Below, piece after piece: positions 1 to 40,008 of a stretch of 40,008 bases of DNA (its first letter is position 1; every line of letters starts with the position of its first letter). The stretch comes from an uncultured Bacteroidota bacterium (GTDB lineage: Bacteria > Bacteroidota > Bacteroidia > AKYH767-A > JABDAW01): assembly GCA_903844645.1 (NCBI GenBank), contig CAIMUP010000115.1, forward strand, positions 1 through 40,008, read 5' to 3'. Under the pieces are notes generated by a model. It was not told the DNA's origin. It saw only the letters and a program-made list of their open reading frames with translations, and did no database searches. A program made the position numbers and the translations under genes.

Positions 1-32
1 GAACTTTGCACCTGTCAGGATGTTTGGACATT
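1..32. repeat. Tail of a dispersed repeat element (cut by window edge)
   Basis: The block CACCTGTCAGGATG at 9-22 also occurs at 8678-8691, where it ends the dispersed C-rich element that starts at 8424. In both places a 21-bp-period array follows within about 30 bp. The rest of this copy lies outside the window, so its extent is inferred from the one shared block. Confidence 0.5.
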
Positions 33-52
33 AAAACCTCCTTTTTAGCTGT

Positions 53-197
53 AAAAGAACATTTGGAGGCAAACGGAATTCCGCGGAGCTCCAAAAGTCA
101 ATATTTAGAGGTAAACGGAATTCCGTTTGCCTCCAAAAGTCAACATTTAGGACTTTGCGGAATTCCGTTTACCTCCAAAAGTCGATATTTAATGGGA
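53..197. repeat. Tandem array A, 42-bp period made of two 21-bp halves
   Basis: The AAAAG that opens each unit recurs at 53, 93, 135 and 177 (spacings 40, 42, 42). One 21-bp half carries AAAAGTCAAYATTTA. The other carries the 10-bp palindrome CGGAATTCCG or a variant. The open frame across it (6-305) is not believed to be a gene, because it is only an open path through repeats. The array lies upstream of the PGI/PMI gene. Confidence 0.85.
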
Positions 198-306
198 TTC
201 GGAAAAGAGAAATCCTTTTTCGCTGAATCGGCGACCTCTGACCATCACACCCGAAACTTTAAACCCTTTTTGGTTGGGATTGCTGAAAAAAACATCCTGA
301 AATAGC

Positions 307-314
307 TATCTTTG
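307..314 (+). promoter_or_regulatory. Bacteroidota -7 element TATCTTTG
   Basis: TATCTTTG matches the Bacteroidota -7 consensus TAnnTTTG and lies 24 nt before the ATG at 339. A TTG at 280-282 is 24 bp upstream, wider than the usual 19-21, so the -33 element is uncertain. Confidence 0.55.
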
Positions 315-338
315 CGGGCTTAAAAATGTATTTGATTT

Positions 339-1322
339 ATGAATGATTTAATTGCTGATTTCAGTAAACAACTAATGGAGGCTATCGCTATTGGCGAGGC
401 TGCTAAACTTTCGCATAGCGAATGTATGATTCGGAATGTTTTGATAACGGGGCTGGGTGGCTCGGGTATCGGTGGGACGATTATCTCGGAACTGGCGGCT
501 TCGGGGTGTCCGGTGCCTGTGGTGGTGAATAAGGATTATTTTTTGCCGGAATTTGTGAATGAAGAGACGCTGGTTATCGTAAGTTCGTATTCGGGCAATA
601 CGGAGGAGACGGTTTGCGCGATGGAAATTGCAATGAAGCGAGGGGCTAAGGTGGTTTGTATTACCTCTGGCGGGAAGGTTTTGGAGCTGGCGGAAGATAA
701 TGGGATTGATCATATCGTAGTTCCTGGGGGGATGCCGCCGCGGGCTTGCTTTGGGTATTCTTTTACGCAGCTTCTTTATGTTTTTAATTTCTTTGGATTG
801 ATTGGTGAAGGGTTTAAAGCGGACTTGGGAAGGGCTGTTGCGTTGATTGATCGGGAAGAAGAAAATATTCAATACGAAGCGAAGGAAGTGGCGAGGAAGT
901 TGGTGAATAAGATTCCGATAATTTATACCGTGGCGAGCTATGAGGGGGTTGCGATTCGGCTTCGTCAGCAGATTAATGAGAACTCGAAGATGCTTTGCTG
1001 GCATCATGTGATTCCAGAGATGAATCATAATGAATTGGTAGGCTGGACGGAGAAAAGCGAGCATTGGGCGGTGGTGATATTGCGGAATGATAATGACTTT
1101 GAACGTACACAGAAGCGGATTGAGATTAATAAAGAAGTGATTAAGAAATACACGGATAATATTACGGAAGTTTATTCGAAAGGGGAATCGGTTATTGAAA
1201 GGAGTATTTATTTGATTCATCTTGGGGATTGGATTTCGTGGCACTTGGCGGATATGAAACAGATAGATGCGACGGAAGTGAATGTGATAAATTTCCTGAA
1301 GAATACTTTAGCGGGTAATTGA
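339..1322 (+). CDS. Bifunctional phosphoglucose/phosphomannose isomerase (SIS-domain family)
   Basis: This 327-aa cytosolic sugar-phosphate isomerase is expected to interconvert fructose-6-P with glucose-6-P and mannose-6-P, feeding glycolysis and nucleotide-sugar synthesis. Two SIS-type sugar-phosphate regions are visible. GLGGSGIGG is at residues 38-46, SSYSGNTEE at 82-90 and a PGGMPPRACFGY stretch at 129-140, all typical of the short archaeal/Bacteroidota PGI/PMI group rather than classical PGI. The C-terminal domain holds the family-typical MNHNELVGW at 228-236, whose His is a likely ring-opening residue. The length fits the family (about 300-350 aa). A TAnnTTTG promoter lies 24 nt upstream, and lipB follows after 18 bp, so the two are probably co-transcribed. 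A 290-codon antisense open frame over this gene is a shadow. Confidence 0.9.
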   Translation: MNDLIADFSKQLMEAIAIGEAAKLSHSECMIRNVLITGLGGSGIGGTIISELAASGCPVPVVVNKDYFLPEFVNEETLVIVSSYSGNTEETVCAMEIAMKRGAKVVCITSGGKVLELAEDNGIDHIVVPGGMPPRACFGYSFTQLLYVFNFFGLIGEGFKADLGRAVALIDREEENIQYEAKEVARKLVNKIPIIYTVASYEGVAIRLRQQINENSKMLCWHHVIPEMNHNELVGWTEKSEHWAVVILRNDNDFERTQKRIEINKEVIKKYTDNITEVYSKGESVIERSIYLIHLGDWISWHLADMKQIDATEVNVINFLKNTLAGN

Positions 1323-1340
1323 TTGTAGGTTTATTATAAG

Positions 1341-2048
1341 ATGCAAAAAGTAATCTTCAAAGATCTGGGTACGATTGATTATAAAGAGGCTTGGGAGTAT
1401 CAGGAGCAGTTATTCGATGAAGTAATTCGGCGAAAGATGGAGAATAGAAACCTACCATTAGAGCAGCAATATCCTCCGTTGCATTACTTACTGTTCTGCG
1501 AACACCCGCATGTTTATACGCTTGGCAAGAGTGGGTCGGAAGATAATCTTTTGATTGATGAAGGCGGGCTGCAAACGAAGCAAGCTACGTTTTATAAGAT
1601 CAACCGTGGCGGGGATATTACCTATCATGGACCCGGGCAGATAGTGGGGTATCCTATCTTTGATCTCGATTATTTCTTTACGGATATTCATAAGTATTTG
1701 CGGTATTTGGAGGAAGCGATTATCCTTACACTCAATGATTACAACATCACGGCAGGCAGGATTGACGGGCTAACCGGTGTTTGGATTAATGATGATGATC
1801 CTATCAAAGCAAGAAAGATTTGTGCGTATGGAGTTCGTTGCAGTCGTTGGGTTACTATGCATGGTTTTGCTTTCAATGTGAATGTTGATTTGAGTTACTT
1901 TGGTAATATCGTTCCTTGTGGAATTACAGATAAAGCCGTTACATCAATGGAGAAGGAAGTGGGTCACAAAATGATTATCGAAGACGTAAAAGAGAAACTA
2001 AAAACACATATAAGTTCCTTATTTGAAATAGAGTTAATGGCTCAATAA
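1341..2048 (+). CDS. lipB: Lipoyl(octanoyl) transferase LipB
   Basis: LipB transfers the octanoyl group from acyl carrier protein to apo-lipoyl domains, the first step of endogenous lipoate synthesis in the cytosol. The 235-aa protein shows the family landmarks in order: HPHVYTLGKSG (55-65), RGGDITYHGPGQIVGYPIFDL (from 89), ARKICAYGV (157-165) with the active-site Lys at 159, MHGFAFNVN (173-181) and VPCGI (191-195) with the catalytic Cys at 193. All expected catalytic residues are present. It follows the isomerase by 18 bp and precedes the serine hydrolase by 6 bp, so these genes form a tight + strand group. LipA is not in the window. Confidence 0.95.
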   Translation: MQKVIFKDLGTIDYKEAWEYQEQLFDEVIRRKMENRNLPLEQQYPPLHYLLFCEHPHVYTLGKSGSEDNLLIDEGGLQTKQATFYKINRGGDITYHGPGQIVGYPIFDLDYFFTDIHKYLRYLEEAIILTLNDYNITAGRIDGLTGVWINDDDPIKARKICAYGVRCSRWVTMHGFAFNVNVDLSYFGNIVPCGITDKAVTSMEKEVGHKMIIEDVKEKLKTHISSLFEIELMAQ

Positions 2049-2054
2049 ATTAAT

Positions 2055-3233
2055 ATGAATATGACAAACAATAACAAGCAAAATATTTTTCTCCGCATCA
2101 TCAAAGGTATTGTGCAATGGGTGCTTTACATCTTTCTCTTGCTGAATATCTTCATCATCGGCAGTGGTAAATTATACCTCTACAAAGCCATCATCTATAA
2201 CTTCCCGAAGATAGATAACAAAGAGATTTTTGTACATAGGATAGTTGCAACCGGCACTGGTATTGAATTCCCGATGTCATCAGATTATTGCAAAACACCC
2301 TTGCCAAAGGAGTTGAATGAAACATTGGAGTCATTAAAGAGCGTTGCTTTTGTTGTGATCAAAGATGATTCGATTAACTATGAAAAGTATTGGGATGGCT
2401 ATGGAAAGGATTCTTATTCTAATTCCTTTTCCATGGCAAAGACAGTTGTTGGAATACTGATAGGCATTGCGATTGATGAGGGCAAGATCAAGAATGTTGA
2501 TCAACCGGTGAGTGATTTTCTTCCACAATTTAAGGATGGATTAGCAGCGAAACTAACCATCAAACATCTTCTTACAATGAGCTCTGGCACCAATTGGAAT
2601 GAGAGTTATTCTAATCCTCTTTCTGTAACAACAGAGGCATATTACGGCTCTAATATTCCAAAGTTAGTTGCAAATATGAAAGTCGTTGATGAGCCAGGGA
2701 AAGTATATAAATACTTGAGTGGAAACACCTTAGTCCTTGCAGCCATCTTAGAGAAAGCAACCAAAATGAAAGTCAGTGATTATGCATCAGAGAAGTTGTG
2801 GAAGCCGCTTGGGGCGGTCAATTCCGCTGAATGGGCTTTGGATAAAAAGGATGGTGAAGAGAAAGCATATTGCTGCTTCTTCTCGAATGCAAGAGACTTT
2901 GCTCGCATCGGAGAATTGTATCTTCACAAAGGCAATTGGAATGGTAAGCAAATCGTCTCCGAAGAATATGTGAAGCATTCCATCCAACCAGCCGATTTGA
3001 AGGATGACGAAGGTAACCAGATAGATCATTATGGTTATGCGTGGTGGTTAATTAATCGCAAGGGGCATCAGGTGTTTTATGCACGAGGAATCTTGGGGCA
3101 ATATGTTTTTGTGATTCCCGATAAGAAGATTGTTGCTGTAAGGTTAGGAAAGAAACGAGGTAAGGTTAATGGTAAATTTACATACTCCGACATACAGGCT
3201 TATGTGGATGGAATTCTCGAAATGTACCAATAG
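2055..3233 (+). CDS. Membrane-anchored serine hydrolase, beta-lactamase/6-aminohexanoate-dimer hydrolase type
   Basis: This 392-aa penicillin-binding-like serine hydrolase has one N-terminal membrane segment (about residues 18-47), so the catalytic domain should face the periplasm. The nucleophile motif is S126-M-A-K129 (SxxK). The segment HLLTMSSGTNW (171-181) and the Y220-L-S-G-N box are typical of the class C-like group that includes 6-aminohexanoate-dimer hydrolase and EstB-type esterases. A late HxG-like motif was not assigned with confidence. The natural substrate cannot be read from sequence: ester, amide or peptide are all possible. The start at 2055 sits 6 bp after lipB; a second Met two codons later is an alternative. 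Confidence 0.85.
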   Translation: MNMTNNNKQNIFLRIIKGIVQWVLYIFLLLNIFIIGSGKLYLYKAIIYNFPKIDNKEIFVHRIVATGTGIEFPMSSDYCKTPLPKELNETLESLKSVAFVVIKDDSINYEKYWDGYGKDSYSNSFSMAKTVVGILIGIAIDEGKIKNVDQPVSDFLPQFKDGLAAKLTIKHLLTMSSGTNWNESYSNPLSVTTEAYYGSNIPKLVANMKVVDEPGKVYKYLSGNTLVLAAILEKATKMKVSDYASEKLWKPLGAVNSAEWALDKKDGEEKAYCCFFSNARDFARIGELYLHKGNWNGKQIVSEEYVKHSIQPADLKDDEGNQIDHYGYAWWLINRKGHQVFYARGILGQYVFVIPDKKIVAVRLGKKRGKVNGKFTYSDIQAYVDGILEMYQ

Positions 3234-3247
3234 AATATTAATAAATC

Positions 3248-3652
3248 ATGTTAAAAGATATACCAAAGTTAGAAGTTGAAGATGTGGCGATTGCCATTGT
3301 GGAGGAGGAGAACGAACTCGCCGAAAAGATTTGGAATGTGTATTTCATTAACCTGAAAGATGTGTTGTTAGAGACTGTGATGGTTACCTCAAAGGGCTAT
3401 GGAACTACGCTTGGCGAGGAAGTCAAGACGAGCACGCTTCGTCATTTGTTGGGGGATGTTGAGCCGCAATCATACCTCATGATTGAACCGATTATGGATA
3501 ATCTTTTCTGCCTCGACAATGAGTTCTGGGTGAGCTTTGTGCTGGATGGGAATATCTATGATAAGAAATATGTATTCCCGGCAGATACGATCGTGGAGGA
3601 GCAGTATATCAACATCCCTTTGGTGGATAAATCGGGTGTTATGATTAAATAA
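3248..3652 (+). CDS. Conserved-looking small hypothetical protein (134 aa)
   Basis: The product is acidic and soluble, with no signal peptide or membrane segment. It has alternating beta-like hydrophobic strands (AIAIVEEENELAEKIWNVYFINL, cut here into its opening part at residues 13-35) and ends in an IPLVDKSGVMIK-type tail. I cannot assign a family or reaction. It is very probably a real gene: it starts 14 bp after the serine hydrolase, ends 18 bp before the exonuclease, shares their codon use and fills the space between them. A single compact alpha/beta or beta domain is likely. The neighbours do not give a clear functional hint beyond probable co-transcription. Confidence 0.7.
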   Translation: MLKDIPKLEVEDVAIAIVEEENELAEKIWNVYFINLKDVLLETVMVTSKGYGTTLGEEVKTSTLRHLLGDVEPQSYLMIEPIMDNLFCLDNEFWVSFVLDGNIYDKKYVFPADTIVEEQYINIPLVDKSGVMIK

Positions 3653-3670
3653 TTTTTCTATCTATCTATC

Positions 3671-4387
3671 ATGCAAGCTAAATTCAACCTCGAAAACATT
3701 CTCTTCCTCGACATAGAAACCGTTCCACAGCAGCCTACTTTCGATAAAGTTTCGGAGCGGATGAAAGAACTATGGGCTGTGAAAACGATGCAGCGAAGGA
3801 AGGATAACGAGACTCCCGAAGAATTCTATAAAAGTGCCGGCATCTTCGCCGAATTCGGGAAGATAATTTGTATTTCGGTGGGGTATTTTAAGATGACGAA
3901 GGACGGTAAGACCTTCCGTATTACCTCGTTTTCGGGGGATGATGAATTCATGGTGCTGAAAGATTTCTTCCAACTTCTCAACCAGCATTACAATAAGAAA
4001 GAGAGTGCCCTCTGTGCTCACAATGGTAAGGAATTCGATTATCCGTTTCTTGCTCGGAGGGCTTTGATTAATGGGTTGAAATTGCCGATGGTATTGGATA
4101 TTGCAGGCTCCAAACCGTGGGAAAATCAACTTCTCGACACGATGGAGATGTGGAAATTCGGGGATTATAAAAGCTATACTTCACTCGTGTTATTAGCGGC
4201 GATATTTGATATTCCGACCCCGAAAGACGACATAGATGGCACCATGGTCGGCGGTATTTATTGGAAGGAACGCGACCTGAACCGGATCGTTACTTACTGC
4301 CAAAAAGATGTGCTCACGGTGGCGCAATTATTCCTTCGATTTCAGGGCGAGCCGCTGCTGGAAGGCGAGGAAATTAATATGGTATAA
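3671..4387 (+). CDS. Predicted 3'-5' exonuclease related to the PolB exonuclease domain
   Basis: The 238-aa protein is a stand-alone DEDDy-type RNase H-fold exonuclease, expected to remove nucleotides from DNA 3' ends using two metal ions. The three motifs are visible: LFLDIETVPQ (D14, E16; ExoI), AHNGKEFDYPFL (residues 115-126; D122; ExoII) and YCQKD (208-212; ExoIII, Tyr subtype). No polymerase domain follows, and the length matches the stand-alone PolB-exo2 family. It is the last gene of the + strand group. Its role in the cell (repair or end trimming) is inferred from the family and has no support from the neighbours. Confidence 0.85.
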   Translation: MQAKFNLENILFLDIETVPQQPTFDKVSERMKELWAVKTMQRRKDNETPEEFYKSAGIFAEFGKIICISVGYFKMTKDGKTFRITSFSGDDEFMVLKDFFQLLNQHYNKKESALCAHNGKEFDYPFLARRALINGLKLPMVLDIAGSKPWENQLLDTMEMWKFGDYKSYTSLVLLAAIFDIPTPKDDIDGTMVGGIYWKERDLNRIVTYCQKDVLTVAQLFLRFQGEPLLEGEEINMV

Positions 4388-4395
4388 CCTATCCT

Positions 4396-4467
4396 TTACA
4401 CGATCGGTTGCGGAATCCAGTCGCCCATTAATTCGCGGGCAATTTGTTTTAATTCTTCGTTGTTCAT
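4396..4467 (-). CDS. Putative 23-residue small ORF
   Basis: An ATG-started frame on the minus strand encodes 23 residues with an amphipathic start (MNNEELKQIARELMG) and a DWIPQPIV end, stopping 9 bp beyond the convergent exonuclease stop. The leader is A-rich (ATTAAAG before ATG). No clear TAnnTTTG promoter was found. The amino-acid pattern looks protein-like rather than random, resembling a leader-plus-tail peptide or a gene remnant. It is too short to classify. Confidence 0.3.
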   Translation of the reverse strand: MNNEELKQIARELMGDWIPQPIV

Positions 4468-4525
4468 CTTTAATTTTTTTAGTTAATTGTATAAATATTT
4501 AATTAGATTATGGCATATCAAAACC

Positions 4526-4565
4526 TATTTCAAGAATTACCAATCGGCAACAGATTCTTGAAATA
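4526..4565. repeat. Perfect inverted repeat, 12-bp stem and 16-nt loop
   Basis: TATTTCAAGAAT (4526-4537) pairs perfectly with ATTCTTGAAATA (4554-4565). It directly abuts the 21-bp array that starts at 4568, between convergent transcription units. It could act as a terminator for either strand, but no clean T-run follows. Confidence 0.6.
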
Positions 4566-4567
4566 AG

Positions 4568-4756
4568 GAAGCGTACTCCTACCAAAAAGAAGCGTACTGA
4601 TGTCATAAGGAAACATACTCTTGCCACAAGGAAACGTACTCTTGCCACAAGGAAGCGTACTCGTACCAAAAGGAAGCGTACTGATAGCATGAGGAAGCGT
4701 ACTCGTGCCAAAAGGAAGCGTACTGATGGCATGAGGAAACGTACTCGTGCCATGAG
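4568..4756. repeat. Tandem array B, nine 21-bp units
   Basis: Units begin every 21 bp from 4568 to 4736. The first half of each unit is nearly constant (GAAGCGTACT or GAAACGTACT). The second half varies among forms such as CTTGCCACAAG, CGTACCAAAAG and GATGGCATGAG. Two overlapping reverse-strand frames run through it, but they are seven-residue repeats with no independent sign of coding. It lies in the convergent gap between the exonuclease and pyrH. Confidence 0.95.
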
Positions 4757-4926
4757 TACGTTAGTGAATTTGAAATTTTCGGGAGCAATTTTTTGTAAAA
4801 TAGCACTCAAAAATTTCCCATTACAAGTTAAAAAGCGGTGTTTCGGGGAATAAAAGCTACGACTAGGGGGAATTTAATAACTGCTGCATCTCGGGATGAA
4901 ATTTTATTTAATTCCATACCGATGGT
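4757..4926. other. Noncoding spacer downstream of pyrH
   Basis: Between array B and the pyrH stop I see no gene, no strong hairpin and no promoter. The stretch is AT-rich with short purine runs. Confidence 0.6.
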
Positions 4927-5634
4927 TTAAAACTCCACCAATGTCCCGACGGTTTCGCCTTGTACTATCTTCATCAAATTCCCTATTTTGTTCATATCAA
5001 AGACGATGATGGGGAGTTTATTTTCATTGCAAAGCGTGAAGGCGGTAAGGTCCATAATGGTCAGTCCTTTCTGATAAACTTCATCGAATGAGATGGTGTC
5101 GTACTTCGTCGCGGTTTTATCTTTTTCAGGGTCGGCAGAATAAATTCCATCTACCCGAGTGCCTTTCATCACCACATCCGCCTCCACCTCGATAGCCCGA
5201 AGGCAGGCAGCGGTATCTGTGGTAAAATAAGGGTTTCCGGTACCTGCCCCGAATATTACGACCCGTCCTTTTTCGAGATGCCGAATGGCTCTCCGCTTTA
5301 TGTAAGGCTCGCAGATTTGTTCCATCTTGATCGCAGATTGCAATCTCGTATTGACCTCAATCCGTTCCAATGCCGATTGTAAAGCCATGCTGTTGATCAC
5401 CGTTGCGAGCATGCCCATATAGTCTCCCTGGACGCGATCTATGCCGGCTTCATCAGCCTGAATGCCACGGAAAATATTGCCGCCACCAATCACGATAGCG
5501 ACTTCCACACCATGATCTACGGTGTTCTTTATTTCATTGGCATATTGATTCAGAATATCATGGTCAATGCCGAATTGTTTGTTGCCCATCAGCGATTCGC
5601 CGCTAAGCTTCAGAAGGATTCTTTTGTATTTCAT
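4927..5634 (-). CDS. pyrH: Uridylate kinase (UMP kinase) PyrH
   Basis: PyrH phosphorylates UMP to UDP with ATP in pyrimidine nucleotide synthesis and belongs to the amino-acid kinase superfamily. The 235-aa length is typical. Visible landmarks are KLSGESLMG (9-17) at the N-terminus, the glycine loop GGGNIFRG (50-57), [13 protein letters not shown] in the middle (the family's Thr/Asp-rich substrate loop) and the [14 protein letters not shown] segment. It is a hexameric cytosolic enzyme in characterised bacteria. A TATATTTG element lies 29 nt upstream. It is on the same strand as the M1 aminopeptidase but has its own promoter in the 39-bp gap. Confidence 0.96.
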
Positions 5635-5663
5635 AGGTCGCTTATATCTGTTATTACAGGTGG

Positions 5664-5671
5664 CAAATATA
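5664..5671 (-). promoter_or_regulatory. -7 element TATATTTG for pyrH
   Basis: On the minus strand TATATTTG fits TAnnTTTG and ends 29 nt before the pyrH ATG. It overlaps the 3' end of the aminopeptidase region. No well-spaced TTG was found at -33. Confidence 0.45.
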
Positions 5672-5673
5672 CT

Positions 5674-8352
5674 TTATTTCTCCCAAATCTTGGTGAGGTT
5701 CTTATCGGTTTCCGCTTTCTTTATTTGGGAGATAAGGTCGGTAAGGGATGTCTTTTGGAATTTATAATTACTGATTACTTCTTCCTTTTGTTTGATGCTG
5801 TTTTCATCTTTAGAAGCCTTCATCATCTCATCCAATTTCTTTTGTTCCTTACTTATTTTATCATCGTATATATCCCCCACATTCGACAATGCCTGCACCG
5901 CCGAAAGCTTTACCCACCACGGGCTGCCATGCCTTGCCACCTCTTCAAGCACCTTGATGCCGGCAGCGATCGTAGTATCTTCGCAGCGAGCCAAGAACTT
6001 GGAATAATCTGAAAGCATTTGATATTGTGCCAGCCCCTTCGTCCGCTTGAAACGCTTCTGGAAAAAGATATTCTGTGCATCCGTTCCATGCTCGGCATAG
6101 ATAGATGCAATGCCCTCAATAATACCCGAAGTGCTATCCTTTTCCATCGTCTTCGCTAATTCAAATCCTTGCGTTTCGCTCTTATTATATAAAGACTTCA
6201 ACGCCGCTACATCTACTTGGGAAGAAGGATCCAGCGTGGCAATCTTTTTATATAAAGGATACAACAAACTATCATCGAAGTTTTTCTCAATAGACTTTAT
6301 CGCTTCCGACCGTACCGATGGTTTTGCATCGTTTTGTGCTATCTCTATGAGCTTCTGTTTCATGGTCTCCTTCTTGGTATTATCAGGCGAATCATTGATG
6401 ACGCGATAGATCGCTTTCAATGCCAGGCTACGAATGGCGTGGTTCGGATCGGTCAATGCTTTTTCTATCGCATTAAGGACAATGGAGTCTCCGGTGCGAT
6501 CATAATTCTTCGTCAGTTTATTAATCCCTTCGTACCTGTCGAGATACAAGGGCGCATGTCGAAACATAAAATCCCATTCGGCTTGGGTATGTTCATCGGT
6601 CTTGGTGCAGAGCAACATTTTCTCTGCATCGAAGTTCACCAAATCGGGTTTCGAGGAGACATCAAAGGCGAACTCTTCCATCTTCTTCTCCATCCATATT
6701 TCATGGTGCTGTACTGCGCCATTCACATAAATATCCACCTTCACAGGCATCTTGTATAATGGGTTATCCTTGAGGTCTTGCTTCTGCTCGACGGTTAAGA
6801 TTTCTTTCTTGGTGGAAGAATCATATTGATAAGAAATATTCAATTCCACATGCCCATGATTCAGCCACCATTCATTAAAGAACCAGTTCATATCCTTACC
6901 CGTTACCTGCTCGAATGCGAGGCGAAGATTATGAATCTCGACCGAAGTAAACTTGTTGGTCGTAAGGTATAATTTCAGCGATGCGAAGAACGCTTCATCG
7001 CCTAGCACCTTCCGAAGCATGTGCAAGATTCTGCCTCCTTTTTGATAAGAGATACCATCGAACATATCTTCCTTATCATCGTAGTTGTACCTGATAACAT
7101 TGGGATCCTTCTGCCGCGAAACCATCAGGTACGTAGAGAGTGCATGGGTGAACTTTTGATCGGCATTATCCCTGCCATACTTGTTCTCATTCCACAGGTA
7201 TTCCCCGTAAGTCGCGAAGGATTCATTCAACGGAATATTCGACCACGATTCGCAAGTAACAAGGTCTCCAAACCAATGATGAAACAACTCGTGAGAGATA
7301 ACATCTTCATTGGTTTCATCCAATAATTCCCGATCATTTCGCTGAAGATATTCCCCATGCAACACGCAAGTGGTATTCTCCATAGCTCCCGAAATATAAT
7401 CCCTGACGACGATCTGCGAGAACTTCTCCCAAGGATAATCCACGCCCAATCGGGTAGAGAAAAACTCCAGCATCTCTGGCGTATGCCCGAAGATAGCCTT
7501 CGCATATTTCTCATACTCCGGCTCGACATAATAGTTCACATCAATATTCCGCCAATGGTCTTTCACGATGGCAAACTTCCCCACCGCGAACATCGAAAGG
7601 TAAGGCGCGGCAGGCAAGGTCTGCTTCCAAACATCCGTACGTGTACCATCCTCATTAGCCTTCGAGGACTTCAACAAACCATTCGACAGCGTTACATAAT
7701 TACTATCCACAGTAATGATTAATTCCTGCGTCATCCGCTCATTCGGAGCATCGAAAGTAGGAAACCAACACGAGTTCGATTCTGTCTCCCCTTGCGTCCA
7801 AATCTGTTTCGGTTTCAACGAATCCTTACCATCGGCATTAATAAAATACAAGCCCTTCGCATCGTTAATTGCAGCACTTCCTTTCACATCCTTCAAGTCA
7901 TTCGGCTTCGCGATATACCCGATAAAAACCTTCACCGTATCATCCCTCATAAACTCCTTCCCAAGAAAAATATGCAGCAACAACGAGTCGTAATAATACG
8001 GAATAGCCCAATGCCCGCCACTACTCGTTACCATCGAAACCTCCCCAATCTCAAACCCCTTCGCATCCAAAACCAAGCTATCGGTAGCATAAAAATACGG
8101 CTTAAAAGTAATCGTCGCTTTACCATACAGCCAAGCTTTATCCCAGTCCGGCTTCAGCTCCAGCCGCGTATCCAGAATATCCACCAACCGAGTCCGAGAA
8201 CCCCGATACACCTTCACTTCCTCCACCACCGGAGCCACGATCCCAGCACCATTCGCCGCATCATTATTCTTAGTAACAGTAGCCTTATTCGCCACCTTAC
8301 AACCAACCGCAACCGAAATCGCGACCAGCAAAACATAAATAGTATTCTTCAT
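5674..8352 (-). CDS. M1 family zinc aminopeptidase, lipoprotein
   Basis: This zinc metallopeptidase removes N-terminal residues from peptides. From the ATG at 8352 it is 892 aa. The N-terminus is a lipoprotein signal (MKNTIYVLLVAISVAVGC, lipidated Cys about 18), so it is probably anchored in the outer or inner membrane. The catalytic domain has GAMENT (322-327), the HELFH zinc motif (354-358) and, 18 residues on, the third ligand Glu in NESFATYGEYL (Glu about 377). The C-terminal third is helical and HEAT-like. An upstream TTG would add three residues, but TATCTTTG ends only 6 nt before the ATG, so the ATG is chosen and the transcript may be leaderless. Confidence 0.93.
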   Translation of the reverse strand: MKNTIYVLLVAISVAVGCKVANKATVTKNNDAANGAGIVAPVVEEVKVYRGSRTRLVDILDTRLELKPDWDKAWLYGKATITFKPYFYATDSLVLDAKGFEIGEVSMVTSSGGHWAIPYYYDSLLLHIFLGKEFMRDDTVKVFIGYIAKPNDLKDVKGSAAINDAKGLYFINADGKDSLKPKQIWTQGETESNSCWFPTFDAPNERMTQELIITVDSNYVTLSNGLLKSSKANEDGTRTDVWKQTLPAAPYLSMFAVGKFAIVKDHWRNIDVNYYVEPEYEKYAKAIFGHTPEMLEFFSTRLGVDYPWEKFSQIVVRDYISGAMENTTCVLHGEYLQRNDRELLDETNEDVISHELFHHWFGDLVTCESWSNIPLNESFATYGEYLWNENKYGRDNADQKFTHALSTYLMVSRQKDPNVIRYNYDDKEDMFDGISYQKGGRILHMLRKVLGDEAFFASLKLYLTTNKFTSVEIHNLRLAFEQVTGKDMNWFFNEWWLNHGHVELNISYQYDSSTKKEILTVEQKQDLKDNPLYKMPVKVDIYVNGAVQHHEIWMEKKMEEFAFDVSSKPDLVNFDAEKMLLCTKTDEHTQAEWDFMFRHAPLYLDRYEGINKLTKNYDRTGDSIVLNAIEKALTDPNHAIRSLALKAIYRVINDSPDNTKKETMKQKLIEIAQNDAKPSVRSEAIKSIEKNFDDSLLYPLYKKIATLDPSSQVDVAALKSLYNKSETQGFELAKTMEKDSTSGIIEGIASIYAEHGTDAQNIFFQKRFKRTKGLAQYQMLSDYSKFLARCEDTTIAAGIKVLEEVARHGSPWWVKLSAVQALSNVGDIYDDKISKEQKKLDEMMKASKDENSIKQKEEVISNYKFQKTSLTDLISQIKKAETDKNLTKIWEK

Positions 8353-8358
8353 CGGCGG

Positions 8359-8366
8359 CAAAGATA
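8359..8366 (-). promoter_or_regulatory. -7 element TATCTTTG abutting the aminopeptidase ATG
   Basis: TATCTTTG on the minus strand ends only 6 nt before the ATG at 8352, so the expected start of transcription falls at or next to the start codon. The heptamer hairpin at 8371-8420 covers the region where the -33 element should be; no clear TTG is seen there. Confidence 0.55.
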
Positions 8367-8370
8367 AAAA

Positions 8371-8420
8371 AGTTTAAAGTTTAAGGTTTTGAAGTACGGC
8401 AACAACCTCAAACTTTAAAC
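8371..8420. repeat. Heptamer-built inverted repeat (GTTTAAA/GTTTAAG type)
   Basis: The left arm GTTTAAAGTTTAAGGTT (8372-8388) pairs with AACCTCAAACTTTAAAC (8404-8420) with one mismatch and a 15-nt loop. The arms consist of 7-bp GTTTAAR units. Similar structures lie at 9054-9072, 9541-9592 and 10380-10473. It sits upstream of the aminopeptidase promoter. Confidence 0.8.
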
Positions 8421-8423
8421 CCA

Positions 8424-8702
8424 TTATGGCGCGTCCCCTCCCGCCTCCCCACCAAAGTCCCCACCAAAAGGCGGTAGCGGTCGGGCTGTTCGGGGGTTCC
8501 GTTGCCGCCTCCCGCCAGAAAAGTCCCTACCAAAAGGCTGCAACCAAGCCCCTACCATCCCTCGCGCAGCAAACCACACAATCCCCCAAACCCTCAAGCA
8601 TCCTGACAGGAAATCGCCCCTTCGCGATTTCCTGTCAGGTTGCTGATTTTATTAGATGCAACCATACAGGAGCTTCGCACCTGTCAGGATGCTTGAACAA
8701 TC
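8424..8702. repeat. Dispersed C-rich element, copy 1
   Basis: The first ~150 bp (opening TTATGGCGCGTCCCCTCCCG and ending CCATCCCTCGCGCAGCAAAC) match 39457-39607 with only scattered differences. The second half holds strong inverted repeats. CCTGACAGGAAATCGC (8602-8617) pairs perfectly with 8624-8639 around a 6-nt loop. An outer 17-bp pair joins 8594-8610 and 8680-8696. The element is C-rich on this strand, unlike neighbouring DNA. Array C begins 9 bp after it. No transposase is present, so a REP/MITE-like noncoding element is the best description. Confidence 0.8.
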
Positions 8703-8710
8703 ATCTTTTT

Positions 8711-8857
8711 GAAAAATGGTGTCGAGTTTTTGGAAAATGGTGTCGAGTTTTTGAAAAATGGTGTCGAGTTTTTGAAAAATGGTGTCGACTATTTGAAAAA
8801 TGGTGTCGAGTTTTTAGAAAATGGTGTCGAGTTTTTGAAAAATGGTGTCGTCTTTGG
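8711..8857. repeat. Tandem array C, seven 21-bp units
   Basis: Units start every 21 bp from 8711 with GAAAAATGGTGTCGAG plus a T-run. Units are nearly identical; the 8774 and 8837 units vary in the last third. Open frames exist in both directions only because 21 is divisible by three. Confidence 0.95.
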
Positions 8858-9053
8858 GTCAAAGCCAATAACCTTTCCACCATCCCCAATTTAAAACCGC
8901 CGTAAAGGCTGATTAAAAGCAAAATTAGGAGGGCAACTTATTTTCATCCCCCGAAACCGCCCCTTTTATCCTCCCAAACCGAATCTTAAACTATAAAACA
9001 GCCCCTAAAATGCGCTCCACGCTCTAAAAACCGATTGTGGCACTATACTCTAT
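8858..9053. other. Noncoding stretch without recognised features
   Basis: Between array C and the palindrome downstream of marR I see no gene, promoter or convincing hairpin. The sequence is C-rich on the + strand. Confidence 0.55.
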
Positions 9054-9072
9054 GGGTTTAAAGTTTAAACCC
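9054..9072. terminator. Perfect palindrome GGGTTTAAA-G-TTTAAACCC downstream of marR
   Basis: Nine-bp arms around one base form a perfect palindrome that ends 6 nt beyond the marR stop (minus strand). It uses the same GTTTAAA heptamer as the neighbouring hairpins. Terminator or mRNA-end hairpin is the natural reading, although no T-run follows. Confidence 0.5.
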
Positions 9073-9078
9073 CTTTCC

Positions 9079-9528
9079 TTATCCTCGCAATTTGTCGAGG
9101 AGGAAATTCAGGGTATGCATCTCGTCTTTCGACAGGTTTTTGAGATGTCTTTCATATTCCGGCAGGCGTTTGTCCAATTCCTCGAGCACCCGCAAGCCAT
9201 CCACGCTAATCAGCACATCGCAATGTCGCCGGTCGAATTCAGCAACCGTTCGCTCCACAAATTCCTTCTTCACCAAGTTATCCACCAACCGAGAGGCATC
9301 GCAGTTTTTATCCAGCATCCGCTCCTTTAATAATTTGATGGTCGCCGGCTTCGGATGCTGCCCCCGCAGGATGCGCAGAATGTTGAATTGCTGGGACGTG
9401 AGGTTGAATTCCTTGAATAATTTCTCGCCAAAACCATTCAGCCAGTTGGCGGTATAGAGGATATTAACAGTCACTTTTTGCTGGTCGCTCTTGAAATCTT
9501 TTTGTCGAATTTCGTCTTCTAATTTCAT
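9079..9528 (-). CDS. MarR family transcriptional regulator
   Basis: This 149-aa winged-helix regulator resembles MarR proteins along its length: an N-terminal dimer helix, then NLTSQQFNILRILRGQHPKPATIKLLKERML (helix-turn-helix, from about residue 42). A wing follows, with DASRLVDNLVKKEFVERTVAEFDRRHCDVLISVDG, including the D-R-R wing residues, and a C-terminal dimer helix. It probably represses or modulates neighbours in response to a small ligand. The gene lies at the 3' end of a minus-strand series yceI - yceI - pirin - marR, a grouping seen in other Bacteroidota. A candidate operator palindrome overlaps the yceI promoter (11782-11793). Heptamer hairpins flank it on both sides. Confidence 0.9.
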   Translation of the reverse strand: MKLEDEIRQKDFKSDQQKVTVNILYTANWLNGFGEKLFKEFNLTSQQFNILRILRGQHPKPATIKLLKERMLDKNCDASRLVDNLVKKEFVERTVAEFDRRHCDVLISVDGLRVLEELDKRLPEYERHLKNLSKDEMHTLNFLLDKLRG

Positions 9529-9540
9529 AAGAAAGTTTAA

Positions 9541-9592
9541 AGTTTAAGGTTTAAGGTTTTGGATGTCGTTATGCAACCCTAAACCTTAAACT
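9541..9592. repeat. Heptamer-built inverted repeat between pirin and marR
   Basis: AGTTTAAGGTTTAAGGTT (9541-9558) pairs with AACCCTAAACCTTAAACT (9575-9592) with one mismatch and a 16-nt loop. It lies just after the pirin stop and before the marR start, so it could attenuate marR transcription or stabilise pirin mRNA. Confidence 0.75.
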
Positions 9593-9599
9593 CTTTTGA

Positions 9600-10310
9600 T
9601 TAATTCATTGGAACTTCAATCACCAATATCTCGCTTTCGGTGGACGGTACGAAGGATACTTTGTCGGTTTCCGTAACCGCCACGGCATCTCTTTCATCGA
9701 GCACCTTGCCCACTACCGTTACCTTGCCGGAAATTATAAAAACATAAATCCCGTTGCCCGGCTTTTTGATTTTATAGGTGGCATTGATGCCGCGAGCATA
9801 CCTCCCCATCGAGATATAGGCATCCTGATTGATCCAGATAGACTCGCCCGTTTCGTCTGGCGACACCACGAAATCGAAACGATTCCTGCGGAAGTCGGGC
9901 TGAAAAAAACGCTGGTCGTAGCGTGGTTCAATGTCTCTTTCTTTTGGGAATATCCATATCTGCAACAACTGGAGTTCCTCCGTACCCGATGGATTAAATT
10001 CGGAATGGGTAATGCCCGTTCCGGCAGACATAATCTGCACTTCGTGGGTCTTGATTACGGATGTATTGCCCATGCTGTCCTTGTGTTCCACACTCCCTTT
10101 CAAAACAATGGTTACGATTTCCATGTTCTCATGCGGGTGCGTTCCGAAGCCTTTGCCGGCAGCTACTGTATCATCATTCAATACCCTCAACATTCCGAAA
10201 TGAACCCGTTCCGGATTCTGATAATCGGCAAAACTAAAACTGTGATAGGTCTTTAACCATCCATGGTCTGCGTGCCCTCTGTCTGACGCTTTGATAATTT
10301 CTGTCTTCAT
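9600..10310 (-). CDS. Pirin family bicupin protein (YhhW-like)
   Basis: The 236-aa protein is a two-cupin, metal-binding pirin. Pirins of this type show quercetin 2,3-dioxygenase activity in vitro or act as redox/electrophile-linked regulators. The N-terminal cupin has H58 and H60 in GTHPHENME, then H102 and E104 in GITHSEFN, the expected 3-His/1-Glu metal site. The opening DRGHADHGWLKTYHSFSFADY is the typical pirin signature. The length matches YhhW (about 230 aa). The yceI gene is upstream and marR downstream on the same strand, consistent with a stress-responsive group. An imperfect TAATTTAG lies in the leader but is a weak promoter match. Confidence 0.93.
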   Translation of the reverse strand: MKTEIIKASDRGHADHGWLKTYHSFSFADYQNPERVHFGMLRVLNDDTVAAGKGFGTHPHENMEIVTIVLKGSVEHKDSMGNTSVIKTHEVQIMSAGTGITHSEFNPSGTEELQLLQIWIFPKERDIEPRYDQRFFQPDFRRNRFDFVVSPDETGESIWINQDAYISMGRYARGINATYKIKKPGNGIYVFIISGKVTVVGKVLDERDAVAVTETDKVSFVPSTESEILVIEVPMN

Positions 10311-10379
10311 CTTATTTTGCTTCTGTTTTATGGTTTTTAACAGCCGCTAAATTATAAAAAGTTTGGGAAAGAGAAAGAG

Positions 10380-10473
10380 AAGTAAGTTTAAGGTTTAAAG
10401 TCTAAGGTTTAAAGTTTAAAGTTTGGAATACTACAAAACTTTAAACCTTAGACTTTAAACCTTAAACTTACTT
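10380..10473. repeat. 38-bp perfect hairpin of 7-bp units overlapping the yceI stop codon
   Basis: Positions 10380-10417 pair perfectly with 10436-10473, leaving an 18-nt loop. Both arms are strings of GTTTAAG/GTTTAAA/GTCTAAG heptamers. The right arm contains the stop codon of the yceI gene (10468-10470), so the coding end is part of the stem. It should form a very stable RNA hairpin on either strand, acting as a terminator or 3'-end protector for yceI mRNA. Confidence 0.9.
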
Positions 10474-11076
10474 AGCCTTTGGTTTGGTCAATTCAAAGTT
10501 ACAAAGGAAATTGATTTCATCGCTTACTACGGCATCGCCAGCACCGGTTTTGTCGTTCCATTTCAATTTGTAATCCTGACGATTAATCTTTCCTGCGACC
10601 TTGAATCCGGCACGGGTGTTGCCCCAATTGTCATTCATCTTGCCATTATATACTACGGCAAGTTCTACTTGTTTGGTAACATCGCGAATGGTTAAATCGC
10701 CAATAAGGATGTACTTTTTGCCATCCATTTTCTTAAACGATTTGCTTTTGAATGTCAGGTTCGGGAATTTCTCGGCATTAAAGAAATCATCCGACTTGAC
10801 GTGCTTGTCGCGCATCTCATTCCCGGTGCTGATGCTGCTGACATCTACGGTAAAGAGTACATTCAGGTTCTTGAAATCTTCATCATCGGAGGTGATGACG
10901 CCATCGAATTTCTTGAACTCACATTCCACATCGTTGATGCCCATGTGGGTAACGGTTCCGGTAACTTTGGAGTGACCTCCGTCCACTTTCCAGGTAATCG
11001 GACCTTGTCCGAAAACATTCATTGTTGCTACAAGAGCAAGGCTGATTAACAGCGATAACATTTTTACGTTTTTCAT
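10468..11076 (-). CDS. YceI family protein with signal peptide
   Basis: This 202-aa YceI/lipocalin-like barrel protein is expected to bind a polyisoprenoid or similar lipid in the periplasm. Residues 1-23 form a Sec signal (MKNVKMLSLLISLALVATMNVFGQ). The mature part shows the family pattern: W-x-V-D-x-x-H-S-K, HMGI, EFKKFDGVI, then MRDKHVKSDDFFNAEKFPNLTFKSKSF, GDLTIRDVTKQVEL and the GFKVAGKINRQDYKLKWND end. It lies 33 bp downstream of a second yceI copy whose frame is broken. The two probably share the promoter at 11761-11790. Its 3' end is embedded in the 38-bp heptamer hairpin. Confidence 0.93.
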   Translation of the reverse strand: MKNVKMLSLLISLALVATMNVFGQGPITWKVDGGHSKVTGTVTHMGINDVECEFKKFDGVITSDDEDFKNLNVLFTVDVSSISTGNEMRDKHVKSDDFFNAEKFPNLTFKSKSFKKMDGKKYILIGDLTIRDVTKQVELAVVYNGKMNDNWGNTRAGFKVAGKINRQDYKLKWNDKTGAGDAVVSDEINFLCNFELTKPKAK

Positions 11077-11109
11077 TTTCTTCTTTTATTAAATTATTAT
11101 TATTATTGA

Positions 11110-11697
11110 TTATTTTCTTGTCAGTTCCAGGTCGCAATTGATCTTCACATTCTTGCCCACCATCGCGCTTCCTGTTTCGAGCAGGGCATTCCATTTCAAA
11201 TCAAAATCGAAACGATTGATGACTCCCGTAACCTTGAATCCGACGCGGGTGAATCCATAAGGATCGACAATTTGTCCGCCGTAAGTTACTTGGAATTCTA
11301 CCTCTTTGGTAATATCCCTGATGGTCAGGTTTCCGCGTACCTTGTAGGTTTCCGCTTCTTCATCATCAGGATTAATGACTCCAACAACGGCTGTGCTTTT
11401 GAACACGATTTCAGGGAATTTTTCGGCATTAAAAAAATCATCTGACAAAAGATGACCATTCCGATCTGCCATTTCTGTTTCGATGCTCTTCACATCAATC
11501 CGCACTTCGACATCGCCGCCTGCGAAGCCATTTTTTAAGGAATTCGCTTCTACTTTAAACGAATTAAAGTGTCAATGCGCTTCCGAAATTACCATGTGCC
11601 GAACTGAAAATCCGATGCGTGAGTGCATCGCATCCAGCGTCCAGGTTGTCTTTTCTGTGGTGTCATCTGCGACACCGATTGTTTCTAAATTTTCCAT
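11110..11697 (-). pseudogene. YceI family gene interrupted by an in-frame TGA at a conserved Gly position
   Basis: Reading from the ATG at 11697 gives a normal YceI start (WTLDAMHSRIGFSVRHMVIS at codons 19-38), then EAH and a TGA at codon 42 (11572-11574). After it the frame continues as HFNSFKVEANSL and the rest of a full YceI domain to 11110. The TGA falls where the family has Gly before x-F-x-x-F, so one base change (GGA to TGA) explains it. No signal peptide is present, so the product would be cytosolic, unlike its neighbour. TGA is a normal stop elsewhere in this window (for example at 1320-1322), so recoding is unlikely. The gene has the best promoter in the region, so it is a recent mutation, a sequencing error or rare readthrough. 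Confidence 0.8.
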
Positions 11698-11760
11698 TTT
11701 TTACTTAATTATTTATTATTATTATTTATTGTTTCAAACCTCTACTTTTTTTCAAGGGCG

Positions 11761-11790
11761 CAAAGATATGAAAAAAATTAGATGTTGCAA
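11761..11790 (-). promoter_or_regulatory. Promoter TTG-N19-TATCTTTG for the yceI pair
   Basis: On the minus strand TTG (11788-11790) and TATCTTTG (11761-11768) are separated by exactly 19 bp, the preferred Bacteroidota spacing. Transcription would start about 55-60 nt before the first yceI ATG. Confidence 0.8.
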
Positions 11791-11793
11791 CAT
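11782..11793. promoter_or_regulatory. Candidate MarR operator ATGTTGCAACAT
   Basis: This perfect 12-bp palindrome covers the -33 TTG of the yceI promoter. MarR-type dimers bind short palindromes in such positions. The link to the marR gene 2.2 kb away in the same gene group is inference. Confidence 0.45.
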
Positions 11794-11810
11794 TTATTTA
11801 TAAATTTTAA

Positions 11811-11826
11811 CTTTTGCCCGCAAAAG
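11811..11826. promoter_or_regulatory. Second palindrome CTTTTGC-CC-GCAAAAG
   Basis: Seven-bp perfect arms around CC lie between the yceI promoter and array D. It may be a second operator half or the end structure of the region. No hairpin-terminator T-run is visible on the relevant strand. Confidence 0.35.
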
Positions 11827-11830
11827 ATTT

Positions 11831-11969
11831 AGCCAAACTCATTCCAAGTTAAGCCAAACTCGTTCCAAGTTAAGCCAAACTCGTTCCAAGTTAAGCCAAA
11901 CTCGTTCCAAGTTAAGCCAAACTCGTTCCAAGTTAAGCCAAACTCGTTCCAAGTTAAGCCAAACTCGTT
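11831..11969. repeat. Tandem array D, six full 21-bp units plus a partial
   Basis: Units start every 21 bp from 11831 with AGCCAAACTCGTTCCAAGTT; only the first differs by one base (CATT instead of CGTT). One + strand frame contains TAA in every unit. It is the most homogeneous array in the window. Confidence 0.96.
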
Positions 11970-12077
11970 TTCGGAGACCCTCTTTAGAGGAATTACAATA
12001 GGAAAGCCCTTTTGATCACTCCTATATTATAGGAGGCATCGGAAAATGGTGGGGAGGAGAGCGTTTGTGAATTTTAT

Positions 12078-12875
12078 TTAGTACCCGATATCACCCCATT
12101 TTTCAAACACTCCCAAGCCGAATAAGGCGAAATCGTATTTCACTGGGTCGTTAGGGTCGAATTTTTTGAGCATATCGGTCAGCTCGACGACGGCTTTCCA
12201 ATCATCTTGCTTCCTATTTAATAAGCCTAAAGTCCGCGCCACCCTCCCCGAATGAATATCCAAGGGGCATACCAATTGGCTTGGATTAAGGTCTTTCCAC
12301 AAACCGAAATCAACGCCATTTTTATCACTCCGAATCATCCATCGGAGGAACATGTTGATGCGTTTCGAGGCAGAATTATTAGTAGGATCAGAAAAATGTT
12401 TCTCGGTACGGTACGATTTATTTCCTTCAAAAAAGATGGTTCGGAATGCGGCAATTCCATTCATCATATTGGCATCTTTTTTAGTAATCGAGGAAGAAAA
12501 AAGAGGATGAATGCCGCCATGATTTTGGTAAATATTCTGGAGAGAATTGATGAAGCAAATGCAGTCCTTGCCGTTGAATGTGCGATAGACAAATTTCTCG
12601 AACGGCTTCATCTCTTTCTTGGAATGATTTAAGATAAAATCGTGCGGAGAATTGTCCATCAACGCCATCAATTTCGTCGCCGATTTGATAATCGAAACCC
12701 GCTGTCCCCACGCAATGGTCGCCGTAAGAAAGGCTGCGATCTCGATGTCCTCCTTCTTATTATAACCATGTGGAATAGAAATAGGATCACTCTCGATAAA
12801 AGATGTTTGATTGTATTGAAGATGCTTGGCTTCCAGAAACTCAAACAGGTCCACCTCCGACAACGATTTATTCAT
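12078..12875 (-). CDS. TIGR02757 (DUF2400) family protein
   Basis: The gene encodes a 265-aa protein from the ATG at 12875; a TTG seven codons upstream would run into the terminator stem region and is not used. The sequence shows the family's conserved blocks: ESDPISIPHGYNKKEDIEIAAFLTATIAWGQR near the N-terminus, FLRWMIRSDKNGVDFGLW, PLDIHSGRVARTLGLL and the closing FDPNDPVKYDFALFGLGV. The last blocks resemble the helix-hairpin-helix arrangement of DNA glycosylases, but the function of TIGR02757 proteins is not established. It is soluble and probably a stand-alone gene, just downstream of the peptide operon's terminator. Confidence 0.88.
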   Translation of the reverse strand: MNKSLSEVDLFEFLEAKHLQYNQTSFIESDPISIPHGYNKKEDIEIAAFLTATIAWGQRVSIIKSATKLMALMDNSPHDFILNHSKKEMKPFEKFVYRTFNGKDCICFINSLQNIYQNHGGIHPLFSSSITKKDANMMNGIAAFRTIFFEGNKSYRTEKHFSDPTNNSASKRINMFLRWMIRSDKNGVDFGLWKDLNPSQLVCPLDIHSGRVARTLGLLNRKQDDWKAVVELTDMLKKFDPNDPVKYDFALFGLGVFEKWGDIGY

Positions 12876-12900
12876 TTTAGATTGGATTTTTATCAATAAA

Positions 12901-12928
12901 AAACGGAGTGAAATGATTCACTCCGTTT
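12901..12928 (-). terminator. Intrinsic terminator of the small-peptide operon
   Basis: AAACGGAGTGAA (12901-12912) pairs perfectly with 12917-12928 around a 4-nt loop. Read on the minus strand the stem is followed by a T-run, the classical layout. It separates the peptide operon from the TIGR02757 gene. Confidence 0.85.
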
Positions 12929-12985
12929 ATAATTCACTCCCTCCCCAAGGGAAATGACAATTAGGTTAATTATAATAAATAAAGA

Positions 12986-13171
12986 CTATTTAAGTCCCCA
13001 GCCGCTCTGCTCTGTGCCTATTGCAACAAAGGATTGACCAGTAGCTGCGTCAATAAAATTGACTTTTTCTTTTCCACTATTACCTTCGACATTATCTTTG
13101 GTAACAGTAATGTCGGCACAAGTGCAGTTGATTCCGCAGGACATCAACAAGCAAACTAAGATTTCTACCAT
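12986..13171 (-). CDS. Small hydrophobic-leader peptide 3, core IGTEQSGWGLK
   Basis: This is the third gene of a three-gene operon. It encodes 61 residues: a hydrophobic start (MVEILVCLLMSCGINCTC) with three or four Cys, a polar middle with DITVTKDNVEG and VNFIDAATGQSF, and the invariant end AIGTEQSGWGLK. The hydrophobic segment carries Glu rather than Lys/Arg before it, so it is not a textbook Sec signal. It differs most from the other two in the leader but keeps the C-terminal 11 residues exactly. I do not recognise the family. The leader pattern plus fixed tail suggests an exported or membrane-displayed peptide whose C-terminus is the active part. Confidence 0.75.
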   Translation of the reverse strand: MVEILVCLLMSCGINCTCADITVTKDNVEGNSGKEKVNFIDAATGQSFVAIGTEQSGWGLK

Positions 13172-13198
13172 GACTTTGTTTATTTAGTTAATAAAAGT

Positions 13199-13381
13199 TT
13201 ATTTTAGACCCCAACCGCTTTGTTCAGTACCAATCATAACATAACCGTTACATGGGGCTTGGTCGAAGAACATCACATGCTCTGTACCATTTGGTTCGAA
13301 AGTGTCTGACACAATAGTTATGTCACCTGGATTTGCTTTTACTCCTATCGAAAGGAGGATCGCGATAATAATTTCAATCAT
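13199..13381 (-). CDS. Small hydrophobic-leader peptide 2, core IGTEQSGWGLK
   Basis: The second gene of the operon encodes 60 residues: MIEIIIAILLSIGVKANPGD, then DITIVSDTFEPNGTEHVMFFD, then the fixed tail MIGTEQSGWGLK. The N-terminal 20 residues are almost identical to peptide 1, and the DNA encoding them also matches closely, so the pair arose by recent duplication. Spacing is 45 bp to peptide 1 and 27 bp to peptide 3, each gap A/T-rich with a similar TAACTAAA-type leader before the ATG. The leader ends in a short-side-chain stretch (VKANPGD) that could be a cleavage region; this is inference. Confidence 0.78.
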   Translation of the reverse strand: MIEIIIAILLSIGVKANPGDITIVSDTFEPNGTEHVMFFDQAPCNGYVMIGTEQSGWGLK

Positions 13382-13426
13382 AATAATTTGTTTTTAGTTA
13401 TTTATTTGTTTTAATAATGTTTCTCT

Positions 13427-13660
13427 TTATTTAAGACCCCAGCCACTCTGTTCGGTACCAATAGGGTTAATCGTAGCAGGAGCAATGCCCCAGCCGCTTT
13501 GTTCAGTTCCAATCATGGAATAAGAATTCCCGTTGGAATTGTCATAAAATGTAACTTGTTCTACTCCGCCTGGTGTAGAAGTGTCTGATAAAATTTGGAT
13601 GTCTCCAGGGTTTGCTTTTACTCCTATCGAGAGGAGGATTGCGATGATAATCTCTAACAT
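13427..13660 (-). CDS. Small hydrophobic-leader peptide 1 with duplicated core
   Basis: The first gene of the operon encodes 77 residues. The leader is MLEIIIAILLSIGVKANPGD and the middle is DIQILSDTSTPGGVEQVTFYD. It then has two copies of the core: MIGTEQSGWGIA, a linker of about six residues, and PIGTEQSGWGLK. Duplication of only the C-terminal segment is the pattern expected when the tail is the functional unit, as in multi-core RiPP precursors or propeptides of signalling peptides. No modification enzyme, ABC peptidase-exporter or immunity gene is adjacent. A perfect TTG-N19-TAATTTTG promoter lies about 110-140 nt upstream. The divergent neighbour is the TPR-like protein at 13867. Confidence 0.82.
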   Translation of the reverse strand: MLEIIIAILLSIGVKANPGDIQILSDTSTPGGVEQVTFYDNSNGNSYSMIGTEQSGWGIAPATINPIGTEQSGWGLK

Positions 13661-13767
13661 AATAGTAATTTTTAATTATTTATTTGGTTCGTATTGTTTT
13701 TTTTCCTAATTTTGTCGCCTGAATCTTAATCATGACTTTTGAAACGATATATAACTTATTCACGGTG

Positions 13768-13797
13768 CAAAATTACAGAGGATTTTGCAATGGGCAA
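13768..13797 (-). promoter_or_regulatory. Promoter TTG-N19-TAATTTTG for the peptide operon
   Basis: On the minus strand TTG (13795-13797) and TAATTTTG (13768-13775) have the preferred 19-bp spacing. The predicted 5' leader is about 100 nt. The opposite gene starts at 13867, so regulation of both could be coupled in this 206-bp region. Confidence 0.8.
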
Positions 13798-13866
13798 TGG
13801 ACAAAGATTTCCATTTCGGACAAACACCTAAATTATTGAAATAAAAACACAAAAATACAATTCATT

Positions 13867-15453
13867 ATGAGCACATTAGAAAACAGCACTACACCCATTA
13901 AAGTTTTAGTAAAAGGGTTAACAAACGAAGAAATAAATTCCGTTAGACGGTATTTAAATTGCTTTGATGAGATATTTGGTAACACAAAAACCAAAACCGC
14001 GAACCTCTTTGATTTGGTAATTTCTGAAGAAATCTTGACTGATGAGGAAATTATGTTTAACATTTATTCAAATACGGCAAGTATTGAAGCATTTGATAAA
14101 CTTTCAAAAAGATTGGTTGAAAAAATTCATGAATGTTTGTTATTAGATATTAATGTCGAAAGAAAGGATGCATACCCTGATTACGTTAAAGCGACTATTG
14201 ATGTAAGAAAAAAAATTATGCAAGCTCATATTCTACTTGGTAGAGCCTTAACTAAAGATATCAATGGCTTTTATGATAAGATTATAATCAAAGCAAAAAA
14301 GTTTGAATTGTATTCAGAACTTGTTGAAGTGCTTCATCTTAAACAGATGTATTTAGGTTTAAGAAACGGTAGTGTTGAATACAATAAAATAGGAGAGGAA
14401 ATTGTTTTTTATGAGAATTGCAGAGTGGCTTCCTATAAAGCATGTGATGCGTACTATAAATTTGTGGTCAATAATGACTTTTCATCAATCAATAAGGTTG
14501 ACATAGGTAGATTAGAAGAATTTATTATGGAACTTAAAGGTCTATACACTTTAACTAATTCTGCAAATGTCGGTTATTTCCTTTTCTTAATGGAGTTCGA
14601 GTTATTCCAAAAGAAAGGTTTATATGAGGAAGCTAAATCTTCTTGCCTGAAATTAGTTGAGTTGATTCAAGAAAACCCCGCAATTTATCAGAAAAGACGA
14701 CTTGGTTCCGCTTTCGTGAACTTATCTATCAATGAATTGCATACTTATGACTTTAAGGCTTCCGGTCTTCATGCCCGATTGGCTCAAGATTATTTCAACA
14801 AGAACACTATCAATCACGGTATTGCTAAGGAAACAGAATTTTATTCCTACTTCTTCCAAGGTGATCTCGATAAGGCAGATTCTGTAATAAATTCCCTGTT
14901 GAAAGAAACCAATTCCGATTCTGAATTCCTCGAAAGCAAGCGATCTTTCCTCGCTGCCAATGTCGCTTTCTTGATGAATGAAAAGAAAAATATCAATCTC
15001 CTTTTAAACGAAACCAATGCCGTAAGCAAAGACAAGGAAGGCTGGAACATTGGCATCCGAATTCTTTCGATAATGAGCCAGATAGAGGCGGGGGTTAATG
15101 ATCCCGCCGAGGCACAGGTTGAAAGTATGCGCAAACATATCGAGAGGACGATGAAAGACAAAGATGTTCGAGGAAGAGATGTTACCATTCTTCGGATTTT
15201 GAATGAATTAGTCAACCAAAGTTTCGACTTCGCGGCGGTTTGGAAGAGCCGTAAGCAGTTGTTTGATCAATTGGCTTCGGAAGATAAGGACCAGCGGTGG
15301 GAAATGGACAGCCATGAACTGATTATTTTCCATGAGTGGTTCAAGTCTAAAGTTTTCGGAACGGTTTACCCTGCGAAGATAGAAAACAGTCCCAAGGTTG
15401 TTGTCGCTATGGAGGAAGAGTTTGCGCTTCTCTCCAAGGTCGGGAGCAACTAA
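13867..15453 (+). CDS. Large all-helical TPR-like protein, candidate peptide sensor
   Basis: The 528-aa protein is soluble with no signal or membrane segment. Residues 15-90 form an N-terminal helical domain (LTNEEINSVRRYLNCFDEIFG, then a NLFDLV block and AFDKLSKRLVEKIHECLL) with the layout of a broad Bacteroidota family of ~500-aa proteins of unknown role. From about residue 110 to 500 it consists of paired helices with TPR-like spacing (for example YEEAKSSCLKLVELI, FFQGDLDKADSVINSLL, KSRKQLFDQLAS). No DNA-binding helix-turn-helix is obvious. It is divergent from the three-peptide operon and 24 bp from mnmH. TPR folds bind short peptides in RRNPP-type systems of Firmicutes. That comparison is an inference, since no alignment was made. 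Confidence 0.75.
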   Translation: MSTLENSTTPIKVLVKGLTNEEINSVRRYLNCFDEIFGNTKTKTANLFDLVISEEILTDEEIMFNIYSNTASIEAFDKLSKRLVEKIHECLLLDINVERKDAYPDYVKATIDVRKKIMQAHILLGRALTKDINGFYDKIIIKAKKFELYSELVEVLHLKQMYLGLRNGSVEYNKIGEEIVFYENCRVASYKACDAYYKFVVNNDFSSINKVDIGRLEEFIMELKGLYTLTNSANVGYFLFLMEFELFQKKGLYEEAKSSCLKLVELIQENPAIYQKRRLGSAFVNLSINELHTYDFKASGLHARLAQDYFNKNTINHGIAKETEFYSYFFQGDLDKADSVINSLLKETNSDSEFLESKRSFLAANVAFLMNEKKNINLLLNETNAVSKDKEGWNIGIRILSIMSQIEAGVNDPAEAQVESMRKHIERTMKDKDVRGRDVTILRILNELVNQSFDFAAVWKSRKQLFDQLASEDKDQRWEMDSHELIIFHEWFKSKVFGTVYPAKIENSPKVVVAMEEEFALLSKVGSN

Positions 15454-15477
15454 TTTTTTCTCCTACAACAGTATTTA

Positions 15478-16521
15478 ATGAACGCTGCTTTAGGGCTTGA
15501 TGATTTTTTCATTAAAGCCAAAAGCCTCGCCGTTATTGATGTTCGGAGTCCTGCCGAATTCATTCAGGGACATATTCCTGATGCTATCAACCTCCCTTTG
15601 CTCAATAATGAACAGAGAACTATTGTGGGGACTGTGTATAATAACAATGGCAGCGAAAAAGCGGTTATTAAGGGCTATGAATTGGTCGGTCCGTTGTTTA
15701 GTAATTTCATTGTGGAGGCAAAGAAAATCGCTCCTGACAAAAAGGTTTTGATTCACTGTTGGAGGGGTGGCTTGAGGAGCCGGATTATGGCGTGGGTGCT
15801 GAATAGTGCTGGCTTCGAGGTGCATACTTTGATGGGTGGGTACAAGACCTTTCGCCATTGGACTTTGGAAACTTTTATTCAGCCGAAAGAGAATATTATA
15901 ATCCTTGGCGGGATGACCGGTTCGGGGAAGACGGATTATCTTTTCGAATTAAAAAAGATGGGTGAGCAGGTGATAGATCTCGAAAACCTGGCGCATCACA
16001 AAGGCTCTGCTTTCGGGAGTCTCGGGATGGTGGGGGCTCCGACGAATGAACAATTCGAGAATGAATTATCCTTACAATGGGCTGCCATTAATCCTGATAA
16101 AATCGTTTGGATGGAGGACGAAAGCCAGAATATCGGTAAGATAAAAATCCCGGATTCGGTGTATAAAATGATGCGCCTCGCACAGGTCGTCAAGGTCGTC
16201 ATTCCCTTTGATATCAGGGTAAAGAGGCTTGTCGGGGACTATACGAAATTCCCTAAAGAGGACTTGAAAGATGGCACGATGAAGATCGCGAAGCGGCTTG
16301 GCAACTTGCGATTAAACCAGAGCTTGGAATATTTGGAAAATGGGGATATGGAGAATTGGGTAAAGATGATGCTTGAGTATTATGACAAAGCCTATAATCA
16401 CGGGTTGTCGCAGCGCGATGCGGATACGATTCTCGAAATTGAGGTTTCTTCTAAAAATTTAAAAGATGATACTATGCAGATTTTAGATTTTATTAAACAA
16501 GAAAAAATAGGGCTGGGATAG
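15478..16521 (+). CDS. mnmH: tRNA 2-selenouridine synthase MnmH/SelU
   Basis: MnmH replaces sulfur by selenium in 2-thiouridine at the tRNA wobble position, via geranylated intermediates. The 347-aa protein has an N-terminal rhodanese domain (DVRSPAEFIQGHIPDAINLP at 21-40, active-site C94 in IHCWRGGLRS) and a C-terminal P-loop domain (GGMTGSGKT at 144-152, then DLENLAHHKGSAFG). Domain order and length match the family. SelD, which supplies selenophosphate, is not in the window, so only the sulfur/geranyl half of the chemistry may be active; this cannot be judged here. It follows the TPR-like gene by 24 bp, probably in one transcript. Confidence 0.94.
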   Translation: MNAALGLDDFFIKAKSLAVIDVRSPAEFIQGHIPDAINLPLLNNEQRTIVGTVYNNNGSEKAVIKGYELVGPLFSNFIVEAKKIAPDKKVLIHCWRGGLRSRIMAWVLNSAGFEVHTLMGGYKTFRHWTLETFIQPKENIIILGGMTGSGKTDYLFELKKMGEQVIDLENLAHHKGSAFGSLGMVGAPTNEQFENELSLQWAAINPDKIVWMEDESQNIGKIKIPDSVYKMMRLAQVVKVVIPFDIRVKRLVGDYTKFPKEDLKDGTMKIAKRLGNLRLNQSLEYLENGDMENWVKMMLEYYDKAYNHGLSQRDADTILEIEVSSKNLKDDTMQILDFIKQEKIGLG

Positions 16522-16692
16522 TCCGGCATTTTCTTCCGCGAAATTGTTTTTTTTATTCCTCGAAAAAGGTGCATCCCGAAGGGCAAAAAAAGAGGGAGAA
16601 AAGAGACTGTTTTTATCTCCAAAAAATTCACCAAAAAGGTGCCCATTATTCCCGATAATTTTCAGGAAATGACGATTCGGTTTGGAAGGAAC
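16522..16692. other. Noncoding convergent spacer
   Basis: Purine-rich + strand DNA between the mnmH stop and array E. No gene or convincing terminator is visible. Confidence 0.5.
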
Positions 16693-16824
16693 GACAAGCC
16701 CTTTGCGGAACATGTCATTGGGTTTAAACTCAATGACAATTTCTTTGCGGAATATGTCATTGAGTTTCCCCTCAATGACACATTCCGCAAGGAAACTGTC
16801 ATTGAGAGTTGAGAAAACGACATT
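16693..16824. repeat. Tandem array E, 21-bp units alternating in orientation
   Basis: Units start at 16693, 16714, 16735, 16756, 16777 and 16798, with a partial unit at 16819. Every second unit starts GTCATTG and the others start GACA, and CAATGAC joins each pair, so GTCATTGAG and CTCAATGAC form nested inverted repeats. TTTGCGGAAYAT in two units is inverted as ATTCCGCAA in a third. It is the only array made of head-to-head 21-bp pieces. Confidence 0.85.
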
Positions 16825-16826
16825 TT

Positions 16827-16902
16827 TTTCGGTGAATTATTGATTTATTCCATACATATTGATGAATTCTATAAAATAAAAACCATTCCTTATTCACCGA
16901 AA
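16827..16902. repeat. Inverted repeat, 12-bp perfect arms
   Basis: TTTCGGTGAATA (16827-16838) pairs with TATTCACCGAAA (16891-16902) around a 52-nt AT-rich loop, next to array E in the convergent mnmH/NadR-like gap. Confidence 0.55.
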
Positions 16903-16954
16903 TCATTTTTTATTAAAGAAAAAACCGTTCATCGGGAAAAGAAGGGTTTATTTA

Positions 16955-17506
16955 TTAATCCAATTCACATTCAAAGAAATCGAGTTCTTCAATAATTTTC
17001 TGCAATCGCTCCTTCCCGATTCCGGAAACGGTAAAATACAGGGCATTTAATTTCTCTAATTCGGCTAAATAAAGGGTCTTTAAATAGTCTCTTTTATCGG
17101 GATTTTCCCGGACCGAATCGGCGACCCACGGGAGGTCATTTTCGAGGACCAAATAGAGGTCGTATTGCTGATGTAAAAGATGGTCGGAAATGGATTGCGG
17201 AATGCTGTGGAATTTCTCTTGACACCACACCTTCAAAATGATCATTTCGGTATCAACAAACAAATATTTCCTGGCATGTTGGTACTCTCTTTTGATATTT
17301 AATTGATGTTGCTGCGCGATCTGCTCGATGTCTTCAAGGGTATAAGGACGGGACAGGTTGGCGATGTATTCTCTGGCAAATTCCGGCACCCAAAGCGTGT
17401 CGTAATGGGCAGCTAATTGCTGGGCAAGCGTAGTCTTTCCGGTGGATTCGGCACCTACGAGCGCGATTTTTAAAACTTGCTGGTTCGGTTGTATGATTCT
17501 TTCCAT
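16955..17506 (-). CDS. NadR-like nicotinamide riboside kinase/AAA ATPase
   Basis: The 183-aa protein is a P-loop kinase that probably phosphorylates nicotinamide riboside to NMN, trapping what PnuC imports. The Walker A sequence GAESTGKTT is at about 19-27, followed by VPEFAREYIA and FVDTEMIILKVWCQ, all typical of the C-terminal domain of NadR. The NMN adenylyltransferase and DNA-binding domains of enteric NadR are absent, so this is the kinase alone. The start (ATG at 17506) lies 37 bp inside the end of pnuC, in another frame, so the two are translationally linked. Confidence 0.88.
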   Translation of the reverse strand: MERIIQPNQQVLKIALVGAESTGKTTLAQQLAAHYDTLWVPEFAREYIANLSRPYTLEDIEQIAQQHQLNIKREYQHARKYLFVDTEMIILKVWCQEKFHSIPQSISDHLLHQQYDLYLVLENDLPWVADSVRENPDKRDYLKTLYLAELEKLNALYFTVSGIGKERLQKIIEELDFFECELD

Positions 17507-18039
17507 GAATAGAAACCTTGTATCGCCAAAACGAGGAAAACGGCGTAGAGAAGGGCAGTGAGGTACGTGTCTTTGACGATGTATATTTGGATGTAGATGA
17601 AGTTCGCGATGATCCAGACGATCCAGTTTTCGATTTTTTTATTTGCTGCCATCCAGGTGCCGGTAAGGCTGGCAGCCATGAGGCTCGAATCCCACCAGGG
17701 AAGGGCTGCCGCGGTGTAATTGCTGAAGTAGTATCCGAAGAGAAAGGTCATCGCAAGGGTGATAATAATGCAACGAAAAAGGATGGTGTTACTGCAAAAG
17801 GTAACGGTTAATTCTTCGCTTGGGATGGAGCCTTTTCGCCAGATTATCCAACCGTATATCTGGGAAACGACATAGAACGCTTGCAACCAAGCATCAGCAT
17901 AGAGGCGGAGATCAAAGAAGAGGATGAAATAAAGAATGACATTGATGATACCGAAAAGCCAACACCAAATATTCTCTTTGATGGTGAGCCAAACGGCTAT
18001 GATGCCGGTGATAAATCCTAAAATCTCGATCCAATTCAT
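17470..18039 (-). CDS. pnuC: Nicotinamide riboside transporter PnuC
   Basis: The 189-aa inner-membrane protein has about six or seven hydrophobic helices and the family motifs IYGWIIWRKG, WWDSSLMAASLTGTWMAANKKIENW and YTWKE-like GFYSWKESY near the end. PnuC facilitates uptake of nicotinamide riboside, made directional by the kinase encoded next. Length fits the family. A TATCTTTG element ends only 7 nt before the ATG, so the mRNA may be leaderless. The last 37 bp overlap the kinase gene. Confidence 0.93.
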   Translation of the reverse strand: MNWIEILGFITGIIAVWLTIKENIWCWLFGIINVILYFILFFDLRLYADAWLQAFYVVSQIYGWIIWRKGSIPSEELTVTFCSNTILFRCIIITLAMTFLFGYYFSNYTAAALPWWDSSLMAASLTGTWMAANKKIENWIVWIIANFIYIQIYIVKDTYLTALLYAVFLVLAIQGFYSWKESYNRTSKF

Positions 18040-18046
18040 TAGGATG

Positions 18047-18054
18047 CAAAGATA
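18047..18054 (-). promoter_or_regulatory. -7 element TATCTTTG abutting the pnuC ATG
   Basis: Seven bases separate this TAnnTTTG match from the ATG at 18039, predicting a start of transcription at the start codon. No TTG at the expected -33 position was found. Confidence 0.5.
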
Positions 18055-18198
18055 AAAAATGGTGGATGGAGAATCCGAGAGGGGATTTTACGGGGAGATG
18101 TTAGTCAGAAAACGGGGCTTTACGAGTGCTTACACTTGGAGAATTCTAAGAATGTGTTGAAGGATACAAATAATTAAGCCTAAAAATGGCGGTTATGG

Positions 18199-18230
18199 TT
18201 GTTTTACCACTTTTTTTTAGTTTACCTTTG
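18199..18230 (+). promoter_or_regulatory. Promoter TTG-N21-TACCTTTG for the serine hydrolase series
   Basis: TTG at 18199-18201 and TACCTTTG at 18223-18230 precede the ATG at 18265 by 34 nt. The spacing of 21 is at the upper end of the usual range. Confidence 0.6.
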
Positions 18231-18264
18231 CACCGTAATTAATAATAACCAATTTTAATAAGAT

Positions 18265-19293
18265 ATGAAAATAGAAGACGAACGCAAGAACTTTTTACTC
18301 GGTAAAAAGATTCCTCTTTATTTGATACTTACCTTTTCTGCTGCGGCAATTTATGGTTTGAATTATACCTTTAAATACTTCCATGCCGAAGAACCTGCGA
18401 AGGTGGCGCAAGCCGATGTGAAGTGTGTGTCGCCATTGAATATTATTCGCGAGAATGATTACAAATTCACACGCCCATTGTTGCTGGCGGATGTGAAGGG
18501 CGAGGATAGGAAGTACGATGTTATCAAGAAGCAGGTGAATGATTATGTCGAGAGCTTTATCAAGACTAAGGTGATCGAAACGGCATCGGTTTATTACTGC
18601 GCGTTGGATGATAACTCCCAGTTTAGCATCAATAAGGACGAGAAATACCATCCTACCGACATGCTTGCGGTGGCGAAGATGATTGCCTTATTAAAGCAGA
18701 GCGAGAGGAACGCCGAGCTGCTCGATAAAAAGGTATTATATACCAAGCAAGTCCCGATTCCGAAGCAAGATAAAGCTGCGGCATGCCTCGAAAATAACAA
18801 GATGTTCACCATTCGCAGCCTGATGTACAGCATGTTTGCCTGCAACGACGATAACGCTACGATTGCCCTGAATCCGTACGTTGATTCCTCGGTTTTGAAG
18901 AACCTGTATTCCTCCATTCAGGAGCCGTTTCCGGGGGTGAATGACAGGGATTATATGACGGCTATCTACGATTACACCAGGCTCCTGAAGGTGCTCTATA
19001 CGGCAGGTTATCTCACCGAGGCTCATTCTGAATTTGCCTTGGAATTGATGACCAATACCTCCTTCCACGATGGTATTTTGAAACACATCGGGAAGGACGC
19101 GAAGGTGGTTCATTATTATGCCGAAAACGAAGTTGCCGCCGCGATGGAGGTGCACGAATTCGCCATTATTTACTTAAAGAACAAGCCTTATATTATCAGC
19201 ATTATGAGCAAGGGTGGCGATAAGAAGAACCTCTCCGTGTTGTTGAGCAATATCTCGAAGATGATCTACGATTCGATGAATAAAATCTCTTAA
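18265..19293 (+). CDS. Beta-lactamase-fold paralogue 1, probable pseudoenzyme
   Basis: The 342-aa protein has a membrane anchor near residues 16-33 and aligns along its length with the three following paralogues. All three catalytic motifs of the serine beta-lactamase/transpeptidase fold are altered. Where paralogues have S132-M-M-K135, this one has D132-M-L-A135. Their SDN (195-197) is NDD (194-196). Their KFG (284-286) is replaced by YYA. The sequence is otherwise intact and without stops, so it looks selected for a non-catalytic role such as binding, scaffolding or regulation of its relatives. It is separated from paralogue 2 by array F. Its own promoter is at 18199-18230. Confidence 0.8.
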   Translation: MKIEDERKNFLLGKKIPLYLILTFSAAAIYGLNYTFKYFHAEEPAKVAQADVKCVSPLNIIRENDYKFTRPLLLADVKGEDRKYDVIKKQVNDYVESFIKTKVIETASVYYCALDDNSQFSINKDEKYHPTDMLAVAKMIALLKQSERNAELLDKKVLYTKQVPIPKQDKAAACLENNKMFTIRSLMYSMFACNDDNATIALNPYVDSSVLKNLYSSIQEPFPGVNDRDYMTAIYDYTRLLKVLYTAGYLTEAHSEFALELMTNTSFHDGILKHIGKDAKVVHYYAENEVAAAMEVHEFAIIYLKNKPYIISIMSKGGDKKNLSVLLSNISKMIYDSMNKIS

Positions 19294-19335
19294 AACAATA
19301 ATAAAATGATTGGGAAGATGGTATTTTTGGCGTTT

Positions 19336-19560
19336 AAGGGCATGACTGGAACGGTAGAAGTTATGACTTCTGTGATTAAAGTCATGACCACTGTTTTAAA
19401 AGTCATGACCACTGTTTTAAAAGTCATGACTTCTACGATTAAAGTCATGACTTCTACGATTAAAGTCATGACCACTGTTTTAAAAGTCATGACTTCTGCG
19501 GTTAAAGTCATGACCACTGTTTTAAAAGTCATGACTTCTACGATTAAAGTCATGACCACT
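19336..19560. repeat. Tandem array F, eleven 21-bp units of two types
   Basis: Nine units start with AAAGTCATGAC (containing the palindrome GTCATGAC) and two degenerate ones precede them. The second half takes one of two main forms, CACTGTTTTA or TTCTACGATT (with TTCTGCGGTT once), in the order P P Q Q P Q P Q P from 19378. Units start at 19336, 19357 and every 21 bp to 19546. It lies between two + strand paralogues. Confidence 0.95.
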
Positions 19561-19628
19561 ACGCCCGTTTTCCGCTTAAAACCGGTATTAAATACCTTAA
19601 ATCATACCATAAATTAATTCATAAAACT

Positions 19629-20657
19629 ATGAAAGCAAAGATTAATAACAAATGGTACTCTATCACCCGCGGCGTGTCGGTTTATTGGGTGTTGATTATT
19701 GTGCTTACAGCAGCGTTGCCCTACAATTTGTATCTTAATAATTACAAGCTCCCCATCGCCCATAACGAGGAAGTGGCGGAAGATCGTTTGCTGCCTTACA
19801 AGCTGATTCATGAGACGAATAGCAACAAATTAACCCACCCCCTTCGCCTCATTACCGGGCTGACCGAGGACCAACGCTTCATGCCGCTGAAGGACCGGAT
19901 GAATACCTATATTAATGATAAAATGGGGCATGAATTGAAGATGGCATCGGTGTATTTTAATGCCCTAAACGATGCCAATGGCGGCTTTTCGGTGAATGGG
20001 AATGAGAAATTCAATCCTGCCAGTATGATGAAGGTTTCATTCATCATCGCCATGCTGAAAGAGGCAGAAAACAACCCCGAAATCCTGGATAAAAAAGTAT
20101 ATTACGGCAAGCACAACCCCGCCAATGGCGACCAACTGTTCCTCGACCACAAGCTGCCGGAAGGAAAATCCTATACCATCAGAGAATTGCTGTATTACGC
20201 CGCAGTCTATTCCGACAATGATGCCGCTTTTTTGGTCGTCAACAACTTTAAATGGGAGGGCTTGACCACTTTGGCAAGCAGTTTAGACCTCCCCGAACCC
20301 AAAATGCGAATCGAATATTACCTCACCGCAGAAGAAATGTCGCGGTTCTTCAGAGTATTGTTTAATGCCAGTTATTTAAGTAATGATATGTCAGAATATG
20401 CCCTCGACCTCCTCTCGAAAAGCGATTACAAAGAAGGATTGGTAAAGAAATTAGATAACAACGTCCTCGTAGCCCGCAAGTTTGGGGAACGCGGAATAGA
20501 AGATTATAAAGAACTGCATGAATTCGGCATCGTATATATCAAGAATCAACCCTATTTAATAGGAATCATGACCCGTGGCAATGATTATAAACAACTGCAA
20601 GAAGTCATCTCCGACCTCTCCCTCATGGCATACGACGAAATGATGAAACCCCTGTAA
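19629..20657 (+). CDS. Class A beta-lactamase-like serine hydrolase, paralogue 2
   Basis: The 342-aa protein is anchored by one N-terminal membrane segment (about 18-36) with the catalytic domain outside the cytoplasm. Its motifs are S132-M-M-K135, S195-D-N197 and K284-F-G286, the last a variant of the KTG/KSG triad. This is the fold of class A beta-lactamases and related D,D-peptidases (Beta-lactamase2 family). An ExxLN deacylation motif was not identified, so resistance activity should not be assumed. A cell-wall or peptide/ester hydrolase is as likely. It is followed after 2 bp by paralogue 3. Confidence 0.83.
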   Translation: MKAKINNKWYSITRGVSVYWVLIIVLTAALPYNLYLNNYKLPIAHNEEVAEDRLLPYKLIHETNSNKLTHPLRLITGLTEDQRFMPLKDRMNTYINDKMGHELKMASVYFNALNDANGGFSVNGNEKFNPASMMKVSFIIAMLKEAENNPEILDKKVYYGKHNPANGDQLFLDHKLPEGKSYTIRELLYYAAVYSDNDAAFLVVNNFKWEGLTTLASSLDLPEPKMRIEYYLTAEEMSRFFRVLFNASYLSNDMSEYALDLLSKSDYKEGLVKKLDNNVLVARKFGERGIEDYKELHEFGIVYIKNQPYLIGIMTRGNDYKQLQEVISDLSLMAYDEMMKPL

Positions 20658-20659
20658 CC

Positions 20660-21685
20660 ATGAAGCAACATCTGGCAGCCAAATGGTATTCACTAACCCG
20701 GAAACTCCCTGTTTACTGGGTACTTATCATTGCCCTGTTAGCCGCCATTCCTTATAATCTTTACATCAACCATTTTAATCTTCCCATCGCCCATAACGAG
20801 GATGTAAAAGACGATTGCAACCTCCCCTACAACCTCGTCAGCGACAAAAACAACCGATTAATTCATCCCATCCTCTTCGCCGACGTCGCCACTGAAGATG
20901 AAAAACTGATGCCCCTGAAAGAAAAGATAAATATCTATCTTAATACCAAGAAAGCCGAAGGATTAACCTCCGCAGCGGTATATTTTAATAATCTGAACAA
21001 CGCCGATGGATGGTTCGTCATCAAACCTGATGAAAAATTTAACCCCGCCAGCATGATAAAAATAGCATTCATGATTGCCATCCTCAAAGAAGCCGAAGAA
21101 AATCCCGCTATCCTCGATAAAAAAGTATTCTATGCCAAGCATTCCGAAGAATATCATGACCAAGCAATCCTCCAACATCAACTGCCGCCAGGGAAATATT
21201 ACACCATCAGAGAACTCCTCCAATATGCCGTGTCATACTCCGACAACGATGCCGCTTTTTTGATACTGAATAATTTTAAATGGAGCTCCCTACAGAAATT
21301 AATTGCCGAATTAAACCTCCCTCCCGTAGAATTGCACACCGAATATTTCCTCACCGCAGAACAAATGTCCCGATTCTTTCGCATCCTATACAACGGCAGT
21401 TATTTAAGCAACGACCTATCCGAATACGCCCTCACCTTGCTCACCAAAAGCGACTTCAATAAAGGACTTATCAAGAACCTCGACAAAAATTTAATCGTAG
21501 CCCGCAAGTTCGGCGAACGAGGAATAGATAAAGTCCGTGAGTTGCACGAATACGGAATAATTTACCTCAAAGGAAACACCTATTTAATAGGAATAATGAC
21601 TCGCGGAAAAGACTATGCCCAGCTCCAGGAAATCATCGCCGAAATATCGGTAATCGCCTACGACGAAATGGCGAAAACCATTTAA
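20660..21685 (+). CDS. Class A beta-lactamase-like serine hydrolase, paralogue 3
   Basis: The 341-aa protein is closely related to paralogue 2: the same anchor pattern (YWVLIIALLAAIPYNLYIN), NPASMIK for SxxK, SYSDNDAAF for SDN and VARKFGERG for the third motif. The ATG overlaps nothing and lies 2 bp after the previous stop, so the genes are translated from one message. The high similarity across the whole length shows tandem duplication. Substrate is unknown. Codon use in this copy and the next shifts to more C-ending codons than in paralogue 1. Confidence 0.82.
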   Translation: MKQHLAAKWYSLTRKLPVYWVLIIALLAAIPYNLYINHFNLPIAHNEDVKDDCNLPYNLVSDKNNRLIHPILFADVATEDEKLMPLKEKINIYLNTKKAEGLTSAAVYFNNLNNADGWFVIKPDEKFNPASMIKIAFMIAILKEAEENPAILDKKVFYAKHSEEYHDQAILQHQLPPGKYYTIRELLQYAVSYSDNDAAFLILNNFKWSSLQKLIAELNLPPVELHTEYFLTAEQMSRFFRILYNGSYLSNDLSEYALTLLTKSDFNKGLIKNLDKNLIVARKFGERGIDKVRELHEYGIIYLKGNTYLIGIMTRGKDYAQLQEIIAEISVIAYDEMAKTI

Positions 21686-21688
21686 AAG

Positions 21689-22717
21689 ATGAAACAAATC
21701 ATCGTCGAAAAATGGTACTCCATGACACGCCGAATCCCGCTTTACTGGGTACTGATAATCGCATTAATCATCGCCATTCCCTATAACCTTTACATCAATC
21801 ATTTCAACATCCCCGTAGCCCATAGCGAAGAACAAAAAGAAAGTTGCAACCTCCCATACAACCTCGTACAAATAAACCGAAACACCTTTGTCCACCCCAT
21901 TCTGCTCGCCGAAGTCGCCACCGAAGATCCAAAACTCAATCCCTTAAAAGAAAAAATAAATGCCTTGATAGAAGAAAAGAAAAACGATAAAACACTAACA
22001 TCCGCCTCCGTCTATTTCAATATCCTAAACAGTGCCGACGGATGGTTCGGCATTAACAACGACCAAAAATACAACCTCGCAAGCCTCCTCAAAGTAGCCT
22101 TCGTGATGGCAATGCTCAAAGATGCCGAAGACAACCCCGCCATGCTCGATAAAAAGATACATTTCACCAAACATCTAAGTGCCGTCGAAGGACAAAATAT
22201 CCTCAACCACGCCCTCCAACTCGGCAACTATTACACCATCAAAGAACTCCTCCAATACGCAATATGTTACTCCGATAACGACGCTGCCTACCTCATCGTA
22301 GAAGCCTGCAAAACCGGCTCCCTCAACAAATTATTAACCGACCTCCAACTCCCACCCTGCGATTTATACAAAGAATATATCGCCAATGCCGAAGAATATT
22401 CCCGCCTCTTCAGAGTCCTATGCAACGGCAGTTATTTAAGCAACGACCTCTCCGAATACGCCCTCGAACTACTTACCAAATCCGACTTCAACGAAGGCAT
22501 CACCAAAAAGCTCGACAAAAATATAATCGTAGCCCGCAAATTCGGCGAACGCACCCAAGAAAACAAAGAACTCCACGAATTCGGCATCATCTACCTCAAA
22601 GGAAACCCGTATCTTTTAGGTATCATGACTAAAGGTAACGACTACAAACAACTCGAAGAACTAATCAGCACCATCTCCACAACAGTGTACGAAGAAATGG
22701 CAAAACCAGCCCTCTAA
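21689..22717 (+). CDS. Class A beta-lactamase-like serine hydrolase, paralogue 4
   Basis: The 342-aa last member of the series keeps the anchor (about 18-36), SLLK for SxxK (NLASLLK), CYSDNDAAY for SDN and VARKFGER for the third motif. It starts 3 bp after paralogue 3. It diverges most from paralogues 2 and 3 in the 215-250 region, which lies near the substrate pocket in this fold, hinting at different substrates for the copies. It ends 47 bp before the convergent unknown gene, with no clear terminator hairpin in between. Confidence 0.82.
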   Translation: MKQIIVEKWYSMTRRIPLYWVLIIALIIAIPYNLYINHFNIPVAHSEEQKESCNLPYNLVQINRNTFVHPILLAEVATEDPKLNPLKEKINALIEEKKNDKTLTSASVYFNILNSADGWFGINNDQKYNLASLLKVAFVMAMLKDAEDNPAMLDKKIHFTKHLSAVEGQNILNHALQLGNYYTIKELLQYAICYSDNDAAYLIVEACKTGSLNKLLTDLQLPPCDLYKEYIANAEEYSRLFRVLCNGSYLSNDLSEYALELLTKSDFNEGITKKLDKNIIVARKFGERTQENKELHEFGIIYLKGNPYLLGIMTKGNDYKQLEELISTISTTVYEEMAKPAL

Positions 22718-22764
22718 ATCCCCCTCACCCGCCCCAAGAGAACCGAAATTTATTTTAAATTCTT

Positions 22765-23679
22765 TTAAACCGGAATCAGCATAAAATCGTGGTGAACAAT
22801 TTCGCTTTTTTCAATAGTTAGAATTACAACTATGGTTATATATCCAACACACGAAACTTCAAATCGCCAGGTGCCGGAAGGAAATTCCTGCAATTCATAA
22901 TCTCCAAGAAGATTGGAATGTGTGAAATGTTCGGGGTGTTCAAGGATTTTTATTTGGGCACCGGAAATATTTGAATGATCTGTTGATTTCAAAATTTTGC
23001 CAAGCAAGTGGTCGTGATGAATTCCGGTATCAACAATGTGATTCAATTCGATAAAATGTCCTTTAAATTCAGCACCCATGTGGCTTAATAGTTTGGTCAT
23101 TGCTTTCAAGCTTAATTCTTGTGCAGGAATGCTCGTTTTCAAGGCATATTTTTTTGCCTGATTGATCAAAACATGCTCGCTCGTCAATGCACCCATACTT
23201 AACTCGGAAGTATGACGCTGATTCATAGCTGCTCCAAGAACTGCGGCTGTGATTAAATAAGGAGTGAACCTTACATCGCCTATAAAAGGGGACAATGCAT
23301 CATTAATTGATTTCATTGTTCCTAAAGAAGTTTCATCGGGCAGGTTGAACAATTTTGGTTTTGTCCAGTTCATTTTTCCCTGTAAAACTTCGTCGCCGAT
23401 TACGGTTGCAAACGCATATCCGGTTTCTGCCAGAGCACCGAAGGTAATGCAGCCATTACGTTTGTCGGTGGTTTTTTGGGTTTTGAAGCCGGAAATATCG
23501 GTGCCGCCGATTGCGATTTTTTCTTTGAAGGTTACATTCAAGCCTTTAAAAATGTTATACTCGGTGATAAAAGGAGGGTAGATGGGGGCGGGGAGAATTA
23601 AAAGTTCTCCGTTGACATAGACCAAAATGCCGTCATACTTTTTACCGTGGTCAATTACTGTTTGGTTTGATTTTATCAT
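22765..23679 (-). CDS. Unknown protein with a C-terminal carboxypeptidase-regulatory-like domain
   Basis: The 304-aa protein has no signal peptide. Residues 1-215 contain beta-rich and helical segments I do not recognise. Residues about 215-304 (from NISGAQIKILE through LGDYELQEFPSGTWRFEVSCVGY to the end) fit a carboxypeptidase-regulatory-like beta sandwich. That domain is usually found at the N-terminus of SusC/TonB receptors, here placed at the C-terminus without a barrel. A perfect promoter TTG-N19-TAGATTTG lies 35 nt upstream. The gene is alone on its strand here; its role is unknown. Confidence 0.75.
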   Translation of the reverse strand: MIKSNQTVIDHGKKYDGILVYVNGELLILPAPIYPPFITEYNIFKGLNVTFKEKIAIGGTDISGFKTQKTTDKRNGCITFGALAETGYAFATVIGDEVLQGKMNWTKPKLFNLPDETSLGTMKSINDALSPFIGDVRFTPYLITAAVLGAAMNQRHTSELSMGALTSEHVLINQAKKYALKTSIPAQELSLKAMTKLLSHMGAEFKGHFIELNHIVDTGIHHDHLLGKILKSTDHSNISGAQIKILEHPEHFTHSNLLGDYELQEFPSGTWRFEVSCVGYITIVVILTIEKSEIVHHDFMLIPV

Positions 23680-23713
23680 TAGATTATTTATTTGGTATTT
23701 ATTTTTGAGGGTG

Positions 23714-23743
23714 CAAATCTAAATTAAATTTATTTAATAACAA
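23714..23743 (-). promoter_or_regulatory. Promoter TTG-N19-TAGATTTG
   Basis: TTG (23741-23743) and TAGATTTG (23714-23721) on the minus strand have exact 19-bp spacing and end 34 nt before the ATG at 23679. Confidence 0.75.
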
Positions 23744-24102
23744 TAGAAACCCAAAATTATTTTCTTCGTATTTTTGTCGAAATGTACCAAGATGGTTGAT
23801 TTCAGGGGATGCAGGGCTATATTGTTTTTTCTTGAGATTATTTTTTTGAACCCATTTTTTGAAGGTTTTTGAACAGGATTTTTGATTTATTATCAAATCT
23901 GATTTTTTCAAAAAGCGTTTTTTGTTTTCAAATAAATTTTTAAAAGCTGATTTTTCGAGGTTAAATAATTGTCAAAAAGGAGCTGCGAAAGGTTCCTTTA
24001 ATTTTAATTTTTTCTTGCCTTCTTTTTGGGATTTCCTGGGTTGTATTTCAAAATGGGATAATCACTTTACTTTGCAGGTGTTTTTAACCTTGAAAGTCGA
24101 AA
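23744..24102. other. T-rich noncoding stretch
   Basis: This part of the divergent gap contains many T-runs and no convincing gene. A 70-codon minus-strand frame (23699-23911) overlaps the promoter of the neighbouring gene and is not believed. Confidence 0.5.
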
Positions 24103-24333
24103 ACGATTGGTTGTATGGATACTTTGATTGGTCGTATGGATACTATGATTGGTCGTATTGACACTTTGATTGGTCGTATGGGCACTTTGATTGGTCGTAT
24201 GGGGACTTTGATTGGTCGTCTGGGGACTTTGATTTTCCATCTGTGCACTTTGATTGGTCGTCTGGGGACTTTGTTTGTTCGTATCGGTACTTTGATTGGT
24301 CGTATGGACACTTTGATTGGTCATCTGGAGGGG
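24103..24333. repeat. Tandem array G, eleven 21-bp units
   Basis: Units start at 24103 and every 21 bp to 24313. The first part TTGATTGGTCGT is conserved; the next bases (ATGGATACT, CTGGGGACT and others) vary. Open frames in three of the six directions reflect the period. It lies between divergent genes. Confidence 0.95.
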
Positions 24334-24408
24334 ACGATAAGGCATCTTTTCTGAAACGAGCCTCTGAATTGCATAGATAATTGTCCCATTTTAATTAGGG
24401 TTTCGTTC

Positions 24409-24437
24409 TTGCAATTCTCAAATATTCCCTATCTTTG
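24409..24437 (+). promoter_or_regulatory. Promoter TTG-N18-TATCTTTG
   Basis: TTG (24409-24411) and TATCTTTG (24430-24437) precede the ATG at 24460 by 22 nt. It drives the truncated kelch fragment. Confidence 0.7.
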
Positions 24438-24459
24438 CACCTCATAAATTATAAAAGAC

Positions 24460-24675
24460 ATGAAAAAAATCTTACTTGTTGCCCTGATGTTCTTTGGAAT
24501 GATGGCGATGGTACAGGCCCAATATTCCTGGACACAGAAAGCCGATTTAGGCGGAATGAAAAGACAAGCCGCAGTTGGCTTTGCTATAAATAAAAATTGG
24601 AATATGATAAATATATTTGTGGTGTCAATTCTTTTTTGTAACTTTGTCGCTCCAAAATTTCTAAACATTATATAA
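24460..24675 (+). pseudogene. Truncated kelch/T9SS gene (5' fragment)
   Basis: The first 128 bp (24460-24587) are almost identical to the start of the gene at 25943, encoding a Sec signal and the opening YSWTQKADLGGMKRQAAVGFAI. Homology then ends abruptly within the codon for the next residue. The remaining 28 residues are unrelated, hydrophobic and derive from the promoter region of the following gene. The fragment still has its own promoter and could yield a 71-aa secreted peptide without blades or sorting domain. It is best read as the remnant of a deletion between tandem kelch copies. Confidence 0.8.
24617..24646 (+). promoter_or_regulatory. Promoter TTG-N19-TAACTTTG inside the fragment's tail
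   Basis: TTG (24617-24619) and TAACTTTG (24639-24646) have exact 19-bp spacing and end 48 nt before the ATG at 24695. This places the downstream gene's promoter within the open frame of the truncated copy, supporting a deletion junction near 24588. Confidence 0.75.
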
Positions 24676-24694
24676 TAATTTAATAAATAAAAAA

Positions 24695-25930
24695 ATGAAA
24701 AAAATCTTACTTTTTACCCTCTTGTTCCTTGTAACAGCAGGCATCACAATCGCCCAAAACACCTGGACTCAAAAAGCCGATGTCGGCGGTGTTAAAAGAC
24801 AATCAGCCTGCGGATTTGCAATAGCTGGAAAGGGTTACATTGGGCTTGGTTTAAATTATGAATCATTAGGTTTGGAACAGGATTTCTGGTCTTATGATCC
24901 AACTACCAATGCCTGGACTCAAGTGGCAAACTATGGAGGTACTGCCAGATATAATCCTGCCTATTTTGTCATCGGCACCGTTGCCTATGTTGGCTTGGGG
25001 TCGGATAATTATCCATCTTATCATTTCAGAAACGACTTTTGGAAATACGACCAAACAGCAAACACCTGGTCACAAATTTCAAGCTTCCCAGGCACTGCCC
25101 GGTATTCAGGTTCAGGCTTTTCAATAGGAACAAAAGGATATGCAGGTTTCGGTTATAATTCAGCACAATATTTTAATGACTTTTACGAATATAATCCAAC
25201 CACTGATATCTGGACACAAAAAGCGACATATCCTGGTGTTCCGCGCTCTTCAGGAGCAGGTTTTTCAATAAATGGTTATGGGTATTATGGTGCAGGATTA
25301 GATGGAGGTTCCGGCTTCAGCGATTTTTACAAATACGATCCAGCAGTAGATTCCTGGACAGCAATTGCAAGCCTTCCAAGTATTGTATTTGGACCATCGA
25401 GTTTTGTAATTTATAACAAAGGTTATGTAGGAACAGGTTCTACTGCATACCCAAACATTGGTCTTCAAAATCATTTCTGGAGATACGATCCTGCATCAAA
25501 TACTTGGGCTGCGATTGCTGATATGGGCGGCACATTAAGAGTTAGCACAGTGGGATTTGCCATTGGCAATGCGGGATATTGCGGAACTGGCGGATACAAT
25601 GACTTCACACAAGATTTAACAGATTTTTGGAAATATGCCCCAGCAAGTGGCGAAGGTACTAATGATTTATCAGTAAATGATTTTCATTATTCCATATTTC
25701 CAAACATCTCAAATAGTAAATTTTCTATAGAATATTCTTCTGCAAAAAGTGAATCTATGGAAATAAAAATTATTAACATTAATGGCAAAATTATTCAATC
25801 CGAATCAAAGTATTTTGTTGAAGGAATGAATCATTTCGATCTTGATTTAAGCAATGCAGCAAAAGGAATTTACTTTGTGGAATTAGTCAATGCCAATGAA
25901 AAGGCTATTCAGAAAATTGTGTTACAGTAA
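24695..25930 (+). CDS. Secreted kelch-repeat protein with T9SS sorting domain
   Basis: The 411-aa protein has a Sec signal (MKKILLFTLLFLVTAGITIAQ). Six kelch units follow, each with the D-F-W-x-Y-D-x-x-x-N-x-W core (for example DFWSYDPTTNAWTQ, DFWKYDQTANTWSQ, DFYEYNPTTDIWTQ), predicting a six-bladed beta-propeller with a closing DFWKYAP strand. The last ~85 residues (NISNSKFSIEYSS ... KGIYFVELVNANEKAIQKIVLQ) form a Por-type C-terminal domain for the type IX secretion system. It should be exported to the cell surface or medium. Ligand is unknown. It is a paralogue of the next gene. Confidence 0.88.
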   Translation: MKKILLFTLLFLVTAGITIAQNTWTQKADVGGVKRQSACGFAIAGKGYIGLGLNYESLGLEQDFWSYDPTTNAWTQVANYGGTARYNPAYFVIGTVAYVGLGSDNYPSYHFRNDFWKYDQTANTWSQISSFPGTARYSGSGFSIGTKGYAGFGYNSAQYFNDFYEYNPTTDIWTQKATYPGVPRSSGAGFSINGYGYYGAGLDGGSGFSDFYKYDPAVDSWTAIASLPSIVFGPSSFVIYNKGYVGTGSTAYPNIGLQNHFWRYDPASNTWAAIADMGGTLRVSTVGFAIGNAGYCGTGGYNDFTQDLTDFWKYAPASGEGTNDLSVNDFHYSIFPNISNSKFSIEYSSAKSESMEIKIININGKIIQSESKYFVEGMNHFDLDLSNAAKGIYFVELVNANEKAIQKIVLQ

Positions 25931-25942
25931 TCACATAAAGTC

Positions 25943-27175
25943 ATGAAAAAAATCTTACTTGTTGCCTTGTTGTTCGGAGGAATGATGGGGATGGTACATG
26001 CCCAATATTCTTGGACACAGAAAACTGATTTGGGTGGAATGAAAAGACAAGCCGCAGTTGGCTTTGCTATCGGAAACAAAGGCTATATTGCCATCGGTTT
26101 GAATTATGAAACTAATGCCGTATTAAACGATTTGTGGCAGTACGATCCGACGAGTGATTCATGGACACAAAAAGCAGATTATGCCGGACCAAGCAGAGTT
26201 AGTGCAGTCAGTTTTGTAATTGGTAATACGGCTTATGTCGGGTCAGGATGCAGTAATTATCCCTCCACTAATTATGTAAATGATTTTTGGGCTTATGATG
26301 CCACTGCAAATTCATGGTCAGCAATTGCTTCCTTTCCAGGGAGTGCCAGATACGGAGGAACAAGTTTCGCCATAGGTACAAAAGGATATTTTGGAACAGG
26401 TTGGCAAAACAATTCTTATTTTAATGATCTCTGGGAATATAATTCTGGAACTAATACATGGTCTCAAAAAACTAATTTCCCAGGAAGTGCAAGATGCCCC
26501 ACAAGTTTTGCAATTGGAAATAATGGATATGTAGGTGGTGGTGAAGATGGAAGTTCGCCCGTAGCAGATTTTTGGAAGTATCATAATGCAACAGATACAT
26601 GGTCTCAAATTGCCGACTTGCCATCTAATTCTTATGAAACAACATCATTCGTAATGCTTGGCAAAGGCTTTGTTGGGACGGGTTCTACTACATGGTCTTT
26701 TGCAGATTTATACAGCCATTGGTGGTCTTATGATACCACTGCAAATTCTTGGTCTGCCATTCAGGATATGCCCGGAGTTCCACGATTAAGTGCAGTTGCA
26801 TTTTCTGTAAATAAGTGTGGATATTGCGGAACTGGTGCAATCAATAATTATGTAAATGACCTTCAAGATTTCTATAAATATGCACCGACTAACAGTGAAG
26901 GAATTAATGATATTTCTTATAATTTATCTGATATATCAATCTACCCTAACATCTCAAACGGTAAAATTTCAATTGAATATTCTTCTTCAAAAAATTCATC
27001 TTTAGAAATAAAAATTCTAAGCATTGAAGGCAAAGTTGTCCATTCGGAATTAAAGAATCAGTTAGAAGGAATCAATCAATTCAGCCTTGATTTGACTAAT
27101 AAAGCAAAAGGAATTTACTTTGTAGAAATGCTATCAGGCAGTGACAAAACTGTTAAGAAGATTGTTTTGGAATAA
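25943..27175 (+). CDS. Secreted kelch-repeat protein with T9SS sorting domain, paralogue
   Basis: The 410-aa product has the same order as its neighbour: Sec signal (MKKILLVALLFGGMMGMVHAQ), six kelch units (for example DLWQYDPTSDSWTQ, DFWAYDATANSWSA, DLWEYNSGTNTWSQ) and a Por-type sorting domain starting near ISIYPNISNGKISIEYSSS and ending KGIYFVEMLSGSDKTVKKIVLE. It starts 12 bp after the previous stop. The first 43 codons match the fragment at 24460, so three tandem copies existed. Function, such as adhesion or glycan binding, is not readable. Confidence 0.88.
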   Translation: MKKILLVALLFGGMMGMVHAQYSWTQKTDLGGMKRQAAVGFAIGNKGYIAIGLNYETNAVLNDLWQYDPTSDSWTQKADYAGPSRVSAVSFVIGNTAYVGSGCSNYPSTNYVNDFWAYDATANSWSAIASFPGSARYGGTSFAIGTKGYFGTGWQNNSYFNDLWEYNSGTNTWSQKTNFPGSARCPTSFAIGNNGYVGGGEDGSSPVADFWKYHNATDTWSQIADLPSNSYETTSFVMLGKGFVGTGSTTWSFADLYSHWWSYDTTANSWSAIQDMPGVPRLSAVAFSVNKCGYCGTGAINNYVNDLQDFYKYAPTNSEGINDISYNLSDISIYPNISNGKISIEYSSSKNSSLEIKILSIEGKVVHSELKNQLEGINQFSLDLTNKAKGIYFVEMLSGSDKTVKKIVLE

Positions 27176-28288
27176 CTAATTCTCATTTGAGAATTCCAAT
27201 ATCCGAACATCAATAGATTTAGCTTTTTTTGCCTTCTCTCTTTTATTTCTTTCGGCTCTAACAAAGTAATTTTTCTTAATGATTCCGGTTTTCCCTTTCA
27301 ACAAAAAAATGAAAACGTTTGATAATAATCTTGCCAAAGAACTTGGAAGCATTAATTCAAAAAGAATAATCCTCAAGAACCGTTTTTCATAAGAAGAAAA
27401 CTGATGAAGGTTCTTTCTGATATGAGCAATTGTCTTTTGTCTTTCCTCTTTTGAATCAATAAAAACTCCACATTGAAGAATGTTAAAAACAACTTGAATC
27501 AAGCTGCCTTTTAAATATCCTTTTGCTGCATCAGATGTTTCCTTATCAACAATATTCTCTAAAGTTTTAATAGTTCGGAATAACTGGTAGTAGGTCGTAT
27601 TCCACAAATAAAACGAAGTATAGATCGTAACTTCACCATGTATTGAGTGAGAAATAATATCTAAATCCTTTGTATAAACTTTCAATCGCAGGTCGGGATT
27701 TGTAATCCCGACCCCATGCAATCCAAGAATCATAAACTGAATTTGCGACCAGCAATCATTGAAAAAATCATTACCAAATTTACTCAAACAATCCTTTGCA
27801 AAAACAGACCGCATGACAAACATTCCTGCATTTCCCATTCTCCAATATTCATTCCTCAACAAATCATTCAAAGGAATTTCTCCTTCAAGAAACTTTGTTT
27901 TAAAATATTGCGAGTCTATTACAATCCCAGCTTCGGGCTTACTTTTAAGATAATCAACGATCCGCTTCAAGCTGCCTTCAGTTATTCTGTCATCATCTCC
28001 CAAGACCATAAAAAAAACAGCATTCGCCATCTGCATAGACTTCATGACATTTGGATTTCCTCCTATGTTATAAGCGTTTCGATTATAGGTAATGAAAGAA
28101 TATTTACTTCTTAATTCCTCAACAACTTCATGAGTGTTATCCTCCGAACCATTATTGGAAACTACAATTTCAATTTCGTCAGATAAATTGTCTTGAAGAA
28201 TTTGGACTATTAACGAATCCAATAAATCCTTGACTAACTTTGCCCTGTTCCATGTAGGAATGGAAATAGTCAGAATCTTTTTGGTCAC
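27176..28288 (-). CDS. Family 2 glycosyltransferase
   Basis: The 370-aa protein begins with the GT-A nucleotide-binding fold (KKILTISIPTWNRAKLVKDLLDSL, EIEIVVSNNGSEDNT) and has a metal-binding acidic motif in MVLGDDDRITEGS (about residues 95-107). It should transfer a sugar from a nucleotide donor in the cytoplasm during polysaccharide assembly. The start is GTG at 28288, 1 bp after the upstream methyltransferase stop. It is the last gene of the glycan cluster and convergent with the kelch gene, from which it is separated by no spacer (stop at 27176, opposite stop at 27175). Donor and acceptor are unknown. Confidence 0.88.
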   Translation of the reverse strand: MTKKILTISIPTWNRAKLVKDLLDSLIVQILQDNLSDEIEIVVSNNGSEDNTHEVVEELRSKYSFITYNRNAYNIGGNPNVMKSMQMANAVFFMVLGDDDRITEGSLKRIVDYLKSKPEAGIVIDSQYFKTKFLEGEIPLNDLLRNEYWRMGNAGMFVMRSVFAKDCLSKFGNDFFNDCWSQIQFMILGLHGVGITNPDLRLKVYTKDLDIISHSIHGEVTIYTSFYLWNTTYYQLFRTIKTLENIVDKETSDAAKGYLKGSLIQVVFNILQCGVFIDSKEERQKTIAHIRKNLHQFSSYEKRFLRIILFELMLPSSLARLLSNVFIFLLKGKTGIIKKNYFVRAERNKREKAKKAKSIDVRILEFSNEN

Positions 28289-28289
28289 C

Positions 28290-29048
28290 TTATTCGATTA
28301 CAATAAATGATGGGGTAGGGCAAAGTGGCGAACGTTGAATATGCCATTTATCCAAACCAAAAACTTCTTTCAATGCAAGTGTTTCACCAGGATAATAAGG
28401 CCAGTTCAATTCATCAAAACCAAGAACAGTTCCTTTAGTAATATGTCCTTTGATTAATTCCAAACAACGTTTGGTTGGAGCATAAATATCAAAATCAAAA
28501 TATGCAAATGCAATGATTGTTTCAGGATGATCTATTAAATATTTTTCAAGGGTTTCTGTAGCATCACCTTTGATGATTTCAAATTTCTTGATGTGACTTA
28601 TCGGACTTTCTTTTTCATGGTGAGTCAATACTTGCTCCAAATGGTCGGTATAATTTTCAGTCACGTTGTATGCTCCTTCATACAAAATTTTTGCATCGCC
28701 ATCCTTCTCGTGCAAGGATTTAAAACCTTCAAAAGAATCAAACCCGATAATCTTTCTGTTGTAATTATACGGCTCATACATCCCTCTGAAAGATTGAAAC
28801 AAAGCGAGGTTCTGTCCCCAACGACAACCCAATTCCATTACAACACCTGTTACCGGAACTATCCTTTTGTAGAGGTCGTGCATAAAAATTATCCTCGACA
28901 AATTTTGTCTGTTGATATACAAACCCAAGTTCATTTGAATTTCTTCATCGGGTATCGGTGTGTTCTTGAATAGGTCTAAAAAACTACCTCTTCGATTTAC
29001 TTCTTCATCTGAAATGTTTCTCCTGATTTCAATTTTTTTGTCTTCCAT
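28290..29048 (-). CDS. TylF-like SAM-dependent methyltransferase
   Basis: The 252-aa protein has the SAM-binding start VVMELGCRWGQNLALFQSF and the family-typical GFDSFEGF, KGDATETL and AFAYFDFDIYAPTKRCLELIKGHI segments of macrocin-type sugar O-methyltransferases. In this cluster it may methylate a sugar hydroxyl. The ATG at 29048 is chosen. A TTG six codons upstream would overlap the preceding transketolase gene and lacks support. It ends 1 bp before the GT2 start. O- versus C-methylation cannot be decided by eye. Confidence 0.82.
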   Translation of the reverse strand: MEDKKIEIRRNISDEEVNRRGSFLDLFKNTPIPDEEIQMNLGLYINRQNLSRIIFMHDLYKRIVPVTGVVMELGCRWGQNLALFQSFRGMYEPYNYNRKIIGFDSFEGFKSLHEKDGDAKILYEGAYNVTENYTDHLEQVLTHHEKESPISHIKKFEIIKGDATETLEKYLIDHPETIIAFAYFDFDIYAPTKRCLELIKGHITKGTVLGFDELNWPYYPGETLALKEVFGLDKWHIQRSPLCPTPSFIVIE

Positions 29049-29052
29049 AATC

Positions 29053-29976
29053 TTATTTTTTACCAATTAACTTCAATATATTTTTAGAAATATTCTCTTT
29101 CGTAATCCCGAATTTGCCTCTGATAAAATCATGGCTGCCCACATAGTGCGAGTATTTATCATCCACCCCAAAGCGTTTAAACAAAGGATTAAAGCCGCTT
29201 TCAGCAATCACCTCCGCCACCGCAGACCCAAGCCCCCCGATGATATTATGTTCCTCCACCGAGAATATCGGCTTCTTGGTTTTCAATAATTCATTCACCA
29301 TCCTCACATCAAACGGCTTGATGGTATGCATACTTATCAGGCTCGCACTGATGCCCTTTGCCTTCAATAACTCACAAACATTATTCGCAATCTCCAAAGT
29401 ATTACTCGTACTGATGATATGCAAATCCTTCCCCGTCCTCACCTTTATTGCCTTCCCAATAATAAATTTCGTTTTAGGATTATTAATAATCGGCTCCCCC
29501 TGCTTCCCTAATCTGAAAAACATAGGTCCTTTATAATTCACTGATTGCCGGATAGCATTTTCAACTTCCCAAGGGTCGCCCGGACAAACAACAGTCATAT
29601 TCGGAAGTGCCCGCATAATCGCAATATCCTCAATGGAATGATGCGTAGCACCCGCAGCACCATAAGAAAAACCAGCACCCACACCCACCAACCGAACATT
29701 GGTATTCATATAAGCCACATCCACCCGTATCTGCTCAAAAGGACGCATGCAAACAAAAGGATTGATAGTATAAACATAAGGCACCAAGCCACTCAAAGCC
29801 ATCCCCGCTGCAATAGAAACAGCATTTTGTTCCGCCACCCCCACATTCAAATATCGCTCTGGGAATTCATTCATAAAAGGCTCCAAAACAGAATAACCGA
29901 TGTCAGGAGTAATCAAAAATATCCGCTCATCTTTACGAGCCTCCTCCACCAAAGTTTTTAAAAAAGTCTTTCTCAT
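29053..29976 (-). CDS. Split transketolase, C-terminal (pyrimidine-binding) subunit
   Basis: The 307-aa subunit corresponds to the middle and C-terminal domains of transketolase. The pyrimidine-domain Glu lies in LNVGVAEQNAVSIAAGMALSG (near residue 50), followed by FSYGAAGATHHSIEDIAIMR. The C-terminal domain has a typical transketolase-like end. The ATG at 29976 follows the previous stop by one base (TGATATG); a TTG upstream would overlap it. Inside a CDP-sugar cluster such split enzymes are more likely to attach a two-carbon unit to a keto sugar than to serve central metabolism. That is inference. Confidence 0.87.
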   Translation of the reverse strand: MRKTFLKTLVEEARKDERIFLITPDIGYSVLEPFMNEFPERYLNVGVAEQNAVSIAAGMALSGLVPYVYTINPFVCMRPFEQIRVDVAYMNTNVRLVGVGAGFSYGAAGATHHSIEDIAIMRALPNMTVVCPGDPWEVENAIRQSVNYKGPMFFRLGKQGEPIINNPKTKFIIGKAIKVRTGKDLHIISTSNTLEIANNVCELLKAKGISASLISMHTIKPFDVRMVNELLKTKKPIFSVEEHNIIGGLGSAVAEVIAESGFNPLFKRFGVDDKYSHYVGSHDFIRGKFGITKENISKNILKLIGKK

Positions 29977-29977
29977 A

Positions 29978-30781
29978 TCAATTGTCAATTTCCCCGTATG
30001 CCTGATCCAATAATTCCTTATTCGGCGAACGATAATGCCACTCCAATTTATTCTCCATATAGCTCACTCCTTTTCCTTTTATCGTATGAGCAATAATTAT
30101 TTTAGGTTGAGAAGTCTTTGCATTCAAAGCCTGTTCGATTTCCTTCATATCATGCCCGTTTATCTCTATCACATGCCAATTGAAAGCTTTCAATTTCTCA
30201 TTCAAAGGTTCGAGATTAATCACTTCATTAGTGATTCCGAAACTCTGGATTTTATTGTAATCTACTATTACGGTCAAGTTATCCAACTTCAAATGCGGAG
30301 CAAGCAACAAAGGTTCCCAGATACTTCCTTCATTCAATTCACCATCACTAATCATCACTACAACTCTTGATTTCAATTTCTGATACTTAGCAGCAATAGC
30401 CATCCCCATTCCGACAGAAAGTCCATGACCTAACGACCCCGCAGCACTTTCCAAACCTGGAGCAGCTTCAAAGTCAATATGCCCGGGAAGTATTCCATTA
30501 TCAACATAAAACCGATCTAAGTAACTCTTATCAAAGAAACCACGTTCGGCGAGAGTTGCATACAACCCACTACTCGCATGTCCTTTACTCAAAATAAACT
30601 TATCCCGTTTCGGATCTTTTGGATTTTCAGGATCAACATTCAGATATTTGAAATAAAGCACTGTAAGCAATTCCACGATAGACAATGCTGAACCTGAATG
30701 AGAAGCATTCGACCGATGATTCATCATCAGCAAAGCCTTTCGGATATTTTTTGTTGTTTGGACTAGATCCGTTTTTTTCAT
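29978..30781 (-). CDS. Split transketolase, N-terminal (TPP-binding) subunit
   Basis: The 267-aa subunit binds thiamine diphosphate: GHASSGLYATLAERGFF, GSLGHGLSVGMGMAIA and SDGELNEGSIWEPL, then VDYNKIQ as the closing Asn of the TPP motif (the first Gly of the usual GDG is Ser here). It needs the next gene's subunit for activity. The ATG follows the SDR stop directly (TAG-ATG), so translation is coupled. The length matches stand-alone transketolase N-subunits. Confidence 0.88.
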   Translation of the reverse strand: MKKTDLVQTTKNIRKALLMMNHRSNASHSGSALSIVELLTVLYFKYLNVDPENPKDPKRDKFILSKGHASSGLYATLAERGFFDKSYLDRFYVDNGILPGHIDFEAAPGLESAAGSLGHGLSVGMGMAIAAKYQKLKSRVVVMISDGELNEGSIWEPLLLAPHLKLDNLTVIVDYNKIQSFGITNEVINLEPLNEKLKAFNWHVIEINGHDMKEIEQALNAKTSQPKIIIAHTIKGKGVSYMENKLEWHYRSPNKELLDQAYGEIDN

Positions 30782-31693
30782 CTATACTTTTACTTTAAAA
30801 GATTCAATAGTTTTCTTTAATCCCTCCTCCATGTTTGTTTCCGGCTTCCAATTCAAATGATTTGAAAGTCGAGTTATATCAGCCTCCATCAGCATTACCT
30901 GATCCTCACGATAAGGAATAGTACCAAAATTTATTTGAGATTTGGATTCAGTTAATTCCTTGATCTTTTCAATAATATATCGAACTTTCACGCCTTTCCC
31001 AGAACCAAGATTTGCAATACCAACTCCATTAACATCCTTCAATTTGAAAAGCATTTCAGAAATATCATCAATGAAAAGATAATCCCATAATTGCTCTCCC
31101 TTGGTAACATTAATATCTTTATCATTAAGCATTTCCTTAATCAAATATTGAATCAGCCATTCATGGTTATCATCAGGACCATAAACCGAAAACAACCGCA
31201 ACCATGAATGCTCAATATTATATGACTTACAAAGTTCTGATGATATTTGAGAACACCACAATTTTGATTTACCATAAAGAGTAGTTGGATTGCATTCATC
31301 CAATTCAGTAATTCGTTTATCTAAATTTCCGTATTCAGCTTGTGATCCAATACCAATCCAATGCTTTGAATTTGTTTGGTGAGCCAAGGTTATTGAAGAA
31401 ATAATCAGAGGTATATTTACGGAAATTTGTTCAGGAATATTACGGTCAGCACCAAAAACACCATGCCAGGAAAATTCAAAGAATGAAGGTGAGGCATGGT
31501 TTAAGGTATCAGTATTAATCTCGCTCAAGGATTTCTTGTAACGAATTATTCTGACAAAAGAACTATTTTCAACAGCAGATATATCAGAAGATTCACGAGC
31601 CAAAACAGTAATAGGAATTTGATTTGAAATCAGTTTCCTAATAAAGTGTTTGCCCAAAAAACTTGTTGCTCCGTGAATGATGATATCAGGCAT
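30782..31693 (-). CDS. NAD-dependent epimerase/dehydratase (extended SDR)
   Basis: The 303-aa protein has the nucleotide-binding loop HGATSFLGKHF (8-18), IGIGSQAEYG with the catalytic Ser region, YGKSK for YxxxK and SVYGPDD downstream. Extended SDRs in such clusters epimerise, reduce or dehydrate nucleotide sugars. It could set the C4 configuration after keto-sugar branching. The first 8 bp overlap the end of the methyltransferase gene (ATGCCTGA), so the two are translationally coupled. Confidence 0.85.
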   Translation of the reverse strand: MPDIIIHGATSFLGKHFIRKLISNQIPITVLARESSDISAVENSSFVRIIRYKKSLSEINTDTLNHASPSFFEFSWHGVFGADRNIPEQISVNIPLIISSITLAHQTNSKHWIGIGSQAEYGNLDKRITELDECNPTTLYGKSKLWCSQISSELCKSYNIEHSWLRLFSVYGPDDNHEWLIQYLIKEMLNDKDINVTKGEQLWDYLFIDDISEMLFKLKDVNGVGIANLGSGKGVKVRYIIEKIKELTESKSQINFGTIPYREDQVMLMEADITRLSNHLNWKPETNMEEGLKKTIESFKVKV

Positions 31694-32912
31694 GTTTCAA
31701 TTCCAATAAATCCAAAATTGAGGTGAATTGTTCTGGCTTGTATCCAAACTTTTCAACAAGTTCGGTTACAATTTCATTGAAATAACCAAAACTAAAAACA
31801 AGAATCTTATCAGCACGATTCATTCCTAACTCTTCAATTCCATAAACTGGTAAATGAGATTTGGGAGCAAAAATATTTTGCGCCTTTGGATTCTTATCAA
31901 CAATATATTTTATGTGAAAATAATCATTTAATGCAGCAATTGTCATAACACCTCGACCACCTGCACCATAAGCAACAATTGAAGTCCCGTTCGTATGGGA
32001 ATCTTTCAACCAATCTTGAATCCTTTCAATTGATTCAAGAACGTTTGAATTGAGCTTCTTTAATTCTTCAATTTCAAAATTAATGTCTAATGGATAATTC
32101 TTTATTGAATCTGCTTTCATTGCCACGACCAATAATGAATTTGCGCGTTTTTCCTTTTGGGTCAATAAATCAAAACAATCCATCTCAAAACTATTTTGCC
32201 CAAGAACATAAGACATGGTTCTTTCATTCAAGTAGGTGTAATGCTCATGCTCAAACAAACAAAATTCATTGCGTTGCTTTATCAATCCCAAATCATGAAC
32301 CTCATGAACCATGATTCCGCCTGGCTTTAAAATAGAATGGATTTTATTCAAAACAGAAACCGGTTGAGGGATATGATCAAATGTATAACTGCTAATAATC
32401 AAATCAGTATTTTGAAAATCTTTTGGCAATTTTTCACTGATATATTCATCAAAGAAAGCATGTAGGGTAGGAATTCCAATTCCATTAGCATAATCAACCA
32501 ATTTCTTTGAAGGCTCAACTCCTAAAACATCAAATCCAAGTTTCTTAAATTCCAAAAGCTGTTCGCCAGTGCCACTTCCTATCTCAATTACTTTTGGCTT
32601 TGAAACAAAATTAAAAAATCGTTCCTTTAATCTTTCAGCCAAAGTTTTCATAAATTGAATCGCAAAACCAGATGATTGAACGCTGTATGTGTATTCGTTG
32701 TAATATTCATCCATATCAGTGTTATTGATATTTTGCGAACAACCACAACTCATACAAATGGCAATTTCAATATCACCGAGGAATTCTTTGCCAATGTTTT
32801 CTTTAGTAATAAACTCATCTGTTAAAGGCATTTGCGGCAATAGAATTACTCTTTGCAATTCTTTGGAACCACAAATTCGACAGGAAGTAATTTTGTTTTG
32901 TAATGATTTCAT
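31686..32912 (-). CDS. Sugar C-methyltransferase (zinc-ribbon + SAM + C-terminal domain)
   Basis: The 408-aa protein has an N-terminal zinc site (C11-x-x-C14 and a second pair in ICMSCGCS), a SAM fold starting VIEIGSGTGEQLLEF, and a C-terminal Rossmann-like domain with VAYGAGGRGVMTIAAL. This three-part layout is that of NDP-hexose C-methyltransferases (TylC3/TcaB9 type), which methylate C3 of 4-keto-6-deoxy sugars. It starts 12 bp after rfbG, whose product is the expected substrate type. A branched-chain deoxysugar is therefore likely. Confidence 0.87.
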   Translation of the reverse strand: MKSLQNKITSCRICGSKELQRVILLPQMPLTDEFITKENIGKEFLGDIEIAICMSCGCSQNINNTDMDEYYNEYTYSVQSSGFAIQFMKTLAERLKERFFNFVSKPKVIEIGSGTGEQLLEFKKLGFDVLGVEPSKKLVDYANGIGIPTLHAFFDEYISEKLPKDFQNTDLIISSYTFDHIPQPVSVLNKIHSILKPGGIMVHEVHDLGLIKQRNEFCLFEHEHYTYLNERTMSYVLGQNSFEMDCFDLLTQKEKRANSLLVVAMKADSIKNYPLDINFEIEELKKLNSNVLESIERIQDWLKDSHTNGTSIVAYGAGGRGVMTIAALNDYFHIKYIVDKNPKAQNIFAPKSHLPVYGIEELGMNRADKILVFSFGYFNEIVTELVEKFGYKPEQFTSILDLLELKHA

Positions 32913-32924
32913 TCTATAATTATT

Positions 32925-33989
32925 CTATTTCAAATATTCCTCAATATCCTTGACACACAACCCAAATTTATCGTTCCCTTTCGTCAAACTTCCTTTATAC
33001 CAATTGATGGTTTTCTCAATGGCAACATCCGAATTCCATTTCGGTTTCCAATGGAGTTCCTTTTTTGCTTTCTTGATATTCAATTTCAAGGTGCCGGCTT
33101 CGTGTGGAGCATTCTTTTGGTTTTCGAGGATGTAATTTCCTTTGCCCCATGTTTTGATGGCATGTTTTACCAATTCTTCCACATCCCTGGCATCCTTTAA
33201 TTTTGGTCCGAAATTATAGGCAGTGGCAAACTTTTCAGGATCTTTTTTCATTGCGGCAGCTAAAGTCAAATATCCTGAAAGTGGCTCCAGGACATGTTGC
33301 CAAGGGCGAATTGCTTTTGGATTGCGGACATTAATAATCGTGGCTTTCGATAAAGCTCGGAAAATATCAGGTACAATTCTATCTGCTGCATAATCCCCGC
33401 CGCCAATAACATTTCCGGCACGGGCTGTGGCGATGGACTTTTTATGTTTTGAATATTCCTTTGGATTAAAAAACGATAAACGATAGGATTCAGTTATGAT
33501 TTCGGCAGCGGCTTTGCTGGCACTGTATGGATCATATCCGCCCAATTTATCATGTTCTTTGTAGGCATAATCCTTCTCAATATTCTCATAAACCTTATCG
33601 GTGGTAACAATTACAACTGCGCATTCTTTCTTCAATTTTCGGACAGCATCCAAAAGATTTGCTGTGCCGATTACATTCACTTCAAAAGTTTCAACAGGTA
33701 TTTTATAAGATTCCCGAACCAATGGTTGGGCAGCGAGATGAAAAATAAAGTCGGGTTGGAAGGCAAGGATTTCCTGTTCCAATTTCTTTTTATCCCGAAT
33801 ATCATGAATCACAGATTCGACCTTTAAATGAGTCTTTACATAATTAAATAAAGAAGGAGTTTCTGGTTTCAAAGCATACCCCATGACCTTTGCGCCAAGC
33901 AATTCCAGCCAAATCGTCATCCAAGTGCCCTTGAAGCCGGTATGACCCGTGAGGAAAACCTTTTTATTCTTAAATGTATTTTGAAACAT
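32925..33989 (-). CDS. rfbG: CDP-glucose 4,6-dehydratase
   Basis: RfbG converts CDP-glucose to CDP-4-keto-6-deoxyglucose with bound NAD. The 354-aa extended SDR begins with VFLTGHTGFKGTWM, has HLAAQPLVRESYKIPVETFEVNV, TTDKVYEN and YSASKAAAE (YxxxK), all typical of the CDP-glucose branch rather than RmlB. The RfbH-type deoxygenase that leads to 3,6-dideoxy sugars is not here. A C-methyltransferase follows instead. Array H separates it from rfbF, so it may need its own promoter, which I could not identify. Confidence 0.93.
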   Translation of the reverse strand: MFQNTFKNKKVFLTGHTGFKGTWMTIWLELLGAKVMGYALKPETPSLFNYVKTHLKVESVIHDIRDKKKLEQEILAFQPDFIFHLAAQPLVRESYKIPVETFEVNVIGTANLLDAVRKLKKECAVVIVTTDKVYENIEKDYAYKEHDKLGGYDPYSASKAAAEIITESYRLSFFNPKEYSKHKKSIATARAGNVIGGGDYAADRIVPDIFRALSKATIINVRNPKAIRPWQHVLEPLSGYLTLAAAMKKDPEKFATAYNFGPKLKDARDVEELVKHAIKTWGKGNYILENQKNAPHEAGTLKLNIKKAKKELHWKPKWNSDVAIEKTINWYKGSLTKGNDKFGLCVKDIEEYLK

Positions 33990-34041
33990 CAGACCTTATT
34001 TATGTTGTAAATTGATTTTTTCCTTAGTACGGAAAGAATGC

Positions 34042-34251
34042 GGACGGGTGCGCGAAAAAAGTGGACGGGTGTAGGAAAAAAATGCACGGGTGTAGGAATT
34101 TCGAGGACGGGTGTGCGAAAAAAATGCACGGGTGTAGGAATTTCGAGGACGGGTGTGCGAAAAAAATGCACGGGTGTAGGAATTTCGAGGACGGGTGTGC
34201 GAAAAAAATGCACGGGTACGCGAAAAATGCGGACGAGTATAAAAAAAAATG
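34042..34251. repeat. Tandem array H, ten 21-bp units within the glycan cluster
   Basis: Units start every 21 bp from 34042. Two forms alternate, one opening GGACGGGTGTGCGAAAAA and one opening GCACGGGTGTAGGAATTTCG, giving a 42-bp super-period. It lies between rfbG and rfbF, both on the minus strand, and is the only array between two genes of one pathway. Confidence 0.95.
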
Positions 34252-34279
34252 TGTACCTGCTCCATAATAGTATTTTTAA

Positions 34280-35056
34280 TTACCAAACCTTCCATTCAGC
34301 TTTGCCATCGCGCCACAAACCATTCAGATATTCAAAATCGCGATAGGTATCCATGCACTGCCAGAAACCTTCGTGCTTGTAGATGCAGAGTTCTTTTGCT
34401 TTAACAATATCTTCCAAAGGTTGTCTTTCGAGAATGCAATTTTCATCGGCAGAAAGATGGTTGAAGAAGGATTTATTAAACACAAAATAACCGCCATTAA
34501 TGAAACCGCCAGAATGAACCTGTGGTTTTTCATTGAAGCTTTCTACGATAATGTCATCGGTCATTAATTCCCCGAAACGAGAGGGCGGAAGCACGCCTGT
34601 AACCGTTGCAATCTTGCCATGAGATTTGTGAAAAGCAAGGAGTTTATTAATATCTACGCTGCTTACGCCATCGCCATAGGTGAGGAAGAATGAATCGCCA
34701 TCAATATACTTTTCAATCTTCTTGATTCTTGCTCCAGTCATGGAATAAGGACCTGTTTCGGCGAAGGTAATTTCCCAACCTGTTTCGGAATGGGAGTTAT
34801 GAGTTTTGATTCCATCCTTGCCGAGTGTTAATGTGAAGTCGTTGTTGCGGATTTCATAATTATAGAAGTAATCTTTGATAACATCGCCGCGATAACCGAG
34901 GCACAACACGAATTGATTAAAGCCATAAGAGCTGTATTGCTTCATGATATGCCAAAGAATGGGGCGACCACCGACCTCCACCATTGGCTTGGGTTTGTAT
35001 TCGGTTTCTTCTTTGAGCCTTGTGCCTAAGCCCCCACATAAAATAACTACTTTCAT
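34280..35056 (-). CDS. rfbF: Glucose-1-phosphate cytidylyltransferase
   Basis: RfbF makes CDP-glucose from CTP and glucose-1-phosphate. The 258-aa nucleotidyltransferase starts with VVILCGGLGTRLKEETEYKPKPMVEVGGRPILWH, the signature of the CDP-glucose type (Lys in the KPKPM segment). It has FFLTYGDGVSSVDINKL and the GGFINGGYFVF block, with the length of the family. It is the first gene of the minus-strand cluster. TAAATTTG lies 56 nt upstream. Confidence 0.94.
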   Translation of the reverse strand: MKVVILCGGLGTRLKEETEYKPKPMVEVGGRPILWHIMKQYSSYGFNQFVLCLGYRGDVIKDYFYNYEIRNNDFTLTLGKDGIKTHNSHSETGWEITFAETGPYSMTGARIKKIEKYIDGDSFFLTYGDGVSSVDINKLLAFHKSHGKIATVTGVLPPSRFGELMTDDIIVESFNEKPQVHSGGFINGGYFVFNKSFFNHLSADENCILERQPLEDIVKAKELCIYKHEGFWQCMDTYRDFEYLNGLWRDGKAEWKVW

Positions 35057-35112
35057 CTGCCTCTTTTATTCGTTACCTAATTTATTCGCAATTTTGGCGT
35101 TTCTAACCGTGG

Positions 35113-35120
35113 CAAATTTA
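35113..35120 (-). promoter_or_regulatory. -7 element TAAATTTG for rfbF
   Basis: TAAATTTG on the minus strand fits TAnnTTTG, 56 nt before the rfbF ATG and in the 87-bp divergent gap to the flippase. The -33 TTG is not at the usual distance. Confidence 0.4.
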
Positions 35121-35143
35121 CAGAAATAAAAGAACAAAATAGA

Positions 35144-36607
35144 ATGGGTGTTATACAAAGGCAGGGAATCAAAAATATTATCGTTAATTATCTGGGATTA
35201 TTCATCGGGTATGTGAACATTCTTATCATTCAGCCGAATTATCTTTCGCAGCAGGAGGTAGGTTTGCTGAAGATGCTGTTTTCTTTTTCAGCTATTGTCT
35301 CAACCTTTTTACCGATGGGGATCAATGCCATCACTACTCGGTACTTTCCTCAATTCCAGAATGCAGATAGGAGGCATTATGGGTATTTTGGTATCATGCT
35401 TATCTTTCCTCTTGTTGGTTTTGCGGTATTGTCTGGGGTTCTTGTGGTATTTAAGCCGGCTATCATTGCATATTATGCGGATCAATCGAAATTGTTTACG
35501 GAATACTTCTCGTGTATCTTTCCTTATATCTTAGTCCTTGGGCTGTTGAGTGTATTAAGTGCGTATTCTTTCGTATTATTAAAGACGACTGTGCCGGTTT
35601 TCATCAATGAGATTGTGATTCGTGTATGTCTTATCGCATTAACCATCCTTTATTTCCTAAAGCTCTTCTCTCTTGAGTATTTCATCTATTATACTATTGC
35701 AATCTATGCACTCCAAGTCCTATTAGTCTTCCTTTATATATTATATGAGGACAAGCCCGGCATAAAAATTGACCTTTCTTTCCTGAAAACCCAGAATCCT
35801 GGTGCAATATTGAAGTATGGTTTGGTAATCTCGCTCGGTGCTTTCACATTTATGGGACTAAAATTCATAGATACCCTCATGCTTGGGCATTATTGTGATC
35901 TTCGCGTCGTAGGTATCTTCTCTATTGCGGCATTGATTCCGACTTTAATTGAAGCTCCTTTAAATGCGCTGGATAAAATTGCAGCTCCCAACATATCCCG
36001 TGCATATTCTGAAGGAAATACTGCATTGATTAAGGAGATCTATTACAAATCTACCCGATACCTGATACTTATTGGCGGACTTCTGTTCCTTGGCATCAAT
36101 AGTAACATCCATTTTATCTACCAATTGACGGCAAAGGACTATTCTTCTGGGAGTTTTGTTGTATTAATCATCAGTATTGGGACACTTATTAACATTGCTA
36201 CCGGATTAAATGACTCTGTTATATCATATTCTACAAAGTATTACTTCCTTACTTACTTTGTTTTCTTACTCTTTGCACTGGCTATTGTAAACAACATGAT
36301 CTTTATCCCCATCTATGGAATGGAAGGTGCTGCTCTTGCGACTTGTATCTCGAGCTTTGTATATAATGGCGTAAAATACATCTTTATTTGGCGAACCTTT
36401 AAGTTCCAGCCCTTCGATAGGTTCACGGTTTACACAATTCTCCTTATTATTGGGTGCTTTGCCATGAATTATATATTGCCTACTTTCGATTCTGCGGTAA
36501 TCAACATCCTTTTTCGGTCATTCCTTATCACTGCTGCGTATTTACTGGGGACTTATCTCTTAAAAATCATCCCTGAATACCATAAATACCTCCCTTTTCA
36601 CCGATAA
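35144..36607 (+). CDS. Polysaccharide flippase (Wzx/MOP superfamily)
   Basis: The 487-aa integral membrane protein has about 12-14 hydrophobic helices and opens with GIKNIIVNYLGLFIGYVNILIIQPNYLS, a start common to lipopolysaccharide-type flippases. It should move lipid-linked oligosaccharide across the inner membrane. It is divergent from the rfbF-led cluster and likely exports its product. No matching polymerase (Wzy) or ligase is in the window. There is no clear -7 element in the short shared gap for this strand. Confidence 0.88.
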   Translation: MGVIQRQGIKNIIVNYLGLFIGYVNILIIQPNYLSQQEVGLLKMLFSFSAIVSTFLPMGINAITTRYFPQFQNADRRHYGYFGIMLIFPLVGFAVLSGVLVVFKPAIIAYYADQSKLFTEYFSCIFPYILVLGLLSVLSAYSFVLLKTTVPVFINEIVIRVCLIALTILYFLKLFSLEYFIYYTIAIYALQVLLVFLYILYEDKPGIKIDLSFLKTQNPGAILKYGLVISLGAFTFMGLKFIDTLMLGHYCDLRVVGIFSIAALIPTLIEAPLNALDKIAAPNISRAYSEGNTALIKEIYYKSTRYLILIGGLLFLGINSNIHFIYQLTAKDYSSGSFVVLIISIGTLINIATGLNDSVISYSTKYYFLTYFVFLLFALAIVNNMIFIPIYGMEGAALATCISSFVYNGVKYIFIWRTFKFQPFDRFTVYTILLIIGCFAMNYILPTFDSAVINILFRSFLITAAYLLGTYLLKIIPEYHKYLPFHR

Positions 36608-36685
36608 GCTGCGGCGGTTGAAAGGAATCTTAGATTATTTTATTAAACGGAAAAAATGCCCTTAAAAACCGTTTCTAACGACTTG

Positions 36686-36895
36686 TAAGACGTCTCTTAT
36701 AAGTCGTTAGACGTCTCTTATAAGTTGTAAGACGTCTCTTATAAGTCGTTAGACGTCTCTTATAAGTCGTTAGACGTCTCTTATAAGTTGTTAGACGTCT
36801 CTTATAAGTTGTTAGACGTCTCTTATAAGTCGTTAGACGTCTCTTATAAGTCGTTAGACGTCTCTTATAAGTCGTTAGACGTCTCTTATAAGTCT
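36686..36895. repeat. Tandem array I, ten 21-bp units with two palindromes each
   Basis: Units start every 21 bp from 36686. Each carries AGACGTCT (8-bp palindrome) directly followed by CTTATAAG (8-bp palindrome), then TCG or TTG. Frames contain TAA or TAG in each unit on both strands and there is no ATG, so it is not coding. An inverted copy of the unit end (CTAACGACTTG) precedes the array. Confidence 0.97.
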
Positions 36896-37127
36896 TAAAA
36901 ATGATTTTATCATCATCGTTTTATGATTGCGACCATTTGGGAGCAACAATAACACGATGATGGGGGTTCAGATCTAAAAAGTCCCTGAAATGGTTACCAC
37001 CAAAAGGTTGTCCTGCCGGGACTAAATTATGAAAGAAGTCTAATGAAACCTCCAGATAAATTCTCCGAAACCAAGCTTGCAAAATTCTGAATGAGAAAAT
37101 TTTTCATGCAATTCATGGCGTAATATG
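36896..37127. other. Noncoding stretch upstream of purL
   Basis: A weak AGTCCC/GGGACT inverted pair is present (about 36979-37021), but no known riboswitch fold or gene was recognised. Confidence 0.45.
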
Positions 37128-37135
37128 TATCTTTG
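37128..37135 (+). promoter_or_regulatory. -7 element TATCTTTG for purL
   Basis: TATCTTTG ends 27 nt before the ATG at 37163. A TTG inside it (37133) also opens the purL frame but lies within the promoter, so it cannot be the start. Confidence 0.65.
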
Positions 37136-37162
37136 CCCCGCAATAAATTTATATTATTACTT

Positions 37163-39385
37163 ATGACAACAGCCCCCGAAACCACCCTCCCTACTTACGA
37201 AACCGCTAAAAAACTCGGCTTGCTCCCCGAAGAATTCCAACGAATAAAAGAAATCCTCGGCAGAGACCCGAACTTCACCGAGTTGAGTATTTTCTCCGTC
37301 ATGTGGTCCGAGCATTGCTCTTATAAAAATTCGATCACCTGGCTCAAAACCCTGCCCAAGAAGGGTCCGCACATCCTCGCCGAAGCAGGAGAAGAAAATG
37401 CGGGATTGGTGGATATTGGCGGCGGCTTGGCATGTTGTTTTAAGATCGAATCGCACAACCATCCCTCTGCCTTAGAACCTTACCAGGGAGCTGCAACCGG
37501 TGTCGGTGGTATCAATCGCGACATCTTTACGATGGGAGCCAGACCGATTGCACAATTAAATTCTCTGCGCTTCGGCAACATCAATTCCGAGAAAACCAAA
37601 TGGCTCTTGAAAGGGGTCGTAAAAGGTATCGGTGATTATGGAAATGCGTTTGGAATTCCTACCGTCGGCGGCGAAGTTTTCTTCGATGAATGTTTTAATA
37701 TCAACCCCCTCGTGAATGCCATGTCGGCTGGTATTGTAGAAGTTGGGAAAACGGTTTCCGCTACCTCTTACGGTGTCGGCAATCCTGTATATATCGTAGG
37801 TTCAGCTACCGGCAAGGATGGCATTCATGGAGCTACCTTTGCCTCTGAAGATATTTCCGCAGCCTCTACCGATAAACTTCCATCCGTCCAGGTAGGTGAT
37901 CCATTCCAAGAGAAGTTATTGCTCGAAGCAACCCTCGAAGTTATCGCTACAGGGGCGGTTATTGGGATGCAAGATATGGGAGCGGCAGGAATCATCTGCT
38001 CCAACTCCGAGATGTCTGCCAAAGGCAAACACGGAATGCGAATAGATTTAGATAAAGTCCCGACCCGCCAAGCCAATATGCAGCCCTTTGAAATCCTTCT
38101 TTCTGAATCGCAAGAACGGATGTTGATCATCGTAGAGAAGGGCAAAGAGAAATTGGTAGAAGATGTATTCGATAAATGGGATTTGAACTGCGCCATCATC
38201 GGAGAAGTCATCGAAGGCGACCATCTCCACTACTTTATGCACGGTGAAATGGTTGCCGATGTTCCGGCAGATGTATTGGTGCTTGGCGGCGGTGCCCCGA
38301 TATACGAACGGGAATATAAAGAACCTGCATACATCGCTATTAATAAGGCATTCGATATTGATTCCATCAAGATTCCAAAAGATTTGAAGGCAGTCGCAAA
38401 GCACCTCACTACTCACCCGAATATCGCTTCCAAGCATTGGGTCTATGATCAATACGATTCGATGGTAGGCACCGTAAACATGTCCACGAATAATCCTTCT
38501 GATGCCGCAATTGTGAATATCAAAGGTACTGATAAAGCCATTGCATTAACCGTAGATTGTAACTCTCGCTATGTTTATGCCGACCCCGAAACAGGCACTG
38601 CTATTGCTGTCGCGGAAGCTGCCCGTAACATCGTTTGTGCGGGAGGAGAACCCTGCGCCATCACCAATTGCCTCAACTTCGGCAATCCATACAACCCAGA
38701 AGTGTATTGGCAATTCGTTCATGCCATCAAAGGAATGGGAACGGCGTGCAGAATATTCCTAACACCCGTTACCGGTGGCAATGTGAGTTTCTATAATCAA
38801 AGTACCGACGAAGGTCCCGTTTATCCTACGCCGACTATCGGGATGTTGGGATTGCTGGATAAAGAAAACCGGATGAGCCTACACTTCAAACAAGCCGGCG
38901 ACCTGATATTCCTTATCGGAGAATCGAAAGACGATATTGCCTCTTCCGAATATCTTTTCTCATTCCATAATATCAAACATTCCCCAGCCCCATACTTCGA
39001 TATTAACAAAGAATTAGAAGTCCAGCAAGTCGTCAAAGAATTAATCAAAGAAAAACTCATCGCCTCTGCCCACGATGTTTCCGATGGCGGTTTGTACATC
39101 ACTTTGCTGGAATCTGCCATGCCCAACAATCTCGGCTTCGATATAGATACCGATGAGGATTTCCGCAAAGACGCCTTCCTTTTTGGCGAAGCCCAAAGCC
39201 GCGTCGTGGTATCTATCAATCCCGAAAATGTGGATGCCTTTGTAGATTATTTATCCAGCACCAATATCGAATTCACCAACCTCGGCATCGTCTCCGATAC
39301 ACTCCTTTTTATTGATGGCGAATCATTCGGAAACATCGCTGCCGCCAAAGATTTGTATGACAACGCCCTCGAACGGTTGCTATAG
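37163..39385 (+). CDS. purL: Phosphoribosylformylglycinamidine synthase subunit PurL
   Basis: PurL performs the ATP-dependent amidation of FGAR to FGAM in purine synthesis, using ammonia delivered by PurQ with PurS. The 740-aa length is that of the small PurL type. The sequence shows LSIFSVMWSEHCSYKNS near the start, SHNHPSALEPYQGAATGVGGINRDIFTMGARPIA (the family's nucleotide/substrate block), MSAKGKHGM and a C-terminal AHDVSDGGLYITLLES. The ATG at 37163 is used; the longer TTG-led form would begin inside the promoter. PurQ and PurS are outside the window. Confidence 0.95.
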   Translation: MTTAPETTLPTYETAKKLGLLPEEFQRIKEILGRDPNFTELSIFSVMWSEHCSYKNSITWLKTLPKKGPHILAEAGEENAGLVDIGGGLACCFKIESHNHPSALEPYQGAATGVGGINRDIFTMGARPIAQLNSLRFGNINSEKTKWLLKGVVKGIGDYGNAFGIPTVGGEVFFDECFNINPLVNAMSAGIVEVGKTVSATSYGVGNPVYIVGSATGKDGIHGATFASEDISAASTDKLPSVQVGDPFQEKLLLEATLEVIATGAVIGMQDMGAAGIICSNSEMSAKGKHGMRIDLDKVPTRQANMQPFEILLSESQERMLIIVEKGKEKLVEDVFDKWDLNCAIIGEVIEGDHLHYFMHGEMVADVPADVLVLGGGAPIYEREYKEPAYIAINKAFDIDSIKIPKDLKAVAKHLTTHPNIASKHWVYDQYDSMVGTVNMSTNNPSDAAIVNIKGTDKAIALTVDCNSRYVYADPETGTAIAVAEAARNIVCAGGEPCAITNCLNFGNPYNPEVYWQFVHAIKGMGTACRIFLTPVTGGNVSFYNQSTDEGPVYPTPTIGMLGLLDKENRMSLHFKQAGDLIFLIGESKDDIASSEYLFSFHNIKHSPAPYFDINKELEVQQVVKELIKEKLIASAHDVSDGGLYITLLESAMPNNLGFDIDTDEDFRKDAFLFGEAQSRVVVSINPENVDAFVDYLSSTNIEFTNLGIVSDTLLFIDGESFGNIAAAKDLYDNALERLL

Positions 39386-39456
39386 ATAAATAGCACCGGC
39401 ATCGCCACCATGATCCGCGAAATCAGCCAATAAAACCACTCCAACCTTAAACCCTT

Positions 39457-39680
39457 TTATGGCGCGTCCCCTCCCGCCTCCCCACCAAAAAATCCCACCA
39501 AAAGGCGGTAGCGGTCAGGCTGTTCGGGGGTTCCGTCCCTGCCTCCCCCAAGAAAAGACCCCACCAAAAGGCAGGTACAAACCCCTACCATCCCTCGCGC
39601 AGCAAACGACCCAGCCCATAATCACCACAACCATCCTTACAAGCAATCCCCCCTCCGGGATTCCCTACCAGATTGCTCCA
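39457..39680. repeat. Dispersed C-rich element, copy 2
   Basis: About 150 bp match copy 1 (8424) closely, from TTATGGCGCGTCCCCTCCCG to CTCGCGCAGCAAAC. The following inverted-repeat part (39630-39680) is recognisable but eroded. An open frame crosses the element, as at 8426, but its translation is not conserved between copies, so the element is noncoding. Confidence 0.8.
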
Positions 39681-39704
39681 ATAATTCCATTTAAAACGAC
39701 CATA

Positions 39705-39818
39705 ATGGAGAAGGGTATTGTACTTATTGCAATACTATTTACCCAAAGCTGCAAGGTCAGCCGCGGCGGTACCTGTTCGCAGGCAAACTTCTTCAAAATG
39801 GTTCGCGATGGGAGCTAA
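39705..39818 (+). CDS. Putative 37-residue lipoprotein-like ORF
   Basis: The frame opens with MEKGIVLIAILFTQSC, which looks like a short lipoprotein signal with Cys 16, then KVSRGG and a short polar tail. It lies between dispersed element copy 2 and array J, with no clear promoter. It is also the 3' end of a longer open frame through the repeat. Weakly supported; it could be a remnant. Confidence 0.3.
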   Translation: MEKGIVLIAILFTQSCKVSRGGTCSQANFFKMVRDGS

Positions 39819-39852
39819 AATTGCGAAAAATAGAGTACCGTCTGGGCTGGCG

Positions 39853-39978
39853 ATAACTATTTCCAGCCCAGCCATAACTATTTCCACGCCAGCCATAACT
39901 ATTTCCACGCCAGCCATAACTATTTCCACGGCAGCCATAACTATTTCCACGGCAGCCATAACTATTTCCAGCGTAGAA
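39853..39978. repeat. Tandem array J, six 21-bp units
   Basis: Units start every 21 bp from 39853 with ATAACTATTTCCA, then a GC-rich part (CGCCAGCC, CGGCAGCC or GCCCAGCC). CTGGGCTGG at 39842-39850 is the inverted complement of CCAGCCCAG at 39863-39871. The array nears the window end and may extend no further, as the sequence diverges after 39978. Confidence 0.93.
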
Positions 39979-40008
39979 ATAACGCATAGTACCGAATTTT
40001 CAAATAGA

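Follow-up and report, generated by a model that had tools for sequence, protein, structure and literature searches.

Does a Bacteroidota genome encode short peptides together with a receptor of their own? In Firmicutes and their phages, TPR receptors are known that sense peptides inside the cell. The question is raised here by a stretch of 40,008 nucleotides from an uncultured Bacteroidota bacterium (hereafter the window), where three consecutive genes for short peptides diverge from a gene for a 528-aa helical protein.

Three peptide genes with a common core

The peptide genes, their parts and the facing gene are located as follows.

12986..13171, minus strand: peptide gene 3, 61 aa, single core, the most diverged of the three
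12989..13021, minus strand: core of peptide 3 (IGTEQSGWGLK), C-terminal
13199..13381, minus strand: peptide gene 2, 60 aa, single core
13202..13234, minus strand: core of peptide 2 (IGTEQSGWGLK), C-terminal
13340-13381 and 13130-13171, minus strand: leader equivalents of peptides 2 and 3, variants of MLEIIIAILLSIGV
13427..13660, minus strand: peptide gene 1, 77 aa, two cores; self-match at E 1.9e-47, relatives within the genus
13430..13462, minus strand: core copy 2 of peptide 1 (IGTEQSGWGLK), C-terminal
13487..13513, minus strand: core copy 1 of peptide 1 (IGTEQSGWG), residues 50-58
13619..13660, minus strand: hydrophobic leader of peptide 1 (MLEIIIAILLSIGV), leader pattern match
13867..15453, plus strand: 528-aa TPR-superhelix protein (P0004), proposed receptor; all-helical model, Foldseek TPR matches

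Each of the three peptides starts with a hydrophobic leader, continues with a variable middle and contains the invariant core IGTEQSGWG; over the three genes, this core is present in four copies. We found that all three ORFs end on IGTEQSGWGLK, as the preliminary description had claimed, and that the first peptide does contain an additional IGTEQSGWG at residues 50-58. The three genes are real, but position 13427, given earlier as the start of the cluster, belongs only to the first gene on the minus strand, and the cluster begins at 12986. The tail had also been called nearly invariant. This holds among the peptides of the window; across the order, however, the tail varies, and the leader (pattern M-[LIV]-E-[LI]-[LI]-[IL]-A) is conserved at least as well. 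Neither the three peptides nor the 528-aa protein matched any Pfam or NCBIfam family above the cut-off, and relatives of peptide 1 were not found in viral contigs.

A gap of 206 bp separates the peptide genes from the TPR gene. The following signals were detected in this gap and at the end of the peptide operon.

12901..12928, minus strand: intrinsic-terminator-like hairpin at the end of the peptide operon, 12 pairs and a T run (consensus match only)
13707..13714, plus strand: putative TAnnTTTG-type -7 box toward the TPR gene (pattern match)
13768..13775, minus strand: putative TAnnTTTG-type -7 box toward the peptide genes (pattern match)
13707-13724 / 13758-13775: 18-nt inverted repeat containing both boxes

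Of the one promoter and one terminator that had been proposed, the terminator stands as a single hairpin-like element. A sigma-70 scan of the intergenic region returned no promoter; instead, two TAnnTTTG boxes of the Bacteroidota type lie face to face, and the same pair is present in a congener (L023).

Elsewhere in the window, short tandem-repeat runs are found at 8426-8905 and 16639-16843, with EKWCRVF- and RNMSLSLNSMT-like units in translation. Furthermore, four consecutive paralogues of ~342 aa at 18265-22717 resemble, by eye, penicillin-binding or beta-lactamase-like serine hydrolases.

The facing protein has a predicted TPR fold

The 528-aa protein had been described as all-helical and TPR-like, and structure prediction agrees with this. 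The AF2 model, built on an alignment of 22 rows, consists of helices throughout (pLDDT 85, pTM 0.77), and Foldseek matched it to generic TPR superhelices, including LGN and Rap proteins. Among the matches are Rap bound to Phr (6t46), alongside other peptide-binding TPRs, and a further Rap structure (3q15); as eukaryotic LGN matches at least as well as Rap, the TPR fold is unspecific as evidence. Pfam gave only weak TPR matches, and a profile search of PDB sequences found generic and designed TPRs only, with known RRNPP receptors absent. No signal peptide is visible in the sequence. An HTH was detected neither by Pfam nor by fold, and an Rgg-type HTH receptor is thus not supported. By eye we suspected a winged helix in the N-terminal domain; the fold search gave no confirmation, and the first 130 residues modelled alone had no PDB fold match at E<=0.001.

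In the window, mnmH starts 24 bp downstream of the TPR gene, and a constant association with mnmH had been named as an alternative. Of 83 loci, only six have mnmH after the TPR gene, and we therefore reject the idea that the TPR gene and the peptides are mere neighbours of mnmH.

The pairing recurs among Bacteroidota

We are nearly certain of the pairing of peptide and TPR genes, which is found again in many Bacteroidota that are only distant relatives. Homologues of the TPR protein were found in 27/42 genomes of the same order and in 106/395 sampled genomes of the class Bacteroidia. A phylum-wide sample of 296 genomes, searched with a narrower profile, contained the gene in four; on this sample and profile, the range beyond Bacteroidia looks small. 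In 262 kb of same-order loci, all 17 matches to a 9-residue leader pattern are divergent from a TPR gene, at a distance of 41-760 bp; this count is illustrative, since the pattern was composed with some of these peptides already known. The class-wide test is independent of the pattern, as it is based on hydrophobicity and covers 83 loci, with TPR genes counted where 250 bp or more are free upstream. Here, a divergent ORF with a hydrophobic leader accompanies 54/80 TPR genes compared to 17/149 other genes (odds ratio 16, p=4e-18, which overstates independence because the loci include close relatives). Several TPR genes that seem to lack such an ORF are either second copies within an array or face a peptide too long for the length limit. 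A scan of named genomes recovered further pairs in MAGs labelled Bacteroidetes, Flavobacteriales and Chitinophaga. The expectation that such peptides lie beside homologues of the 528-aa protein across Bacteroidota is thus confirmed.

The layout varies between genomes. The genome of the window has one TPR gene. In the congener G002, where the layout of the window is repeated, the TPR gene is 66% identical and there are three peptides. In G003, a member of the same family, a single peptide accompanies an array of four or five TPR genes; this array, at L024 2814-9658, contains four to five tandem paralogues with the peptide at its head, and one copy is apparently interrupted. Peptides that occur without the TPR gene, which would have spoken against the pair, were seen only in part: the genome of the window contains two solitary family peptides (C98, at L003 1465-1686, and a C13 copy in L004), in which IGTEQNGWGIQ is followed by a short tail and which have no TPR neighbour, yet this genome has a TPR gene. 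Runs of short repeats similar to those in the window occur near these solitary peptides (L003 2395-2601, L004 2464-2949).

A second TPR paralogue is found in four loci where it diverges from a small Cro/C1-type HTH gene and not from a peptide (L075 2099-2365, L077 9229-9540, L086 8377-8733 and L089 9241-9549); one of these HTH genes is above the HTH_26 cut-off. This arrangement resembles an HTH-TPR regulator that has been split in two. In the family f41, a TPR clade has no detectable peptide (L127, L131, L132, L135, L137 and L141).

The core is the unit of selection

The core is under selection at the protein level. In nine core copies from two species, pairwise comparison gives 138 synonymous and 14 non-synonymous differences, the sole amino acid change being S/N; for comparison, the leader codons have 107 synonymous and 87 non-synonymous differences. 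The synonymous substitution pattern led us to reject chance ORFs, and a repeat element at the DNA level is unlikely because the codons of the core vary although its protein sequence is frozen. Paralogues of the same locus agree at 8/8 residues of the core, whereas outside it their identity is 34-68% for the window, 51% for L126 and 23% for L165. The latter locus has six tandem genes, of which two versions are 23% alike outside an identical IIVDELQH. Nor is the core buried in a larger folded domain, which had been considered as an alternative; it lies outside any large folded domain, and in the lineage of the window some precursors have residues beyond it.

The spacer between leader and core is demonstrably dispensable. 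In L187-L195, the receptors have ~36% identity with P0004 and are faced by one to four peptide genes in tandem, and the precursors range from 45 aa (ending in IITNDEVGM) over 39 aa (IITSEQTGM) to 29 aa, where only the leader and IITTDQTGM are left. Four tandem copies of the 29-aa form differ by 28 synonymous and no non-synonymous changes. The resemblance of IITSEQTGM to MIGTEQSGW is suggestive, though no proof that they share an origin.

Multiple cores per precursor occur in three lineages, with two cores in the window and three or five elsewhere, and tandem genes reach up to six. For instance, IIVDEI[AG]H is found three times in the precursors of L179 and L181 (as IIVDEIAH or IIVDEIGH) and ST[MV]FDQTDG five times in that of L182. 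The lineages with three and five cores lend further support to the multi-core idea of the preliminary description.

Multi-core precursors, tandem short hydrophobic genes and a fast-changing middle are also what would be expected of a bacteriocin, a RiPP or a small toxic peptide, in which case the TPR protein would serve for immunity, as a chaperone or in maturation. We consider this quite improbable. Among paralogues it is the core that is frozen and not the hydrophobic part. Reading the adjoining ORFs, we saw no evident RiPP enzyme, protease-exporter or toxin family; no RiPP-modifying enzyme was recognised by reading the ORFs of the window or around related TPR loci, where some of the neighbours were also passed through Pfam. 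PADLOC, Pfam and NCBIfam gave no match. In addition, the genes lie on the chromosome in conserved synteny, and neither phage nor plasmid matches were obtained, which also led us to reject cargo of a mobile element.

Peptide type follows the receptor

In a tree of 88 TPR proteins, the type of leader requires 12 changes, compared to 37 when shuffled. Peptides with a Sec-type leader occur with only one TPR clade (25 Sec, four without a peptide and no type I). This shows that the peptide type follows the receptor phylogeny, which we read as co-evolution. The pairing follows the receptor and not the species, because f41 paralogues (e.g. in G209) differ in both clade and peptide presence.

This tracking of the TPR clade, together with the divergent and not operonic layout, favours a regulatory pair over exported structural or envelope peptides that are assembled through a dedicated TPR chaperone. 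Structural peptides would fit the strand-like core DxxTGxxYxxGG, which is common to the order-level peptides, and the extra solitary copies; multi-core repeats and the 29-aa form are unlike a folded structural subunit. We regard such a structural role as very improbable.

The clade of the window uses type I leaders, which mostly have no basic n-region. Among the type I leaders listed, 2/43 have K or R within the first 12 residues and 28/43 have D or E within the first five. As basic residues near the N-terminus are rare, most type I leaders are not classical Sec signals, and without a basic n-region the tail may stay inside, so that a membrane tether is possible. Here, the leader would anchor in the inner membrane and the core on a cytoplasmic tail would recruit the TPR protein to the membrane, without export or cell-cell signalling; the repeated cores would provide multivalency. 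The frequent D/E at positions 2-5 fits with this, since the positive-inside rule permits an N-out/C-in orientation. A signal peptide is not visible in the TPR protein, and short linear tails are common ligands of TPR domains. Nevertheless, we consider a tether rather unlikely. Sec-type peptides are paired with one TPR clade, and the tail of the 29-aa form is nine residues long, which allows little space beyond the membrane.

A further point against a tether comes from the congener G001, where the 11-mer IGTEQNGWGIQ of the solitary peptides occurs within an anti-sigma-like membrane protein (P0005, L025 177-1748, minus strand, residues ~97-108) whose gene lies beside an ECF sigma gene. The 11-mer is located in the linker after a transmembrane helix, on a side that is presumed periplasmic by charge, and the P0005 orthologues of two congeners do not have it. 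This favours an extracytoplasmic position of the core, as a single case in a MAG that is 58% complete, and it may be counted as a sign that the core is portable, in line with the peptides being precursors of a ligand.

Proposed mechanism

We lean, with slightly more confidence than doubt, towards the peptides being precursors of a short ligand (approximately IGTEQSGWG, possibly extending to LK) and the 528-aa protein being the cognate receptor, a cytosolic TPR protein. The hydrophobic segment at the N-terminus would carry the precursor into or across the inner membrane, and the variable middle would be a disposable spacer. The core would be the recognised part and the ligand of the TPR groove; as with Rap-Phr and Rgg-SHP, the superhelix would probably hold it on the concave side. 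Binding of the core would most likely alter the hold of the receptor on a partner protein, as with Rap, because the receptor has no recognised DNA-binding domain. Since most leaders are without a basic n-region, export is here inferred, as is sensing; membrane passage, cleavage, re-import, binding and a regulated process are the steps that such a signal would take. In a diderm host, a peptide signal has either to pass through two membranes or to act out of the periplasm, which counts against this mechanism, and no importer or processing protease was found linked to the genes.

By title and abstract, open-access papers contained nothing relevant on a counterpart in Bacteroidota or other Gram-negatives (subscription papers and preprints were outside this scope). 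We see an even chance that the pairs represent a class-wide, undescribed form of peptide signalling in Bacteroidota, with precursors that begin with a hydrophobic leader and often contain several cores, a divergent TPR receptor that is unrelated to RRNPP by sequence, and lineage-specific codes. If so, an RRNPP-like logic would exist separately in a dominant phylum of gut, water and soil, and communication by peptides, or their use as internal signals, could be tested directly in a diderm group. Candidate peptides are IGTEQSGWG, IITTDQTGM, IIVDELQH, IIVDEIAH, IIGLEETDY and STMFDQTDG.

Comparison with known systems

RRNPP has been treated as a system of Firmicutes, and the runs of RRNPP_detector were restricted to complete genomes of this group (PMC10075063).

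When comparing the pair to this family, we find that some features are shared. An intracellular TPR-domain receptor is indicated by the AF2 model, the Foldseek matches and the absence of a visible signal peptide, with ligand binding being putative, and an adjoining propeptide gene of 10-100 aa is present (54/80 vs 17/149). With regard to Sec or PptAB export, Sec-like leaders occur in one TPR clade, and 41/43 type I leaders have no K/R in the first 12 residues. Neither an N-terminal HTH (as in Rgg, PlcR, PrgX, NprR and AimR) nor a Rap-type helical bundle was found by Pfam or fold search, and the PDB profile search and Pfam revealed no sequence kinship to known receptors.

Rap-Phr of Bacillus is similar in that a cytosolic TPR protein without HTH adjoins a small precursor with the active peptide near the C-terminus, and Rap structures (6t46, 3q15) are among the Foldseek matches. 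However, the PDB sequence search gave no Rap match, and the N-terminal domain is here of another all-helical kind. Furthermore, the genes are divergent instead of tandem, the host belongs to Bacteroidota, the leaders are mostly not Sec-like and a precursor can contain several cores. Rgg-SHP and ComR-ComS of Streptococcus share the very short hydrophobic precursors with a terminal peptide, and shp genes are often divergent from rgg; Rgg, however, has an N-terminal HTH, which was not found here. The best overall fold matches are TPR domains of the LGN/KLC type, which were solved with short peptide partners, but these are eukaryotic, have intracellular partners and no propeptide gene.

Of the RRNPP reading in the preliminary description, the TPR-fold receptor and the adjoining short propeptide thus stand, whereas neither an HTH nor sequence kinship was found. 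As the N-terminal domain and the kinship fail despite the common layout, we consider the pair an analogous, separate kind of system and not a member of RRNPP.
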